Source of the DNA: a bacterium
GTDB taxonomy: Bacteria > Bacillota > Sulfobacillia > UBA995
Length of the DNA: 64,000 bases
Assembly: GCA_031082145.1 (NCBI GenBank)
Contig: JAVHLP010000001.1
Span: 444,885-508,884 of the forward strand
Direction: 5' to 3'
Position 1 is the stretch's first letter, and the number at the start of each line of letters is the position of its first letter. The notes beneath the pieces are model-generated. The model made no database searches. It was not told where the DNA came from and was given only the letters and a program-made list of their open reading frames with translations. The position numbers and the translations under genes are program-made. Positions 1 through 64,000 of the stretch are shown here, piece after piece.

Positions 1-1
1 C

Positions 2-433
2 CTGCCGGTGCTCACGGGGACGGCCATGCTGACCGGCGCGGGTATGCTCAACGGCTCTAAGATCCTCTCCTACCAGCAGCTCGTCATGGACTCGGAGATC
101 TACTCGGTGGTAGCCAAGGTTGCCGAAGGCATTCGGGTGGACGCCGAAACCCTGGCCGTGGAGACCATCCAGCGCGTGGGCCCGGAAGGTAACTACCTGG
201 CCCAGCCCCACACCCTGCGTCACCTGGGCGACATCTGGCGCCCCACGGTGGTCGACCGCTCACCCTACGAGGCTTGGGAGCAGGGGGGCGGCCGGGGAGC
301 TTACGATGTGGCGGCTGACCTGGCCCGAGACATCCTGGCCGGGCACCGGCCGCGGGAAGTGGAGCCCGCCGTACGCCGGGAGTGGCAGCGGATCCTGGCC
401 GCGGCCGGGCGTGAACTGGAGGCAACGGGATGA
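2..433 (+). CDS. Trimethylamine methyltransferase (MttB) family protein, C-terminal part (truncated by window edge)
   Basis: Open from the window edge; C-terminal sequence (GNYLAQPHTLRHLGDIWRPTVVDRSPYEAW) matches the MttB-family C-terminus and resembles the downstream paralog. Confidence 0.8.
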   Translation: MPVLTGTAMLTGAGMLNGSKILSYQQLVMDSEIYSVVAKVAEGIRVDAETLAVETIQRVGPEGNYLAQPHTLRHLGDIWRPTVVDRSPYEAWEQGGGRGAYDVAADLARDILAGHRPREVEPAVRREWQRILAAAGRELEATG

Positions 434-1881
434 GCCGCTTTCAAGTCCTGTCCGAAGCGGACCTGGCGCGGATCCACGCCGCCGCCCTCCGCCTACTGGA
501 TCGAGTGGGAGTGTTGGTGGACGCCCCCGTGGTCGACCTGCTCGCCCGGGCCGGCGCTCGAGTAGAAGGGAACCGGGTGCGCTTCCCGCCCCGACTGGTA
601 GCCGACGCACTGGCCTCCGCCCCGGCCCGGGTCCAGCTTTACGACGGCGCCGGCCGGTTGGTTGTCAGCCTGGGGGGCGAGAAAACCTGCTTCAACCCAG
701 GCTCCTGTGCCACCCGCTTCCTGGGGCCGGACGGCGCCGTCCGCGAATCCCGGGCGGCCGACCTGGAGACCCTGCTGGCCCTCAACAACACCCTCGAGCA
801 TCTACCGCTGCAATCCACGGCCCTGGTGTGTCACGACGTCCCCCGGGTGGTGGGCGACAGTTACCGCTTATGGGTGGCCCTTGGGGTCTCCCCCAAGCCG
901 GTCGTCACCGGCGCTTTCAGCGCCGAAGGCCTGGCCGACATGCACGAACTCCTGGTGGCGGCGGCGGGGTCGGCGGCCGATCTGGCCGCCCGCCCGCGGG
1001 CCGTCTTCGACGTCTGCCCGTCGCCGCCGCTGAAGTGGGCCCAACCCGCCGCCATGAACATCGTCGACGCCGCCCGGGCCGGCCTCCCGCTCAACTTCAT
1101 CTCCATGCCCATGCCGGGGGCTGCCTCGCCGGTCACCCTGGCCGGTTCGCTGCTCCAGCACACGGCGGAGAACCTGAGCGGGCTGGTGCTGGCCCAGGTG
1201 GCAAGGCCGGGATCTCCTGTGATCTGGGGCGGGGCGCCGGTGGTCTTCGACATGAGGCACGGCACCTCGGCGCTGGCGGCGATCGAAGCCACCATGATGG
1301 GGATTGCCGCCGCCCAGATGGGCGCCTGGCACTGCCTTCCCACCCACACCTACGCCGCCCTCAGCGATGCCAAGGTGGTCGACGCCCAGGCGGGCGCCGA
1401 GACGGCCCCGGGCGCCGTCCTGACCGTCTTGGCCGGGGTGAGCCTGGTGTCCGGGCCCGGCTTGCTGGAGTTCGCCCTCACCCAGAGCCTGGAGAAGCTG
1501 GTCCTGGATAATGCCATCTGCGGGCAGGCCCTGCGCCTGGCCCGGGGCATCCGCCTGGACGACGAAGCCCTGGCCGAGGACTTGTTGGCCAGGCTCGGCC
1601 CCGGCGGCGACTTCCTCGCCGACGCCCATACCCGCCGGCACTTCCGGTCCGAGTTCGACCTGCCGGGCCCCACCCTGGACCGGCGGGACCGCCGGGCCTG
1701 GACCGAAGCGGGAGCGCTGGGCAGTTGGGAGCGAGCCGGGGAGGAAGTACGGGCGCGGCTGGCCGGGGTGGTCCAGCGCCGGCAGGGCCATCACCTGGAG
1801 GCGCTGGACCAGGCCATGGCGGAGGTCCTGCGCCGCCGCAGCCTGGAGCCCCCCGCGCACTTCCGGGCGCTCTCCGCCTGA
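430..1881 (+). CDS. Trimethylamine methyltransferase (MttB) family protein, no in-frame UAG (non-pyrrolysine type)
   Basis: 483 aa full-length ORF, overlaps the upstream paralog by 4 nt; motifs SDAKVVDAQAGAE and GGDFLADAHTRRHFRSE typical of the MttB superfamily. Confidence 0.85.
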   Translation: MSRFQVLSEADLARIHAAALRLLDRVGVLVDAPVVDLLARAGARVEGNRVRFPPRLVADALASAPARVQLYDGAGRLVVSLGGEKTCFNPGSCATRFLGPDGAVRESRAADLETLLALNNTLEHLPLQSTALVCHDVPRVVGDSYRLWVALGVSPKPVVTGAFSAEGLADMHELLVAAAGSAADLAARPRAVFDVCPSPPLKWAQPAAMNIVDAARAGLPLNFISMPMPGAASPVTLAGSLLQHTAENLSGLVLAQVARPGSPVIWGGAPVVFDMRHGTSALAAIEATMMGIAAAQMGAWHCLPTHTYAALSDAKVVDAQAGAETAPGAVLTVLAGVSLVSGPGLLEFALTQSLEKLVLDNAICGQALRLARGIRLDDEALAEDLLARLGPGGDFLADAHTRRHFRSEFDLPGPTLDRRDRRAWTEAGALGSWERAGEEVRARLAGVVQRRQGHHLEALDQAMAEVLRRRSLEPPAHFRALSA

Positions 1882-1942
1882 AGCACTGCGACGGGTCCTG
1901 CGTGTCTGCCCCACCGGCTGCCGGGCTCACATCCTTGGGGAC

Positions 1943-1971
1943 TTGACTTGTGTCTCTTCTCATGATAGAGT
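1943..1971 (+). promoter_or_regulatory. Sigma-A-type promoter with extended -10: TTGACT-N17-TAGAGT (TGA just upstream of -10)
   Basis: -35 at 1943-1948, -10 at 1966-1971, 17-nt spacer; upstream of the GTG at 2012. Confidence 0.6.
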
Positions 1972-2011
1972 TTCTTCTAGTGATAGAGGAACGTGGAGGT
2001 AGGCGGTTGCC

Positions 2012-2545
2012 GTGAAGCGCGTTCACACCGTTCATCGCCCGGAGGACTTCAAGGCCCTGGCCGATGCCCGCCGGATCAAGATGCTCGGCTGGCTAGCCGG
2101 TGAAGCCCTCACGGTGACCCAGCTTGCCGATAAGCTGGGTGAACTCCCGGCGACGGTCCACCACCACGTGAAAACCCTGGAGCGCGCCGGGCTGGTCCGG
2201 ATCGCCCACACCCGCGAGAAGTCGGGAATCCTGGAGAAGTACTACCGGGCGGTCGCCGAGCGCATCGTGGCCGATCAGGACGTGGGGCAGCTGAGCGAGC
2301 CGGCCGCCATCGCCCTCGACGCGGCCGCCTCGGCCCTCCGGGCCGGGCTCAACCGCTTGGACCCCCGGCGGGCCGACCTGGGCCTGGTCGCCATCGAGGA
2401 ACTCCGCCTAACCCGCGAGCAAGCCCGGGAGTTGGCCTCGCGGCTGGGCAAGGCCCTCGGCGAGGTCGAGGGCTGCGAACCCGGGGAGGGTGAGCCCTGG
2501 CTGGCTTTGATCGCCCTCTACCCACTCAGCGAAAGGAGGGAATGA
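2012..2545 (+). CDS. ArsR-type winged-helix transcriptional regulator
   Basis: HTH sequence DARRIKMLGWLAGEALTVTQLADKLGELPATVHHHVKTLERAGLV. Confidence 0.8.
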   Translation: MKRVHTVHRPEDFKALADARRIKMLGWLAGEALTVTQLADKLGELPATVHHHVKTLERAGLVRIAHTREKSGILEKYYRAVAERIVADQDVGQLSEPAAIALDAAASALRAGLNRLDPRRADLGLVAIEELRLTREQARELASRLGKALGEVEGCEPGEGEPWLALIALYPLSERRE

Positions 2546-2546
2546 C

Positions 2547-2807
2547 ATGCTTCTCGCCGACACCAAGAGCCGGCAGCGCCTGGCAGTGGTGATTCCCACG
2601 GTTGCGGCGGTCTTGCTGCTCCTGCCATTCTTCCTCTCCTACCTGTGGAATACCACCCTGCCCGCACTCTTTGGCCTGCCGCAGATCGGGTACTGGCAGA
2701 TGTTCCGCTTGTTCCTGCTGGTGTCCACCTTCACCGGCGGCACCCGCGTCGTGGTGCGCGAAGCCAGCCCGCCCCGGCGGGAATACGTGCTCAGCCCTCC
2801 GGGCTGA
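2547..2807 (+). CDS. Small membrane protein of unknown function
   Basis: 86 aa, two hydrophobic segments; starts 2 nt after the regulator stop, likely co-transcribed. Confidence 0.6.
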   Translation: MLLADTKSRQRLAVVIPTVAAVLLLLPFFLSYLWNTTLPALFGLPQIGYWQMFRLFLLVSTFTGGTRVVVREASPPRREYVLSPPG

Positions 2808-2813
2808 CGAAAC

Positions 2814-3989
2814 GTGGAGGAGAAGTCCGTGGATCGAGTGAGCCTGGGCGAGTTCAGCGTCTCCCGCATCGGCTTTGGCTGCTACAGCATGGCCCTTGGC
2901 GATAGCCCGAACACCCCCGCCGACTGGGTGAACCTCATCCGGGAAGCTCACGGCCGGGGGGTCAACTTCTTCGACACCGCCGACCAGTACGGCCCGGCGG
3001 AGGAGATCTTGGGCCGGGCGGTGGGACCCTTCCGCGATGAGGTGGTCGTCGCCACCAAGGCCGGGGTCACCCCCGATCGGGGCCCGGACGCATCGCCGGA
3101 GCACATCCGGCGAGCCTGTGACGCCAGCCTCAGCCGCCTGGGAACAGACCGGATTGACCTCTACCAGGTTCACTACGATGACCCGGGCACACCCGTGGCC
3201 GACACCGTGGCGGCCCTGGAGGATCTGCGGGAGCGGGGCAAGATACGGATGTACGGCGTGGGGCACCTGCCCGCCGCCCGGGTCCAAGAGTACATCGCCC
3301 GGGGCCGCCCGGCCAGCCTGCTCTTTGAGTTAAGCCCTGCCGCCCGGCTGTCCCGCCGCGACCTCGTCCCCCTCTGCCGTCCTGACGGGCCACGGGGCAT
3401 AGCCTTCAGCCCCACCGGGCGGGGAGTGCTGACGACCGGGGCCGGCCCCGGCGGCCCGGCCGGCGGCGGCCTGCGGGCGGCGGACCCTCTTTTCCAGCGC
3501 GAGAAACTCGCCTCCGGCCTGCGCATACGCGATCACCTGGCCGAAGTGGGCCGGAGCCATGGCAAGACACCTGCCCAGGTGGCTATCGCCTGGGTGCTGG
3601 CCCAGCCCGGCATAGCGGTCGCCCTGACCGGGACTTCGCGTCCTGACCACCTGCGAGAGAACCTGGGCGCGGTGGGCTGGAGCCTTCCCGCCGGGCAACT
3701 GGCCGCTCTCGACCGGCTCTTGGAACGGGAAGACGAGTGGCTCCGGGAGGAGAGCATTCGCACGGCCCGGGCTATCGCCGGCCGGCCCTTGCCACGGGAA
3801 GGCCCGGCGCCCTATGCCGACCTCATCTACCTCGCGGAGGTGGCCGTGGAATACGGGCTGGCCCGCGAGGCCCAGCTTATGCCCGTAATCGTACGTCTTC
3901 TCGCCACCCGCAAGCGGGCAAGAGGCGCCTGGGACCCATCGCTGGAGGATATCCGGCGGGAGATGGCGGCCATCATCGGGGAGAGCTGA
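2814..3989 (+). CDS. Aldo/keto reductase
   Basis: AKR motifs IGFGCYSMALGD, GVNFFDTADQYGPAEEILGRA, IDLYQVHYDDP; GTG start, alternative at 2829. Confidence 0.85.
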   Translation: MEEKSVDRVSLGEFSVSRIGFGCYSMALGDSPNTPADWVNLIREAHGRGVNFFDTADQYGPAEEILGRAVGPFRDEVVVATKAGVTPDRGPDASPEHIRRACDASLSRLGTDRIDLYQVHYDDPGTPVADTVAALEDLRERGKIRMYGVGHLPAARVQEYIARGRPASLLFELSPAARLSRRDLVPLCRPDGPRGIAFSPTGRGVLTTGAGPGGPAGGGLRAADPLFQREKLASGLRIRDHLAEVGRSHGKTPAQVAIAWVLAQPGIAVALTGTSRPDHLRENLGAVGWSLPAGQLAALDRLLEREDEWLREESIRTARAIAGRPLPREGPAPYADLIYLAEVAVEYGLAREAQLMPVIVRLLATRKRARGAWDPSLEDIRREMAAIIGES

Positions 3990-3997
3990 AGCTGGCC

Positions 3998-4516
3998 CTA
4001 GTTCTCGAGGGCGAGCACGACACTGATGGCCGGGCCAGCCGGGGCGACGGCGAAGCTGATGGCCACCGGGTGACGCAGTTCCAGCATGAGGGCGATGATG
4101 CCCTCCGCTCGACGATCCTCCAGTTCCACCGAGGCGACCAGTTCATGCCGGAGACGCCCGCCGGGATGCTCGCCGGGGTCAAAACCCCAGGCCCCGGGGA
4201 GTGCGATGACCAGCCGGGAGTGGGCATCCCGGCTGGCCGAGTTCTCCCCCAAGACTGTGTTCCAAAAGCCAATGGTCTCCGGCGACGGGGTTTCGCCCGG
4301 CGAGAAGATGAAGGTGATCTCGACCCGCTCGCCGGTCTCGCCCTGGATGGTGATTGCCTCGAGGCCGCCGCCTCTCTCAGTACCGTCCGCCGCACGGGCG
4401 GACCAGAGTGGCATCTCGACGGCCGGTGGGTCGGGCATGCCACCGGAACAGCCGGCCACCAGCCAGCCGGTTAGCAGCACCGGCGCCGCCCCGATGGCGA
4501 TGGAGGCCAGCCGCAC
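3998..4516 (-). CDS. Putative lipoprotein
   Basis: Signal peptide with lipobox LVAGC; 172 aa. Confidence 0.6.
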   Translation of the reverse strand: MRLASIAIGAAPVLLTGWLVAGCSGGMPDPPAVEMPLWSARAADGTERGGGLEAITIQGETGERVEITFIFSPGETPSPETIGFWNTVLGENSASRDAHSRLVIALPGAWGFDPGEHPGGRLRHELVASVELEDRRAEGIIALMLELRHPVAISFAVAPAGPAISVVLALEN

Positions 4517-4714
4517 CGCTCCACCCCCTTCCCCTGCCCCCCTGCAGCTTAATGGGGCTGGTTATGAATTCCCTGGCAGTAGCATATTTCCTCCCGCTCT
4601 CGCGGTCTTGGCGGCTCCCTAAGAGGGACGGGCCGCCAGACGGCCCCCTCCGGGGACGATCGGGGACTTGAAATCCTGGCCCGGTGGAGGATAATGTTGA
4701 TCGGGGGTGATCGC

Positions 4715-4840
4715 ATGTCCAGGCCAGCCCCGGGCGAGGAACCCCGCGGCCGCCTTCGCTCGTTCTGGTGGATCTTCTGGCTGTCGACCTTGCTTCTCGG
4801 CGCGGCCACCCTGGCCGCCGCAGCGATTACCTTGCTATAG
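4715..4840 (+). CDS. 41-aa single-TM microprotein (below ORF track cutoff)
   Basis: ATG...TAG reads MSRPAPGEEPRGRLRSFWWIFWLSTLLLGAATLAAAAITLL; GGGGTGA upstream could serve as RBS. Confidence 0.4.
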   Translation: MSRPAPGEEPRGRLRSFWWIFWLSTLLLGAATLAAAAITLL

Positions 4841-5024
4841 GCCCCGCGCCACCCGGAACCTGTCTCCGTCGGAGGACGTCATACCTGCGGGGAGGGTTGG
4901 CTGGCCATGGCGAGACCGGCGCTATGGCGGGTCACCGGCTTCCCCTCCTCTGCCTGGGGCGCTTGGCGGCACGCAGAGGACAATCCTGCTCCCCTACCGA
5001 ACCGCCCACTACGAGGTGAGGGTC

Positions 5025-5741
5025 GTGGATGAACTCAAGCAGGAGTTGGCTGAGAAAGCCAAAGCTCTCGGCCACGCGCTGCTCGGGGTGGTGACGCCGG
5101 AAACCGCCGATCAATACGCTGGAATCGAGGTGGGCTGGGTCAACCGGACCACCGTCCCCGTCACGGAAGTGTTCGCCGGCGTGCGCTCGGTAGTAGTGGT
5201 GGGTTACCCCATCTGGGACAGATCGCTCGACCTGGCCCTGCGCCGGCCCGGCGGGGGCTGGACCTACCCCGGTCACATCTTGCCGTCGCTGGCCGCGCGG
5301 GCAGTACGCCAAGCCTTGACCGAAGACGGACACCGGGTCAACTCCCCCGGCTACGCCCCTATTTCCTTCAAGAAGCTGGCGGTGGAGGCCGGCTTCGGGG
5401 CCCAGGGCAAGAGCTCGCTCCTGATTAACCGGGTCTACGGTCCCAACCTCAGATTGGGGGTGGTCCTCACCGACGCCGAACTGACCCCGGACCAGCCCGC
5501 CGGCGAGGACCTGTGCGGCGAGTGTCGGGCTTGCGTCGAAGCCTGTCCGGTGGGAGCCCTGGAGCCGTACCGGCTTGACCCCCATCGGTGCCTGGTGGGC
5601 AGCACGCTGCGGGGCAAAGAGCGCCCGGCAGACGATCATCAGACCCGTCTCTCGGCTCATGCTCACGTCATGTGCCGAGTGTGCCAGGACGTCTGTCCCC
5701 ACGGCCGGTTCCGGGAAGATGAGCCGGGCTGGGCAGGCTAG
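5025..5741 (+). CDS. 4Fe-4S double-cluster binding protein, epoxyqueuosine reductase-like
   Basis: CGECRACVEACPVGAL and CRVCQDVCPHG motifs; GTG start at 5025 preferred over the 4707 ORF start. Confidence 0.75.
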   Translation: MDELKQELAEKAKALGHALLGVVTPETADQYAGIEVGWVNRTTVPVTEVFAGVRSVVVVGYPIWDRSLDLALRRPGGGWTYPGHILPSLAARAVRQALTEDGHRVNSPGYAPISFKKLAVEAGFGAQGKSSLLINRVYGPNLRLGVVLTDAELTPDQPAGEDLCGECRACVEACPVGALEPYRLDPHRCLVGSTLRGKERPADDHQTRLSAHAHVMCRVCQDVCPHGRFREDEPGWAG

Positions 5742-6550
5742 CCGATCCCCAAAGCCGACCTAACCTCGTCCGGGGTGGCCGGGGGACGGTCCAGTTCGCG
5801 GCCGATGCGGGCCATCCTGGCCACCAGTTGGGCGTTGGAGGTGGCCAGTTCGCCCTTGCGGTAGTAGATGTTGTCCTCGAAGCCCACCCGGACGTGCCCC
5901 CCCATGGCGATGGCCATAGTGCCCAAGCTGAGTTCATGCCGCCCGACCCCGGCCACACTCCAGGTGCTGCCGGCCGGCACCAAGCCGGCCAGGTACACCA
6001 GGTTGGCGGCGGAAGCCGGCATGCCCCCGGGGACCCCCAGCACGAAGTCGAAGTGGAGTGGCGGATCCAGCAGCCCCTGTTTGACCAGGTTGAGGGCGTT
6101 GGCCACCATCCCCGCGTCGAAAACCTCCACTTCCGGCTTGACCCCGAATTCGCGCATGGTCCGGGCAAAGTGTTCGATCACCTCCGGCGGGTTCAGGAAG
6201 ACACCGTCCCCGAAGTTGACCGAACCGCAGGTCAGGGTAGCCATTTCGGGTCTCAGGGCCAACGGCTGCCCCCGTTCGGCGGCCGTCATGCCCACCGCCC
6301 CACCCGTTGAGACCTGGATGATGAGGTCGGTACGGCGGCGGATGAGCTCGATGGCGGCGGCGAAAGCGGCCCGATCCTGGGTGGGGCGCCCCTCGGCATC
6401 ACGCACATGCAGGTGGACGATGGCGGCACCGGCCTCGCGGCATCTCGCCGCCTCGGCAGCGAGGTCGTCCGCGGTCAGCGGGAGGTGGGGCTGTTCCTGG
6501 GGAGTAACCTCCGCTCCGGCCAGGGCCGCGGTGATCCAGAGCCTATCCAA
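5738..6550 (-). CDS. kce: 3-keto-5-aminohexanoate cleavage enzyme (BKACE family)
   Basis: AAIVHLHVRDAEGRPTQD, QVSTGGAVGMT, LTCGSVNFGDGVFLN, GGHVRVGFEDNIYY; TTG start overlaps the kal stop. Confidence 0.9.
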   Translation of the reverse strand: MDRLWITAALAGAEVTPQEQPHLPLTADDLAAEAARCREAGAAIVHLHVRDAEGRPTQDRAAFAAAIELIRRRTDLIIQVSTGGAVGMTAAERGQPLALRPEMATLTCGSVNFGDGVFLNPPEVIEHFARTMREFGVKPEVEVFDAGMVANALNLVKQGLLDPPLHFDFVLGVPGGMPASAANLVYLAGLVPAGSTWSVAGVGRHELSLGTMAIAMGGHVRVGFEDNIYYRKGELATSNAQLVARMARIGRELDRPPATPDEVRSALGIG

Positions 6551-6953
6551 GGTCCTGGTTCCTCCGCCGCTGGAGGTGAGCCGGCACCACGCAGGTGCCC
6601 GATGCCCGGGCCACCAGGACCGGCGGGTCAACGGTGTCGGCGGCCGAAGCTCCCCCCTCGTGGGCCAGCGACCGGATGTACTTGTGGGCCTCGAAGGTCA
6701 TGGCCCGGGAGGTTTTGCCCACCCGGGTGAGCCTGGCCCGGACTTCCAGGAAGTCCCCCGCGTAGACCGGAGCCCGGAACTCCACCAGATCATAGGCCAC
6801 GAAGAGGCCTTCATCGCCATCGTGGAGCGCGCATAACTCGGTGGCGGCGTCGCCAAACCACTCCAGGATGCGCCCGCCGGCCACCAGGTTGCCCGCGTAG
6901 TGGGCGTCGGCCTGGCCCACCCGGAACCTCAGTACTGCCCGCAGGTCGTCCAC
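6543..6953 (-). CDS. kal: 3-aminobutyryl-CoA ammonia lyase
   Basis: Hotdog-like protein VDDLRAVLRFRVGQADAHYAGNLVAGGRILEWFGDAATELCALHDGDEGLFVAYDLVEFRAPVYAGDFLEVRARLTRVG; position between kamE and kce. Confidence 0.85.
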   Translation of the reverse strand: MDDLRAVLRFRVGQADAHYAGNLVAGGRILEWFGDAATELCALHDGDEGLFVAYDLVEFRAPVYAGDFLEVRARLTRVGKTSRAMTFEAHKYIRSLAHEGGASAADTVDPPVLVARASGTCVVPAHLQRRRNQDLG

Positions 6954-6954
6954 G

Positions 6955-7713
6955 CTACCTCGCCTCCCCCAACCGGCCGGCCACTCGGCGCCGGTCCAGT
7001 TCTCCCACGATATAGGACGCCACCAGAGACGGAGTGGTCCCCGGGCCGAAGCCCGCGTCGTAGCCCAACTCCACCGCCAGATCATGCGTGATCCGGGGAC
7101 CGCCGCAGACGAGCACCACCCGGTCCCGGACGCCCTCCGCCTCCAGGAGTTCGGCCAGCCGGGTCAAGTTGCCGAGATGCACGTCACGCATGGTCACCAC
7201 CTGGGAGACCAGTACGGCGTCGGCCCCCTCCTCGACCGCCCGGGCCACCAGAACCTCGTTGGGGACCTGGCTGCCCAGGTTGATGACGCGGAACTCGGGA
7301 TAGCGCTCGAGCCCGTAGTGGCCCGCGAAGCCCTTCATGTTCAGTATGGCGTCCAGGCCCACCGTATGCGCGTCGGTGCCCGTACAGGCGCCCACCAGCA
7401 GGACCTTACGGCCCAGCCGCTCCCTGACGAACTGGTTCACCGCCCGGAAGTCCATGACCTCCAGGTCCACCCGGGGGACCTCCAGGGCCCCCGGGTTCAC
7501 CCGATGGCGACAGCGGCCATAGCCCACGAAGAAGGTGAAGTCGCCGCCCAGGTCCCGGCTGTGCACAACCTGGGCATCCTCGATCCCCATCTGCCGCATC
7601 AACTCCCGGGCCGCCTCCGCCGCCTGGGGTCCCGCCTTCAGCGGCAGGGTGAAGGCGACCTGCACCGCGCCGTCATCGGGGTGGTCACCGTAGGGCCGGA
7701 TGTCTTCAACCAT
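6955..7713 (-). CDS. kamE: Lysine 5,6-aminomutase beta subunit (B12-binding)
   Basis: KVLLVGACTGTDAHTVGLDAILNMKGFAGHYGLERYPEFRVINLGSQV; B12-binding DxHxxG-type motif; overlaps the kamD stop. Confidence 0.92.
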   Translation of the reverse strand: MVEDIRPYGDHPDDGAVQVAFTLPLKAGPQAAEAARELMRQMGIEDAQVVHSRDLGGDFTFFVGYGRCRHRVNPGALEVPRVDLEVMDFRAVNQFVRERLGRKVLLVGACTGTDAHTVGLDAILNMKGFAGHYGLERYPEFRVINLGSQVPNEVLVARAVEEGADAVLVSQVVTMRDVHLGNLTRLAELLEAEGVRDRVVLVCGGPRITHDLAVELGYDAGFGPGTTPSLVASYIVGELDRRRVAGRLGEAR

Positions 7714-9283
7714 CACCCTCAACTCCCTCCAGGTGAGCCAGGAAGGGGTTGAAGTAACCGGGCTCGCGGGGAACGACCCCGTCCAGACCCTTACCCCCAT
7801 CGCGGGGCCGGCGTACGCCGGCGAACATGCCCTGCTCGAGCGCCTCCCACAGGCCAATCGCCCGGACTTCCCCCAGCATGCCGGCCGCCCCTTCCAGCAC
7901 CCGGACGGCCCGCTCCTGGATACGGCCGCCTGGCCGCAGTACCACTTCCCGCCCCAGGTCTCGCGCGTTGTTCATGACGTAACGGGCGTTCTCCAGGGCC
8001 AGGTAGCGATCGGCCACGAACGGGGTGTGAATGGCCTCGGTGGGCATCCCCAGCAGTTGGATGCTCTGGCCGGTCAGGACTCCCACCAGGTTGAACAGGC
8101 AGTCCTGGAGGTGGGACCGGAAGATGTTGCCCGTCTTATACTTGGTGGGCGGCATGAACTTGATCGGGCTTAGCGGGAAGAGGGCCCGGACCAGGGCCGC
8201 CTGGGCGATCTCCCAGAGCAGGCCGTCGGTCAGGTCGGGGTCCATCTGGAAAGCGTGGCCGAGCCCGATCTGCTCCCGCGCCAGGCCGGCCTGCAAGGCG
8301 AACTCCTCGTTGATGAACTGGGAAGCGATCACGGTATGGGCCGCCTCGTAGGCGTCGTCGGTGGTGAGGTAGTTGTCCTCGCCGGTATTGATTATGTGAC
8401 CGGCCCGGGCGCTAATCCGGCGGGACAGGTACTGGTCAACCAGCGTCCGCCGGGGGCTGAGGTCCCGGAACAGTATACCGTACATGGCATCGTTGAGCAT
8501 CATGTCCAGGCGTTCCATGGCCCCCAGGGCCGCGATCTCCGGCATGCACAGGCCCGACGCGTAGTTGACCTGGCGGACGTAGCGGCCAAGTTCTTCCGAC
8601 ACGGCGTCCAGGGCTTCCCGCATGATCCGGAAGTTCTCCCGGGTGGCGTAGGTCCCGGCGTAACCCTCGGTGGTGGCCCCGTGGGGCACGTAGTCCAGCA
8701 GGCTCTGTCCGGTCGACCGGATGACGGCGATCACGTCGGCTCCCATGCGGGCGGCCGACTGCGCCTGCACCACATCCTCGTGGATGTTGCCGGTGGCCAC
8801 GATAACATATAGCCAGGGCTGGGGGCTCTCACCTAGCCGGTCCACGAAGTCCTCTCGTTCCCGCCGCCGGCTGCTGATGTGGTCCATCGCCCGCCGGGCG
8901 GCCGCCCGGCCCAGTTCCCGCACTTTCACGGGATCGGCGCCGGGCAGGCGGATCAGGTCCAGGCCCTCGTCGGCCACCGCCCGGGCCACCTCGCCGGGAT
9001 CCCGGCCGGTCACCGCCACCGCGTTGAAAAGCCAGTAACTGGCGCCGTGGCCCAGTTCGCTCCCGATCTGATCCACCAGCCGGTTGGGCAGGGGAGTACC
9101 CTCGCCGTCCACGCCATTGATGCCGGCCAGTCGCAGGGCCGCCCGCTCCATGCTGGTGGTGGTGTGGTGCCGGACGTAGTCCATGATCTCATCCACTATG
9201 ACCCGGGCGTCCTCCCGGGCCGACCTCACCAATCCGGGATCCAGTTCCAGGCAACCGGGCAGGCCTCCCGGCCTTCCCGTCAT
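7706..9283 (-). CDS. kamD: Lysine 5,6-aminomutase alpha subunit
   Basis: 525 aa; IATGNIHEDVVQAQSAARMGADVIAVIRSTGQSLLDYVPHGATTEGYAGTYATRENFRIMR. Confidence 0.93.
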   Translation of the reverse strand: MTGRPGGLPGCLELDPGLVRSAREDARVIVDEIMDYVRHHTTTSMERAALRLAGINGVDGEGTPLPNRLVDQIGSELGHGASYWLFNAVAVTGRDPGEVARAVADEGLDLIRLPGADPVKVRELGRAAARRAMDHISSRRREREDFVDRLGESPQPWLYVIVATGNIHEDVVQAQSAARMGADVIAVIRSTGQSLLDYVPHGATTEGYAGTYATRENFRIMREALDAVSEELGRYVRQVNYASGLCMPEIAALGAMERLDMMLNDAMYGILFRDLSPRRTLVDQYLSRRISARAGHIINTGEDNYLTTDDAYEAAHTVIASQFINEEFALQAGLAREQIGLGHAFQMDPDLTDGLLWEIAQAALVRALFPLSPIKFMPPTKYKTGNIFRSHLQDCLFNLVGVLTGQSIQLLGMPTEAIHTPFVADRYLALENARYVMNNARDLGREVVLRPGGRIQERAVRVLEGAAGMLGEVRAIGLWEALEQGMFAGVRRPRDGGKGLDGVVPREPGYFNPFLAHLEGVEGDG

Positions 9284-10917
9284 GGCCGTTCCCCCTCTCC
9301 GGCGGTCTCCCCGAGGTAGCGTTCGGCCAGTTCCACGACGCCCTCGTCCAGGCCCAGCAGCCTGGCCACCACCAGCGCGTCACGAGGGGCTTCCTTCCCC
9401 GGCGCGACCCTCTCCAGCCGGTAATCCATGTGCTCGTACAACCAGTCGACCCCCTCGGCCCCATCCTCACCGGCCAGGACATCACCCCGGAGCCCGCGGG
9501 TCTGCCAGTGGGCCGTCCCGACCAGTTCGGCCAGGCCGGAGTGGTGGGTAGCCAGCAGGCACACGCTTGGGCCCCGCGCCAACCGCCCGAGAATCGCGGC
9601 GCAAAGAGCCCTCCCTTCCCGGGGGTTAGTGCCCCGGGCGAACTCGTCCAGGAGCAGCAGTCCCGCCTCGTCGAGACGGCCGAGGGGCTCTCGCACCCGG
9701 GTGACCTCGGCCGCGAAAGCGCTCAACCCCGGCCGGTTCTCCTCCTCCTGGCCGCCGTAGAAGATGAAAGCCACCGGGGACCACGCCATATGGCCGGCGG
9801 GGACCGGCAGGCCCAGTTGCGCCATGGCCACGGCCAGCCCCAACGTGCGCAAGGCAACCGTCTTGCCCCCCATGTTGGGACCGGTCAGCACCGCCGCCCC
9901 CGGCCGGAGTTCGAGGCTCACCGGGGTGAACCGCCGGCCCGATCGTCCGAGGTCTTGCTCCACCCCGGGGTGACGGGCCTCCCTGAGGACCACCCCCGAG
10001 CCGGGGGGGAGGATCACCGGCCGCACCGCTGCCGTCTCCCGCGCCAGGCGGGCGCGGGCCAGTAGAAAATCCAGCCGGCCCAGGGCAGCCATGTTGTGGC
10101 TGAGAGCCGGGGCCCACCGGGCAACGGCCCTCGATAGCTTTCCACGGACCCGGGCTTCCTCCCGCCGCTCCTGCTCCTTGAGGTGTGCCAGGATGGCTTC
10201 CGCTTCCCTCGCCCGGGCCCCTGGCCGCAAGCGGAAGTACAGGAAGCCGCCGGCTTCCCTCACCGGAAGGAGATCGGATTCCTCGCGGGCCAGGAGCACT
10301 CGCCGGTCCCCCGCCGGCAACACAACTTCCCCGCCCGGCCCCGGCTTCACCCCCAGCCGTCCGGCAACGGCGAAGGCTTGCTCCCTCCGCCCCTCCTCCA
10401 GGCTCCGCTCCGCGGCCCGCTTCCTCCGGCGCAGCCGGGCCAGGGAAGTTGAGAACTGGTCGCCGACGTGAAACCCGGGCGATCCCGTCCCTTGCGGGTC
10501 CAACGCGCGGAGCACCCCATCCACGGCCTCCAGCCGGAGGTCCGGCGGTAGAGGCCAGGACAGGCGGCCGAGGAGTTCCTCGATCTCCCGGCTGATCAGG
10601 GCAAAGCGTTTGAGTTCGTAGAGCTCGACAACTTCCAGGGCCGCCCCCCGGACGGCCGCGGCCACCGAACCCCGCAGGTCGCGCAGGCGCCCCAAGCGGC
10701 CTACCAGCGCCCGCATCACCGGGGGGGAGTCGTCGCCCGCCCGCCGGGCGGCTTCCACCCGACCCAGTTCTTCTTCCAGCGCGGCCTCCTCGCCGGGCAG
10801 ATAAGCCCGGGCACGGCCTTTCTCCTCCCGGCCGAAGGGGCTGGCGGGCTCGATCATGGCCCAGATCTTGTCCAGCCCCAGACCGGCAGCGGTTGAGGCC
10901 AGCAACAACTCCTTCAT
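9280..10917 (-). CDS. kamC: MutS-like ATPase, lysine 5,6-aminomutase reactivase ATPase
   Basis: Walker A GPNMGGKT, Walker B LLLLDEFARGTNP; gene order kdd-kamB-kamC-kamD-kamE. Confidence 0.85.
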   Translation of the reverse strand: MKELLLASTAAGLGLDKIWAMIEPASPFGREEKGRARAYLPGEEAALEEELGRVEAARRAGDDSPPVMRALVGRLGRLRDLRGSVAAAVRGAALEVVELYELKRFALISREIEELLGRLSWPLPPDLRLEAVDGVLRALDPQGTGSPGFHVGDQFSTSLARLRRRKRAAERSLEEGRREQAFAVAGRLGVKPGPGGEVVLPAGDRRVLLAREESDLLPVREAGGFLYFRLRPGARAREAEAILAHLKEQERREEARVRGKLSRAVARWAPALSHNMAALGRLDFLLARARLARETAAVRPVILPPGSGVVLREARHPGVEQDLGRSGRRFTPVSLELRPGAAVLTGPNMGGKTVALRTLGLAVAMAQLGLPVPAGHMAWSPVAFIFYGGQEEENRPGLSAFAAEVTRVREPLGRLDEAGLLLLDEFARGTNPREGRALCAAILGRLARGPSVCLLATHHSGLAELVGTAHWQTRGLRGDVLAGEDGAEGVDWLYEHMDYRLERVAPGKEAPRDALVVARLLGLDEGVVELAERYLGETAGEGERP

Positions 10918-11951
10918 GGGCTGAGGTTCAACGCCCGGCCAAGCACCAGGTCGAACGCCGGCAGGGGCTGCGCCACCCGGGCCACCTCCCTGACGAGTTC
11001 TTCCGGGTCCAGGGTGAGCCCGTCTGGTCCCACCGGGTTCAGGGTGACCGCGACGACCCGGATAGGGTGCAGCACGGCCACTTTTCCCCCCGCCCGGCCG
11101 AAGCGGGCCCAAGCCCGGCTACCTACGAAGACGTGAGTCCCGTCGGGAACAATCACCTTCAGGCGTCCAGGTCCCCTGCTCATGCCGGCCAGGGCCTCCA
11201 CCACCCCGTCGACAAGGGCGCCGGCGATCACCAGGGCCTTGACTCCCTCTTCCACCGCCCCGGCAATGACCCCCCCGCTCCCCAGGGCAGTTCTGAGGTT
11301 GAGGCCGAACGGACGGTAGTCCTCGTCCACCGCCGCCACCCTCCACTTGTGGATGGCCCGGACCGCGGCCTCCCGCAGCCGCTGGTCCGCCACGCCGGGC
11401 AGGCCGAGAAAGGTGAGCAGGAGCCGGGTCCGTTCGGCCACCTCCCCTACGCCACCCCCAACCGCCGCCCCGGTGGCCACCACCGTCCCCTCGGTCACCA
11501 GGGGGGCGGCCGAAGCCACCCGGTCCACCGAACCGTCCACCAGGACCAGGGCTGCCCCGTGGGCCCGCAGGCGAGTCACCGCCAACCCCAGACCGGCCGC
11601 CGTCGGCGGCCCCGCCAGGCCCAACCTCCCCGGCTCCCGTACCCGGGCTACCACCAGGTGGCCCAGAGGGCCGGCAGCCGGCAGCACTTCCAGGACCTCG
11701 ACGTGGGCCTCACCCTGACGCAGGGAGGCCTCTGCCGTCGCCACCAGGCTGCCCCGGGGGGCGTATACCTCCGGCCGGTCGTCCGGCGCCCCTTCCCGGC
11801 CCCCCGCGAGCAGCCCCAGCGGCACTCCCTCTTCCTGGGCCCGGAGCACCAGGTGGTCCACGACCAGGGTCTTACCCACACCCTTGGCGGTGCCCACCAC
11901 GGCGAGGCTGGCCAGCCGGCTGGCCCTTACCAGACTGAAGAGGTCACCCAT
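10914..11951 (-). CDS. kamB: Lysine 5,6-aminomutase reactivase subunit (P-loop protein)
   Basis: P-loop GTAKGVGKT near the N-terminus; located between kdd and kamC with 4-nt overlap. Confidence 0.8.
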   Translation of the reverse strand: MGDLFSLVRASRLASLAVVGTAKGVGKTLVVDHLVLRAQEEGVPLGLLAGGREGAPDDRPEVYAPRGSLVATAEASLRQGEAHVEVLEVLPAAGPLGHLVVARVREPGRLGLAGPPTAAGLGLAVTRLRAHGAALVLVDGSVDRVASAAPLVTEGTVVATGAAVGGGVGEVAERTRLLLTFLGLPGVADQRLREAAVRAIHKWRVAAVDEDYRPFGLNLRTALGSGGVIAGAVEEGVKALVIAGALVDGVVEALAGMSRGPGRLKVIVPDGTHVFVGSRAWARFGRAGGKVAVLHPIRVVAVTLNPVGPDGLTLDPEELVREVARVAQPLPAFDLVLGRALNLSP

Positions 11952-11952
11952 G

Positions 11953-13005
11953 CTATACGAACCAACTCTCGAAGATCTCCTTCAACCGCGAGTTCTCCCG
12001 CAGGCAAGCCAGGGCGATTAGGTCGTGGCCGCGGGCATAGCCGTTGCCGATGATCATGTTGACGTCCCGGCCGATCCCCTCCGCCCCCAGGGCCGCGGCC
12101 GTGAAGCTGGTAGCCATGCTGAAGAAGTAGACCGTCCCACCCTCGCGGGTGCACAAGACCGACGTCATCTCCGTCCCGGGCACGTTCACGCAGTTGATGG
12201 TGACGTCGGCCGCCTCGCCCCCGGAAACCGCGTGGAAAGCGGCCAGGGCCTCCAGCGGGCGGTCGGCGCCGGCAGCGAAGACGGCGTCGCTGATACCCAG
12301 GGACGCGGCCCGTTCCACTGAGGCCGGGCTGTGCGCCATGGCGTAGAGCCTGCCGGTGACGCCGGCCCGCTTCCTTGCCTCGTGCAGGCATAACAGTCCT
12401 GATTTGCCGCCGGCGCCGATGACCAGTACGCTGTCCCCCGGCCGGACCAGGCGGGCGGTCTGGGCGGGGGCCCCGGCGACGTCCAGTACGGCCAGGGCCA
12501 GCGTCTCGGGCAGATCGGTGGGGATGGGAGCGTAGATGCCGGAAGCGAAGAGCACCGCCCGGCCATCAACCTCGACCTGATCCCGGTCCAGGTTCACCTG
12601 CCGGATCCGCTCAAGCTTCAGGGGAGTGAGGGACAGGGAGACCAACGTGGCGATCCGGATCCCCGGCTGCAGGCTGCCCGCCGCGGGATGTTCAGGCCCG
12701 ACCCGCTCCACGGTCCCCAGCAGCATGCCGCCGGACCCGGTGACCGGGTTGTGGAGCTTGCCTCGCCGGGCCACGATGTCGAGGATGGCGGCTGCCATGT
12801 TGTCCTCAACGCTCCCGCCCTTCTCCTCGGCCGCCTTCTCGAGCTGGGTGAAGCTGGCGGCGTCGACGTTCAGGGTGTCCACCCGGATGAGCAGCTCGTT
12901 GGGGGCGATGTCGGGGCAGTTGTCGATCCGCCAGGCCGGCTGGGGCAGCGACCCCGCCGGTTCAAGGCTGCGGTGACTGCCATAGGGGCAAGGTCTTCTG
13001 GTCAC
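11953..13005 (-). CDS. kdd: L-erythro-3,5-diaminohexanoate dehydrogenase
   Basis: PCPYGSHRSLEPAGSLPQPAWRIDN, NELLIRVDTLNVDAASFTQ, GMLLGTVERVGPEHP; GTG start with GGAGG RBS. Confidence 0.9.
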   Translation of the reverse strand: MTRRPCPYGSHRSLEPAGSLPQPAWRIDNCPDIAPNELLIRVDTLNVDAASFTQLEKAAEEKGGSVEDNMAAAILDIVARRGKLHNPVTGSGGMLLGTVERVGPEHPAAGSLQPGIRIATLVSLSLTPLKLERIRQVNLDRDQVEVDGRAVLFASGIYAPIPTDLPETLALAVLDVAGAPAQTARLVRPGDSVLVIGAGGKSGLLCLHEARKRAGVTGRLYAMAHSPASVERAASLGISDAVFAAGADRPLEALAAFHAVSGGEAADVTINCVNVPGTEMTSVLCTREGGTVYFFSMATSFTAAALGAEGIGRDVNMIIGNGYARGHDLIALACLRENSRLKEIFESWFV

Positions 13006-13249
13006 GTTCAACCTCCTCGGTCCCGGGGACCGGGAAAATGGTCTCTCTGCTCCCTGTAGGTTGTCCCATGCAAGAACGGTGCCCCGCAGCGGAACCAGCA
13101 AGGCGAGGAGTCCGGCGAGAGCAGTGCCGGGAATTGGGCAGGGGAGGCCGGCGGTACCCGGGTGCTGCCGGTACCTGAGCGTGAAGACGGCCGACGGTGT
13201 ATGCCGCTTGCGGAACGTCAGGGGCAAGGCCGGTTCTCGGCCGCCCCCG

Positions 13250-13549
13250 TCACGGCTGCCTCTCAGGCTCTCCTTCCCTCAACCTCTCCCACAGCGCCCG
13301 GATGATGACCATGGAAGCGGTGTCGGGGTGCATTCCGGCCCCTCCGCACGAGTTCAGCAGCTCGATGTTGCCCTGCCACAGGCCGAAGCTGTTCCGGACG
13401 AACATCCCCAGGCCGAAGTGGAACAGATCCAGATCCCATTCATCACTGACATCCCGAACAGCCTGCTTACCCTGATCGGACAGGAGGGTCAGGAGGCGCT
13501 CGACGGCGGCGTGAACTGTCCTCGGCCATTGCCCTTCCTGGCTATCCAT
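13250..13549 (-). CDS. Small uncharacterised protein (DUF6794-like)
   Basis: 99 aa FHFGLGMFVRNSFGLWQGNIELLNSCGGAGMHPDTASMVIIRALWERLR. Confidence 0.6.
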   Translation of the reverse strand: MDSQEGQWPRTVHAAVERLLTLLSDQGKQAVRDVSDEWDLDLFHFGLGMFVRNSFGLWQGNIELLNSCGGAGMHPDTASMVIIRALWERLREGEPERQP

Positions 13550-13733
13550 GGCAGGTTGCCAGCCCTTTCGCCACCGACCTGCATCTGCTGCGCGTGGACC
13601 TTGGCGTCGCCCGATGATCGCGGCCAGCAGTCCTGGTGGAGTCCCGCTGAACCCGGGGTTCTCCCGCGTATCGTCTGAGAACGCGATTCGCCAAATTCCG
13701 CCATCTTCCCTCCCCCCGGTGAGATGAGGAAGC

Positions 13734-13919
13734 TCAGAGCGATCCGGCTAGGGTCTCCAGGATCAGCGGGGAGTGGAGCAGCAGCAGGGCGGCGAGGAGG
13801 CGCGTCGTGCTGGTGCGGCCGTGGCTTGTGGTAACGAGACCCTGGAGCCGGGCCCGCTGTTCGTAATGGACTGGCCCCAGGGGACCGAGCCCCGGCACGC
13901 TCCCCCTCCTCTCGTCCAC
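13734..13919 (-). CDS. Possible 61-aa ORF downstream of the YwlG-family gene
   Basis: GTG start 2 nt after the upstream 48-codon ORF; hydrophobic C-terminus LLAALLLLHSPLILETLAGSL; no recognised homology. Confidence 0.2.
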   Translation of the reverse strand: MDERRGSVPGLGPLGPVHYEQRARLQGLVTTSHGRTSTTRLLAALLLLHSPLILETLAGSL

Positions 13920-13921
13920 CG

Positions 13922-14068
13922 CTAACCGAGGTGCCGCCTGACCATCACCATCTGGCCGCAGTGATCGGGCGTGGGAAAGGCGATCAGGGCCAGCAACCAG
14001 CGCAGGGTGAGATCCGGGTCCAGTGAGCCGCCCCTGACCGATGCCAGGGCCGACCTGAGCGCGGTCAC
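13922..14068 (-). CDS. Possible 48-aa ORF translationally coupled to the YwlG-family gene
   Basis: GTGA start/stop overlap; VTALRSALASVRGGSLDPDLTLRWLLALIAFPTPDHCGQMVMVRRHLG. Confidence 0.3.
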   Translation of the reverse strand: MTALRSALASVRGGSLDPDLTLRWLLALIAFPTPDHCGQMVMVRRHLG

Positions 14069-14625
14069 TTGCCCGGGTCCGGCTCGTAGTGGGCCCGCTC
14101 GCCACCGACGAGCTTGGGGCGGGTACGGGCCATGGTCAAGTGGGCGGCGCCGATGGCCTTGAGCTGGGGGCGCACCGGCACCGCCACCCGCTTCAGGTGC
14201 ATACCAATGAGGGTGTCGCCGATGTCCAGGCCGGCGTGGGCGGCGACGCTCTCCACCACGACCGGGTCCGCCAGGCGCTCCATGGCCACCACCGACAGGG
14301 CGCCGCCGGCCTTCAGGTGGGGAACCACGCCCACTATCTCCAGGCCGTACTTCTCGGCGCAGGCCCGTTCGGTGACCAGGGCCCGGTTCAGGTGCTCGCA
14401 GCACTGCACCGCCAGGTATAGCCGGTTAGCTTGGACTTCCGGTTCCAGTGCCCGGTACACGGCTTCGGCCACCTCGCGGTTGGAGGCGGTACCGATCTTG
14501 TGTCCCAGCACCTCGGAGGTGCTGCAACCCACGATCAGGATCTGGCCCGGCCGGAGTCCGGCGACTCCGGTAAGCTGGCGAACGGCGGCTTGGACTTGAC
14601 TGGTCAGTTGCTCGAGATCGACCAT
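14065..14625 (-). CDS. YwlG / TIGR01440 (UPF0340) family protein
   Basis: QILIVGCSTSEVLGHKIGTASN, QCCEHLNRALV, DIGDTLIGMHLKRVAVPVRP. Confidence 0.85.
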   Translation of the reverse strand: MVDLEQLTSQVQAAVRQLTGVAGLRPGQILIVGCSTSEVLGHKIGTASNREVAEAVYRALEPEVQANRLYLAVQCCEHLNRALVTERACAEKYGLEIVGVVPHLKAGGALSVVAMERLADPVVVESVAAHAGLDIGDTLIGMHLKRVAVPVRPQLKAIGAAHLTMARTRPKLVGGERAHYEPDPGK

Positions 14626-14647
14626 GGGATCTTGGGCGCTCCTTTTC

Positions 14648-15781
14648 TCAGGTATACGACGCTACCTTGCACGCTACCTCCTGCCGGTATCCCGTGATGA
14701 CCCTGACGTAGCCGCTCAGGTCGCCGTTCAGGTCGCTGGCCCCGGTATCCACCAGCAGGGGGTTGCCTCCCAGGGCCACCAGCTTGCCCATGGTGGCGAC
14801 CACGATGATGCTGTCCACGCCCGCCTTCCGGATCACCCGCGGGCTGATCTGCTGGTTTCCCCGGCCGAAGATGAACCCCTGGCCGCCGATAGGGGTGACG
14901 ACAATCCTGGCCGGCCCGCTCTCCAGGAGCGAGAGTAACACGCTCTCGGTAGTATCGCCGGCAACCAGGCGGCCGCCCTGGGCTACGTCGACCCCCAGGA
15001 GGGTCTTGGGCAGCCCCAGGCGCTCCAGGATGGCCCGGGTGGTCGTGCCCGGCCCCACCACGTACAGGCGACCGTCCTCCATCCGGTCGATGACCTCCGA
15101 GGCGATCCCGTCCAGGGCCGACTCCTCCCCGCCACGGCTCCCGGCCTTGAGTGACTGGACCATCCCCGCCTCGTGAGGCACCTTGAGGTAGCCATAAAGC
15201 CGGGCCGAGACCCGGCCGGCCCGGAAGGCCTCCTCGTCGATATCCATGACCTCCGCTTCCCGTACCCGGGTCACCTTGCCCTCCAGGAAGAGAGCGGCCA
15301 GGTCGCCTGCGCTCCGGGGGGTGGTGGCGCATACCGCCGAGTGGATCTTCACCCCGGCGGGAACGCCCACCGCCACCAGGCCGGCCCCCACGGCAGTGCA
15401 GATGTCGCGGGCGGTGCCGTCACCCCCGGCGAACAGGAGCAGATCCACTCCCCGGTCCATCAGGTCGCCGGCCGCCCGCCGCGTGTCCTCGCCGGTGGTG
15501 CGGCCGGGCTCAATCAAACCGATCACGGTGGGTACAAAACCCGCCCGGCGGGCCTCGTTCTCACCCATGTCGTGGGGATAGGTGACCAGGTTGAAGGTGT
15601 CCTTCAGGCGCAGCAGCCGGCCCAGGGCCTCAACCGCCCGCCCGGGAGCCTCGGGGACGGCCCCCAGTTCCCGAGCCTGCTCCAGGATGGCGGGGCCATC
15701 GGTCCCCTTGAGGCCGACCCTTCCCCCCATTCCGGCCACCGGGTTCACGATCAGGCCCAGCTTCTTCAACTGGCCGCCCAC
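14648..15781 (-). CDS. ATP-NAD kinase-like (AcoX-related) family protein
   Basis: LGLIVNPVAGMGGRVGLKGTDG, LLLFAGGDGTARDI, TPIGGQGFIFGRGNQQISPRVI. Confidence 0.8.
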   Translation of the reverse strand: MGGQLKKLGLIVNPVAGMGGRVGLKGTDGPAILEQARELGAVPEAPGRAVEALGRLLRLKDTFNLVTYPHDMGENEARRAGFVPTVIGLIEPGRTTGEDTRRAAGDLMDRGVDLLLFAGGDGTARDICTAVGAGLVAVGVPAGVKIHSAVCATTPRSAGDLAALFLEGKVTRVREAEVMDIDEEAFRAGRVSARLYGYLKVPHEAGMVQSLKAGSRGGEESALDGIASEVIDRMEDGRLYVVGPGTTTRAILERLGLPKTLLGVDVAQGGRLVAGDTTESVLLSLLESGPARIVVTPIGGQGFIFGRGNQQISPRVIRKAGVDSIIVVATMGKLVALGGNPLLVDTGASDLNGDLSGYVRVITGYRQEVACKVASYT

Positions 15782-15824
15782 CGTTCCTTTCCCGGGAGGG
15801 CCACCGGTGAGACGGCCCCCCGCT

Positions 15825-17375
15825 CTACCGCTTCTTTCTCTTCTTGAGGTAGGCCCGCCAGGTCATCGCCCAGCGCTCGGGATCGTCGAGGGCACTCTCG
15901 TCAATCCGGCTTATGGTGCTGCGGTGGGGAGCCGTCAGCACAATCTCCGGGTTGGTGTAGGCTTCCTCGGCGATGTGCCGGAGAACCTCAACGTACTCAT
16001 CGATGTCGTCCTTGGAGTAGGACTCGCACGGTTCCAGGGTGAAGGGCTCGGGGACCACGAAGGGATGATGGCTCTCGAAGTAGCTTTGCAGGCCGAAGTC
16101 CACCATGCGGCGCCGCACGTCGTGCGTGCCCACCCCCGTCGCCTGCCGGAGTGGTTCCCAGCTGTAGCGGATCTGATCCAGCCGGTGGCTGGCCCGGGGA
16201 TAGGGGATGGCCACGCCCGGGATCGCCGCCATCTTCCTGGCCATGTAGTTGTTGTTGAGCACCGAGATATCGGTCGCCATCCGCAGGCCCTCCGGCCCCA
16301 TGCTCATGGACCAGGCGTAGGAGCGCAGGACCACCGGGATATTGCCCAGGAAACCCCGGACCCGGCCTATACTGTCCGGCCGGTCATAGGCCAGGCGGTA
16401 CCGCTTGCCGTCGTATTCCACCACCGGAACGGGAAGGAACCGCGCCAGTTCGGCGGTGACGCCCACCGCGCCGGAGGCCGGTCCCGCGCAACCGTGGGGG
16501 GACGAGAAGGTCTTATGGAGATTGAAGTGGCACATGTCGAAGCCTGCCTCGCGGGCCCGGGCCACCCCCAGGATGCCATTGGCGTTGGCCTGGTCGTAAG
16601 AGCAGAGCCCGCCGGCGTCGTGGACTCGGTCCACGTACTCCCGGATGCGCGGGTTGAAGATGCCGGTGTCCTCGGGGTTGGTGATCATCATGCCCGCGGT
16701 CCGTTCCGACACCACCGCCTTCAGGGCTTCGAGGTCGGGGTAGCCGTTCTCGTCGGGCATCAGGGTGATCACCTTGAAGCCGGCCGTAGCCGGGCAGGCG
16801 GCATCGGCAGGGTGTGAGAAGATGGTGGTGATGATCTCGTTTCGTTGCTTGTCACCGCGTGATTCATGGTGGGCCCGGATCAAGCAGGCATTGGTGTAGA
16901 TGCCCTGGGCGCCGCCGCCGGGCTGGAAGGTGAAGCGGTCCAGGCCCGAGATCTCCTTGAGGATCCGCTCGAAGCGGTACATGATCTCCAGGATGCCCTG
17001 CACCGTGTCGTCGTCCTGGTAGGGGTGCAGTTCGGTCATCTCGGGCAGGGCGGCCATCTGCTCGTTAACCTTCGGACTGTACTTCATGGTGCAGGTGCCC
17101 TGGCTGATATCCAGGTTCAGGTCGGTCCCCAGGCACATCTGTGACAGCCTGAGGTAATGGCGAAGCACGTGGGGCTGGGCCAATTCGGGCAGCCGGGGCA
17201 CGTCCTTCCGCCGCACCTCGGCCGGGATGGAAGCCAGGACGTCGCCGGCCACCCGCTCGATCTCCTCGCCGGCCTCCGGGACCAGCACGCCCCGCTCCCC
17301 GGGACTGCCCAGTTCCAGGATGATTGGCTCCTGCCAGGCGACCGCCTGGTAGCGTTCCTTCAGGCGCCTCTTCAT
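15825..17375 (-). CDS. gcvPB: Glycine dehydrogenase (decarboxylating) subunit 2-like PLP protein, divergent
   Basis: NLHKTF catalytic-lysine motif, DRPDSIGRVRGFLGNIPVVLRSYAW; the glycine-rich loop after SPHG reads GCAGPA rather than GGGGPG. Confidence 0.8.
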   Translation of the reverse strand: MKRRLKERYQAVAWQEPIILELGSPGERGVLVPEAGEEIERVAGDVLASIPAEVRRKDVPRLPELAQPHVLRHYLRLSQMCLGTDLNLDISQGTCTMKYSPKVNEQMAALPEMTELHPYQDDDTVQGILEIMYRFERILKEISGLDRFTFQPGGGAQGIYTNACLIRAHHESRGDKQRNEIITTIFSHPADAACPATAGFKVITLMPDENGYPDLEALKAVVSERTAGMMITNPEDTGIFNPRIREYVDRVHDAGGLCSYDQANANGILGVARAREAGFDMCHFNLHKTFSSPHGCAGPASGAVGVTAELARFLPVPVVEYDGKRYRLAYDRPDSIGRVRGFLGNIPVVLRSYAWSMSMGPEGLRMATDISVLNNNYMARKMAAIPGVAIPYPRASHRLDQIRYSWEPLRQATGVGTHDVRRRMVDFGLQSYFESHHPFVVPEPFTLEPCESYSKDDIDEYVEVLRHIAEEAYTNPEIVLTAPHRSTISRIDESALDDPERWAMTWRAYLKKRKKR

Positions 17376-18760
17376 CGGAGAACCTCCTTCACGGCGTCAA
17401 CCAGCCTCTCGATGGCTTCCCGGCTGTGAATCTCGGTCACGCAGTAGAGCGCGCTGTTCCCCAACTCGGGGTAAGAAGCACTGAGATCGATGCCGCCGAA
17501 GATCCGGTGCCCGAGCAGTGCCCGATTGACGTCCGCCACGGGCCGGTCAAAGGTGACCACAAACTCCTTGAAGTGGGTTGTGGGGTAAACCGGAGTGGTG
17601 ACGCCGTTGAGTTCTCCGAGCCGCTTCATGGCGTAGTACGAACGTTGCATGATGGTCTTGCCCAGGTCGGCCATCCCCTGCGGCCCCATCAGGGCCAGGT
17701 ACACCCCGGCGGTGATCCCCCAAAGGGCCGTATTGCTGCCGGTGTAGTCTGGCGAAGTGTCGCGCTTGACAAAGGAAGTGCGGTCGAAGGTGGACCAGCC
17801 GAAGCCGAACTCGCCGCCCTCGCGGGTCTCGGCGATGCTGGTGAGGAAGGTGTTGTACTCGGCGACGAAAGTCTCGTCGTCGCGGCTGGCTATGAATCCG
17901 CAGACGCCGCCGCCGTAGTTCATGTGGATCCCCAGTGGCTGGGCCTCGCCACACACGATGTCGGCGCCGTAAGCGATGGGGGGGGATATTACCCCCAGCG
18001 AGGTGGGGTCGACACCGACCACCAGGAGCGCGCCAAAGGCGTGCGCCATTTCGGCCACAGTGGCCCCCCGGTGCTCGATAAGCCCCAGGTAGGTGGGGTT
18101 CTCCAGGTAGACGCAGGCCGTCCGTGAGGACAGCTTGCGGCGGAGGTCATCCAGGTCGAGCAGGCCGGTGACGGGATCGGTCGCCACGGTCTCCACGTTC
18201 ACCACCGGCCGGCAGAAGTTGCGCACGTGGGCAAGCCGCTCGGGTCCGGTGCCCGCCGGCACCAACACCTGCTTGCGGCCGGTGATGCGGGCGGCCATGA
18301 GGAGGGCGCTGCTGGCCGCGCACGCCCAGTCGTAGGTGGGGCTGGACACCACGTCCATCTCCAGGAGTTCGCCCAGCAGGCTCTGGAACTCGAAGATGGC
18401 CTGATGCTTCCCGAGGTCGGAGTAGGTGTCCCCAACGTAGGCGGTGACGAACTCGCCCCGGGAAGCGATCTCGTCGCAGACCGCCGGGACGTAGTGCTGC
18501 CAGCAACCACCGCCCTTGAAGTTCAGGTACTCCTGGCAGGACCGGTTCTTGCGGAGCAGCCCCTCCACGTGCTGGCGGAGTTCGTACTCGGAGAGCAGCG
18601 GGCCCGGAACGTCGAGGGGGCGCTTCAACCGCAGTGCTTCGGGAATGCCGGTGTACAGGTCCTCGATGTCGCCGGCGCCGATCTCCCGCAGCAACTGGTC
18701 CCGGATGGCCGGGACCGAGTTGGGGATGTAGGGATGGACAAGATCCTTGTCACGGGGCAC
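17372..18760 (-). CDS. gcvPA: Glycine dehydrogenase (decarboxylating) subunit 1-like protein, divergent
   Basis: HPYIPNSVPAIRDQLL, GGGCWQHYVPAV, TYDWACAASSALLMAARITGR, YLALMGPQGM; GTG start at 18760 after GGAGGGA RBS; 4-nt overlap with gcvPB-like. Confidence 0.78.
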   Translation of the reverse strand: MPRDKDLVHPYIPNSVPAIRDQLLREIGAGDIEDLYTGIPEALRLKRPLDVPGPLLSEYELRQHVEGLLRKNRSCQEYLNFKGGGCWQHYVPAVCDEIASRGEFVTAYVGDTYSDLGKHQAIFEFQSLLGELLEMDVVSSPTYDWACAASSALLMAARITGRKQVLVPAGTGPERLAHVRNFCRPVVNVETVATDPVTGLLDLDDLRRKLSSRTACVYLENPTYLGLIEHRGATVAEMAHAFGALLVVGVDPTSLGVISPPIAYGADIVCGEAQPLGIHMNYGGGVCGFIASRDDETFVAEYNTFLTSIAETREGGEFGFGWSTFDRTSFVKRDTSPDYTGSNTALWGITAGVYLALMGPQGMADLGKTIMQRSYYAMKRLGELNGVTTPVYPTTHFKEFVVTFDRPVADVNRALLGHRIFGGIDLSASYPELGNSALYCVTEIHSREAIERLVDAVKEVLR

Positions 18761-18840
18761 TCCGCATCCCTCCAATCTTCTGCCCCGGCGGCCGCGGGGA
18801 GGGCGGTCCAACGGCCGTCCTCCCCCGGTCGCAGTTCGGG

Positions 18841-20349
18841 TTAGCGGCCGGCAGCAGCCAGCTTGTGCTGCCGATGGTAGTTCTCGACTTCCTGGAACAG
18901 TTCCTCGGTGCGCTTGTCAACCGGCAGGGCGTACCCGCAGCCGATGTAGATGATGGTGTTTACGACCAGGCCCCAGACGCCGGGCGTCCAACCGCCGAAG
19001 GAGATGCCCTCCGGGTGGAGGTAGGTCAGGTAGAAGGCGACCGCCAAGCCGGCGATCATCCCGGCCACGGCGCCCACGGCGTTGCCGCGCTTCCAGTACA
19101 TGCCCAGTAGCTGACCCGGGCCCAGCTGGATGATGAACTGGTAGGTCAGCAGGGCGACGAAGATGAGCATGGGCAGTTCCATGTTGGCGATGAAGAACGC
19201 CAGCACCGACACCCCGAACACGACGTACTGGGCCAGGCGGGTCGCCTGCCTGCTATCCAGCTTCGAGTTGAGTGGCTTCAGCACGTCCTCGGCGATGGAA
19301 GCGCCGAAGAAGTGAATCAGGCTGGCGGTCGTGGACAGCACCGCCGACATCGCCACCAGGAGAGCGAGGGTGAGGAACACCGGGCCGCCCAGATTGTCCG
19401 AGAGCCAGAGCCAGACCATCTGCGGGTTCTCCCGGGCGTAGCCCAGGCTGTGGGCGCTAAGCCCGAAGAACAGGAAGAACACACAGATGAGGGTCCCGAT
19501 GGTGATCGCCTGCCAGGTGGCTCGCTTGGCCGTCCGCACCGAGTCGGAGGCGAATACCCGGTTCATGGCCCACGGCCACAGGAAGCCGCCCACCGAGCTG
19601 GTGATGATGATCGAGGCCCACCACTGCGGCGGGGGATTCCAGCCGGGGCCGGGGTAGGTGAGGATCTCGGGGAAGTTGGCCACCGCGTTCCGGATCGTCG
19701 CGGCAAAGCCCCCGGTGTTCATGTAAATCAGGATGTAGGTGAACACCGTTGCGCCCAGGGCGAAGAGCAGCCCCTGGACGAAGTGCGCGGTGATGACCGC
19801 CCGCATGCCGCCCAGGGCAACGTACACGGCGATGATGGCCGCGCCAATCAGCATCGCCCACAGGAACGGCAGGTAACCATAGGTCCCGTGGCTCAACAGG
19901 TAGCCGATGGTCCAGAACTCCATGATCAGCCAGGGGAACGAGGCGATGACGCCGACGACACCCGCCAGGGCCTTGATCTTGTTGCTGTTGTAGCGAAGGC
20001 CCCAAAGGGCTCCCTGGGTGTTGAGCTGGTGAGTCGCCCCCCAGATCCACATCTTGTCCAGGATCAGGTAGAGGAGAATCAAGCAAAAGGCGCCGTAGAC
20101 TGGCGTGTACGTATAAACGAAGCCGAAGTTGACCGCCATCCCCATCCAGGCGGTGTACGACGCGCCGACGTACCAGGTCGCCATCATGCTGAAAGTGATG
20201 GCCCAGACCCCGAAGGCCCGGTTGGCCGTTGCGAACTCGTTGAACTCCTGAACACCGTATGACCGGCGGTTCATCCACAGTAGGACGGCCATGTAGCCGA
20301 GCACTACCAGGGTCGGAATGATGGCCAGCCCCAGCGATACCTCCCTCAC
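18841..20349 (-). CDS. Sodium:solute symporter (SSS family)
   Basis: 502 aa multi-TM; FATANRAFGVWAITFSMMATWYVGASYTAWMG, SAVLSTTASLIHFFGASIAEDV. Confidence 0.88.
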   Translation of the reverse strand: MREVSLGLAIIPTLVVLGYMAVLLWMNRRSYGVQEFNEFATANRAFGVWAITFSMMATWYVGASYTAWMGMAVNFGFVYTYTPVYGAFCLILLYLILDKMWIWGATHQLNTQGALWGLRYNSNKIKALAGVVGVIASFPWLIMEFWTIGYLLSHGTYGYLPFLWAMLIGAAIIAVYVALGGMRAVITAHFVQGLLFALGATVFTYILIYMNTGGFAATIRNAVANFPEILTYPGPGWNPPPQWWASIIITSSVGGFLWPWAMNRVFASDSVRTAKRATWQAITIGTLICVFFLFFGLSAHSLGYARENPQMVWLWLSDNLGGPVFLTLALLVAMSAVLSTTASLIHFFGASIAEDVLKPLNSKLDSRQATRLAQYVVFGVSVLAFFIANMELPMLIFVALLTYQFIIQLGPGQLLGMYWKRGNAVGAVAGMIAGLAVAFYLTYLHPEGISFGGWTPGVWGLVVNTIIYIGCGYALPVDKRTEELFQEVENYHRQHKLAAAGR

Positions 20350-20370
20350 GGGTTAACGCCTCCTCTCATG

Positions 20371-20577
20371 TTACTGCTGGATGTCCAGCGTCTGGTAGAT
20401 CGCCAGTCCGATGCAAGACATGAAGGTGAACAGGAAAACACTGAAAATGCTCCACGGGAACGGTCCGACCCATGGATCCAGGCGGTTGATGAAGAGATTG
20501 AAGGTCCAGGGCGCGGACAGGATGAACAGCATCACGGCGAAGTAGATGACAAAGGCAGTCCTGACCCAGCCTTTCAC
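20371..20577 (-). CDS. Small membrane protein (DUF3311/YhdT-like) associated with SSS symporter
   Basis: MKGWVRTAFVIYFAVMLFILSAPWTFNLFINRLDPWVGPFPWSIFSVFLFTFMSCIGLAIYQTLD; immediately upstream of the symporter. Confidence 0.65.
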   Translation of the reverse strand: MKGWVRTAFVIYFAVMLFILSAPWTFNLFINRLDPWVGPFPWSIFSVFLFTFMSCIGLAIYQTLDIQQ

Positions 20578-20651
20578 TCCGGGCACCTCCCTTCATTGAG
20601 AATCTTGGGAATCGGGTCCCCTTGACAGATGGTCCCGCCTCCCTTCACGGG

Positions 20652-21950
20652 TTACTTGAGGCCGCACCAGTTGATGGCCAACTGGGCCAGAGTCTTGCAA
20701 GCGGTCACCATCTGGTCGATGGGAACGTGCTCGTCCGGGCCATGCGCCCCCATCGAGAGATCGCCTGGCCCGAAGATGACCGCCGGAATGCCCTGCTCGC
20801 ACAGGAACGTGCTATCGCACACCGCTTTGAAGCCGGAGAAGACGGGTTCCTCCCCCGTCGCCTGGCGCCAGGACTCGGCCAGTGTCTGGCAGCCCTCGTG
20901 GGCCAGGTCCACGTGGCTGGGCGGCCAGTGGTACATGACCCGGAACCCGGGAGGGTTCTTCTTCAGCCAGTCATCGCAGGCGGCTACACCGTCGATTACC
21001 CGCTGCATATCCGCCACCACCTCGGCCAGCGATACCCAGGCCGGGTAGTACGTATTCCCCTGGATGTTCGAGCGCCCGGGGACCGCCGCAATGTAGTCGC
21101 CGGCGTCCACCAGGGTAGCGGTGATGGAGAAGCAGCCCACCCCCTGCACGTCGGGCCGGGGAAAGCCGCCCCCGCCCAGGGCCGGATGCCGCCAGCGGAG
21201 GTTCCACTCCCGTTCCAGGTGCTCCCACCCCTGCAGGATCCTGAGCGACTTCACGAACGCATCCACGCCTACGCTCTCACCCACCGGCAAGCCGTAGCGC
21301 TGGGGGAAGATGACCTGATTCTTCAGGCAGGTATGGGTGGGCTTGCCGGCCACCGCCAGTTCCCAGCCGAACGCTCCCGTGGTCACGGGATGGATCTCGC
21401 AGTTGGTAGGCTCCACGACCACGGCGAAGGGGGCGCGGTAGCCCCGGCGGACGGTGGCCGTTGTTCCCAGTTCGTGCTCCATCCGCTCTTCGCCGACCAC
21501 AAACTCGAGGATGAGGTCGCCACCCAGCCGGGTGCCGGTCTCGATGAGGGCCCGGGCCGCGAAGAGGGCGGTGGTGTTTGGACCCTTCATGTCGTTGGCC
21601 CCCCGGCCCCATATCTTCCCGTCCTTCACCGTCGGATTCCAGGGGTCGACCGTCCACCGTTCCTTCTCGAAGTCCTCCACCGGGACCACGTCGCCGTGGC
21701 CGTTGAAGATGAGACCGCGGCCGCCACTGCCGGCCTTGACCGCGACCACGTTCGGGCGCAGCCCTCCCTCGTCCTCGGCCCAGCAGTCCACCTTATCAAA
21801 ACCGAACCCTTCGAGCCGCGTCCGCAGCCACTCCTGGGATTCCCTTTCCTGCCCAATGACTGACTTCCGGCGCATGAACTCGAGGCAAAACTGCACCATC
21901 TCTTCCTGATGGTCCTCAACCCACCGGAACACCCGGGACGAATCAGCCAT
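20652..21950 (-). CDS. M20 family metallopeptidase / deacylase (ArgE-DapE-like)
   Basis: GLIFNGHGDVVPVEDF, GKIWGRGANDMKGPNTTAL, VVGEER; ATG at 21950. Confidence 0.85.
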   Translation of the reverse strand: MADSSRVFRWVEDHQEEMVQFCLEFMRRKSVIGQERESQEWLRTRLEGFGFDKVDCWAEDEGGLRPNVVAVKAGSGGRGLIFNGHGDVVPVEDFEKERWTVDPWNPTVKDGKIWGRGANDMKGPNTTALFAARALIETGTRLGGDLILEFVVGEERMEHELGTTATVRRGYRAPFAVVVEPTNCEIHPVTTGAFGWELAVAGKPTHTCLKNQVIFPQRYGLPVGESVGVDAFVKSLRILQGWEHLEREWNLRWRHPALGGGGFPRPDVQGVGCFSITATLVDAGDYIAAVPGRSNIQGNTYYPAWVSLAEVVADMQRVIDGVAACDDWLKKNPPGFRVMYHWPPSHVDLAHEGCQTLAESWRQATGEEPVFSGFKAVCDSTFLCEQGIPAVIFGPGDLSMGAHGPDEHVPIDQMVTACKTLAQLAINWCGLK

Positions 21951-23130
21951 CGCCGTGGACCTCCTTTCGGACAAGCTTGGCGAGACAGACCTGGGAGAGA
22001 ACCGCCGTCCCGCAAACCAATGCCTGTTCGTCGAAGTCGAAATGGGGGCTGTGCAGGGTCGGCCGCGGGCCGGCCCCCGCCGCTCCCAGCCAGAAGTAGC
22101 CGGACGGGACCTCCCGTCCGAGGTAGGAGAAGTCATCGGACAGCATGGACGCGGCCAGGTCCTGCCGCAATGCCCCGGCGCCCATGGACTTGAGGACCGC
22201 CTGAGCCACGCGTTCGGTGGCTTCGGGGTGGTTGACGATGGCCGGGTATCCCGGCTGGTAGTCCACCTCGGCCCGGCAGCCGTGGATGCCTGCCACCGCC
22301 CTGGCGATGCTTTGCACCTGCGTCTTAAGTACGGCGCCCAGTTCGCTGTCAAGGTACCGTGTGGTTCCGGCCAGCGCGGCCTCGGCAGGAAGCACGTTGG
22401 GGGAGCTCCCCGCCTGGACCATGCCCACCGAGACCACAACGGGAGACACGGCGTTTACCTGGCGCCGGGCCAGTCCCTGGAGAGCAATCACCGCGTGGCC
22501 GGCGCTGGCCACCGTGTCCGAGGCCGCGTGCGGTTGAGCCGCGTGGCCACCGTCGCCCGTAAACGTGACCCGGAAGATGTCTCCCGCCGCCATCACCGGT
22601 CCGGGGCGCAATCCCACCGTTCCGACCGGCAAGTCCGGCCACAGGTGCAGGCCCAGGGCGAGTTCCACGGGGCCCCGGGCCAGGAGGCCGGCCTCCACCA
22701 GGGCCCGGGCGCCACCCACCGGCAGCTTCTCCTCCGCCGGCTGGAAGAGGAACCAGACCTCTCCCGCCAGCCCGTCCCGCTCCTCGGCCAGCAGCATGGC
22801 CGTCCCCACGAGCATGGCCATGTGTCCGTCGTGGCCACAAGCGTGCATGCACCCGGGCACCTGGGAACCGTAAGACCGGCCGGGGACCTCCTGGATGGGC
22901 AGGGCGTCAAGTTCCGCCCTGAGAAGCACTGCGGGACCGCTCACCCGGCCCCGCAGCACTCCCAGAACCGCCGTGCCGTGCGGCCGGCGGACCTCAAGAC
23001 CGAGAGCCTGGAGATACTCGGTGATGAGGGCGGAGGTGTGGGTCTCCTCGCCCCCCAACTCCGGCGACCGGTGAAGCCTCCGTCGCAATTCAACCAGGGG
23101 TCGATATAGCTTTGCAGCCCGTTCCAGCAC
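21943..23130 (-). CDS. M20 family amidohydrolase (N-acyl-L-amino acid amidohydrolase type)
   Basis: LRRRLHRSPELGGEE, GCMHACGHDGHMAMLVG, FQPAEE. Confidence 0.88.
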   Translation of the reverse strand: MLERAAKLYRPLVELRRRLHRSPELGGEETHTSALITEYLQALGLEVRRPHGTAVLGVLRGRVSGPAVLLRAELDALPIQEVPGRSYGSQVPGCMHACGHDGHMAMLVGTAMLLAEERDGLAGEVWFLFQPAEEKLPVGGARALVEAGLLARGPVELALGLHLWPDLPVGTVGLRPGPVMAAGDIFRVTFTGDGGHAAQPHAASDTVASAGHAVIALQGLARRQVNAVSPVVVSVGMVQAGSSPNVLPAEAALAGTTRYLDSELGAVLKTQVQSIARAVAGIHGCRAEVDYQPGYPAIVNHPEATERVAQAVLKSMGAGALRQDLAASMLSDDFSYLGREVPSGYFWLGAAGAGPRPTLHSPHFDFDEQALVCGTAVLSQVCLAKLVRKEVHGDG

Positions 23131-23208
23131 CCGTTGCCCACACCTCTCCCCGAGACAGGTTCGGTGCGGAACTTCGCTGGACTGACGGGGCAGCGCCTTT
23201 GACCACTA

Positions 23209-24867
23209 TTATGAATCTTCGGCCCTTTGTTTGGTCTCCGCAGCCAAAGAGGAGGCCAGCCACAGCCGCGTTGCCAGGTGAAGGTTGAAACGGTCCTGGG
23301 GCGAGCCCAAATCCATCGCTGTCATCTTCTCCACCTGGGACAGGCGGTAGCGGACGGTGTTGTGGTGCACGTGCAAGATCTTGGCGGCCTCCCGGTAGCT
23401 CGCGCCGTGGTCGAGGAAAGCAGCCAGGGTACGGGTCAGGTCAGCCGGCTGCTCACGGTCATACTTGAGGATCGGACCGATGGTATCGCGGATGAAGCCC
23501 GCCACCTCGGGATCGGTTGGGTCGGCGACCAGCCGGTAGAGGCCCAGGTCCCTGAAGAGGACCACGGGACCGGCGCCGGGGATCACGGGGGCCAGCTCCA
23601 CCGCCATAGCCGCCTCACGATAGCTGTCCTTGACAGCGAGGACGCCCATCCTCGGCCGGCCGACACCGGCGGTGAGGTGGAGACCTTGATGCCGACGGCC
23701 CAGATCCTCGATGATGCCGGCCACCCGGGCGGCGACCTGCAGATCGGCCCGCTCCCGCACCCCTGCCTCACCGGTGGGAATCAGGGCAATGGGCCGTTCC
23801 TGGTAGCCCACTTCGGTTATGCTGTGGCGGGGCAAGCCCCCACCCGCCAGGAGATCGAGCACCCGCCAGCCCACGCGGTAGTCCCGAGCGTCAGCCCAGG
23901 TTGAAGGCAGCCGGTCAACCCGGAAGACCACCGCCGCGTAAGAGGGAGCGGGTTCCCACCCCAGAGCCCTCGCCGAAGCAGCGACCGAAACCTCGGACTC
24001 AAAGTCGCCGGCCAGCAGGTGGTGTACGAAGTCATCCTTGACCGAACGCTCCATATGGCTGACGGCGCGTACTTTCTGGACGTCAAGAGCCACGGCCACA
24101 GCCGCCTGCTCGATGGCCACCAGGTCCTCGGTGGTCAGGTCGCCGTTCCTGTCCTGCACGATGACCCAGCCGTCAACGCTGCGGTCGTTCCCCACCCGGC
24201 AGACGACACGGCACGAACAGGCCCGGGGAGACTTGATGCGCGCCAGGGCCGGGCGCTCGGGCAAGGGAGTAGCAGTTTCGTCGCTTCCAGGTTGCCAGGG
24301 ACGGGGAAGCTCGGGGAAATCCACGGACGCACGGGTTCCGGTGAAGCCGTTCACGATCACTAGCGGCCGGTTGACCAGCCCCGCCAGTTCCCTGGCCAGG
24401 ATCTCAATGCTCCCCTGCTCCAGGGCAAGGCTGATGAAGTGGCGCTGGATCGTCCAGGAGCGCTCCAGCTCCCTCGTCTTCCGGCCCAGGAGTTCCTTGA
24501 GGGCCGAGTTGATGACATCCACCCAGGCCAGGGCATATGGCACCTGCACGACGGGGAAGGCCAGCTCGTTGGCGGCGTGGATGACCTCTGGCTCCAGGCT
24601 GTCCACGAACCGCTGCAGCTTCACCCCCAGCCCCGCCGCCTCGCGTTCGTTGAGTTCGCGGATCAGGGCAATCTGTTCGCCGGCATTGCGATAGTGGAAG
24701 AGCGTCGTGAACATGAACTCGCCACCCCGGATATACCGGATTCCGTCCGGAGCGTCAAGAATGGTGACCCCCCGGACATCCCGGTCCAGGCCGGCGTCGC
24801 CGGCCAGCACGTTGCTGGCCGCGAGTTCCGGCAGCTCGAGAACGTCCCGCACCTTCAAGCGAATCAC
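23209..24867 (-). CDS. PucR family transcriptional regulator
   Basis: N-terminal PucR domain, C-terminal HTH LAAFLDHGASYREAAKILHVHHNTVRYRLSQVEKM. Confidence 0.88.
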   Translation of the reverse strand: MIRLKVRDVLELPELAASNVLAGDAGLDRDVRGVTILDAPDGIRYIRGGEFMFTTLFHYRNAGEQIALIRELNEREAAGLGVKLQRFVDSLEPEVIHAANELAFPVVQVPYALAWVDVINSALKELLGRKTRELERSWTIQRHFISLALEQGSIEILARELAGLVNRPLVIVNGFTGTRASVDFPELPRPWQPGSDETATPLPERPALARIKSPRACSCRVVCRVGNDRSVDGWVIVQDRNGDLTTEDLVAIEQAAVAVALDVQKVRAVSHMERSVKDDFVHHLLAGDFESEVSVAASARALGWEPAPSYAAVVFRVDRLPSTWADARDYRVGWRVLDLLAGGGLPRHSITEVGYQERPIALIPTGEAGVRERADLQVAARVAGIIEDLGRRHQGLHLTAGVGRPRMGVLAVKDSYREAAMAVELAPVIPGAGPVVLFRDLGLYRLVADPTDPEVAGFIRDTIGPILKYDREQPADLTRTLAAFLDHGASYREAAKILHVHHNTVRYRLSQVEKMTAMDLGSPQDRFNLHLATRLWLASSLAAETKQRAEDS

Positions 24868-24941
24868 GCCCCTCTCCGGCGAGTGGGGATCGGTTGTGGT
24901 TTCAGTTCTACTTCAGCTTAACCCAGACATCTCAGTGCTTG

Positions 24942-24962
24942 TGCAATTTCGATAACATTGCA
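24942..24962. promoter_or_regulatory. Inverted repeat TGCAAT-N9-ATTGCA in divergent PucR/DSD1 intergenic region, candidate operator
   Basis: TGCAATttcgataacATTGCA read directly from sequence. Confidence 0.4.
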
Positions 24963-25048
24963 TCAAGAACCTGCCGGCCGGGGAATACAGGGGAACCCGC
25001 GCCAAGAGCGAAGACCACAAGCAACAGGTGGCAGGGAGGTTCGGCGCC

Positions 25049-26137
25049 ATGCTCAGAGTCGCCGCCCCGGAATACCCGATTGACACGCCCGCCCTGATCG
25101 TGGACGCCGGGATCCTGCTGGCCAACATCAGGCGGATGGCGGGCTTCTTCGCCGGCCGCCCGGCCAAGCTCCGCCCCCACTTCAAGACCCACAAGACGCC
25201 GGCCATAGCCCACCTGCAGTTGCAGCACGGGGCCATTGGCATCACCTGCGCCAAACTGGGTGAAGCCGAGGTACTCGTCCACGCGGGAATCCGCGACGTC
25301 CTGATCGCCAACCAGGTAACTGCGCCGGCTAAGGTCGCCCGCTTGGCCGGCCTGGCCCATATCGCCCACCTGAAAGTGTGTGTCGACGACGAGGAGAATC
25401 TGCTGGCTCTCTCCCGGGCGGCGGTGGCCGCCGGCAGCCGTATCGGCGTTCTGGTCGAAGTCGACGTGGGCATGGGGCGCTCGGGAACCCGATCCGCCCC
25501 GGCCACGCTGAGACTGGCCGCCCGGGCCGCCTCACTGCCGGGGATCGACTTCCAGGGCGTCATGGGCTACGAGGGACATGCCGTATTCCGGGCGTCCCGG
25601 GAAGACCGGGAAGCCGCCTGCCGGGCGGCCAACGCCTGCCTGCTCGACCACGCGGCGGCGGTGCGCCAGGAAGACATCCCCTGTCCCCTAGTCAGCGCCG
25701 GAGGCACCGGCACCTACGACATCTCCGGCGACTGTCCGGGCATTACCGAGGTCGAGGCGGGCAGCTACGTCTTTATGGACGCCACCTACCGTAAGATCGT
25801 GCCCGAGTTCGCCACCGCCCTGACCGCGTTGGCCACCGTGATCAGCCGGCCAGAACCCTCGCGGGCGGTCATCGACCTGGGCATGAAAGCCGTGACCGGG
25901 GAGTTCGGGCTGCCCCAGCCGGAGGGGCTGCCTGGAGCGACCACCCTCGCCCTTTCGGAGGAGCACGGAGTGCTGGAGCTGGAGGGACCGGCCAGGGACC
26001 TCCGGGTAGGTGATCAGGTGGTACTGCTCCCCACCCACTGCTGTACTACCGTGAACCTGCACGACCGCCTCCACGTGAGCCGGGGCGGACGGGTGCAGGA
26101 CGTCTGGACCATCGCCGCCCGGGGAGCCTTCTGCTGA
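25049..26137 (+). CDS. DSD1 family PLP-dependent enzyme (D-threonine aldolase / D-3-hydroxyaspartate aldolase-like)
   Basis: DTPALIVD, LRPHFKTHKTPAIA, EVDVGMGRSG, C-terminal PTHCCTTVNLHD metal-binding motif; ATG at 25049 (track starts at GTG 25028). Confidence 0.85.
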   Translation: MLRVAAPEYPIDTPALIVDAGILLANIRRMAGFFAGRPAKLRPHFKTHKTPAIAHLQLQHGAIGITCAKLGEAEVLVHAGIRDVLIANQVTAPAKVARLAGLAHIAHLKVCVDDEENLLALSRAAVAAGSRIGVLVEVDVGMGRSGTRSAPATLRLAARAASLPGIDFQGVMGYEGHAVFRASREDREAACRAANACLLDHAAAVRQEDIPCPLVSAGGTGTYDISGDCPGITEVEAGSYVFMDATYRKIVPEFATALTALATVISRPEPSRAVIDLGMKAVTGEFGLPQPEGLPGATTLALSEEHGVLELEGPARDLRVGDQVVLLPTHCCTTVNLHDRLHVSRGGRVQDVWTIAARGAFC

Positions 26138-26321
26138 CGCCGGGCGGTGGCGGCCCCGTGCGGCGCTTATCAGGCGGGGGATGATAGGCGGGAGGCTACC
26201 GGGGATCAGGCGGCGAACCCCTGGAAGTCCCATGACACCTCCGGGAGGGTGACCGTCGACGTTTGACCTCGGCGCCTGGCTGGCGCGAACTCCGATCCTG
26301 GCCTACCCGCTTGCCTGGAGC

Positions 26322-26879
26322 ATGCTATTCCTGGAGGGCGCGGGTGTTCCCGGCATGCCCTGCATACCCCTGTTCCTGGCCACCGGCATGCTGGTCGCCC
26401 GAGGCCGGCTCCCCTTGGCCGGCGTGGTGGCGCTGGGGACGACCGCCATCGTAGCCGGCAACCTGGCCGGCTATCTGGTGGGCAGACGGGTTGGCGGCTC
26501 CGCGCTCAAGTGGCTGGCCCGGCGGGCCGGCTATGGTGAGGAACAGGCCCGGCAAGCCGCCAGACTCTTCCGGCGTTACGGAGGGCTGGCCATCCTGGCC
26601 GGCCGCTGGTTCCTGCCCCTCCGTGCCTCCACCCTGGTGCTGGCCGGTCAGGCGCGCTTTCCCGTACCCCTGTTCGTGCTGTTCTCCTTGCCGTCGGCCG
26701 TCGCTTGGGTGCTCGCCTGGCAGTACGGAGGCTTCCTCCTGGCCCGCGGCACCTTTCGCTGGGCCGGCCTTGCCGGTGACCTCGAACTGCTGGCGGGGCT
26801 CCTGGGGCTGGGCGCCATCCTGGTGGCAGCGGGTTGGCTGGGCTGGATTCTGGTCCGGAACATCCCGCGCCGGCCCTAG
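26322..26879 (+). CDS. DedA family membrane protein
   Basis: FLEGAGVPGMPCIPLFLATG, GRWFLPLRASTLVLAGQARFP; true start uncertain. Confidence 0.75.
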   Translation: MLFLEGAGVPGMPCIPLFLATGMLVARGRLPLAGVVALGTTAIVAGNLAGYLVGRRVGGSALKWLARRAGYGEEQARQAARLFRRYGGLAILAGRWFLPLRASTLVLAGQARFPVPLFVLFSLPSAVAWVLAWQYGGFLLARGTFRWAGLAGDLELLAGLLGLGAILVAAGWLGWILVRNIPRRP

Positions 26880-26910
26880 CACGAGCGCCAGAGGCAACAA
26901 GCCGCTGCGA

Positions 26911-27747
26911 CTAGTCGGCCGCCTCCACAGTGATGCTGCCGTTGCTCGTCCTCAGGACGAGCAGGGCTGTGCCTCCGCCCAGGGAAGCCTCGATGGCGCG
27001 GGCCGTGTGTAGTTCTCCCAACACCCACCCTGGCATCTTCAGGAGCACGCTGCCGTTGCTGGTCCGGGCGTCCAGGGCCACCGAGGAGGCGGGGGACAAG
27101 CTCACCCGGATGGAGCCGTTACCGGTGGTCAACCGGTACTCCCCATCCTCCAGCAGTCCCAGATCGGCTACTATGCTGCCGTTGCTGGTCCCGGCCGCGA
27201 CGGCAGGGGTGTTGTCCAGAATCAGGTTGATGCTACCGTTGCTGGTGTGGATGGTGACCGGCGCTTCCCACCCGCTCACGCTCACGCTGCCGTTCCTGGT
27301 GGTCACCCGGAGTTCCAAGTCTGGCGGTGCCCATATCTCGTAGGTGACCCGAAGGGCGCCGAAGACCACCGGCGGGACCATGCTATTCCCGCTCAGACGG
27401 AGCACGCCTTCACCGGTCGAGCTGGTGAAGCGCGGGATCACGCTGTCGTGAGCCGGCTTGTTGGAGGCGGCGATATCGGCCCGAGCGACCGCCAGCCGCC
27501 GTTCATCAACGGACGGAAAGACATGGACATTGCCGGTGGCGAACTCCACCTCGAGCACGTCATGGCCGTGGGTGGACACATCGCTCGAGATGTCGGAGCG
27601 GACGAGACCCATGTCCAAAGGCCAGCTGAACAGCCGCGGCCCGATCAGCCGGGTTGCCCCCACCAGTACTCGGTGACCCATATGGCAAACCAGCCAGATG
27701 GCCATGATCACGACCGCCGCGATGACCCAACCCCGCCTGCCGCTCAT
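26911..27747 (-). CDS. DUF4097-type beta-strand repeat membrane protein
   Basis: Repeated SNGSI/TGNGSI/TRNGSV units, N-terminal TM segment. Confidence 0.75.
   Translation of the reverse strand: MSGRRGWVIAAVVIMAIWLVCHMGHRVLVGATRLIGPRLFSWPLDMGLVRSDISSDVSTHGHDVLEVEFATGNVHVFPSVDERRLAVARADIAASNKPAHDSVIPRFTSSTGEGVLRLSGNSMVPPVVFGALRVTYEIWAPPDLELRVTTRNGSVSVSGWEAPVTIHTSNGSINLILDNTPAVAAGTSNGSIVADLGLLEDGEYRLTTGNGSIRVSLSPASSVALDARTSNGSVLLKMPGWVLGELHTARAIEASLGGGTALLVLRTSNGSITVEAAD
26928..27300 (-). repeat. Short degenerate tandem repeat (CTGCCGTTGCTGGT-like on + strand) encoding SNGSI beta-helix turns
   Basis: At least six copies of GCTGCCGTTGCTG-like 13-14-mers at roughly 45-75 nt intervals. Confidence 0.6.
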
Positions 27748-28652
27748 CCGTCATCCCTCCCCGGGCCGGCCGGGCCGGGAGGCAATGCCTCGCCACCGGT
27801 CTCGGTAGGCGGAGGGGGCGCCCAGGGCCGGCGGGTGCCAAAGCGGGTGGCCAGCGTCGCCCCCAAGCCCAGGAGGGTTATGGCTATACCCACAATACCC
27901 GAGACCAAGGGCACCAGGCGAAGCAGGCCCAAGCTAACCACGCCGGCCACAACCGGCCAGTAGCCGCCGGCGGTGGTCACCTTCAGCAGGCGCAGGATGC
28001 CGCCACCGAGCAGACCGGCCAGAGCCGTGAAGCCGAAGAAGTAGGCGGCCACCAGGATGAACAGGACGACGGGCACCAGCGGGATGCCGAGGACCATCAC
28101 CACCAGCAGCAGCAGGGTGAAAGGCAAGGCCAAGAACACGAGCAGGCCGGTCAGGGCCGATCGGGCCGGTTCCCGGGCGATGGTCTCGGCCGTGACGGCC
28201 ACGTTGCGACCCCACAGGGCCACCGTTGCCAGGGCCAGGACCAGCAAGCCGATCCAGGTGGGCAGCCGAGGGACGGGCCACCACCAGCTGCGGGGCAGGA
28301 CCGAGCGCAAGCCAAGGCTGATCGCACCCCCCCGCGCCTGGGCCCCCTCCTCCACAATGACCCGGCCCCCCACGGCTACCACGTCGCCTCCTACCACGGC
28401 GCCGGATCGCACGAGGACGTCCCCGCCCACGCTCACGGCAGCGTCGCGGACGACACCCAGGATATCCAGGCGGCCGCCGATGACCACGGCGTTGTCAACC
28501 GTCGTCCCCGCCGGCACGGTCCCGCTGCCCCCCACCACCACCAGGTCCCCCGACATCGAGCCGGGGTGGACGGTAATGCAGCCGCTCAGAAGAAGGGCGA
28601 ATAACACGAGGGCGACTGCCGGGACGATTCTCCGCATCTTCTCCCACCTCAC
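27744..28652 (-). CDS. Bactofilin/polymer-forming-like lipoprotein with C-terminal TM helices
   Basis: Lipobox LLSGC; VVGGSGTVPAGTTVDNAVVIGGRLDILGVVRDAAVSVGGDVLVRSGAVVGGDVVAVGG; several TM segments. Confidence 0.7.
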   Translation of the reverse strand: MRWEKMRRIVPAVALVLFALLLSGCITVHPGSMSGDLVVVGGSGTVPAGTTVDNAVVIGGRLDILGVVRDAAVSVGGDVLVRSGAVVGGDVVAVGGRVIVEEGAQARGGAISLGLRSVLPRSWWWPVPRLPTWIGLLVLALATVALWGRNVAVTAETIAREPARSALTGLLVFLALPFTLLLLVVMVLGIPLVPVVLFILVAAYFFGFTALAGLLGGGILRLLKVTTAGGYWPVVAGVVSLGLLRLVPLVSGIVGIAITLLGLGATLATRFGTRRPWAPPPPTETGGEALPPGPAGPGRDDG

Positions 28653-28659
28653 TTTGGGA

Positions 28660-29223
28660 TCACCGCACGTGCCCCTCTGACCACAGGGCGTTCCACCACA
28701 CAGCCAGGGCCCCCAGGCCCATAGCGGCCACCACGGCCAGCAACACCCCGGTCCCGGAACTCCCCCAGGAGATTACCAGCCACCGAAGACCACTCCAGAG
28801 GGCGAACGCCGCCCCCCGCAAGGCCCCCACGGCCATCCCCCGGAGCAGACCCCAGGCCTGCGCCCCGGGGGCCGGGTCTTGCATCAGGCGGGCGAACACG
28901 GCGAGGCCACCCGCCAGGAAGAACACCGTCAGCCACTGCCAGCCGGTTGCCACCCCTCGTGACGGCAACTCACATCTCCGCGCCGCCTCCAGCAGTCTGG
29001 CCGTGAGCGAGGGCGGGACGGGGACGCTCTCCCATATCGCGAGCGTGGTGGCCAGGCGAAAACCCCGGTTGTAGACATACCGGCATTCCTGGCACCGTCC
29101 GAGGTGTTCCTGGAGCGACTCGCGCCGGGCCAGCCCCAGCTCACCGTCGAGCAGCGCATACCACTCTCTCTCAGCCGGGCATCGCTCCGGCAAGTCGTCT
29201 CGCCTCCTCTCCCTCTCCGTCAA
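28660..29223 (-). CDS. Putative anti-sigma factor with zinc-finger motif
   Basis: HLGRCQECR (HxxxCxxC), TM segments, overlaps the sigma factor gene. Confidence 0.75.
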   Translation of the reverse strand: MTERERRRDDLPERCPAEREWYALLDGELGLARRESLQEHLGRCQECRYVYNRGFRLATTLAIWESVPVPPSLTARLLEAARRCELPSRGVATGWQWLTVFFLAGGLAVFARLMQDPAPGAQAWGLLRGMAVGALRGAAFALWSGLRWLVISWGSSGTGVLLAVVAAMGLGALAVWWNALWSEGHVR

Positions 29224-29692
29224 GCCTATCCCTGAGCCGCTGCCTGGCCCGGTACAGGCGGTTCCTGACCAGGCTGAGGGGCCAGCCCAGGACGCGGGCG
29301 ATCTCCTCGTAGGAGAGTTCCTGGTAGTAGCGGAGGATCACCACCTGCCGGTAGAGCAGGGGAAGCTCCGATACCGCCCGCCGCACGTCGCCGGCCAGTT
29401 CGCGGTGTGCCGCCTGCCACTCTGGCTGGGCGGTGACGCCGGCGGGGAGCTCGCCGTCCAGTAAGGTCTCTCGCCCCAGCCGCCGCCACCGGTCGGCGCA
29501 CAGGTTCAACACCGTGCGGTAGAGGTAGGACCGGGTGCCGCCGGGGTTCCTGCCCCGAGCGAGCATCCCCAACAGGCGCAGGAAGGCCTCCTGGGTGATC
29601 TCCCCCGCCGTGTCGGCGCTGCCGGTCAGACGACGGGCCAGATTGTAGACGGCATGCTGGTGTTCGCGGACTATCGTCTCGGGATCGGCCAT
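29171..29692 (-). CDS. ECF-family RNA polymerase sigma factor
   Basis: EITQEAFLRLLGML, LPLLYRQVVILRYYQELSYEEIARVLGWPLSLVRNRLYRARQRLRD; ATG at 29692. Confidence 0.88.
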   Translation of the reverse strand: MADPETIVREHQHAVYNLARRLTGSADTAGEITQEAFLRLLGMLARGRNPGGTRSYLYRTVLNLCADRWRRLGRETLLDGELPAGVTAQPEWQAAHRELAGDVRRAVSELPLLYRQVVILRYYQELSYEEIARVLGWPLSLVRNRLYRARQRLRDRLDGEGEEARRLAGAMPG

Positions 29693-29780
29693 CGCCGCCT
29701 CCAGTCCCCATCTCGCCTCACCTGTTACAACGTTCGGGGACGGGGAAAGTCTGACCCGCGCCCGATCCTGCTGGCAGCAG

Positions 29781-30581
29781 TTAGCGGGTATGCGGGTCGA
29801 GCCGATCCCGCAGACCATCCCCCAGCAGATTGAACCCCAGGACGGTGACGGCTATCGCCAGACCGGGGAACACCGCCATCCAGGGCCCCCGGCCGAGGAA
29901 ACTCTGGGCCTCGCCGATCATCCTCCCCCAACTGGGATCAGGGGGTTGAACGCCCAACCCCAGATAGCTGAGGGCCGCCTCGGCCAGCACGGCGGTGGAC
30001 ACGCTGAGGCTGGCCTGGATGACCAGCGGGGTAGCCAGACCGGGCAGCAGGTGGCGGAGGAGGATGTGCCCATTGGTGGCCCCCAGAGCCCTCGCCGCCT
30101 CGACGTACTGCTCTTCCCGGAGGGATAGCACCGATCCCCGGGTCAGCCGGGCAAAGACCGGTATATTCACCAGACCTATGGCCAGAGCGGTGTTCAAGTT
30201 CCCCGGCCCCCGCACGGCCACCACCATGAGGGCAAACAGGATGGCGGGAAAGGTCAGCATGGCATCCACCGCCCGCATCAGCAGTTCATCGGCCAAGCCA
30301 CGGTGCAGGCCCGAGAGCGCCCCAGCCAAGCCGCCGGCCCCGAGGCCGATGGCTACGGCCCCCAGGGCCACGGCGAGGCTCGGCAGCCCGGCCGCCAGGA
30401 CCCGGCTGAAGATGTCCCGGCCGTACTGGTCGGTGCCAAAGAAGTGGGCGGCCCCCGGGGGCTGTACCCGGTTGCCGATATCCATGGCGAGCGGGTCACG
30501 GGGGACGGCGAGCGCCCCGACCATCGTGGCCGCCAGCACAAGGCCGACCAGAGAGAAGCCAAGGGTCAGGTTCCGGTTCAC
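29781..30581 (-). CDS. ABC transporter permease (DppC/NikC-like)
   Basis: AHFFGTDQYGRDIFSRVLAAGLPSLAVALGAV; EAARALGATNGHILLRHLLP. Confidence 0.88.
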   Translation of the reverse strand: MNRNLTLGFSLVGLVLAATMVGALAVPRDPLAMDIGNRVQPPGAAHFFGTDQYGRDIFSRVLAAGLPSLAVALGAVAIGLGAGGLAGALSGLHRGLADELLMRAVDAMLTFPAILFALMVVAVRGPGNLNTALAIGLVNIPVFARLTRGSVLSLREEQYVEAARALGATNGHILLRHLLPGLATPLVIQASLSVSTAVLAEAALSYLGLGVQPPDPSWGRMIGEAQSFLGRGPWMAVFPGLAIAVTVLGFNLLGDGLRDRLDPHTR

Positions 30582-31525
30582 GGTCTCGGCCCGATCCGGG
30601 GATCGAGCTTGATGTACAGAAGGTCGACGGCGGAGTTCACGGTCACAATGGCCACCGCCACGAGTAGCACCGTCCCCTGGACCAGGGGCAGGTCCCGGCT
30701 GGAGATGGCGTGCAGGAGCAGCCGGCCCACTCCGGGCAGCGAGAATACCTGCTCCACCACAACGCTCCCGGCCAGCAGGGCCCCAAGCTGCAATCCCAGC
30801 ATGGTAAGGGGCGGGATAAAGGCGTTGCGCAGAGCGTGCCCATACACCACCCGGCGCTCGGGGAGGCCCTTGGCCCAGGCGGTGCGCACGTAGTCCCGGG
30901 TGAGCACGTCTAGCAACGAACCGCGCACCAGGCGGGACATCACGGCCACGCGCGCGGCGGCCAGGGCGATGGCGGGCAGTACCAAGTGGCTGAGAGCCCG
31001 GCCCGCCCCCGCCTCCCAGCCCGGGAAGCCGCCCGCAGGAAGCACCGGCCAGAGCAGGGAGAAGACGATGATGAGGATCATGCCTAGCCAGAAGGCGGGT
31101 ACTGCCAGCCCCAGTTGGGTCAAGGTGAGCACGGCCAGATCGACGCCTTGCCCCCGGCGGACCGCCGCCGTCACGCCCAGCAAGATCGATCCGGCAGTCG
31201 TGACCGCCATCGCCAGCAGCGCCAGGGGGATGGTGACAGGCAGGCGTTCTCGTACGAGATCCACGACCGGCCGCCGGTAGCTCAACGACCGGCCGAGATC
31301 ACCGCGGGCCACGCCCCCCAACCAGTGGAGGTAGCGGGCGGCCACCGGACGGTCAAGCCCCAACTCGGCCCGGAGTTGGGCCAGAGCCTCGGCGGTGGCC
31401 TCAGTGCCGAGGACGATCTGGGCAGGATCGCCGGGCAGGACCTGGAAGACCAGGAACACGATGGTTCCCACTACCAGCAGGGTGCCAGCCAGGCCGGCCG
31501 CCCGACGGGCCAGCCGGCCTGTCAC
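30578..31525 (-). CDS. ABC transporter permease (DppB/NikB-like)
   Basis: VFQVLPGDPAQIVLG, RGDLGRSLSYRRPV, EQVFSLPGVGRLLLHAI. Confidence 0.88.
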   Translation of the reverse strand: MTGRLARRAAGLAGTLLVVGTIVFLVFQVLPGDPAQIVLGTEATAEALAQLRAELGLDRPVAARYLHWLGGVARGDLGRSLSYRRPVVDLVRERLPVTIPLALLAMAVTTAGSILLGVTAAVRRGQGVDLAVLTLTQLGLAVPAFWLGMILIIVFSLLWPVLPAGGFPGWEAGAGRALSHLVLPAIALAAARVAVMSRLVRGSLLDVLTRDYVRTAWAKGLPERRVVYGHALRNAFIPPLTMLGLQLGALLAGSVVVEQVFSLPGVGRLLLHAISSRDLPLVQGTVLLVAVAIVTVNSAVDLLYIKLDPRIGPRP

Positions 31526-31534
31526 CGGCGAGCC

Positions 31535-33067
31535 CTACCTGGTCTTGTGGACGGTGCTGAGATCATAAACATCGATCGGGAAGAACCTCCATCCCCGCAC
31601 CGTCTCTGCCGCCCCCATCACGTGGTGGGGAGCCTGCAGCCACACCGCCACCGCATCGCCGGTCAGGGTCTTCTGAAGGAGAGAGTACAGCTGGTGGCGG
31701 CGGGCGAGGTCGGTGCAGGCGGCCGCCTCGGCTATCAGCTGGTCATAAACGGGGTTGTCGTAATTCATGTAATTCTCCCTGCTCTTGGACACGTACCGAT
31801 TGAGGAAGGGGTCGGGGTCAAGACGGCCGGTGTGGCCGATGACCGTCAGGTGGTACTGGCGTTGCTCGTAGATCTCCTTCAGCCAGCGCCCCCATTCCAC
31901 GACCTCCAGGCGAGCCCGGATGCCGCCGGCTCGTAGCTGATCGGCGATGATCTCGCCGGCCCGCCGGTGCAACTCGTAGGCGTCGGGCAGGTGAATGGTG
32001 ACCTCGAACCCGTCCGGATAGCCGGCCTCCCCGAGAAGCTGACGAGCCCGGGCCGGATCGTGTTCATAGGCCCCGGTCAGATCCTCGTAGTAGGGGCTGA
32101 CCGGGGGCATGTGACTGCCGATGACGGTTCCGTAACCCCAGACCGCCCCGTCCACCACCGCTTGACGGTCGACCAGGTGGCTGAGAGCCCGGCGCACACG
32201 CAGGTCGTCGAAGGGAGGCCGGGCGTTGTTGATGGCCAGTAGCTGCACGGCGTTCATGGGGGCGGACAACACCTTGAGCCCGGGGGTGGACCGGACCTGA
32301 TCCGCAGTCTCGGGCGGCAAGACGGTGATCACATCCACCTGCCCAGCCTGGAGGTGTCGGAGTTGCACCGCCCCGTCGGGGATGATCTGGAAGACGACCT
32401 CATCCAGGTAAGGCAGCTCATCCACGCCGTACTCCTCGAACCGGGCCAGCTTGACGTGCTGCTGTGGTCGCCATTCCACAAAGCGGAAGGGCCCTGACCC
32501 AACCGGTTGGTTGAAGAGGTCGGCGGCGTCCACGGGAACCACCGCCGCCCAGCCCATGGCGAGGTTGGACAGAAAGGCGGCCGAGTACTCAGCGAGGCGG
32601 ATGACGAGGGTGTGCTCCCCGGCTATGACGAGTTCGCCGATCACCGCGTAGTCCTTGCGCCGGGGATGCCCCGTCGCCGGGTCCAACAGCCGTTCGAAGC
32701 TGGCCTTGACTGCCGCGGCGTCGGCGGCGCGACCGTCGTGGAACCTCGCGCCGGGGCGCAGGTAAAAGGTGTACGCCAGCCCGTCGGGAGACACCTCCCA
32801 CTCAAGGGCCAGGGCCGATTCCAGTTCACCGTTGGGATCGACCTGCACCAGGGTCTCGTAGAGGTTGCGGGTGATCTGGAAGGTGGCCGCAGCGACCGCC
32901 TTGTGGGGATCCAATCCCGCCGGATCGGCGGGAACGGCCACCACCAGGGTGCCGCCCCGTACCGGAGAGGGATCGGCGTGCGGCAGGGCAGGCCCGGGCC
33001 GGCAGCCGGCCAGGAGACTCGCCAGCAAGGTGGCCGCCAGAATGGCGGCCGTCATCCGATAGGACAT
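31535..33067 (-). CDS. ABC transporter substrate-binding protein, family 5 (peptide/nickel type)
   Basis: Lipobox LLAGC; GGTLVVAVPADPAGLDPHKAV; ATG at 33067. Confidence 0.88.
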   Translation of the reverse strand: MSYRMTAAILAATLLASLLAGCRPGPALPHADPSPVRGGTLVVAVPADPAGLDPHKAVAAATFQITRNLYETLVQVDPNGELESALALEWEVSPDGLAYTFYLRPGARFHDGRAADAAAVKASFERLLDPATGHPRRKDYAVIGELVIAGEHTLVIRLAEYSAAFLSNLAMGWAAVVPVDAADLFNQPVGSGPFRFVEWRPQQHVKLARFEEYGVDELPYLDEVVFQIIPDGAVQLRHLQAGQVDVITVLPPETADQVRSTPGLKVLSAPMNAVQLLAINNARPPFDDLRVRRALSHLVDRQAVVDGAVWGYGTVIGSHMPPVSPYYEDLTGAYEHDPARARQLLGEAGYPDGFEVTIHLPDAYELHRRAGEIIADQLRAGGIRARLEVVEWGRWLKEIYEQRQYHLTVIGHTGRLDPDPFLNRYVSKSRENYMNYDNPVYDQLIAEAAACTDLARRHQLYSLLQKTLTGDAVAVWLQAPHHVMGAAETVRGWRFFPIDVYDLSTVHKTR

Positions 33068-33120
33068 CTCCCCATCCTCCTTGTGAGCACGGGAGTGAGG
33101 ACGGGAGGCACTCCCCGGAG

Positions 33121-33146
33121 AAAACCCCCCTGCGCCAACAGGGAGG
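33121..33146 (-). terminator. Intrinsic terminator-like hairpin in the leader of the ABC substrate-binding gene
   Basis: On minus strand CCTCCCTG-TTGGCG-CAGGGGGG-TTTT, about 54 nt upstream of the SBP ATG. Confidence 0.55.
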
Positions 33147-33292
33147 CGACCTCGAGGGCACACGCTGCCCGGGCGCCTGACTCCCCTTGGTCCCAGTCCT
33201 CACGGATCCAAGCCTGAGGTTACCTGCGCCGTGCTCTGACTAGATTCTACCACATCCCGGGATGCGGGAGCAACCGGCAGGCTCGAGCTTCG

Positions 33293-34666
33293 CTACCAAG
33301 CCACCCGCTCCACGCCGGCCGCCAGCAGCCCCGCAGCCACCTCTGCCTTGATGGCCTCCAGGATCCCTGCCGTCTCGCCTTCGCAGCGCACAACCAGGGC
33401 GGGCTGGGTGTTGGAGGCGCGGACCAGGCCCCAACCGCCGGGGAAGATAACCCGAGCGCCGTCCACCGCGATAACCTCCCGGGCGGCCGCGAAGTGGCCG
33501 GTGACCGCGTCCACCACCGCCCGCTTCCGATCGTCGGGGCAGTCAACCCGTATCTCCGGGGTGGCATGGTAGCGAGGGAGGTCGGCTACCAGTTCCGAGA
33601 GGGGCCGACCGGCGGCCGCCAGGAGCCTGAGCAGGCGGCCTGCGGCATACAGGGCATCGTCGAATCCGAAGTATTCGTCGGCGAAGAACATGTGGCCGGA
33701 CATCTCGCCGGTGAAGACCGCGCCAAGTTCCTTCATCCGCGCCTTGATGAGGGAGTGACCGGTCCGGGTCCAGAGCGGCTCCCCGCCCAGCCGGCGGACC
33801 TCATCCACAAGTGCTTGCGAGCACTTGACCTCGACAAGGACCGGGGTGCCGGGCCGGAAGGGCAGGATCTCCCGCCAGTACAGGCACATCAGAAGATCGC
33901 CCCAGACCACGTTGCCCTCATTGTCTACCACACCCAGCCGATCGCCGTCGCCGTCGAAGGCAATGCCGAGGTCGGCCCGGTGTCCGGACACCGCCTCGAT
34001 CAGGTCCCGGAGGTTGGCCGGTTGAGTCGGATCGGGGTGATGATGGGGGAAACGGGGATCGGACTCGCAGTACAGCGGAACCACGTCGCAGCCCCAACTC
34101 TCCAGCACCGAGACCGCGAACAGGGCGGCGGTCCCGTTGCCGCAGTCACAGGCAACTTTGAGCCTCCGCCCCGGCAGGCGGATCCCGTCCTTGAGCATGG
34201 CCAGGTAGCCGGGAACCGGATCCTGTCGCCGGACGCGGCCGGGAGCAACCGCCGGCAGTGACGCGCCGGCTCGGCGACGCAAGTCCTGGATCTGGTCGCC
34301 GTGCAGAGCCGCCCCCTCCAGGACTATCTTGAACCCGTTGAATTCGGGGGGGTTGTGGCTGGCCGTGACCATGACGGCCGCATCGGTCCGGTACTCTCGA
34401 TCGGCGTAGTAGAGAATGGGGGTGATGACGGTACCGGTATCGACGACGTCGCAGCCCGCGCCGGTCAACCCTTCCGCCAGCACCCCGGCCAGGCCGGGAG
34501 AGGAGAAGCGGTTGTCCTGGCCTACGGCGACAGTGCGGCCGCCACGTTCGCGGACCAGAGAGCCGAGGGCCATGCCGAGGCGCTTCACACCGGCGGGCGG
34601 CAACTGGCCGGGCACGACACCCCTGATGTCGTACTCGCGGAACACGTCGGGATGGAGTCCGGTCAT
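33293..34666 (-). CDS. Phosphomannomutase/phosphoglucomutase
   Basis: FREYDIRGVV, VMVTASHNPPEFNGFK, FDGDGDRLGVVD, GEMSGHMFF. Confidence 0.92.
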   Translation of the reverse strand: MTGLHPDVFREYDIRGVVPGQLPPAGVKRLGMALGSLVRERGGRTVAVGQDNRFSSPGLAGVLAEGLTGAGCDVVDTGTVITPILYYADREYRTDAAVMVTASHNPPEFNGFKIVLEGAALHGDQIQDLRRRAGASLPAVAPGRVRRQDPVPGYLAMLKDGIRLPGRRLKVACDCGNGTAALFAVSVLESWGCDVVPLYCESDPRFPHHHPDPTQPANLRDLIEAVSGHRADLGIAFDGDGDRLGVVDNEGNVVWGDLLMCLYWREILPFRPGTPVLVEVKCSQALVDEVRRLGGEPLWTRTGHSLIKARMKELGAVFTGEMSGHMFFADEYFGFDDALYAAGRLLRLLAAAGRPLSELVADLPRYHATPEIRVDCPDDRKRAVVDAVTGHFAAAREVIAVDGARVIFPGGWGLVRASNTQPALVVRCEGETAGILEAIKAEVAAGLLAAGVERVAW

Positions 34667-34776
34667 ACCTGACTCGGTTCGAGACGGAGACGATGGATCC
34701 TGCCTCAAGTTCGCCGGCCGAGCTACCGGTCTCGGTCCGGGCACGGCCACCTCAACGTCGCCATCGGGTCCGGGGG

Positions 34777-35736
34777 TCAGGCCGGCCCACTCGGGACCTC
34801 GAGAGTAACGGCGCCCGTCGGGCACACCCGCACGCACTGCCCGCACCCCAGGCACTTGTCGATGTCCAAAGCGATCCCCTCCCCGGTTAACTCGCGGGCG
34901 TCGAAGATGCAACGCTTGACGCAGACACCGCAACCGTTGCAGACATCGGCGTCGGTGACCGCCAGGTAACCGGCGGAGGCGATGGTGCGCGGCAGGCCAT
35001 ACTGCTTCAGGCCTCGGACGAACACGCAGCAACACTCACAGCAATTGCAGATGACCCGCGCCGGCTGCCGCATGGCCGGGTTGTCCATGCAGTGCACCAG
35101 GCCATCGTCTGCCGCCCGGGCCAGCAAGTGCTGGGCCTGACGCTGGTCCAGGGATCGCCCGAGTCCTCGTTCCCGGTAGTAGGCAGTCGCGTCGCCCAAG
35201 CTCAGGCAGACGTTGCGCGGCCTCTCGCACTCACCCATGGCCACCCGGCACACGCAGTCGATGACCACCACCGACCCCGCGGCGGCCAACACCTCGGCGG
35301 CCACGGTATAGGGAACCACCACGTGGTGATCCAGGTGAGCCAGGGTCCCTTCGGCCGGCAGGACCCGGAAGGGCGCCGTCTGAACCTCCCGGAAGCGCCG
35401 GAGGTTCCGCTCCAGGAAGTGCCGGCGAAAGACCTCCCGTTCCGCTCCGGGCTGACGGGCGTAGCGGGCCGAAAGCAGGTACTGGTAGAGCACGTCCCGC
35501 CAGGAACTGAGGGCGTACCCGGCACCCTCCCGCTCAAGGTAGCCGGAGTGGTAGAGCTCTACCATGAGATGGGTCTCGGGAGCAGTCTCCGGCAGGTGGC
35601 CGGTCCCGGCGAGCGCCAGCACCCGTGCTTCGCCGGGGGTGAACATGCGCCGGAGGATCTCCGCGCTCGCGTTCTCGCCCAGCCGCCCTGCGAGGACGGC
35701 GTAGAAGTCCACAGAACCCACCTCCAGCCCTCTCAT
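34777..35736 (-). CDS. 4Fe-4S dicluster ferredoxin-domain protein with Cys-rich CNCCECCC motif
   Basis: CNGCGVCVKRC, CLGCGQCVRVCPTG, VICNCCECCCVFVRG. Confidence 0.8.
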   Translation of the reverse strand: MRGLEVGSVDFYAVLAGRLGENASAEILRRMFTPGEARVLALAGTGHLPETAPETHLMVELYHSGYLEREGAGYALSSWRDVLYQYLLSARYARQPGAEREVFRRHFLERNLRRFREVQTAPFRVLPAEGTLAHLDHHVVVPYTVAAEVLAAAGSVVVIDCVCRVAMGECERPRNVCLSLGDATAYYRERGLGRSLDQRQAQHLLARAADDGLVHCMDNPAMRQPARVICNCCECCCVFVRGLKQYGLPRTIASAGYLAVTDADVCNGCGVCVKRCIFDARELTGEGIALDIDKCLGCGQCVRVCPTGAVTLEVPSGPA

Positions 35737-35900
35737 ACGGGGGAGGTGGCCGTTTGTCCTCCCCGGGTTTCAGGCTAGCCCTGCCACAGCCCCGTTCGCC
35801 TGCCGAACCAATCTCCTGGATCCCTCGTCTGCCGGCCGTCCTCACAGAAAACTATGGCCGGTTGTACCATCCCCGGGTCCGAGCCCGGTCCCGACCTGGC

Positions 35901-36278
35901 TCACGCTCCGAGCCGCTCCGCCTTGGACAAGTAAGCCTTCCTCAAGAGACGCATCTTGGCCGGCAGTTCAGGGGATTCCTTGCCGATGAAGTCATGAAGG
36001 TTAGAACAGGTCTCAAACCCGTCGCAGGCCGCGCAGTTCAAGACACCCTTCCCCTCGGCACAGACACGTACCTTGCAGGTGTAGCAGTAGGCGGCAAGGA
36101 AGCGCGGGTCGCTAGAGCCACACCCCAGGCAGACCCATTCTTCAGGTTCCCCGCCGCCCGAAAACCTCGCGGCGACCTGCTTAAGGAGCTCAATGTCCCC
36201 TCTCACCGTGGCCTTGCGGGCGCGACACTCCCCGCAATCAATACCGCAGTATCCGAGCATGATAGCCCCGCCTTTCAC
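35901..36278 (-). CDS. DUF3795-like Cys-rich protein
   Basis: MLGYCGIDCGECRARKAT, VCLGCGSSDPRFLAAYCYTCKVRVC. Confidence 0.7.
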   Translation of the reverse strand: MKGGAIMLGYCGIDCGECRARKATVRGDIELLKQVAARFSGGGEPEEWVCLGCGSSDPRFLAAYCYTCKVRVCAEGKGVLNCAACDGFETCSNLHDFIGKESPELPAKMRLLRKAYLSKAERLGA

Positions 36279-36572
36279 TGACGGCGAGCCCAGGTAACGA
36301 CTCCGCCGCCTTATGATGGTTACAGTGTACCCCCCCCGCTTGACGCTATGTCAATCCGATTCCAGGCAGTTTCCGGCGGTGACTGCCCAAGTCGAGAGGA
36401 AGCGGCTGTCGCGTCGTCTGCTCTCAGGCCTTCATAACCGCCTTCACCCTCGGCCGGGGGCGTTTGGGGTGAGCCCCATCATCGGCCTGGCCCCGGTGCT
36501 TGCGGGAGTGCTGGTAGCGGCGGCAGGCATCCGACAGGGGTTTCGTGACGTCGATGGCAAGCATTGTTCTTG

Positions 36573-36602
36573 TTGACGAAACGTCCAACTCCGGTCTATC
36601 AT
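36573..36602 (+). promoter_or_regulatory. Sigma-A-type promoter TTGACG-N18-TATCAT
   Basis: -35 36573-36578, -10 36597-36602; upstream of the MFS pseudogene. Confidence 0.5.
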
Positions 36603-36703
36603 TGGATCAGGGTCTTCAGAGGAGGACAGGAAGATGATCCACACCGGCGGGGTCTGAGTCCTCCCGCCGTTGGGATCCTTCCCGACGTTGCATCAGAGAG
36701 AGA

Positions 36704-36733
36704 GCGCCCGGCCGGTATCGCCCGGCCGGGCGC
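36704..36733 (+). other. Perfect 12-bp GC-rich hairpin in the leader of the MFS pseudogene
   Basis: GCGCCCGGCCGG-TATCGC-CCGGCCGGGCGC. Confidence 0.6.
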
Positions 36734-36783
36734 CGGCTTTCCGGCCCAGGCCACCGGCGGGGACCACTCCCGGGGAGGTGTCC

Positions 36784-37593
36784 CGTGCGACGAGTGCTGG
36801 CCGGATGGCGTTCGCTAGCGCCTGATCTGCGCTTCTCTACTGGTCCATCTTGCTGAGCGGCCTGGCCCACAATGCCTGCCACGGGCTGCGGCCACCCTTC
36901 CTCCGGGGACAGGGGGTGCCGGTGGAACGGGTAGGCCTCTTCTTCGCCGCCGTGACGGCGACCGGGGAGGTGCGGCAAGTCAGCATCGCCTCCTCTCGGG
37001 AGCGAAGGCCGGGGTGTACTGCGGAACGGGATCCCGGAGGGTGATGGGGGCCGCCTTGCTCTGGTTTCTCATCGGCCTAGAGATGGGGTCTGCTCGACCC
37101 GGTGAGCCGGTTGCTGGTGGTGGACGCCTTCAACGTCACCTGGCTGTCGGTCGGCCAGGTGGGCGTGTTCGCCTCGCTGGCCGCCATGGTCGCAACGCTA
37201 GGCGGGGAAATGCTGGCCGACCGTCGCCGGCGGGTGGCCATCGTCACCGCAAGCTTCCTGCTCGGCGCCGTCGCCTTCAGCGCCCTTCCCTGGGCGCCAC
37301 GGTTGGAGGTGGCGTATTCAGCTTACTTCCTCACTTTACCTGGTCGTAGCCTGCAACGGCCCGGCCCTGGACGCCATGACCCGGGAGGTAGTGCCGGGCG
37401 CCTCTCGTGGCCGTTTCCTCGGGCTTACCAGCACCCTGGTGATGCCGGGGATGACGCTGGGCTCGGCGCCCGCCGGGTGGCTGTACGCCCGGGCCCGGGG
37501 CTGCCCTTCACCCTGGCCGGTGCCCTGGAGTTAACCCTGGCGATCGTGGTGCTCACCACCCTGCGGGCGGGGGATGGCCGGCCCCGGAGATGA
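36784..37593 (+). pseudogene. Decayed MFS transporter gene with several frameshifts
   Basis: MFS-like fragments in shifting frames: LLYWSILLSGLAHNACHGLRPPFLRGQGVPVERVGLFFAAVTATGEV; ALLWFLIGLEMG; GQVGVFASLAAMVATLGGEMLADRRRRVAIVTASFLLGAVAFSALPW; TREVVPGASRGRFLGLTSTLVMPGMTLGSAPAGWLY. Confidence 0.7.
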
Positions 37594-38250
37594 GCCGGGA
37601 CAGGCCTTCTCCGGGCCGATCTCGCCGCCGGTGCCGACGGTCACCACCCGGACCGGCACCGGGCGGGCGGACTCCCGGACCGCCTCGGCGACCAGGCGCG
37701 CCAGTCCGTGGCAGCAGGGCACTTCCATGTGGGCGATGACGAACCCCTGTGGCAGGGCTTCCCGGATCACCAGGGCTAGCCGGCCGACCATGTCCCGCGG
37801 ATCATCCAGCTTGGGGCAGCCGACCAGCACCGGCCGGTCCCGCCGCAGCCCACGCTGGAAGTCGGAGCACACCACCGGCACACAGTCCGCGACCACCAGG
37901 ATCTCCTTGCCGGCCAGGAAGGGCGCCCGGGGAGCGACCAGCCGCAGCTGCACCGGCCACTGCCCCCGTTCCCGCTCCCCCAGGCCGGGGCACACCGGGC
38001 AGGCCCTCGCGGCGGCGAGATGCTTCTCCACCGCCACCGGGTCAAAGCTCTCCGCCTCGCGCTCCTCCACGGTGATAGCCCCCCGGGGACACTCGCCCAG
38101 GCAAGCTCCCAGTCCATCGCAGAAGCTATCGCCGACTAGGCGGGCCTTCCCGCCCTCGACCCGCAGCGCGCCTTCTGCGCAGGCGGGGACACAAAGACCG
38201 CAACCGTCGCAAAGATCCTCGTTGATTCTCACTACCAGGCGTCTTGTCAT
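37531..38250 (-). CDS. Ferredoxin-domain (2x 4Fe-4S) protein
   Basis: CDGCGLCVPACAEGAL, CDGLGACLGECPRGAI; overlaps the end of the MFS pseudogene. Confidence 0.8.
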   Translation of the reverse strand: MTRRLVVRINEDLCDGCGLCVPACAEGALRVEGGKARLVGDSFCDGLGACLGECPRGAITVEEREAESFDPVAVEKHLAAARACPVCPGLGERERGQWPVQLRLVAPRAPFLAGKEILVVADCVPVVCSDFQRGLRRDRPVLVGCPKLDDPRDMVGRLALVIREALPQGFVIAHMEVPCCHGLARLVAEAVRESARPVPVRVVTVGTGGEIGPEKACPGSSPGPAIPRPQGGEHHDRQG

Positions 38251-38296
38251 GCTCGGCCTCCTTCCTAGTCCATTGTAGCGCATCACCGGCCCGTTT

Positions 38297-38512
38297 TCAT
38301 GAGCCAACTGCTGTCAGTGCGGACCAGGGCGGCAACGGGCACGGGAGCGATACCCAGGCCAGCCAGCCGCCGGCGGCCAGGGGTCCGGTGGCGAGGAACC
38401 CCCGCACCGCCGGCACGAGCACCGCTCCCGCCTGCAACAGCCTGGAGCAGGCCCGGGGCCCCAACCGTTCCCGCGCCAGGGCGGGATCCAGACTGCGGCC
38501 ACCGTCTTCCAC
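38297..38512 (-). CDS. Short hypothetical ORF downstream of Mn riboswitch (possibly a decayed target gene)
   Basis: 71 aa GTG-started ORF, no recognised family; position only. Confidence 0.25.
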   Translation of the reverse strand: MEDGGRSLDPALARERLGPRACSRLLQAGAVLVPAVRGFLATGPLAAGGWLAWVSLPCPLPPWSALTAVGS

Positions 38513-38535
38513 CTGAGGCCCCTCCCGCTCGCGGG

Positions 38536-38572
38536 GACAAGAAAGCCCCCGCGCGGCACTCTCCCGCGGAGG
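38536..38572 (-). terminator. Intrinsic terminator of the yybP-ykoY riboswitch
   Basis: CCTCCGCG-GGAGAGTGCCG-CGCGGGGG followed by CTTTCTTG; its 5' arm overlaps the 3' strand of riboswitch P1. Confidence 0.65.
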
Positions 38573-38665
38573 TCTCGCCGGGCCGGGGCCCCCCGGCCGC
38601 GGGCCTGCCCTGGCGGCAGGCCGGGCTGACGCGGTAACTGGGTGCAGGGCCTACTCCCGTCCTGC
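38566..38665 (-). ncRNA. yybP-ykoY (manganese) riboswitch
   Basis: GGGAGUAGG at the 5' side, CGAGACCUCC at the 3' side; P3 CCGCG-[UCAGCCC]-GGCCUGCC...GGCAGGCC-CGCGG reproduces the conserved asymmetric 7-nt L3 bulge (UCAnnnC). Confidence 0.75.
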
Positions 38666-38705
38666 GACCAGCATAGCACGGGGAGGCGGCGGCAAGCCCC
38701 TTGCA

Positions 38706-38843
38706 GAACTGGCAAGCCCGGCCGTGGCGCTTCTAACCTTGCAGCCCTCTGACCTCCCCCATCCGGTGGGGTAGGCACAGGGCCAGGAGCCGCCTGAGGG
38801 CGTGGCCGGCCTCAGCCCCGCGACGGGCGGAACTGGCAAGCCC
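38706..38843. repeat. Two exact 14-bp direct repeats GAACTGGCAAGCCC
   Basis: Copies at 38706-38719 and 38830-38843. Confidence 0.6.
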
Positions 38844-38936
38844 TCCGGTAGGCCACCCCGGCCGGGCCAGCGGCGACGGTCCCCTGGCCGTGGCGTCAGG
38901 CTGGACAGGAAGAGACGCCCGGCCCTTTGATGGCAG

Positions 38937-38965
38937 TTGTGCCTTGCCCTTCCGTCCACTACAAT
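38937..38965 (+). promoter_or_regulatory. Sigma-A-type promoter TTGTGC-N17-TACAAT
   Basis: Immediately upstream of the PIG-L family gene. Confidence 0.5.
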
Positions 38966-39003
38966 TGAGGTAAGCTGTGCGCCCGGACGGGAGGAGGAGT
39001 CGG

Positions 39004-39777
39004 TTGTCCCATCGCGAGGGCACGGGTACCCCCGCAGGCGGACCGGCCGTGATGGTTCTGGCCCACAACGACGACGAAGTTTTCATCAACGCGCGTATCC
39101 GGGCCTTGATCCGGTCAGGCGGGGAAGTGCAGGCCGTCTGGCTAACGGCAGGCCTACTGGCCCCCTCGCCCGATACCCGCCGCGAGGAGTCCCGGGCGGC
39201 TATGGCATACCTGGGAGTACCCGCGGAGAAGCTGTCGTTCTGGGACTACCCCGACCTCCGCACCCTCGGCCACCTGGAGGAGATCGTGAGCCGTCTGGCG
39301 TCCTACCTCAGCACGGCCGTTCCGGCGGAGATCTACGTCCCCTCCTTCGAGGGAGGGCACCCCGACCATGACGTGGCCAACTTCGCCGTCAGCCAGGCGG
39401 TCTGCCGGAGCACGCTGGCGGCTCAAGTCTATGAGTTTCCGGTCACCAACGCTTGCCGGGGCCGCGTGCCAGTGCTGGGCGGATTCGTACCGGACTCCGT
39501 TCCCGTGCTCCGCACTCCCCGCCGCCCCGAAGACCGGCGGGTCTGGCTGCGGCTGTGGCAGTTGCACCGCTCCCAGTACCGGTACCTGAGGATCCCCCTG
39601 GCCCTCTGCCTTGACCGCAGCCGCTGGCGCGAAGGCGAGCCCTACCGTCCCTTGCCCCGCCACAACTACCTGGAACGGCCTCACGGAGGCCGGTTGGGGT
39701 ACGAGAGGCTGCTCGGCTTCCATTTCGGCCGCTTTCGGTCTGCGGTTCGCGAATACCTGGAGGCCCACGGCGCCTGA
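39004..39777 (+). CDS. PIG-L/LmbE family deacetylase
   Basis: VLAHNDDEVFINARIRALI and FEGGHPDHDVAN motifs; TTG start after GGGAGGAGG RBS (alternative GTG 38977). Confidence 0.85.
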   Translation: MSHREGTGTPAGGPAVMVLAHNDDEVFINARIRALIRSGGEVQAVWLTAGLLAPSPDTRREESRAAMAYLGVPAEKLSFWDYPDLRTLGHLEEIVSRLASYLSTAVPAEIYVPSFEGGHPDHDVANFAVSQAVCRSTLAAQVYEFPVTNACRGRVPVLGGFVPDSVPVLRTPRRPEDRRVWLRLWQLHRSQYRYLRIPLALCLDRSRWREGEPYRPLPRHNYLERPHGGRLGYERLLGFHFGRFRSAVREYLEAHGA

Positions 39778-39901
39778 TCGCCATTTTCTGGAGACAGCGC
39801 GTTACCAGCAAGATCTCCTCCTGGCAGGGTTTTTCCAGGGGAGGTCAAGCGCCTGCCGGTGGCGAATGGGAAGAATAGGTCCGGAGAGGAGGACGGGGGT
39901 G

Positions 39902-40816
39902 GTGGCCAAGTCCTGGTTCGACTTGAGGGAGATCCACCCCGGCGTGTGGAGCCTCTCTGAGCCGGGTCACCTGGAAGAGGTCATCTCTTACTTGGTTCTC
40001 GGCCGTGACCGCGCCGTGCTGGTGGATACCGGGATGGGCATCGGTGATCTGCGGCGGGCCGTCCTGCGCCTGACCAGACTCCCCATCCTGGTGGTGAACA
40101 CCCACGCCGACTTCCACCACTGCGGGGCCAACCACGAGTACCAGGAGGTCGCCGCCCACGCCGCGGAGGTCCCCCGGATTGAGAGGGGATGGAGCCCGGA
40201 AGAGGTAGCCGAAGCGATGCTACCCCATAAGATATGGGCTCCCCTGCCGGCCGGGTTCGACCCCGGGGAGTACCGGGTGGAACCCTCATCGGTCACCCGG
40301 TTGCTGGCCGAGGGGGATGATATAGAGCTGGGTGGTAGAAGGCTCAGAGTTCTCGAGACCCCCGGCCACACGCCGGGTAGCCTCTGCCTGTGGGACGAGC
40401 ACAACAGCATCCTGTTCACCGGCGACACCCTCTCCCCCACCGCCATGTCTGCCGCCGGCTCCGACTCCGACCCCGAGCAACTGCTGGAGAGCATGACCCG
40501 GCTGGCCCAACTGGCCGGCGAGGTGGCGCGGATCTGCCCCGGCCACCACCAGGCACCCCTGGGACCGGACTTCCTCGCCGAGGCGGCGGAGGCCGTGAGC
40601 CGGGTCCGGGCGGGCGTCAGCCGCATCGAGCCCGCCGGTGAAGGCTTTGTACGGCACCGCTTCCGTCGCTTCTCCCTGGTGCTCCCCGGTCAGGTCGAAG
40701 AACCGGCCTTGGCCGTTCCCGACACCCGCCCGCCCGTTCCCAAGAAACCGGCCGCCCGGAAGAAGGGGAAGACGCAGTCCGGGCGCCGCCCGGCAGGTCA
40801 CGCCCCCAGCCGGTAG
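39902..40816 (+). CDS. MBL-fold metallo-hydrolase with variant metal motif
   Basis: VLVDTGMG, NTHADFHHCGAN, TPGHTPGSLCLWD, LFTGDTL; Lys/Arg-rich C-terminus; GTG with GGAGAGGAGG RBS. Confidence 0.85.
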   Translation: MAKSWFDLREIHPGVWSLSEPGHLEEVISYLVLGRDRAVLVDTGMGIGDLRRAVLRLTRLPILVVNTHADFHHCGANHEYQEVAAHAAEVPRIERGWSPEEVAEAMLPHKIWAPLPAGFDPGEYRVEPSSVTRLLAEGDDIELGGRRLRVLETPGHTPGSLCLWDEHNSILFTGDTLSPTAMSAAGSDSDPEQLLESMTRLAQLAGEVARICPGHHQAPLGPDFLAEAAEAVSRVRAGVSRIEPAGEGFVRHRFRRFSLVLPGQVEEPALAVPDTRPPVPKKPAARKKGKTQSGRRPAGHAPSR

Positions 40817-40864
40817 GAGAAGACCTCTTTCCCGCGGAATGGAGTTCTCCCGAGGAGGCCCACC

Positions 40865-42211
40865 GTGATCGAACCCTTGGCAGGCCGCCAGGTTCGCCCT
40901 GGCATTGTCCGTCTGGCCTGGCCGGTCTTCGCCGAGATGTCACTGCAGACCATAACCCAAGTAGTCGACCTGGTAATGGTCGGCCGGCTGGGGGCCGTGG
41001 CGGTGGCGGCCGTCGGTCTGAGTTTCCAGCCGCTCTGGTTGGCCACCGGGGTCTTCATGGGCCTGGCGGCGGGGACCACTGCGGTGGTGGCCAGGTCGGT
41101 TGGCGCTGGTGACCCGGGCCCCGCGGGAAGGGCCGCCCACCAGTCTTTTCTCCTCGCCGTAGCCCTCGCGCTCCTCGTGGGGAGTGCCGTTCTTGCCGGC
41201 GCCGCCACCCTCTTGCGGCTGATGGGAGCCGAACCGGCGGTGGTGGCAGCGGGCTCATCTTACGTCCGCCTTCTGGTCCCCGGCATGGTGGCCCTGATGT
41301 GCGGGCAAGTGGTAACGGGAGCGCTGCGAGGCGCGGGTGACACCCGCACCCCCCTCAAGATTAGCGCCCTGGTCAACCTCCTCAACATCGGTGGCAACTG
41401 GGTGCTCATCTTCGGGCACCTCGGTTTTCCGGCGTTGGGGCTGGCAGGCGCGGCCGTCGCCACCAGCCTGGCCCGGGCCGGTGGGCTGGTCTTGCTGCTG
41501 GCGGCATGTTTCAGGAGTAACGCGGCCGTCCCCTTCCCCCGCCGGGGGTTCTTCCGGCCCGAGCCCGCCACCATGGCCCGCGTAGTCCGGGTGGGCCTAC
41601 CGGCCGCCCTAGAGCGGATCACCAACAGCCTGGGCATGGTCCTGTACGCCCGGGTGGTGGCTGGACTGGGCACGGTGGCCTTCGCCGCCCACGCCATCGC
41701 CCTCAACGTGGAGTCTCTCTCCTACATGCCCGGCATCGCCTTGTCGGTGGCCGCGTCGGCACTGGTGGGGCAGGAGTTGGGAGCCCGCCGGCCCGACCGG
41801 GCCATCGCCTGCGGCTGGGAATGCCTCCGGCTGGCCCTGACCGTCATGGGCGGCATGGGGCTGATCTTCCTGTTGCTGCCGGGGCCGCTGGTACGCCTGT
41901 ACACCGCCGACCCGGGGATCGTCACCCTGGGGGTCATCGCCCTCCGGGTGGTGGCCTTCGCCCAGATCCCCGAGGCCACCGGCTTCGTCCTGGGAGGAGC
42001 GCTGAGAGGTGCCGGCGACACCCTCACCGTCCTGCGCATCACGCTGATCGGCGTCTGGGGGGTGCGGCTGATCAGCGCTTACCTCTTTGTGCCCGTGCTG
42101 GGGCTGGGCATTCTGGGCGCCTGGCTGGCGATGAGCCTCGACTGGCTGGTGCGAGCGGCCTACCTGGCAGCCCATTTCAGGGCCGGGCGCTGGCGGGAGA
42201 TTGAGGTCTGA
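40865..42211 (+). CDS. MATE family efflux transporter
   Basis: LAWPVFAEMSLQTITQVVDLVMVGRLGAVAVAAVGLSFQP; GALRGAGDTRTPL. Confidence 0.92.
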   Translation: MIEPLAGRQVRPGIVRLAWPVFAEMSLQTITQVVDLVMVGRLGAVAVAAVGLSFQPLWLATGVFMGLAAGTTAVVARSVGAGDPGPAGRAAHQSFLLAVALALLVGSAVLAGAATLLRLMGAEPAVVAAGSSYVRLLVPGMVALMCGQVVTGALRGAGDTRTPLKISALVNLLNIGGNWVLIFGHLGFPALGLAGAAVATSLARAGGLVLLLAACFRSNAAVPFPRRGFFRPEPATMARVVRVGLPAALERITNSLGMVLYARVVAGLGTVAFAAHAIALNVESLSYMPGIALSVAASALVGQELGARRPDRAIACGWECLRLALTVMGGMGLIFLLLPGPLVRLYTADPGIVTLGVIALRVVAFAQIPEATGFVLGGALRGAGDTLTVLRITLIGVWGVRLISAYLFVPVLGLGILGAWLAMSLDWLVRAAYLAAHFRAGRWREIEV

Positions 42212-42320
42212 GGAAAACCTCTGTGAACTGCCGGAAAGGGCCCGTCCGATGGGACGGACCCCCGACCGTACCGGCCGCCAAAGCGGCAGCGCGACCCTGC
42301 CACGCCTCCCCCACCACTCG

Positions 42321-42470
42321 CTACTGCTTGGGCTTCTCGGCGCACGGATGGCACGGCTCATCGCCATGGCATTCCCGGATCTGCTCCGCAGAACACTCTC
42401 CCGGCTTGCCCCGGAGTTTATCCGGGTGCTTGCACTCCTGTTTCTTCTCCTCACCGCCCACAGTCTCCAC
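42321..42470 (-). CDS. 49-aa Cys-rich small protein coupled to ArsR regulator
   Basis: VETVGGEEKKQECKHPDKLRGKPGECSAEQIRECHGDEPCHPCAEKPKQ (5 Cys); GTG start overlaps the arsR-like 3' end, GA-rich RBS. Confidence 0.55.
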   Translation of the reverse strand: METVGGEEKKQECKHPDKLRGKPGECSAEQIRECHGDEPCHPCAEKPKQ

Positions 42471-42777
42471 CTCCCTCTCCTCGCCGGCAGCACCGGTCGT
42501 TCCCGGCCTCCTCCGGCAGAATCGACCAAAGCTCCGCCTGTAGCTCACGCTGCAACTGCTCGAAAGCACCTCGCTCCAGACGGTAGTGGACGAAGTAGCC
42601 CCGGCGATCACCTGTGACCAGCCCCGCATCACGGAGCACCCTGAGATGCTGGGAGGCGGCGGGCGAGGAGATCCCGACCTCCGCGGCGATCAGCTTGGTG
42701 CAGCAAGGCCCCCTTGCCAGCAGGCGGACTATGCGGTAACGGCTGGGTTCCGCCAGGGCCCGCAAGGCTTCCAACAT
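42451..42777 (-). CDS. ArsR family metalloregulator-like transcriptional regulator
   Basis: LAEPSRYRIVRLLARGPCCTKLIAAEVGISSPAASQHLRVLRDAGLVTGDRRGYFVHYRL; Cys-rich C-terminus. Confidence 0.85.
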   Translation of the reverse strand: MLEALRALAEPSRYRIVRLLARGPCCTKLIAAEVGISSPAASQHLRVLRDAGLVTGDRRGYFVHYRLERGAFEQLQRELQAELWSILPEEAGNDRCCRRGEGGGDCGR

Positions 42778-42889
42778 CAGAACACCCCGCCCTTAAGTCT
42801 TTAAGCAATCACTAATTGAGTATAGCCCCCCGGCTGCAGGCTGTCAAGGGGGGGACCGGCGCCGCGACGTGGCCGGAATGGCGGTCTTC

Positions 42890-44698
42890 CTACATTACCC
42901 TGGCGAGATCGGCCAACCCGAGGGCCTCGAGCCTGGCCCGCCGCGGGCGTCCTCGATCGTCCAGCCCCCGACAGTCTCTCCACTCGGCCAGCATTCGCTC
43001 CAGGTCGGGGGCCGAACCGCGGGTGGGCCCTTCCCCCAACCTTAGCAGCAGCCGGGGGGGCAGCCGGTCGTTCGCCGGGGTGTCTCCCAGCAGCATGTTG
43101 ATCCCCCGCTTGAGCAGGAACACCCGCTCCCCGCATTCCCGCAGGCCCTCGGGACCGTAGTCGTCGCCGGTCACGGCGCTGAGAGCCTGGCACAGGTCTT
43201 GGGTACTCATGCCCAGACCCCCGTTGACGCAGACGATAGCGCAGGATCCTTTGGCCTGCCCCAAGTCCTGGGCGAGGGCTACCAGCCGGGCCTTGCCCTC
43301 CCCGCTCCGCATGGCCGAGGGTTCTTCCAGCCCGAACTCGGGCAAGGCACAGACGCTCTGCTCCACCCACATGGTCAGGCTGTCAACGTGGCAGGCTCCG
43401 CGGGTAGCGGTGGCGTAGGCCAGCCCGAGGCCATGGAGGGCCCGGGGATCGTGCATGGGAGCTTCCAGCCTGCGAGTAGTGGTGAGGAAGGCCCGGGAAG
43501 CCTCGCCGAGTTCCTCAGCCATGGCGGCCGAGCCGCGGGCCAAGAAGGCCCCGAACCCTTCCCGGCGGGCGATCAGGGGCAGCACCGCCAGTACCGGGGC
43601 GGGATCGCCCCAGCCGAGACGTATCCCTCCGGTCCGCGCGGAGGGGATGAGCCCCGCCTCGACGCACTCGGTGGCAAAGGCAATGGTGCTGCCGCAGGTG
43701 ATGGTGTCCAGGCCCAGCCGGTTACACAGGTCGTTGATGCCGGCGATGGCCGCCAAGTCATCAATCAGCAACATGGTCCCGAAGGACGCCACGGTCTCGT
43801 ACTCGGGGCCCGGGACATCCTGCCCCGCCAGCCTCACAACGCGCTTGCAGGCCAGGGGACAGCCCGAACAGGTCGCGCTGCCGGCGCCCAGGATCTCCTG
43901 GTAACCCACTCCGGTGAGCTTCTCGAAGCCCTCGTCCCAGGATCCCCGCGACCAGTTGCGCAGGGGGACGTCGCCGACCAACGAACCGGCATCCATGATC
44001 GACATGGTGCCGAAGAAGCTGAGGGCCTGCAAGACCAGGTTGGCCTCCGCCTCGGCCACCAGGCGCTGCCGCAGGGCCGCCACTGCCGCTGGGTCGGCCA
44101 CCGGGGGCCGGACCGCGCCCCGGGCGACGATGGCCTTGAGCCGCTTGTCCCCCATCACCGCTCCCATGCCGGTGCGGCCGGCCACATGGCCCCGGTCGGA
44201 GATGGCGGCGGCATATGGCACTCCGTTCTCACCGGCGGGCCCGATGGCCATGACCCGGCCTTCTCCGGCCAGGGCGGCCGTTGTCTCGTAGGCGTCGAGC
44301 CCCCAGAGGTCACCGGCCGGCACCAGTTCGGCTTCTCCGGTGACGACCTTCAGGTAGACGGGAGTGGGTGCCCGGCCGTGAAACTCCACTCCGTCGTAGC
44401 CGCAATACCGGAGTTCGGGGCCCAGCCAGCCACCGAAGTTGGCCTCACCCCACAGGCCGGTGAGGGGGGAGCGGGCGGCCAGGATGGCGCGAGGGGTGAA
44501 GGGAACCGCCGTCCCCGTCAGGGGTCCGGTCATCAGGTACAGGGGATCGCCCGGGTCGGCGCCGGCGGCCAGTTCACGCCAGTACAGGTAGGCGGCCAGG
44601 CCACCACCACCGATGAAGGGGCGGGCCACCCTGCCGGGGATCACCTGCTCGGAACAGGTCAGGCGCTCGAGGTCGACTACCAACAGCCGCCGGTCCAC
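42890..44698 (-). CDS. Aldehyde ferredoxin oxidoreductase family protein (tungstopterin type)
   Basis: 602 aa; GGGGLAAYLYWREL, RGHVAGRTGMGAVMGDKRLKAI, CSGCPLACKRVV, DLCNRLGLDTITCG. Confidence 0.92.
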   Translation of the reverse strand: MDRRLLVVDLERLTCSEQVIPGRVARPFIGGGGLAAYLYWRELAAGADPGDPLYLMTGPLTGTAVPFTPRAILAARSPLTGLWGEANFGGWLGPELRYCGYDGVEFHGRAPTPVYLKVVTGEAELVPAGDLWGLDAYETTAALAGEGRVMAIGPAGENGVPYAAAISDRGHVAGRTGMGAVMGDKRLKAIVARGAVRPPVADPAAVAALRQRLVAEAEANLVLQALSFFGTMSIMDAGSLVGDVPLRNWSRGSWDEGFEKLTGVGYQEILGAGSATCSGCPLACKRVVRLAGQDVPGPEYETVASFGTMLLIDDLAAIAGINDLCNRLGLDTITCGSTIAFATECVEAGLIPSARTGGIRLGWGDPAPVLAVLPLIARREGFGAFLARGSAAMAEELGEASRAFLTTTRRLEAPMHDPRALHGLGLAYATATRGACHVDSLTMWVEQSVCALPEFGLEEPSAMRSGEGKARLVALAQDLGQAKGSCAIVCVNGGLGMSTQDLCQALSAVTGDDYGPEGLRECGERVFLLKRGINMLLGDTPANDRLPPRLLLRLGEGPTRGSAPDLERMLAEWRDCRGLDDRGRPRRARLEALGLADLARVM

Positions 44699-45121
44699 TC
44701 ACTCTTCCCCCGGCAAGCCGTGGGCCCGGGCGATCTCGGGGTACTTCTTGTAGGCCGGCTTTATGGCCGGCAGGAGTTTCAGGATGCTCTGGATGGGACC
44801 CACCGCCTTCATCTGTCCCCGGGCCAACGCGGTCAGGAGGTTCATGTGGCCAAACCAGAAGGTGTGGGCCACATCGGCGTTCATCTCCATGGTGACGTCG
44901 GGGGTCAGACCGGCCGGCCCGCAGAGGACCGTGAAGTGCCGCCCCTCAGGCGGCACGGCCCGTGCGTCGACCGTAATCTCGCTCTCCGGCTCGTGGTAGA
45001 CAAAGCGAATGGTGAGCCCGGAAGCCGCGATCTTGGGCCCGAGCTCCGGATCTTGGCTTCCCCACTCGAACAAGGCCCCGATCGTGGCATAGACGTCCTG
45101 GTCGGTGGCAAAGACGGGCAA
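44699..45121 (-). CDS. SCP2 sterol-binding-domain-like protein
   Basis: LTIRFVYHEPESEITVDARAVPPEGRHFTVLCGPAGLTPDVTMEMNADVAHTFWFGHMNLLTALARGQMKAVGP; TTG start with GGAGGGA RBS. Confidence 0.65.
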   Translation of the reverse strand: MPVFATDQDVYATIGALFEWGSQDPELGPKIAASGLTIRFVYHEPESEITVDARAVPPEGRHFTVLCGPAGLTPDVTMEMNADVAHTFWFGHMNLLTALARGQMKAVGPIQSILKLLPAIKPAYKKYPEIARAHGLPGEE

Positions 45122-45137
45122 GGAGAATCCCTCCCTC

Positions 45138-46241
45138 TCATAAGGCAGCCCGGAGGACTGCCTCGATCTCTTCGGCCGTGGCCTCGCGGGGGTTGGCGTA
45201 GATGCTGCCGTCGAGCATTGCCAACTCCGCCAGGGCCGCCAGATCGGCCTCCTCCACTCCCACCTCCCGCAGCCGGGTCGGCAGGGCGATCCTCTCCGCC
45301 AGGGAGCGCACGGCCTCCACGGGGTCGGCTCCCATCCACTCGCCCAGAATTCCGAACCGGTCACCGGCGGCCGGTCGGTTGTACTCCAGACCGTGAGGAA
45401 GCAGGATCGCGTTGGCCAGGCCGTGGGGAACCTCCCGGAGACCCCCGCAAGCATGGGCCATGGCGTGGACACAGCCCACCATAGCCCAGGAGAAGGCCAT
45501 CCCCGCCAGGCAACTGGCAGTCAGCATCCGCCACCGGGCCTCAAGGTTCGAGCCGTCGACCACGGCCCGGGGAAGCTCTCTGAGGACAGTCCGGGCAGCT
45601 GCCAGGGCCAGGGCGTCCGACAGGGGTCCGGCCTTAACCGAGAGGAAAGCCTCCAGCGCGTGGGTCAGCGCGTCCAAGCCGGTGGCGGCGGTGAGCCCGG
45701 GAGGCAGCCCTAATGTGAGTACGGGGTCCAACACGGCCAGTGCAGGGGCCAGGTGCTCACTGATAAAGGAGACCTTGGTCCCGGTGTTCTCATCCCGGAC
45801 AACGGCGTAGATGCTAACCTCGCTGCCGGTGCCGGCCGTCGTCGGAACGGCCGCTACCGGCAAGAGGGGCCGGGCGAGGACGTTGACGCCCTGGTGGTCG
45901 AGCAGTCTCCCGCCCTCGGTGAAAACCAGGGCAGCCGCCTTGGCGGTGTCCAGCACGCTGCCGCCTCCTACCGCCAGCAGGAAGTCAGCCTCCAGTTCCC
46001 GGGCCAACCGGGCGGCTTCCTCGACCTGCTCCACCGACGAGTTGGGGGTGATGGCATCATACACCCCGACTACGCGGCTCCCCGCCGCCCGCCGTACTCG
46101 GTCGGCCAGCGGGCGGACGCCGGCGTCGGTGAGCAGGAGACCGCGGGTCAAGCCTTCCCGCTGGAGCTCAATGTCGATACTGGTCGAGAGGCCGCGTCCG
46201 GCCACCACCCGGGTCGGCACCTGGAACTCGCTGAATTCCAC
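45138..46241 (-). CDS. Iron-containing alcohol dehydrogenase
   Basis: FLLAVGGGSVLDTAKAAAL, PTTAGTGSEVSIYAVV, DALTHALEAFLS, AMAHACGGLREVPHGLANAILLPH. Confidence 0.92.
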   Translation of the reverse strand: MEFSEFQVPTRVVAGRGLSTSIDIELQREGLTRGLLLTDAGVRPLADRVRRAAGSRVVGVYDAITPNSSVEQVEEAARLARELEADFLLAVGGGSVLDTAKAAALVFTEGGRLLDHQGVNVLARPLLPVAAVPTTAGTGSEVSIYAVVRDENTGTKVSFISEHLAPALAVLDPVLTLGLPPGLTAATGLDALTHALEAFLSVKAGPLSDALALAAARTVLRELPRAVVDGSNLEARWRMLTASCLAGMAFSWAMVGCVHAMAHACGGLREVPHGLANAILLPHGLEYNRPAAGDRFGILGEWMGADPVEAVRSLAERIALPTRLREVGVEEADLAALAELAMLDGSIYANPREATAEEIEAVLRAAL

Positions 46242-46242
46242 G

Positions 46243-46494
46243 CTATCCCCCCCCGACCAGGATGGCGACGGTGACCCGATCCCCGTCCCCCAAGGCCTCC
46301 TCACCCGATGCCGAGTTGTCGATGCTCACAAACAGGCAGCGCCGTTGCTCGGGACTCAGCGCGCACCTGGAGGCGACGTGATCCAACACCTCGGCGAAGC
46401 CGGAACCAAGAGGTAAGCCCACCCGCTCCTCGGCGCAGCCCGCCCGTACGGCCAAATACCCCTTGTAGCTGATGTGCACAGTGACAGTGGCCAT
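46243..46494 (-). CDS. MoaD/ThiS family sulfur-carrier protein
   Basis: 83 aa, C-terminal VAILVGGG. Confidence 0.75.
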   Translation of the reverse strand: MATVTVHISYKGYLAVRAGCAEERVGLPLGSGFAEVLDHVASRCALSPEQRRCLFVSIDNSASGEEALGDGDRVTVAILVGGG

Positions 46495-46771
46495 GCCATC
46501 CCCCCACCGCCGCGGGTTGCCTGATCACCACGACTGGAGATTCGGCGGGAGCCGGCCGTGAACCTCTCGGGCGGAGCTCGATAGCCCGGTCGGCCACGCA
46601 CCGGCCGGACACGACGCTACCCACCGTTGCGGGCAGCCACAACTCAACGGCGGGTCGTTCATCCAAGCAACAGTTATCGCTAGCGGGCATCTCCTCCCCG
46701 GATTGTAAACTCCTCCATAAGACGCCCGGGAGCCTGCCGTTGCTCTTGATAAGCTCAGGTAAATGCGGATA

Positions 46772-46800
46772 TTGACCAAGGCCGTCTCCTTGGTTATAAT
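46772..46800 (+). promoter_or_regulatory. Sigma-A promoter TTGACC-N17-TATAAT with a palindrome ACCAAGG-N6-CCTTGGT in the spacer
   Basis: Palindrome 46775-46794 exactly between and overlapping -35/-10. Confidence 0.7.
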
Positions 46801-46955
46801 TGGGGAGGCATACTGTGTCCACGCTTGCACTAGCCATGCGAACAGGCGTCGAACTGGCTGCCGGGAGGTGAGATGACGGGCGATTGGTCGTTTCCGCGCT
46901 TGGTACGGCAGAGAACGCCCGGCAACACCGGGCGAGGGGAGGCGTCATAGAGCCC

Positions 46956-48101
46956 ATGAGAATGACCAAGATTCTGGTGTGCGCTCTGGTCCTCGTGCTG
47001 GCCGTTTCCCTGGTGGGCAGCGGCTGCAAGAAGGTAGTACAGGAAGGTCCCCTTGTCTTCAAGATCGGCCTGATGACCGGCACTGTCAGCCAGGGTGAGG
47101 ACGAGTACCGGGCCGCCGAGAGGCTGGTGGAGCAGTACCCTGGTCGCATCGTCCACCTGACCTACCCCGACAACTTCATGCAGGAGCAGGAGACCACTAT
47201 TACCCAGATCGTCAGCCTGGCAGCTGACCCCGACATCAAGGCCATCGTGATCTGCCAGGGCGTTCCGGGCACTGCGGCCGCCATCGACACGGTCAGGGCG
47301 GATCGGCCGGACATGATTTTCATCATCGGCGTGGCCCACGAAGACCCCAATACCATCATCCCCCGGGCGGACATCGTGATGGAGGTTGACAACCCCTCGC
47401 GGGGCAAGACGATTCCCGAACTGGCCCACGCGATGGGCGCCAAGAAGTTCCTTCACTATTCCTTCCCCCGCCACATGTCGATGGTGCTCCTGGCCCAGCG
47501 GCGCGACCTCATGATTGAGACCTGTGCCCAGCTGGGCGTCGAGTTCATCTTCGTGACCGCTCCCGACCCGATGGGTCCCGACGGGATTCCGGGCACCCAG
47601 CAGTTCATCGTCGAGGACATCCCGCGGCAGGTCGCGGTGCATGGCAAGGACATCGCCATCTTCGGCACCAACTGCGGCATGATGGAGCCGATGATCAAGC
47701 AGGTACTGGCCACCGGGGCGATATTTGTGGAGCAGTGCTGCCCCAGCCCGACCCACGGCTACCCCGCGGCCATGGGCATTGAAGGAGTCAAGGGGGACGG
47801 CGCACTGGCCGGCAACATGCCTGCTATCCTGGAAGCCATCCGCACCAAGGTCGTAGCGGCCGGCGCCGGTGGCCGCTTCGCCACCTGGCCCGCCCCCATC
47901 AACATGGTGTTCATCCAGGCGGGCGTGCAGCTGGCCATGGACATCGTTGAGGGCAAGGCTGATCCCGCCAACCTGGATCAGGTTAAGGCGGCCATTGACA
48001 ACGCACCGCTCATGGCTGGCGCTGGAGAAGCCCAGGTAAAGCGCATTCAGCCGGGCGCCAACTACTATCTGGTCGTTCTCGGCTCGTACATCTTCAAGTA
48101 A
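46956..48101 (+). CDS. DUF3798 lipoprotein, BMP-like ABC transporter substrate-binding component
   Basis: Lipobox VGSGCKK; followed by ABC ATPase and two permeases. Confidence 0.8.
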   Translation: MRMTKILVCALVLVLAVSLVGSGCKKVVQEGPLVFKIGLMTGTVSQGEDEYRAAERLVEQYPGRIVHLTYPDNFMQEQETTITQIVSLAADPDIKAIVICQGVPGTAAAIDTVRADRPDMIFIIGVAHEDPNTIIPRADIVMEVDNPSRGKTIPELAHAMGAKKFLHYSFPRHMSMVLLAQRRDLMIETCAQLGVEFIFVTAPDPMGPDGIPGTQQFIVEDIPRQVAVHGKDIAIFGTNCGMMEPMIKQVLATGAIFVEQCCPSPTHGYPAAMGIEGVKGDGALAGNMPAILEAIRTKVVAAGAGGRFATWPAPINMVFIQAGVQLAMDIVEGKADPANLDQVKAAIDNAPLMAGAGEAQVKRIQPGANYYLVVLGSYIFK

Positions 48102-48125
48102 CAGACGGTGCCCTAAGGAGATGGG

Positions 48126-48159
48126 GAAGATTACCGGGTCCCCCGACCCGGTAATCTTC
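48126..48159 (+). terminator. Perfect 15-bp hairpin between SBP and ABC ATPase (attenuator / mRNA-end stabiliser)
   Basis: GAAGATTACCGGGTC-CCCC-GACCCGGTAATCTTC. Confidence 0.6.
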
Positions 48160-48181
48160 TTCCCCTGTCTCAAGTCGGGAG

Positions 48182-49789
48182 GTGACGGGACTGAACGGGA
48201 CACCCGTCCTTGACATGAGGGGAGTTACGAAGGAGTTCCACGGCAACCGGGTGCTCAACCGGGTGAACCTGGATGTCCGGCCGGGAGAGATCCACGGCTT
48301 GGTGGGAGAGAACGGTGCCGGCAAGTCCACACTGATGAACATCCTGTTCGGCATGCCGGTCATCCGCGAGACCGGAGGTTTCCAGGGCGAGGTGTTCCTC
48401 GGGGGTCAGCAAGTGCACGTCAAGTCCCCGTTCGAGGCCATGTCCCTCGGTGTGGGCATGGTTCATCAGGAGTTCATGCTCCTTCCCGGGTTCAACGTAA
48501 CCGAGAACATCAAACTCAACCGGGAGGCCACCCGCCCCAACCTGGTGAGCCGCCTGGCCGGCGAGCGTCTCCGCACGCTGGACGTCCCACCCATGCGGGC
48601 CGATGCCCGGGCCGCCATCGACCGGCTGGGGCTGGAGATCGATGAGTGGCTGCCGGTGGCCGGCATGCCGGTAGGTCACATGCAGTTCGTCGAGATCGCC
48701 CGGGAGATCGACAAAACGGGGATCCGCTTGCTGGTGTTCGACGAGCCGACGGCGGTGCTGACCGAGTCGGAGGCCGCTCAGATGCTGGGCGCCCTGAAGC
48801 GGCTAACCGCAGCCGGGGTGGGTGTCCTTCTCATCACCCACCGCCTGGAAGAAGTCCTGGAGGTAGCCGACCGCATCACCGTCCTCCGTGACGGCGAAGT
48901 AGTGGCCACCCGCGCCCCGGCCGAGACTTCGCTGGAACAGCTGGCTGAACTCATGGTGGGGCGCAAGGTGGAGCGTGGCGGGCTACCGGCCCGGGCCCGC
49001 GAGCCGGGGCCGGAGGACCGCATTCTCCAAGTGCGGCGGCTCACCGTGCAGATGCCGGGTGAACGCGTGCGCGGCATTGACCTCGACGTCTACCGGGGCG
49101 AGATCCTGGGCATCGGCGGCCTGGCCGGACACGGCAAGGTGGGGATTGCCAACGGGATCATGGGTCTGTACCCAGCCACCGGCGAGATCAGCAAAGACGG
49201 GCGCCAGTTGACACCGGGTCGTCCCCGGGAAGCCCTGGCCGCCGGCCTCGCCTTCCTCTCTGAGGACCGGCGGGGAGTAGGTCTGCTGCTGGACGAGTCG
49301 CTGGAACTCAACATGGCCCTGACGGCCATGCAGGTGAAAGGGGCTTTCCTTCGCCCCAACCCCGCACTGCCGGCCTTGAGCCTGCGGGATGAGCGCGCGG
49401 TGCGGTCCTTCGCCGAGCGGATGATCAAGGAGCTGGATATCCGCTGCCGGGGGCCGGAACAGGTGGTTCGGCGCTTGAGCGGCGGCAACCAGCAGAAGGT
49501 CTGTGTCGCCCGGGCTCTGGCGCTGGAGCCGGACCTGCTGCTGGTCTCTGAGCCCACCCGCGGCATCGACGTGGGAGCCAAGAGTCTGGTCCTCGACCTT
49601 CTGGTACGGCTGAACCGAGACCTGGGCATGACCATCATCATGACCTCCAGCGAATTGGTGGAACTCCAGAAGATCTGTGACCGTATCGCCCTGGTCTACG
49701 GAGGCCGCCTGGCCGGTATCCTGCCCCCCGAAGCCCCGGCCGCCGAGTTTGGTCTGACCATGGCCGGCAAGCGGAAGGAGGCCTCGTGA
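48182..49789 (+). CDS. Double-ABC-domain ATP-binding protein (BMP / simple-sugar type)
   Basis: GLVGENGAGKSTLMNILFG and second ABC domain LSGGNQQKVCVARALALEPDLLLVSEPTRGIDVGAK. Confidence 0.92.
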   Translation: MTGLNGTPVLDMRGVTKEFHGNRVLNRVNLDVRPGEIHGLVGENGAGKSTLMNILFGMPVIRETGGFQGEVFLGGQQVHVKSPFEAMSLGVGMVHQEFMLLPGFNVTENIKLNREATRPNLVSRLAGERLRTLDVPPMRADARAAIDRLGLEIDEWLPVAGMPVGHMQFVEIAREIDKTGIRLLVFDEPTAVLTESEAAQMLGALKRLTAAGVGVLLITHRLEEVLEVADRITVLRDGEVVATRAPAETSLEQLAELMVGRKVERGGLPARAREPGPEDRILQVRRLTVQMPGERVRGIDLDVYRGEILGIGGLAGHGKVGIANGIMGLYPATGEISKDGRQLTPGRPREALAAGLAFLSEDRRGVGLLLDESLELNMALTAMQVKGAFLRPNPALPALSLRDERAVRSFAERMIKELDIRCRGPEQVVRRLSGGNQQKVCVARALALEPDLLLVSEPTRGIDVGAKSLVLDLLVRLNRDLGMTIIMTSSELVELQKICDRIALVYGGRLAGILPPEAPAAEFGLTMAGKRKEAS

Positions 49790-50835
49790 TGGACGTCAGA
49801 GGATCCTTGAGCCGGTTCGCCCAGGGAGTCGGCATACCGCGCCTGCTCATTGGGCTGTTCCTCGTCTTCCTGTTCGTGGTCGCCTACATCCAGAAGCTCC
49901 CCATGGCCATGCTGCTAAACGGGGCCCTGGTGCGGACGGCCATGAACGGGATCCTCGTCCTGGCCATGGTCCCAACCATCCAGGCGGGGGTGGGCCTCAA
50001 CTTTGGCCTTCCCGTGGGTGTGGTCTGCGGCCTGGTGGGAGCGCTGCTGGCCATGGAGCACAACCTGCGGGGGTTCACCGGCTTCGGTACCGCCCTGGCC
50101 ATAGGCATACCGCTGGCGGCAGTTGCCGGCCTCCTCTACGGGCAACTCCTGAACCGGGTCAAGGGCCAGGAGATGATGGTCGGCACCTACGTAGGCTTCT
50201 CCGTGGTGGCCGGGATGAGCGTCTTCTGGCTGCTGGGTCCCTTCCGCAACCCGGAGATGATCTGGGTCGTGGGTGGCTCCGGTCTGCGCTACACCCTCAC
50301 TCTCAGCAACCACTATGGACACGTCCTCAACCAGGCACTGAACTTCCGGTTGCTGGGCGTCCTCATTCCCGGAGGCCTGGTGCTGTTCTACCTATCGTTC
50401 TGCCTGCTGATGGCGGTGTTCTTGCGGACCCGCGTTGGCATGGCCATGTCCGCCGCTGGCTCCAATCCGGCCTTCGCCGCCGCCTCGGGCATCAGCGTCG
50501 ACAACATGCGGCTCCTCGCCGTGGTGCTTTCGACGGTGCTAGGAGCCGTGGGCATAGTAGTCTACGCCCAGAGCTTTGGCTTCCTGCAGCTATATGTGGC
50601 ACCGATGTTCATGGCTTTCCCGTCGGTGGCGGCGATCCTGATCGGGGGCGCATCCACCCGGCGGGCTTCGGTCCTCAACGTGATCGTGGGCGCGCTGCTC
50701 TTCCATACCATGCTCGCCACCGCCCTGCCGGTGACCCGCACCTTGATGGAGGGTGACATCTCCGAGGTGGCCCGCATCATCGTATCCAACGGCATGATCC
50801 TCTACGCCCTGACCCGGGGAAGGGGGGGGAACTGA
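49789..50835 (+). CDS. ABC transporter permease (BMP/simple-sugar type)
   Basis: GLNFGLPVGVVCGLVGALLAME; multi-TM; ATG overlaps the upstream stop (track starts at GTG 49786). Confidence 0.85.
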   Translation: MDVRGSLSRFAQGVGIPRLLIGLFLVFLFVVAYIQKLPMAMLLNGALVRTAMNGILVLAMVPTIQAGVGLNFGLPVGVVCGLVGALLAMEHNLRGFTGFGTALAIGIPLAAVAGLLYGQLLNRVKGQEMMVGTYVGFSVVAGMSVFWLLGPFRNPEMIWVVGGSGLRYTLTLSNHYGHVLNQALNFRLLGVLIPGGLVLFYLSFCLLMAVFLRTRVGMAMSAAGSNPAFAAASGISVDNMRLLAVVLSTVLGAVGIVVYAQSFGFLQLYVAPMFMAFPSVAAILIGGASTRRASVLNVIVGALLFHTMLATALPVTRTLMEGDISEVARIIVSNGMILYALTRGRGGN

Positions 50836-50836
50836 G

Positions 50837-51973
50837 ATGGCACTAAGTCGTCAACCCGCCGCCCGCCGGATCCAGAGCGACGTTCTCGGGATAGTCAGGC
50901 AGAACGCCGTACCTCTCCTCTTCCTGGCCTTGGGACTGGCTGGAGTGCTAGCCACCGGCATGAACCCCTACTTCCTGGCTAACGAGACGATCAACCGGCT
51001 GGCCCGGAACTCCTTCCTAGTCCTCTCCCTGCTCATCCCGGTCACGGCCGGGCTGGGGCTCAACTTCGGCATTGTCCTGGGGGCCATGGCCGGCCAGGCG
51101 GCCCTCATCGCGGTTACTCATTGGCGGATCCCTGGACTCAGCGGCTTGGGGCTCGCCCTGGCCCTGTGCACTCCTCTTGCAGTGGGGCTGGGCTGGTTCG
51201 CGGGGATGATTCTCAACCGCGCCAAAGGCCGGGAGATGATCACCAGCATGATCCTCGGCTTCTTCATGAACGGGGTGTACCAGTTGGTGTTCCTCTTCCT
51301 CGTGGGGACCGCTATCCCCATGCGAAACCCGGCTATGTTGCTGACCCAGGGCGTCGGGCTTCGCAACACCCAGGATCTAGAGCTCATCCGCTGGTCGCTG
51401 GACCGCCTGGTGTACTGGCGGGTGTCCGGCTTCAGCTTCCCCGTGCTGACCCTGCTGGCAGGGGCAGCCCTCTGCGCGGTGCTGATGTTCCTGGCCCGGA
51501 CCAAGCTGGGGCAGGACTTCCGGGCGGTGGGGCAAGACATGCACGTGGCCGAGGTGGCGGGGATCAACGTTGACCGCACGCGTATCATAGCCGTCATCAT
51601 CTCCACCACCCTGGCCGCCTGGGGCCAGGTCATCTTCCTTCAGAACATCGGCACCCTGAACACCTACAACAGCCACGAGCAGGTAGGCATGTTCGCCATT
51701 GCCGCCCTGCTGGTGGGAGGAGCGACCGTGGCCCGGGCCACCGTGGCCAACGCCCTCGTAGGTACGTTCCTGTTCCACCTACTCTTCATCGTGTCGCCTT
51801 TCGCCGGCCAGCGGCTCCTGGGCCAACCCCAGGTGGGCGAGTACTTCCGGGTCTTTGTGGCCTACGGTGTCATCGCCGTCGCCCTGGGCCTGCACGCCTG
51901 GCAGAAACGCCAGCAGGTGCTGCGGGCGCTGGCCCGAGACAAACTCGCGGCCGCCGAGGTGAGCGGCGACTGA
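50837..51973 (+). CDS. ABC transporter permease (BMP/simple-sugar type)
   Basis: GLGLNFGIVLGAMAGQAALIA; multi-TM. Confidence 0.85.
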   Translation: MALSRQPAARRIQSDVLGIVRQNAVPLLFLALGLAGVLATGMNPYFLANETINRLARNSFLVLSLLIPVTAGLGLNFGIVLGAMAGQAALIAVTHWRIPGLSGLGLALALCTPLAVGLGWFAGMILNRAKGREMITSMILGFFMNGVYQLVFLFLVGTAIPMRNPAMLLTQGVGLRNTQDLELIRWSLDRLVYWRVSGFSFPVLTLLAGAALCAVLMFLARTKLGQDFRAVGQDMHVAEVAGINVDRTRIIAVIISTTLAAWGQVIFLQNIGTLNTYNSHEQVGMFAIAALLVGGATVARATVANALVGTFLFHLLFIVSPFAGQRLLGQPQVGEYFRVFVAYGVIAVALGLHAWQKRQQVLRALARDKLAAAEVSGD

Positions 51974-52054
51974 ACCGAGAACCAGACCGGCTCTGAGGGA
52001 ACCTCGGTCGGGCGGCTCATTGCCGCCCGACCGCGGCTAGGGGAGGAGAGTCAT

Positions 52055-52654
52055 CTGAGTTCTTACGTCATCAGACCATACGCCGATGGCGACGCCGCCA
52101 GTTGGCTGCGCTGCTGGCTCTTGGCGGCCGGCGCCAGCCACGCCGGCTGGCATGTCCGCCAGGAGAGGTCCACCTACGAGGGACGGACCCTGCTGCTGGT
52201 AGCGGTCGACAGAGACGAGATAGTAGGTCTACTGGACATTGAGCTTGAGGACGAGCCGGGCAGCCTGTGCTTGCGGCGGCAGCCGGGACAGGGCTTCGCC
52301 TGGGAGTTCAGCGTCCTACCCGGGCTCTGGGGGCAGGGCATCGGCACCGGCATGGTCCGGGAGGCCGAGCGGCGCCTCGGCCGGCAGGGCGTCAACTACC
52401 TGGAGTGGTGGAGCATGGATCCCCGCTCCCAGGACTGGTATGAGCGATACGGCATGGAATGCATCAACCGGCACTGGCGGTTTGCCGTGGAGCCCGACGA
52501 GCGCTTCACCCGGGCGGCCAGGGGGAGCCGTGTTGTCTATGCCCACCTGACTTGCCCGGAGGAGGACTGGGAGAAAGCCCGACGGCTCTTCCGGGTGATT
52601 ACCCAGCCCCCGCTGGAGCCTCATCTCTGCAAGGGATACGCTCACCACTTCTGA
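52055..52654 (+). CDS. GNAT family N-acetyltransferase
   Basis: [19 protein letters not shown] and [34 protein letters not shown]; coding extends upstream of the 52121 ATG, apparent CTG start after GGGGAGGAGA. Confidence 0.75.
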
Positions 52655-52684
52655 CGGCGGGCTCGCCCCGGTCCGCTAAAAGTC

Positions 52685-52954
52685 CCGGTATAACGTTGGC
52701 GTGCTCGGCCCCGAACAGGCGCCGAGCCCGCTCTCGGGCCAGGCTCTCGGCCACGTCCACGAACTCGCAACCGCCGTAGTAGCGGGCGCCGGGATAACCC
52801 TCGGCGTACTTGTTGGTGAGGGTCGAACCGGCAGCCCCATGACCGCCCGCGACACGAAGTTCTCCGAGGCGATCAGCTCGATGTGATCGTTCTGGCGGCG
52901 GGTCTCCCGCCGGATGGCCTCCAGGATCTCCGGGTCAACCTGACTCAGCTCCAC
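52685..52954 (-). pseudogene. glyA: Truncated, frameshifted serine hydroxymethyltransferase 5' fragment
   Basis: [38 protein letters not shown] then, in another frame, [46 protein letters not shown]. Confidence 0.85.
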
Positions 52955-53000
52955 TGCCCGGCCTCCTTCTGCCCGGCTGCGCCAGAGGTTAACGGACCGA

Positions 53001-53036
53001 GGCTCGGCGGAGGCAGCAAAGCCTCCGCCGAGCCTG
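53001..53036 (-). terminator. 15-bp perfect GC-rich hairpin downstream of the ABC SBP gene
   Basis: AGGCTCGGCGGAGGC-AGCAAA-GCCTCCGCCGAGCCT; no U-tract. Confidence 0.5.
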
Positions 53037-53058
53037 CTCAACCGTCAGCCGTTTCTCT

Positions 53059-54639
53059 CTACTTCACCTTGAGCCATGCGTCCTTGAGGTAGACCATCTC
53101 TGTCGGCGCTGGTTCCACACCCTGGACTCGCAGCGACAGGCCGTAGATCTGCTGCTCCTCGTGCAGGAAAATCCAGGGCGCGAGATCGAAGACGATCTTG
53201 TTTACCTGTTCGTAGAGGGGCGCCCGCTCGGCCGCACTCGGCTTCTGCCGCGCAAGCTCCAGCAGCTCATCGACACGGGGGTCGGCGAAGAAGCAGCGGT
53301 TGTTGCTCTTGGGAGCCCAGCTGGCCGAGTGGAACATGTTGCTGTAGTGCCAGTCGGGGTCGTTGGTCCCGGGTGCGAACGAGAGCAAGGCCAGGTCAAA
53401 GATGCTCTCATCCGGCACCTTGGATACGTTGGACAGGAACGCGGCCCACTCCAGCGTCTCCAGCGAGACGTCCAAGCCCACCTCGGTGAGGTAACCCTGA
53501 ACGGCCTGGGCTATCTCGTAGTCCATGAGATAGCGGCCGGAAGGAGTGAAGAAGGTGACCTTGGTTCCCGGCGCAACGCCTGCTTCGGCCAGCAGTTGCC
53601 TGGCCCGGGCCACGTTATACTGGTAGGTCCCCACCCGGCTGTAGCCCTCGACGCCTGACGCCACCGGGGCGTCCGACACGACGCCGATCCCGAAAAGGAT
53701 CCGCTCCAGGATGGCCTGCTTGTCCACGGCATGGTTAAGAGCCTGGCGGACCTTCGGGTCGGCGGTAATACCGCGGTAGTTGTTGAGAGCAATGAACGTT
53801 ACCCGGGCGTATGGTGCAACCAGGACCTCTACCGCCGGGTTGGCGCGAAGACGGGATACCATGGCCGGCGGGACGTTGGCTACTATGTCCGCCTCACCAC
53901 TCTCCAGCATTACGGTGCGAGTCGCTGCCTCGGGGGCCGGCCGGAAGATGACCTGGTCCACCCAAGCCGGCTGACCCCAGTAGTCCTCGTTCCGGTTTAG
54001 AATGACCCGGTCCTTCGGCACCCACTCCTTTAGGACGAACGGACCTGTCCCTACCGTCGTCGTGGGCAGTTGGTCAACAAGCTCGGAGAGGGCCCGGGGA
54101 CTGATCATGCCCACCGAGGGGTGGGACAGGTAGTAGGGGAAGAGCGACAGCGGCTTAGAAAGGTCAAAGCGAATGGTGTGGGCGTCGATTACCTCCAGGT
54201 TCTTCACGTCTGCGAGCAGTCTTCGGGCGGGCAGTGCTGGGGTCGTCTTGAGGATCCGATCTACGTTGGCCTGCACGGCGGCGGCGTCGAAGACTGTCCC
54301 GTCCGTGAACTTCACTCCCTGCCGCAGTTTCAGAGTGCAGCTCAAGCCATCCGGGGACATCTGCCAGGACTCGGCCAAACCGGGTTTGGGCGTTCCATCA
54401 GTCCCTAGCATGATGAGGTTCTCGTAGATCTGTGACGTCACCCGATAGGACATGAACTCCGTTGTCCGATGCACGTCCAGCGTGACGGGGTCAGCTCCCT
54501 GAACAAAGGTCAAGACGCCCCCGGTGACCGGCCGATCGCTGGTTGCCGGAGTCCCTGGCTTGGCGACGCATCCCGCCATCGCGACGATCAGGCCTGCGAT
54601 CACGACCATAGCGAGTGCCCGCTGCCATCTCACTGTCAT
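53059..54639 (-). CDS. ABC transporter substrate-binding protein, family 5
   Basis: Lipobox MAGC; GGVLTFVQGADPVTLDVHRTTEFMSYRVTSQIYENL. Confidence 0.9.
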   Translation of the reverse strand: MTVRWQRALAMVVIAGLIVAMAGCVAKPGTPATSDRPVTGGVLTFVQGADPVTLDVHRTTEFMSYRVTSQIYENLIMLGTDGTPKPGLAESWQMSPDGLSCTLKLRQGVKFTDGTVFDAAAVQANVDRILKTTPALPARRLLADVKNLEVIDAHTIRFDLSKPLSLFPYYLSHPSVGMISPRALSELVDQLPTTTVGTGPFVLKEWVPKDRVILNRNEDYWGQPAWVDQVIFRPAPEAATRTVMLESGEADIVANVPPAMVSRLRANPAVEVLVAPYARVTFIALNNYRGITADPKVRQALNHAVDKQAILERILFGIGVVSDAPVASGVEGYSRVGTYQYNVARARQLLAEAGVAPGTKVTFFTPSGRYLMDYEIAQAVQGYLTEVGLDVSLETLEWAAFLSNVSKVPDESIFDLALLSFAPGTNDPDWHYSNMFHSASWAPKSNNRCFFADPRVDELLELARQKPSAAERAPLYEQVNKIVFDLAPWIFLHEEQQIYGLSLRVQGVEPAPTEMVYLKDAWLKVK

Positions 54640-54723
54640 CTCAAGTGTCCCTCCTTGTCGGATAACCGCTGTTCCGCCGCGAAAACGAGGCCGTGACCTA
54701 CTCGCACCTCCCTTCGGACCCGC

Positions 54724-55557
54724 TCACCGGCGAAACCTGGGGTCCAGAAAGTCCCGAAGCCCATCGCCCAGCGCGTTCAGGGCGATGACGAGCAGCATAA
54801 GAGCAAGACCGGGGTACATTACGGCATGAGGGTAGGTGTACATGTGCAGGCGGGCCGCGCTGATCATCGTTCCCCATTCGGCGGTGGGCGGCTGGACCCC
54901 AAGCCCCAGGAAGGAAAGCCCCGAAACGGTCAGGACTACTGTCCCGCTAACGAGGGTGCCCTGCACGATCAAGGGACCGGCACAATTGGGCAGCACGTGC
55001 CCGAAAGCCACCTCCAGGGGACGAGCTCCCGCTGCCCGGGCAGCCTCCACAAAAGCCGTCTCTCGGAGCGACATGACCATTGCCCGGGTTAGCCTGGTGA
55101 ACTGCGGGATTCCGTGAATTCCGATCGCCACCACCAGGGAGGGTAGCCCCCGCCCCAGCGCGGTCACGAGCACAATGGCCAGCAGAATCGGCGGGAAGAC
55201 CATAAGCACGTCCATTGCCCGCATGACCAGGCTTTCGACCCTTGGCCCGCTCAACCCGCCCAGGAGCCCCAGCAGCACCCCGATGATCCCCGAGAAGGCC
55301 ACCCCCGCCAGCATCATGAGGAGGGAAATGCGCGATCCCCAGATAATCCGGCTGAGAATGTCCCGGCCCAGCTCATCGGTGCCCAAGGGATACTCTCGGG
55401 AGGGCGGTTCCAGGTTGCGCATCAGATTCTGGGCGTTGGGCTGGTGAACGGTCAGCGCCGGGGCCAGCAGGGCGGTGGCGACGTACATCAGCAGCACCAC
55501 AGCTCCCAGCACAGCTCCGATATGGCGACGCGCTGTCCGCAAGCGATTGGCCTTCAT
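54724..55557 (-). CDS. ABC transporter permease (DppC-like)
   Basis: YPLGTDELGRDILSRIIWGSRISLLM; EAARAAGARPLEVAFGHVLPN. Confidence 0.9.
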   Translation of the reverse strand: MKANRLRTARRHIGAVLGAVVLLMYVATALLAPALTVHQPNAQNLMRNLEPPSREYPLGTDELGRDILSRIIWGSRISLLMMLAGVAFSGIIGVLLGLLGGLSGPRVESLVMRAMDVLMVFPPILLAIVLVTALGRGLPSLVVAIGIHGIPQFTRLTRAMVMSLRETAFVEAARAAGARPLEVAFGHVLPNCAGPLIVQGTLVSGTVVLTVSGLSFLGLGVQPPTAEWGTMISAARLHMYTYPHAVMYPGLALMLLVIALNALGDGLRDFLDPRFRR

Positions 55558-55559
55558 CG

Positions 55560-56498
55560 CTAACCCTCTGCCCTGGCCGAGCGGGCGCGGATTCGCGGGT
55601 CCAGCCAGACGTAGAAGATGTCAATGACCATGTTGATGGCAGCGAAGCAAACGGCGGCCACCAGCACTATGCCCTGGACCAGCGGGTAGTCGCGCTCTCG
55701 CACGGAGTCGACCAGCATCCGTCCCATGCCGGGCCACCGGAAGACGGTCTCGGTGAAGACGGCCCCCGCGACCATGTAGGCAAACCTGAGGCCGATAACC
55801 GTCACCACCGGAATCAGGGCGTTCCGGAGAGCGTGCTTGAAGATGACCACCCTTTCCGGGAGCCCCTTGGCGCGCGCTGTCCGGACATAGTCGCAGAACA
55901 GGATCTCTAGCATAGCGGACCGGGTCTGCCGGGCGATGACGGCCACCGAGGGAGTGCCCAGCGCAACGGAGGGCAGGACAATGTGCGCCAGGCTACCGGT
56001 GCCGGACGAGGGCAGCCACCGCAAAGTGATACTGAAGACGTACATAAGCAACAGCCCTAAGAAGAAGGGGGGTGTGGCAATGCCCAGCACCGCAACGACC
56101 ATAGAGGCGAGGTCGAATGGGCTATGATGCTTCACCGCAGCTAGGACGCCGGTAACCACTCCGCTCAGCACCGCGACGGCTATGGCCGTGGCCGCTAAGA
56201 CGAGCGTGTTCTTGAACGTGCGCGCGATCTCGGAGGACACTGGGCGCCGGCTGATGATGCTCCGACCAAGATCCCCCCGGGTAGCGTTGACCATGAATCG
56301 AAAATACTGCCAGTAAATGGGCCGGTGAAGTCCCAGGTGCTCCCTCGCCTGCTCGATCTCTTCGAGGCTAGCGTCGGGTCCAAGGTAGATCTGAACCGGA
56401 TCGCCGGGTATGAGCCGCATGAGGAGGAAGACAATCGTCACGGCGGTCAGCGACACCGCAATGAGCGTGGCCGATCGGCGGATGAAGTAAGCAGTCAC
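55560..56498 (-). CDS. ABC transporter permease (DppB-like)
   Basis: LMRLIPGDPVQIYLG, RGDLGRSIISRRPV, ETVFRWPGMGRMLVDSV. Confidence 0.9.
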   Translation of the reverse strand: MTAYFIRRSATLIAVSLTAVTIVFLLMRLIPGDPVQIYLGPDASLEEIEQAREHLGLHRPIYWQYFRFMVNATRGDLGRSIISRRPVSSEIARTFKNTLVLAATAIAVAVLSGVVTGVLAAVKHHSPFDLASMVVAVLGIATPPFFLGLLLMYVFSITLRWLPSSGTGSLAHIVLPSVALGTPSVAVIARQTRSAMLEILFCDYVRTARAKGLPERVVIFKHALRNALIPVVTVIGLRFAYMVAGAVFTETVFRWPGMGRMLVDSVRERDYPLVQGIVLVAAVCFAAINMVIDIFYVWLDPRIRARSARAEG

Positions 56499-56533
56499 GG
56501 CTAAGACAACTCCTCACCGGCAAGGGCCTGCCC

Positions 56534-57739
56534 TCAGTCCTGGGCGACCCCGCAGACACGCATGATGGTGACGGCATAGACACGGGAGGCGGCCACCAGT
56601 TGATCAACCTCCAGGAACTCGTTCTCCTTGTGGGCGTTGCCGCGGTCCAAGTCACCCGGGCCGAACCCGATGCCCCGCTTCCCAAGTGCAAAGACATGAG
56701 TGAGATCCCCCGTCGATATCGTGCTGGTCACGGGCGGAGCCTCGCCCAAGGCGAGCCGGGCACACTCGCGGACCTGATTAAGCAGTCTGTCGTCATCGGG
56801 AACGCTGACACAGCCCCGGGCAGTCGGGAACACGACCTCGGCGTTCGCGCCCGGGAACTCCGCGCAGGCGGCGGCAACGGCGTCTCTGAGGCGCTGTTGG
56901 ACCTCGCCGCACGGGTCATTGCGGCTGAGTCGTAGATCCAAGCCCACCTCACATCGAGGAGCCACGACGTTGAACCGGCGGTCGACGCCGGTGCTCATCC
57001 AGCCCAGGCTTACGGTGCTCCGGCCCATGATCGGGTCCGGCGGGCTCGGCATCCCGGCGAGCATGAGGCGGTCGACAAATCGGGAGGCGACAACGGCCGC
57101 GTTCACCCCCCGATGGGGGGTGCTACCGTGCGCCGTCTCGCCCAGGAAGGTCACGACAGCCCGGACCACGCCCTTGAAGTGGGCCTTGATCTCAAGGTCA
57201 GAGTGAACGCAGTTGAGGAAGTAGTCAGCCACGAGAAGACCCCTTCTCGCAAGGAAACCCATTCCGGCGGCTCCGCCCACCTCTTCGTCCACCGTAGCCA
57301 CGAAGTACACATCGCCGCGGGTCCTCACGCCATTGCGTTGAAGTGCTCGCAGGGCCACGATGGCCGAGGCCACTCCCCCACCCTTGCTGTCCATCGCCCC
57401 CCGGCCGAACAGCTTGCCGTCAACCACGGCTCCGGCATAGGGATCCACCTGCCAGCGGCTCCGATCCCCCGCGGGAACGGTATCCAGGTGAGCGGACAGT
57501 TGTAGCGACGGCCCGTTGCCAACACCCTTCAACACCCCGTAAGCGTTAGGCCGCCCCGGCTCGGCCTCAACTCCGTGCACCTTCATGCCGACCCGGGCCA
57601 TCAGGTCCTGCACCAGCGCCGAGCACTTCCCCTCGTTGCCTGTCTCCGACGGGACGGCCACAAGTCCCCGGGACAACTCAATGAGCTCCTGGGCCCCGAT
57701 GTCGGCAATCACTCTCCGCTCTTGTTCCGACAAAGCCAT
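56534..57739 (-). CDS. M20 family metallopeptidase
   Basis: LQLSAHLDTVPAGDRSRW, GKLFGRGAMDSKGGG, VDEEVGG. Confidence 0.88.
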   Translation of the reverse strand: MALSEQERRVIADIGAQELIELSRGLVAVPSETGNEGKCSALVQDLMARVGMKVHGVEAEPGRPNAYGVLKGVGNGPSLQLSAHLDTVPAGDRSRWQVDPYAGAVVDGKLFGRGAMDSKGGGVASAIVALRALQRNGVRTRGDVYFVATVDEEVGGAAGMGFLARRGLLVADYFLNCVHSDLEIKAHFKGVVRAVVTFLGETAHGSTPHRGVNAAVVASRFVDRLMLAGMPSPPDPIMGRSTVSLGWMSTGVDRRFNVVAPRCEVGLDLRLSRNDPCGEVQQRLRDAVAAACAEFPGANAEVVFPTARGCVSVPDDDRLLNQVRECARLALGEAPPVTSTISTGDLTHVFALGKRGIGFGPGDLDRGNAHKENEFLEVDQLVAASRVYAVTIMRVCGVAQD

Positions 57740-57761
57740 GGCTCACAGCCTCCCCCGAGTG

Positions 57762-59141
57762 CTACTCCAAGCCAAGCAGCGGGATCAAGCTCTCGCAGTT
57801 TGCCTGGGCTTCAACCCTGGCCAACCATTCCGCCACGCCCAAGGCCTTCTGACCCAGGACCGGCACCGCCAGGCGCCCGAACTTGGCCGCAACTTGGGGC
57901 CCGTCCAAGCTCTCAGACGGTGCGGTGGCGACGGCTGTGTGCTCAGATCCATCCCTCAGCACAACGCGGCATCCGGCCCAGCGTCCACCCAGGCGTTCGG
58001 GTTCCGGCGTCTCGACGGCGCGCCCGCGAACCTTGTCGGCCGTCTGCCACAGCTCCGAGCGGTCCCAGTTGCCCTTGTCCAGCCACTCGTAGCCCGGCGT
58101 TACCCCGAGCACCAGCAAGGCGACGGTGTAGGGCAGGCTGAACTGGGCGTCAACAACGTCTTGGGGCCGGTAGACAAGGAAGTCACGGATGAGGTCGGGG
58201 TCGCTGGCCACCTCGATCATCATCACATCAGTCGTATCGGGGTGTCCCGCCTCGGCCAGTGCCCGCCGGACGGCCCCTAGCGCCGCGTGGATGTGCCGGC
58301 AGCAGGGATAGGGCTTCACATCGACCTGTGTCAACCGCCACTGCGTCCCCAGGCCGTCGCAGAAACGGTCGGGGTCGCAGTTGTCCGAGCCGGCCATCCG
58401 CCAGAACCCCCGATCGCCGTCCAGTAGGGTGCGATTCCCTCGGAACCCCTGGCCGGCAAGGTTGACCGCCAGATAGCCGCCCAGCGCGGCCCAGCCGTAG
58501 TTGTTCTTGATCCAGCTGTAGGGCCGGTCCTGGCGGCCCGACTTGCGGACGAAGGGAACAGTGGCGTGAGGCCCGGTCAAAGCCAGCGCATCGGCCATTT
58601 CAGCTGCAGAAAGACCCGCCAGCAACCCGAGAGCAACGGTGGTTCCAAAGATCTGAAAGGTGGAGTAGCCGGCCACCACCCTTGACCGCTCGCGGCTCGA
58701 CCGGCAGCCCTCGGCGATCCGAATGGACACCTCGTAGGCCGCGATCACCGATCGCAACACTGCCGCTCCCGACGACCCGCCGGCCATGGCCCAGGTCAGG
58801 GCAGGAGGTACAATGGTGGCCCCGGGATGGCCGGTGACATCGTGGACATCGTCGAAGTCAAGGCAGTTGGCCAGGTAGGAATTGACATAGATAGCCCAGG
58901 GCAGGGTGGTCTTGTCCCGGGACCCCATGATGGGAAGCGACCCTTCTCTCTCTTCCTCAAAGGCCATCCGGATGGCCGCCTGCCCGAAGGGCGTTCGCTG
59001 GCCGCCAATGGCACAGCCCACCGAGTCAAGAATCAAGGTCTTGGCTTTGTCCACCACATCGCAAGGCACATCCTCGAGCCGGAGGTCTCGGGCGAACTCC
59101 GCTAGACTCTCAGCCGTCGTCCGCGTTGTCAATCCCCTCAC
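57762..59141 (-). CDS. MmgE/PrpD family protein
   Basis: KAKTLILDSVGCAIGG, VNSYLANCLDFDDVHDVTGHPGATIVPPAL, KPYPCCRHIHAAL. Confidence 0.9.
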   Translation of the reverse strand: MRGLTTRTTAESLAEFARDLRLEDVPCDVVDKAKTLILDSVGCAIGGQRTPFGQAAIRMAFEEEREGSLPIMGSRDKTTLPWAIYVNSYLANCLDFDDVHDVTGHPGATIVPPALTWAMAGGSSGAAVLRSVIAAYEVSIRIAEGCRSSRERSRVVAGYSTFQIFGTTVALGLLAGLSAAEMADALALTGPHATVPFVRKSGRQDRPYSWIKNNYGWAALGGYLAVNLAGQGFRGNRTLLDGDRGFWRMAGSDNCDPDRFCDGLGTQWRLTQVDVKPYPCCRHIHAALGAVRRALAEAGHPDTTDVMMIEVASDPDLIRDFLVYRPQDVVDAQFSLPYTVALLVLGVTPGYEWLDKGNWDRSELWQTADKVRGRAVETPEPERLGGRWAGCRVVLRDGSEHTAVATAPSESLDGPQVAAKFGRLAVPVLGQKALGVAEWLARVEAQANCESLIPLLGLE

Positions 59142-59147
59142 CCCCGC

Positions 59148-59531
59148 CTAACCGTGGTCGTCTGCCTGACCGTGAGGATCGCTTTCAAAGACCACCGGGG
59201 GACCCGGGGGCAGATCGTAGTCGTGCTCCACCACCAGGTCTCGCACTACCTTCTCGCCCGGCGCGGGGCCGATCTCAACCGTATCCCCCAGGCCGCGCAC
59301 CGGGGTGAAGCAACTCATCGAGCGCTTGCCGTTGACCACGAGGAAGCAGGCGTGGCAGACTCCATCACGGCAGATGAGATTGCGGAAGGCCAGACTTGGG
59401 TCCAGGTTCTCGTATACATAGTTGAGTACGTCGAGCACCCTCAGCATCCCGGCTCTTGGCACCCGGTAGGTCTGCCGGTAGGCTCCGGCCGGAGGGGCCT
59501 GCCTGATGATCACGACCGTGATCTCTCCCAT
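59148..59531 (-). CDS. Minimal [2Fe-2S] iron-sulfur subunit (SdhB/FrdB N-terminal domain only)
   Basis: 127 aa; CRDGVCHACFLVVNGKRSMSC 2Fe-2S motif; lacks the C-terminal 4Fe-4S/3Fe-4S domain. Confidence 0.8.
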   Translation of the reverse strand: MGEITVVIIRQAPPAGAYRQTYRVPRAGMLRVLDVLNYVYENLDPSLAFRNLICRDGVCHACFLVVNGKRSMSCFTPVRGLGDTVEIGPAPGEKVVRDLVVEHDYDLPPGPPVVFESDPHGQADDHG

Positions 59532-59532
59532 A

Positions 59533-61251
59533 TCACCCCTCGACCTCCTCTGGAGCAACATGGGGAAACTCGACCGGCACAGTTTCCATCTCGATTTGGT
59601 TTCCCTTCTTCCTGCAGACGATGTTCCGGAGCCAGTTCGGGTTGTCGGGACGGGGGCAGTCGGCGCGGAAGTGGCAACCCCGGCTCTCTGTCCGTTCGAG
59701 CGCTCCCCGGAAGAAGGCCCGGGCCAGTTCGAGCATGTTCTGTAATTGGATAGCGTCAACCAGTTCCAGGTTGAACACCCGCTCGGTGGCAGCCAATCGC
59801 ACTCGTCCAGCCAGTTCGCCAAGCTCGTCGAGTTCCTGCAGCCCCGAGCTGAGGCCTTGGTGGTCACGGACAATGCCCATTCTCCGCCAGAATAGATCTT
59901 GCAGGCTTCGGACGAGCTTGATGGGCCTGACTCCCTCCCCCGGTCCCGCAGTCCACGCGCCGATGCTCCTACGCAACTCGCTCACCGCATCTGGAGCCTT
60001 CCCACCGTTCCCGCGCGCCCAACCAGCCGCGACCTCGCCGGCTATCTCGCCGAAGACCACGCACTCAGCTAGCGCGTTTCCTCCTATGCGATTGGCGCCG
60101 TGCAGCCCACCGGCCGCCTCGCCGCACGCAAAGAGGCCGGGCACGCTGGTACTCGTGTCCAGGTTCACCCGGATGCCGCCGATGGTGAAGTGATACGTTG
60201 GAGCGACCTCCACCCGGTCAGTGTCTATGCCTAGGCGCTGGGGCATAACGTAGGACCGCGCGCGGTGTTTCTTGACTTCCTCCCACCCGGCGACCTGAGA
60301 AGTGTCCAGGTAGACACCGCCGTGCTCGGTTCCCCTGCCCTCCGCTATCTCCTGGTAGATGGCTCGGGACAGGAGGTCGCGGGGTACGTTCTCCTTCTCT
60401 CGGGGGTAGTACCGCTCCATGAAGCGCTCACCGTTGGCATTGTACAGCCGCAGTCCGTACTTCCAGAGCGCGCTCGTCGCCAAGGCCAGCCCTCTCAGCG
60501 ACTCGGGGTGGACAAACGCCGTCGGGAAGAACTGGTGCATCTCCGGCGCAATCAACTCGGCTCCGGCCCGGAGCGCAAGAGCCATACCATCGCCGGTGGC
60601 ACCTGTGTCCATGTCGGTCACCCGGCACATCGCCCCGCAGCCACCGGTGGCGATGATCACCGCACCCGCGTCGACTTGGCCGAGCCGACCAGTACGAAGG
60701 TTGACGCCGCTAACTCCCACGACCGGTCCCTCGCGGTCGCGAATCAGCGACGCAACCAGGAAATCCTCCAGTAACATCACGTTGACCCGGCTGGGACGGA
60801 GGAGTTCCCTCACTAGCGCGCGCTGCACCATCTGGCCTGTCTTCTGATTGTAGTGAACACCGCGATCACGCGAGTGCCCCGGTGTGGGGAGTTGGTAGAA
60901 GCGGCCACCTTTCTTGTACCAGTTGAGGCCATAGCGCTCCAGATCGTAGACCGAGCGAGGAGCTCTCTCGGCCATGAGCATAGCCATTCGCTGGTCTCCC
61001 AGATAGCGGCCTTCTACGACAGTGTCCCTCATGTGATGGTACACGCTGTCTGACGGATCGGCGTGGCCCAGGGCGGCCGCGTATACCACTCCCCCTAGGT
61101 TGGTGGTACCCGACCGCCCCAACGGTCCCTTGGTGATGAGGCAGACTTGGGCCGCAGCCTCCGAGGCGGCGATAGCGGCACGACAGCCGGCGGCACCGCT
61201 GCCGATCACCAGCACGTCGCACAGGTATCGTTCCACCTCCTGATCGAACAC
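59533..61251 (-). CDS. FAD-binding fumarate reductase/succinate dehydrogenase-like flavoprotein
   Basis: DVLVIGSGAAGCRAAIAASEAAAQVCLITKG, TIGGIRVNLDTSTSVPGLFACGEAAGGLHGANRIGGNALAECVVFG. Confidence 0.92.
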   Translation of the reverse strand: MFDQEVERYLCDVLVIGSGAAGCRAAIAASEAAAQVCLITKGPLGRSGTTNLGGVVYAAALGHADPSDSVYHHMRDTVVEGRYLGDQRMAMLMAERAPRSVYDLERYGLNWYKKGGRFYQLPTPGHSRDRGVHYNQKTGQMVQRALVRELLRPSRVNVMLLEDFLVASLIRDREGPVVGVSGVNLRTGRLGQVDAGAVIIATGGCGAMCRVTDMDTGATGDGMALALRAGAELIAPEMHQFFPTAFVHPESLRGLALATSALWKYGLRLYNANGERFMERYYPREKENVPRDLLSRAIYQEIAEGRGTEHGGVYLDTSQVAGWEEVKKHRARSYVMPQRLGIDTDRVEVAPTYHFTIGGIRVNLDTSTSVPGLFACGEAAGGLHGANRIGGNALAECVVFGEIAGEVAAGWARGNGGKAPDAVSELRRSIGAWTAGPGEGVRPIKLVRSLQDLFWRRMGIVRDHQGLSSGLQELDELGELAGRVRLAATERVFNLELVDAIQLQNMLELARAFFRGALERTESRGCHFRADCPRPDNPNWLRNIVCRKKGNQIEMETVPVEFPHVAPEEVEG

Positions 61252-61274
61252 CGAAACCAGCTCCTTCCTACGAG

Positions 61275-62468
61275 TCAGGCCACAACACCAGCCCTGAGCA
61301 TTATCAACGCGTAGACCCGGGAAGCCAGCAGTAGCTGGTCGATCTCAAGAAACTCGTTCTCCTTGTGAGCGTTGCCCCGCTCGAGATCGCCTGGGCCAAA
61401 GCCAACGCCCTTCAGCCCACGCTTGAAGATAGGCGCCAAATCGCCGGCGGCGATGGTCCCACCAATGGCCGGATCTTCCCCTAGCACGTCCCTGGCGGCT
61501 GTCCGCACCACCGTCAACACCGGGTCAGTATCCGGCACACTAACCGGCTCATCCCGCATGATGACCGCGAGGTCGGCATCGAGCTTGGCGTCAGAGCGCT
61601 TCATCTCGGCCAGGATCGCCTTCATGTGCTGGTACACGGCTTCAGTGGTCTGACCCGGAACCAGCCGCATATCGATACCGAGTTCACAGAGATCAGCCAC
61701 CATGTTGTACCTGAGATCCGGCCCGGCGTGGACCCAGCCGAAGTTCATGGTGAAGTCGTTCAGGATGGGGTGACTCTGGTAGGGTACACCCTTGTCCTCC
61801 AGGTTCACAACGTAGCGGCTGGCACGGGTAATCGCGTTAACTCCCTTGTAGGGCATGCTCCCGTGAGCGGTCTGTCCCCTCACGGTCAGTTTCGTCCAGA
61901 GTACCCCTTTGAAGTGAGCTTTTATCTCCATGTCCGAGTGAACGCAGTAGATGCAGAGGTCAGGGTTGACGTGGCCGTTTTCCACCAGGAACCTCATTCC
62001 CCAGCGCCCGCCAACCTCTTCATCGACCGTCCCGACCACGTTGATATCGCCACGCAACTGGACGCCTGCCTCGCGGATAGCCCTGATGGCCACGAGGGTT
62101 GAGGCGATTCCTCCGCCCTTCGAGTCCATGACGCCGCGCCCGTAGATCTTGCCGTCGATGACTTCTCCCCCGTAGGGATCGGTGATCCACTTGGCCAGAT
62201 CGCCTGGAGGCACTGTGTCCAGGTGCCCCGAGAACTGGACCCGCGGACCCCCGCCAACCCCCTTGAGCACCCCGACGGCGTTGGGCCGCGCTGGCTGTCC
62301 CTCAATACCCTGGGCCTGCATGCCCAGTTCCTTCATGCTGGCGACGCAGAAGTCCGAAACCTCCTTCTCCTTACCTGTCTCCGACGGGCGCCGCACCAGT
62401 TCCCTGGACAAGGACACCAGGTCACTCTCGGTAATACGAGCCAATACCGCCTTCTCGAGCTCCGTCAC
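61275..62468 (-). CDS. M20 family metallopeptidase (paralog of 56534-57739)
   Basis: VQFSGHLDTVPPGDLAKW, GKIYGRGVMDSKGGG, VDEEVGG; 4-nt overlap with the GntR gene. Confidence 0.9.
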   Translation of the reverse strand: MTELEKAVLARITESDLVSLSRELVRRPSETGKEKEVSDFCVASMKELGMQAQGIEGQPARPNAVGVLKGVGGGPRVQFSGHLDTVPPGDLAKWITDPYGGEVIDGKIYGRGVMDSKGGGIASTLVAIRAIREAGVQLRGDINVVGTVDEEVGGRWGMRFLVENGHVNPDLCIYCVHSDMEIKAHFKGVLWTKLTVRGQTAHGSMPYKGVNAITRASRYVVNLEDKGVPYQSHPILNDFTMNFGWVHAGPDLRYNMVADLCELGIDMRLVPGQTTEAVYQHMKAILAEMKRSDAKLDADLAVIMRDEPVSVPDTDPVLTVVRTAARDVLGEDPAIGGTIAAGDLAPIFKRGLKGVGFGPGDLERGNAHKENEFLEIDQLLLASRVYALIMLRAGVVA

Positions 62469-63187
62469 GCACCGTTCCCTCCCTCGGTTTGTTGCCGAAC
62501 CACGTCCGAGATCTGTCTCAGCAGTTGCACAGCCAGCTCAACGGTCCGCTCCATGTCTCGCTGAATCGCCTTCTTCATGCCGTCAACATCACCCGCCGTC
62601 AAGGCCTCGAGGATGGCGGTGTGCCCGTCCAAGGCCTTGTCCAATCCCTCCCAGTGGATCATCGGTTCGATGTAGCAGTTGCTCCTATCACGCAACCTTG
62701 GCAGCAAGTCCTCAAGATAGGGGTTCCCGGTCAGGCGGTAGATACCCAGGTGAAAGGCCCGGTTAAGCTTGCGGACTTCCTTCAACACAGCGGGATCGCC
62801 CCTGTGGACGGCCTTGAGGACAGAGTGGTGGCACTCCACGATGGGGGCAAGCTTCGACCGGGTGAGGTTGGCAACGGCCAGTTCACATGCAAGCATCTCA
62901 AGGGGGCGCCGCACTGCGTACAGGTTGTGAATGTCACCTATGGACAGCTCGGTGACGGTCACGCGCTTCCGCGGCAGGAGCCGGACAAAGCCGTCTGCTA
63001 CCAGTTGTCTCAGGGCTTCCCGGACCGGTGTCCGGCTGACCTGCAGTTTCTGCGCCAACGAGTCCACAATCAGGCGCTCGCCGGGCCGCAGTTCCCCGGT
63101 CAGGATCATCTCCTTGGTCCGGTCGTACACGTGTTCCACGAGCGATGGCAGAGGTGACAGCGATTCAGGGTCGCGGATATTGCTCAC
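62465..63187 (-). CDS. GntR family (FCD-type) transcriptional regulator
   Basis: LRPGERLIVDSLAQKLQVSRTPVREALRQLVADGFVRLLPRKRVTV. Confidence 0.92.
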   Translation of the reverse strand: MSNIRDPESLSPLPSLVEHVYDRTKEMILTGELRPGERLIVDSLAQKLQVSRTPVREALRQLVADGFVRLLPRKRVTVTELSIGDIHNLYAVRRPLEMLACELAVANLTRSKLAPIVECHHSVLKAVHRGDPAVLKEVRKLNRAFHLGIYRLTGNPYLEDLLPRLRDRSNCYIEPMIHWEGLDKALDGHTAILEALTAGDVDGMKKAIQRDMERTVELAVQLLRQISDVVRQQTEGGNGA

Positions 63188-63193
63188 CCCCTC

Positions 63194-63229
63194 TTGTATA
63201 CAATATATTCCGTGTCATGTATTCCATAC
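63194..63229. promoter_or_regulatory. Candidate GntR operators: TTGTATACAA palindrome and GTAT-TCC-ATAC
   Basis: 63194-63203 and 63219-63229, 7 nt upstream of the GntR start codon. Confidence 0.5.
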
Positions 63230-63301
63230 TGTTCAGTCATATTCCTGCCTTCACCGGCAAGCTCTCTTGGGATCGGTCCGGTGCAGCTCCGGGGGCTAGG
63301 G

Positions 63302-64000
63302 CTAGGTAGTCAGGCGCTGCTCAAACAAATAGCGATCCCGGCTATCCACGAGGACCGTAACGACCCTCTGACCCGGTCCGAGTTCCCTGGCCACCCGGAG
63401 AGCTGCAAGCACGTTGGCTCCTGACGACAAGCCGCAGAACAGGCCTTCTTCTCTGGCCAGGCGGTAGGCTGTGGTAATGGCCTCCGCCTCGTCTGCGACC
63501 ACCACTTGGTCAGCAACCCTCTGCTCAAACATCTCGCGCAGGATGCCCCCGCTTATGCCTTCTATCACGGGGACTCTTAGCTTGCCATCCTTGATGGACC
63601 GGGAGTTCTCCGGCTCCACCGCGACGATCCGCACCGACGGGTTGGCGGCTCGGACGGCCTGGGCCACGCCGACCAGCGTGCCTGCCGTGCCAACGGCGGC
63701 CACGAAGGCATCCACCCTGCCGCCGGTCTGCTCGAGAATCTCTCTGCCAGTGGTCTCACGGTGCGCGGCCACGTTAGACGGATTGCTGAACTGCCTGGCC
63801 CACCAAGTGTTGCCTCGAGCCTCCTCATCGCGGCATATCTGCCGGGGCACGAGTTCAGCGATCCCACCGTGAACCCCCTTGCTCCCGGCGGCATGGGCTG
63901 CACCATCAACATCAACCGAAACCACCTCGGCGCCGTAGCTTCGGCAGATGCGCAGCCGCTCCTCGCTGGCCGCCGATCCGGGGACGTAGAGGGTGACCGG
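63302..64000 (-). CDS. Cysteine synthase family PLP-dependent protein (5' end beyond window)
   Basis: RQFSNPSNVAAHRETTGREILEQTGGRVDAFVAAVGTAGTLVGVAQ, EGLFCGLSSGANV; frame stays open to the window edge. Confidence 0.85.
   Translation of the reverse strand, partial: PVTLYVPGSAASEERLRICRSYGAEVVSVDVDGAAHAAGSKGVHGGIAELVPRQICRDEEARGNTWWARQFSNPSNVAAHRETTGREILEQTGGRVDAFVAAVGTAGTLVGVAQAVRAANPSVRIVAVEPENSRSIKDGKLRVPVIEGISGGILREMFEQRVADQVVVADEAEAITTAYRLAREEGLFCGLSSGANVLAALRVARELGPGQRVVTVLVDSRDRYLFEQRLTT

Follow-up and report, generated by a model that had tools for sequence, protein, structure and literature searches.

The window, a 64 kb stretch of DNA, carries two overlapping P-protein-like genes on its minus strand, denoted here PA2 (GcvPA-like) and PB2 (GcvPB-like); the family formed by this pair and its relatives is referred to as P2, and the kinase-like gene downstream as K. 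The features of the locus are as follows.

14065..14625, minus strand: DUF436/TIGR01440 (YwlG-like) gene, probable last gene of the operon; also adjoins P2-K elsewhere
14648..15781, minus strand: K, presumably COG3199-type (ATP-NAD kinase-like, GGDGT motif); Pfam NAD_kinase and NAD_kinase_C
15825..17375, minus strand: PB2, GcvPB-like PLP-binding subunit, 516 aa
17372..18811, minus strand: PA2, GcvPA-like subunit, 479 aa from TTG; PF02347/NF001696 match
18841..20349, minus strand: sodium:solute symporter (SSF), heading the likely operon; same type upstream of P2 in L041
20652..21803, minus strand: M20 ArgE/DapE-type deacylase, possibly functionally linked; M20 gene beside P2 in L041, L048, L060, L062 and L063
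21943..23130, minus strand: M20 amidohydrolase, possibly linked; not conserved next to P2 elsewhere
23209..24867, minus strand: gene for a PucR-type regulator that may control the locus; L037/L049 have a similar gene near P2

The reading frames of the pair overlap by 4 nt, and PA2 is likely to start at the GTG at 18760, 17 codons after the TTG, which fits the end given in the first-pass annotation. That annotation had read the genes as P-protein subunits, and both indeed align over their full length with the Thermus thermophilus P-protein (HMMER; PB2 with 1WYT-B, E = 4e-87; PA2 with 1WYT-A, E = 9e-65), PB2 retaining the Schiff-base Lys288 together with Asp261, His188 and His294. The motifs it quoted (NLHKTF, GCAGPA, YDWACAASSALL, HMNYGGGVCGFIASRDD and TSFVKRDTSPDYTGSN) are all present in the pair, and the differences it described from canonical subunits are visible in the same alignments. 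AF2 models of the pair, of low to moderate confidence (pLDDT 64-67), confirm the P-protein fold only. As both subunits exceed the NCBIfam cut-offs for GcvPA and GcvPB, automatic annotation will name the pair a glycine cleavage P-protein. An assembly artefact or a pseudogene was rejected as the source of the pair, because the reading frames are intact and the residues invariant across phyla.

No match to GcvT, GcvH, Lpd or LplA was found by tblastn within the window, in agreement with the earlier observation that gcvT, gcvH and lpd are missing from these 64 kb, and no SDR gene lies beside the pair at this locus. Downstream of the DUF436 gene, on the same strand, are lysine-fermentation genes (9280-13227: kdd, for 3,5-diaminohexanoate dehydrogenase, a kamB reactivase gene and a MutS-like gene). 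A gene resembling 3-hydroxy-D-aspartate aldolase (BhcC) or D-threonine aldolase, which scores below the NCBIfam cut-off, is found on the plus strand at 25028-26137.

Two loci in the source genome match PF02347, the window pair and a canonical copy. The latter belongs to a complete gcvT-gcvH-gcvPA-gcvPB operon with lplA and lpd, where tblastn detects all four of the proteins missing from the window, and which is the only site of GcvT and GcvH found in the genome; it lies downstream of a tandem glycine riboswitch (L005, 10040-10217; G000:C11, about 220 kb). The genome search proposed at first pass has thus revealed a second, canonical P-protein, to whose operon gcvT and gcvH belong. PA2 is 36% identical to the GcvPA of this operon, and PB2 41% identical to its GcvPB. 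Simple loss of gcvT and gcvH from the source genome was rejected, both being present in the canonical operon, as was a recent duplication within this genome, the P2 clade spanning domains.

P2 among the P-proteins

Among 41 genomes searched, five others carry a copy that is 61-67% identical to PB2, while the canonical copy in each is about 42% identical. A wider family scan, using one genome per species, confirmed at least 575 P-protein relatives; the best 80, which were examined, match PB2 over its full length at 58-73% identity and come from Bacillota, Chloroflexota, Acidobacteria, Aminicenantes, Desulfobacterota, Bathy-, Brock- and Asgard archaea and Thermoplasmata. The ratio of the scores of PB sequences against the window and Thermus proteins is bimodal, with a gap from 0.96 to 2.04 and no intermediates. 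In a tree of 100 PB sequences, a single branch of length 1.17 (SH-aLRT 99) separates all sampled P2 members from the canonical part of the tree, where canonical copies from the same genomes are placed; the first-pass annotation had proposed a phylogeny as a check. This tree was built by a quick method and its root is unsure owing to long outgroup branches, although the split between P2 and canonical sequences is independent of the root. The higher identity within P2 (58-73%) than to canonical copies (about 42%), the bimodal score ratio and the single-branch split make it very likely that P2 is a family separate from the canonical P-protein.

The family is widespread and apparently undescribed, with databases labelling its members as ordinary P-protein. 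A literature search, covering few subscription papers, returned no description of P2, of H-independent P-protein homologues or of a P2/K/SDR cluster. Clostridium ultunense (G047) has three P2 pairs (L121, L122 and L069) besides its canonical set.

Conserved and replaced residues

All 84 P2 sequences share Lys266, Asp239, His166, His265 and His272 (numbered as in Thermus by counting along the alignment). In 41 PB and 25 PA columns, a residue with a conservation of at least 90% among 54-55 canonical sequences is replaced in the relatives of the window pair (72-84 sequences); as these class-specific changes extend across the relatives, the divergence is family-wide rather than the drift of a single sequence. 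In PB, HGTNPA becomes HPxxAA, GAHGE becomes GxQ(A/G)(I/V), with Glu136 replaced by Ile or Val, TNPNT becomes TNPED (Asn213-Thr214 to Glu-Asp) and DGAN becomes DQAN (Gly240 to Gln). The second glycine of the GGGGPG loop (Gly274) is Cys or Ser, Val378 is Arg, and Tyr405-Phe406 are His-His. In PA, only the first Tyr of the YTPYQ element survives, and RTSFxx stands in place of REQHIRR..K. None of the P-protein motifs HGTNPA, GAHGE, DGAN, GGGGPG and YTPYQ is therefore intact in P2. New invariant polar residues appear in the PB subunit of P2 at Arg403, His436, His437, Glu235-Asp236 and Gln262.

The strong divergence from the canonical copy might suggest a degenerating duplicate, or a structural or regulatory homologue without catalysis. 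This is highly implausible, however, as the operon is kept in both archaea and bacteria, the catalytic Lys, Asp and His are present in 84/84 sequences and the new residues are equally invariant across phyla, a pattern that implies purifying selection.

For human GLDC, Tyr161 and Tyr164 are given as active-site residues, and contact with H-protein is predicted for Arg373 and Lys376 (PMC7259800). Arg373, Lys376 and Tyr164 map to elements that are rebuilt in PA2. The Arg373 position is variable in P2, with the flanking Glu/Gln replaced by Thr/Ser, and the window pair reads Lys/Thr, so that the predicted H-protein interface is not retained. Together with the replacements in both subunits, this mapping suggests that P2 has been rebuilt, and then held constant, on both its substrate side and its predicted carrier side. 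The rebuilt pocket would suit a larger substrate no less well than glycine.

Gene neighbourhoods and genomic partners of P2

Clustering the reading frames of 85 loci revealed a conserved block of PB2 (85 loci), PA2 (78), K (68) and one or two SDRs (50), with K directly downstream of PB2 in most loci. In a survey of 200 genomes of the phylum, P2 and K are each found in 12, and 11 have both (Fisher, 3.7e-16), with gene coordinates placing the two side by side. K is hence a near-obligate partner of P2. The window copy, of 373 aa, has both NAD kinase domains and the GGDGT motif, and is taken to belong to the COG3199/AcoX-type ATP-NAD kinase-like proteins; no convincing relative of solved structure was found for it in the PDB, nor any NCBIfam family of its own. 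K without P2 is seen in G036/G011 (L154, L155) and as an orphan in G200 (L172), where its neighbours are uninformative. DUF436, for which the papers found give no substrate, adjoins P2-K in L089, L170, L173, L174 and L180 as well as in the window.

A link to glycine is evident from riboswitches. Glycine riboswitches regulate the metabolism and transport of glycine (PMC5666159). Such elements (RF00504) lie directly upstream of PA2, on the same strand and at a distance of about 100-420 nt, in L173, L174, L051 and L176, the first two having two tandem pairs each, and the copies so linked bear P2 signatures. By a simple placement estimate, the chance of this arrangement is about 2e-6, or about 8e-5 if the related L174 is left out. 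A model derived from these aptamers found no further riboswitch upstream of PA2 in 97 loci (1.25 Mb), and no glycine riboswitch was found in the window. As a riboswitch directly precedes P2 in only four of about 97 loci and is missing from the window, glycine control could be a feature of particular lineages.

The genes following K in some loci are also relevant. A glycine/sarcosine-type reductase (Grd) operon comes right after K in L119 and L051/L156, and in L119 and L051 another riboswitch separates the two. The assignment to Grd rests on Pfam matches for the component B genes and thioredoxin system, and on reading of the reading frames for components A and C; the best NCBIfam match of component B in L051 is sarcosine GrdG, at 645 bits, below the cut-off of 780. 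In L119, a SECIS element (13783-13820) follows the component-B selenoprotein-type gene of this operon. L173 and L174 have lipoylation and canonical gcv genes upstream of P2, and an amino acid permease, DUF436, PdxS and SerA downstream, plus SerC in L174 and GcvH in L173. Downstream of the P2 operon, T-box leaders (L173, 3389-3605; L174, 2351-2561) precede the genes for serine biosynthesis (SerA, SerC). P2 is thereby tied to glycine, both by riboswitches and by neighbouring genes for glycine/sarcosine-type reductase or for serine and glycine cleavage system functions.

A Pfam scan of 117 pooled neighbours found transporters, M20 proteins and regulators, and pointed to no single pathway. The linked transporter is of the SSF type in the window and of APC, ABC or TRAP type in other loci. 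MTTB-type methyltransferase genes are found near P2 in L098, L116 and L177. In the last of these, a corrinoid protein gene and a dimethylamine methyltransferase gene directly follow P2-K, the latter (11998-14051) with a PYLIS_2 match where the frame seems to be interrupted by a stop, which is likely to be a pyrrolysine codon. One of the C. ultunense pairs is followed by a hydantoinase-like and an N-carbamoylase-type gene, and another, L122, by genes for succinyl-CoA:acetate CoA-transferase and methylmalonyl-CoA mutase.

Several of these features would suit an alternative in which the substrate of P2, as a PLP decarboxylase or C-C lyase, is an amino acid other than glycine, for example a beta-hydroxy or dicarboxylic one. 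SDRs would then oxidise or reduce the beta-hydroxyl group or the product, K would phosphorylate an intermediate, and glycine control would reflect glycine as a product or a shared nitrogen economy. The SDRs in about 60% of loci, the nearby amino acid transporters and M20 deacylases, the downstream genes in L122 and the D-threonine-aldolase/BhcC-like gene near P2 in both the window and L040 are consistent with this, and the new invariant polar residues suggest an added acidic or polar group on the substrate. No neighbour consistently names one other substrate, however, and the riboswitches directly upstream in four loci argue for glycine-linked chemistry over that of an unrelated amino acid. 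This alternative is regarded as less likely than a glycine-linked reaction, though not by much.

The presence of other glycine cleavage components in P2-bearing genomes bears on whether the pair is simply a second P-protein isozyme, with the canonical operon supplying its GcvH, GcvT and Lpd. GcvH is present in most of the 57 such genomes examined. The complete chromosome of a Heimdallarchaeota (G045, L113) has GcvT and GcvH, and its only P-protein is of the P2 type. In L169, L173 and L174, P2 lies beside gcv or lipoylation genes, with the GcvH gene ending the P2 gene string in L173, and such neighbours could indicate use of lipoyl-H-protein in some lineages. These observations, along with the NCBIfam scores of both subunits, favour an isozyme. 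Against this, four genomes whose sole GDC-P is of the P2 type, all of them drafts or MAGs, have no GcvT: Paradesulfitobacterium ferrireducens (an isolate draft, L046) and a Bacillota MAG (L105), both without a GcvH match, and a Clostridiaceae MAG (L088) and an archaeal MAG (L065), where the GcvH match is only below cut-off or weak and interrupted by a stop. Furthermore, elements of the predicted H-protein interface and many motif residues are replaced family-wide, the source genome already has a complete canonical set, and K is not a component of the glycine cleavage system. An isozyme therefore seems improbable.

The role of P2 and its relation to known systems

The separate clade, the class-specific residues, the four genomes without GcvT or any clear GcvH, and the partnership with K lead to the conclusion that P2 is no ordinary P-protein of the glycine cleavage system; its role probably lies in another amino acid pathway, one with a link to glycine. 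The first-pass annotation had suggested both that the pair might not be a glycine cleavage P-protein and that it could act on another amino acid: the former part is upheld by the position outside the canonical clade and the four genomes, and the latter is weakened by the riboswitches in L173, L174, L051 and L176. Its further suggestion of another carrier may hold, or the enzyme may use none. The preferred reading is that P2 is a putative glycine-linked, H-independent decarboxylase, to which a probability of roughly 0.45 is attached. The most likely substrate is predicted to be glycine or a close relative, such as sarcosine or a serine-type amino acid, with a different amino acid almost as likely.

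On this view P2, an alpha-beta PLP enzyme, would act alongside K and SDRs in a glycine-linked module of amino acid catabolism. The amino acid, set free in some genomes by an M20 deacylase, would enter through the linked transporter and form an external aldimine with the PLP bound to Lys288. The alpha carboxylate would depart as in P-protein, and the carbanion would be protonated or handed to an acceptor other than lipoyl-H-protein, as the rebuilding of the glycine-rich loop and, in the alpha subunit, of TPYQ and REQHIRR..K suggests. The product would then be processed by K and the SDRs. More tentatively, P2-K(-SDR) may constitute an undescribed route, independent of lipoyl-H-protein, that degrades glycine or a glycine derivative in Bacillota, Chloroflexota, Aminicenantes, Desulfobacterota, Bathyarchaeota and Asgard archaea.

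The window alone gives little idea of how large the family is. Because its members are automatically named GcvPA/GcvPB, genome reconstructions inferring glycine cleavage or the reductive glycine pathway may be wrong, including those of uncultured archaea. If the reaction is new, it would add a pathway to anaerobic amino acid catabolism and suggest a possible function for two orphan families, the COG3199-type kinase-like proteins and DUF436. As P. ferrireducens is a cultured isolate in which P2 was found and GcvH and GcvT were not, the question is directly testable.

The closest known system is the two-subunit glycine decarboxylase of T. thermophilus (1WYT/1WYU), which resembles P2 in its architecture, fold family, PLP-Lys/Asp/His framework and PA-PB gene order. 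P2 differs in forming a separate clade with replaced motifs, in its partner K and, in the window, in having no T, H or L neighbours. K shares the NAD kinase domains and GGDGT motif of COG3199/AcoX-type proteins, but differs in being a conserved partner of P2 without a close solved relative. Grd operons are likewise a glycine-riboswitch-controlled system of amino acid catabolism, and directly follow P2-K in L119 and L051/L156; P2, however, does not belong to the Grd components, and Grd genes are absent from most of its loci.
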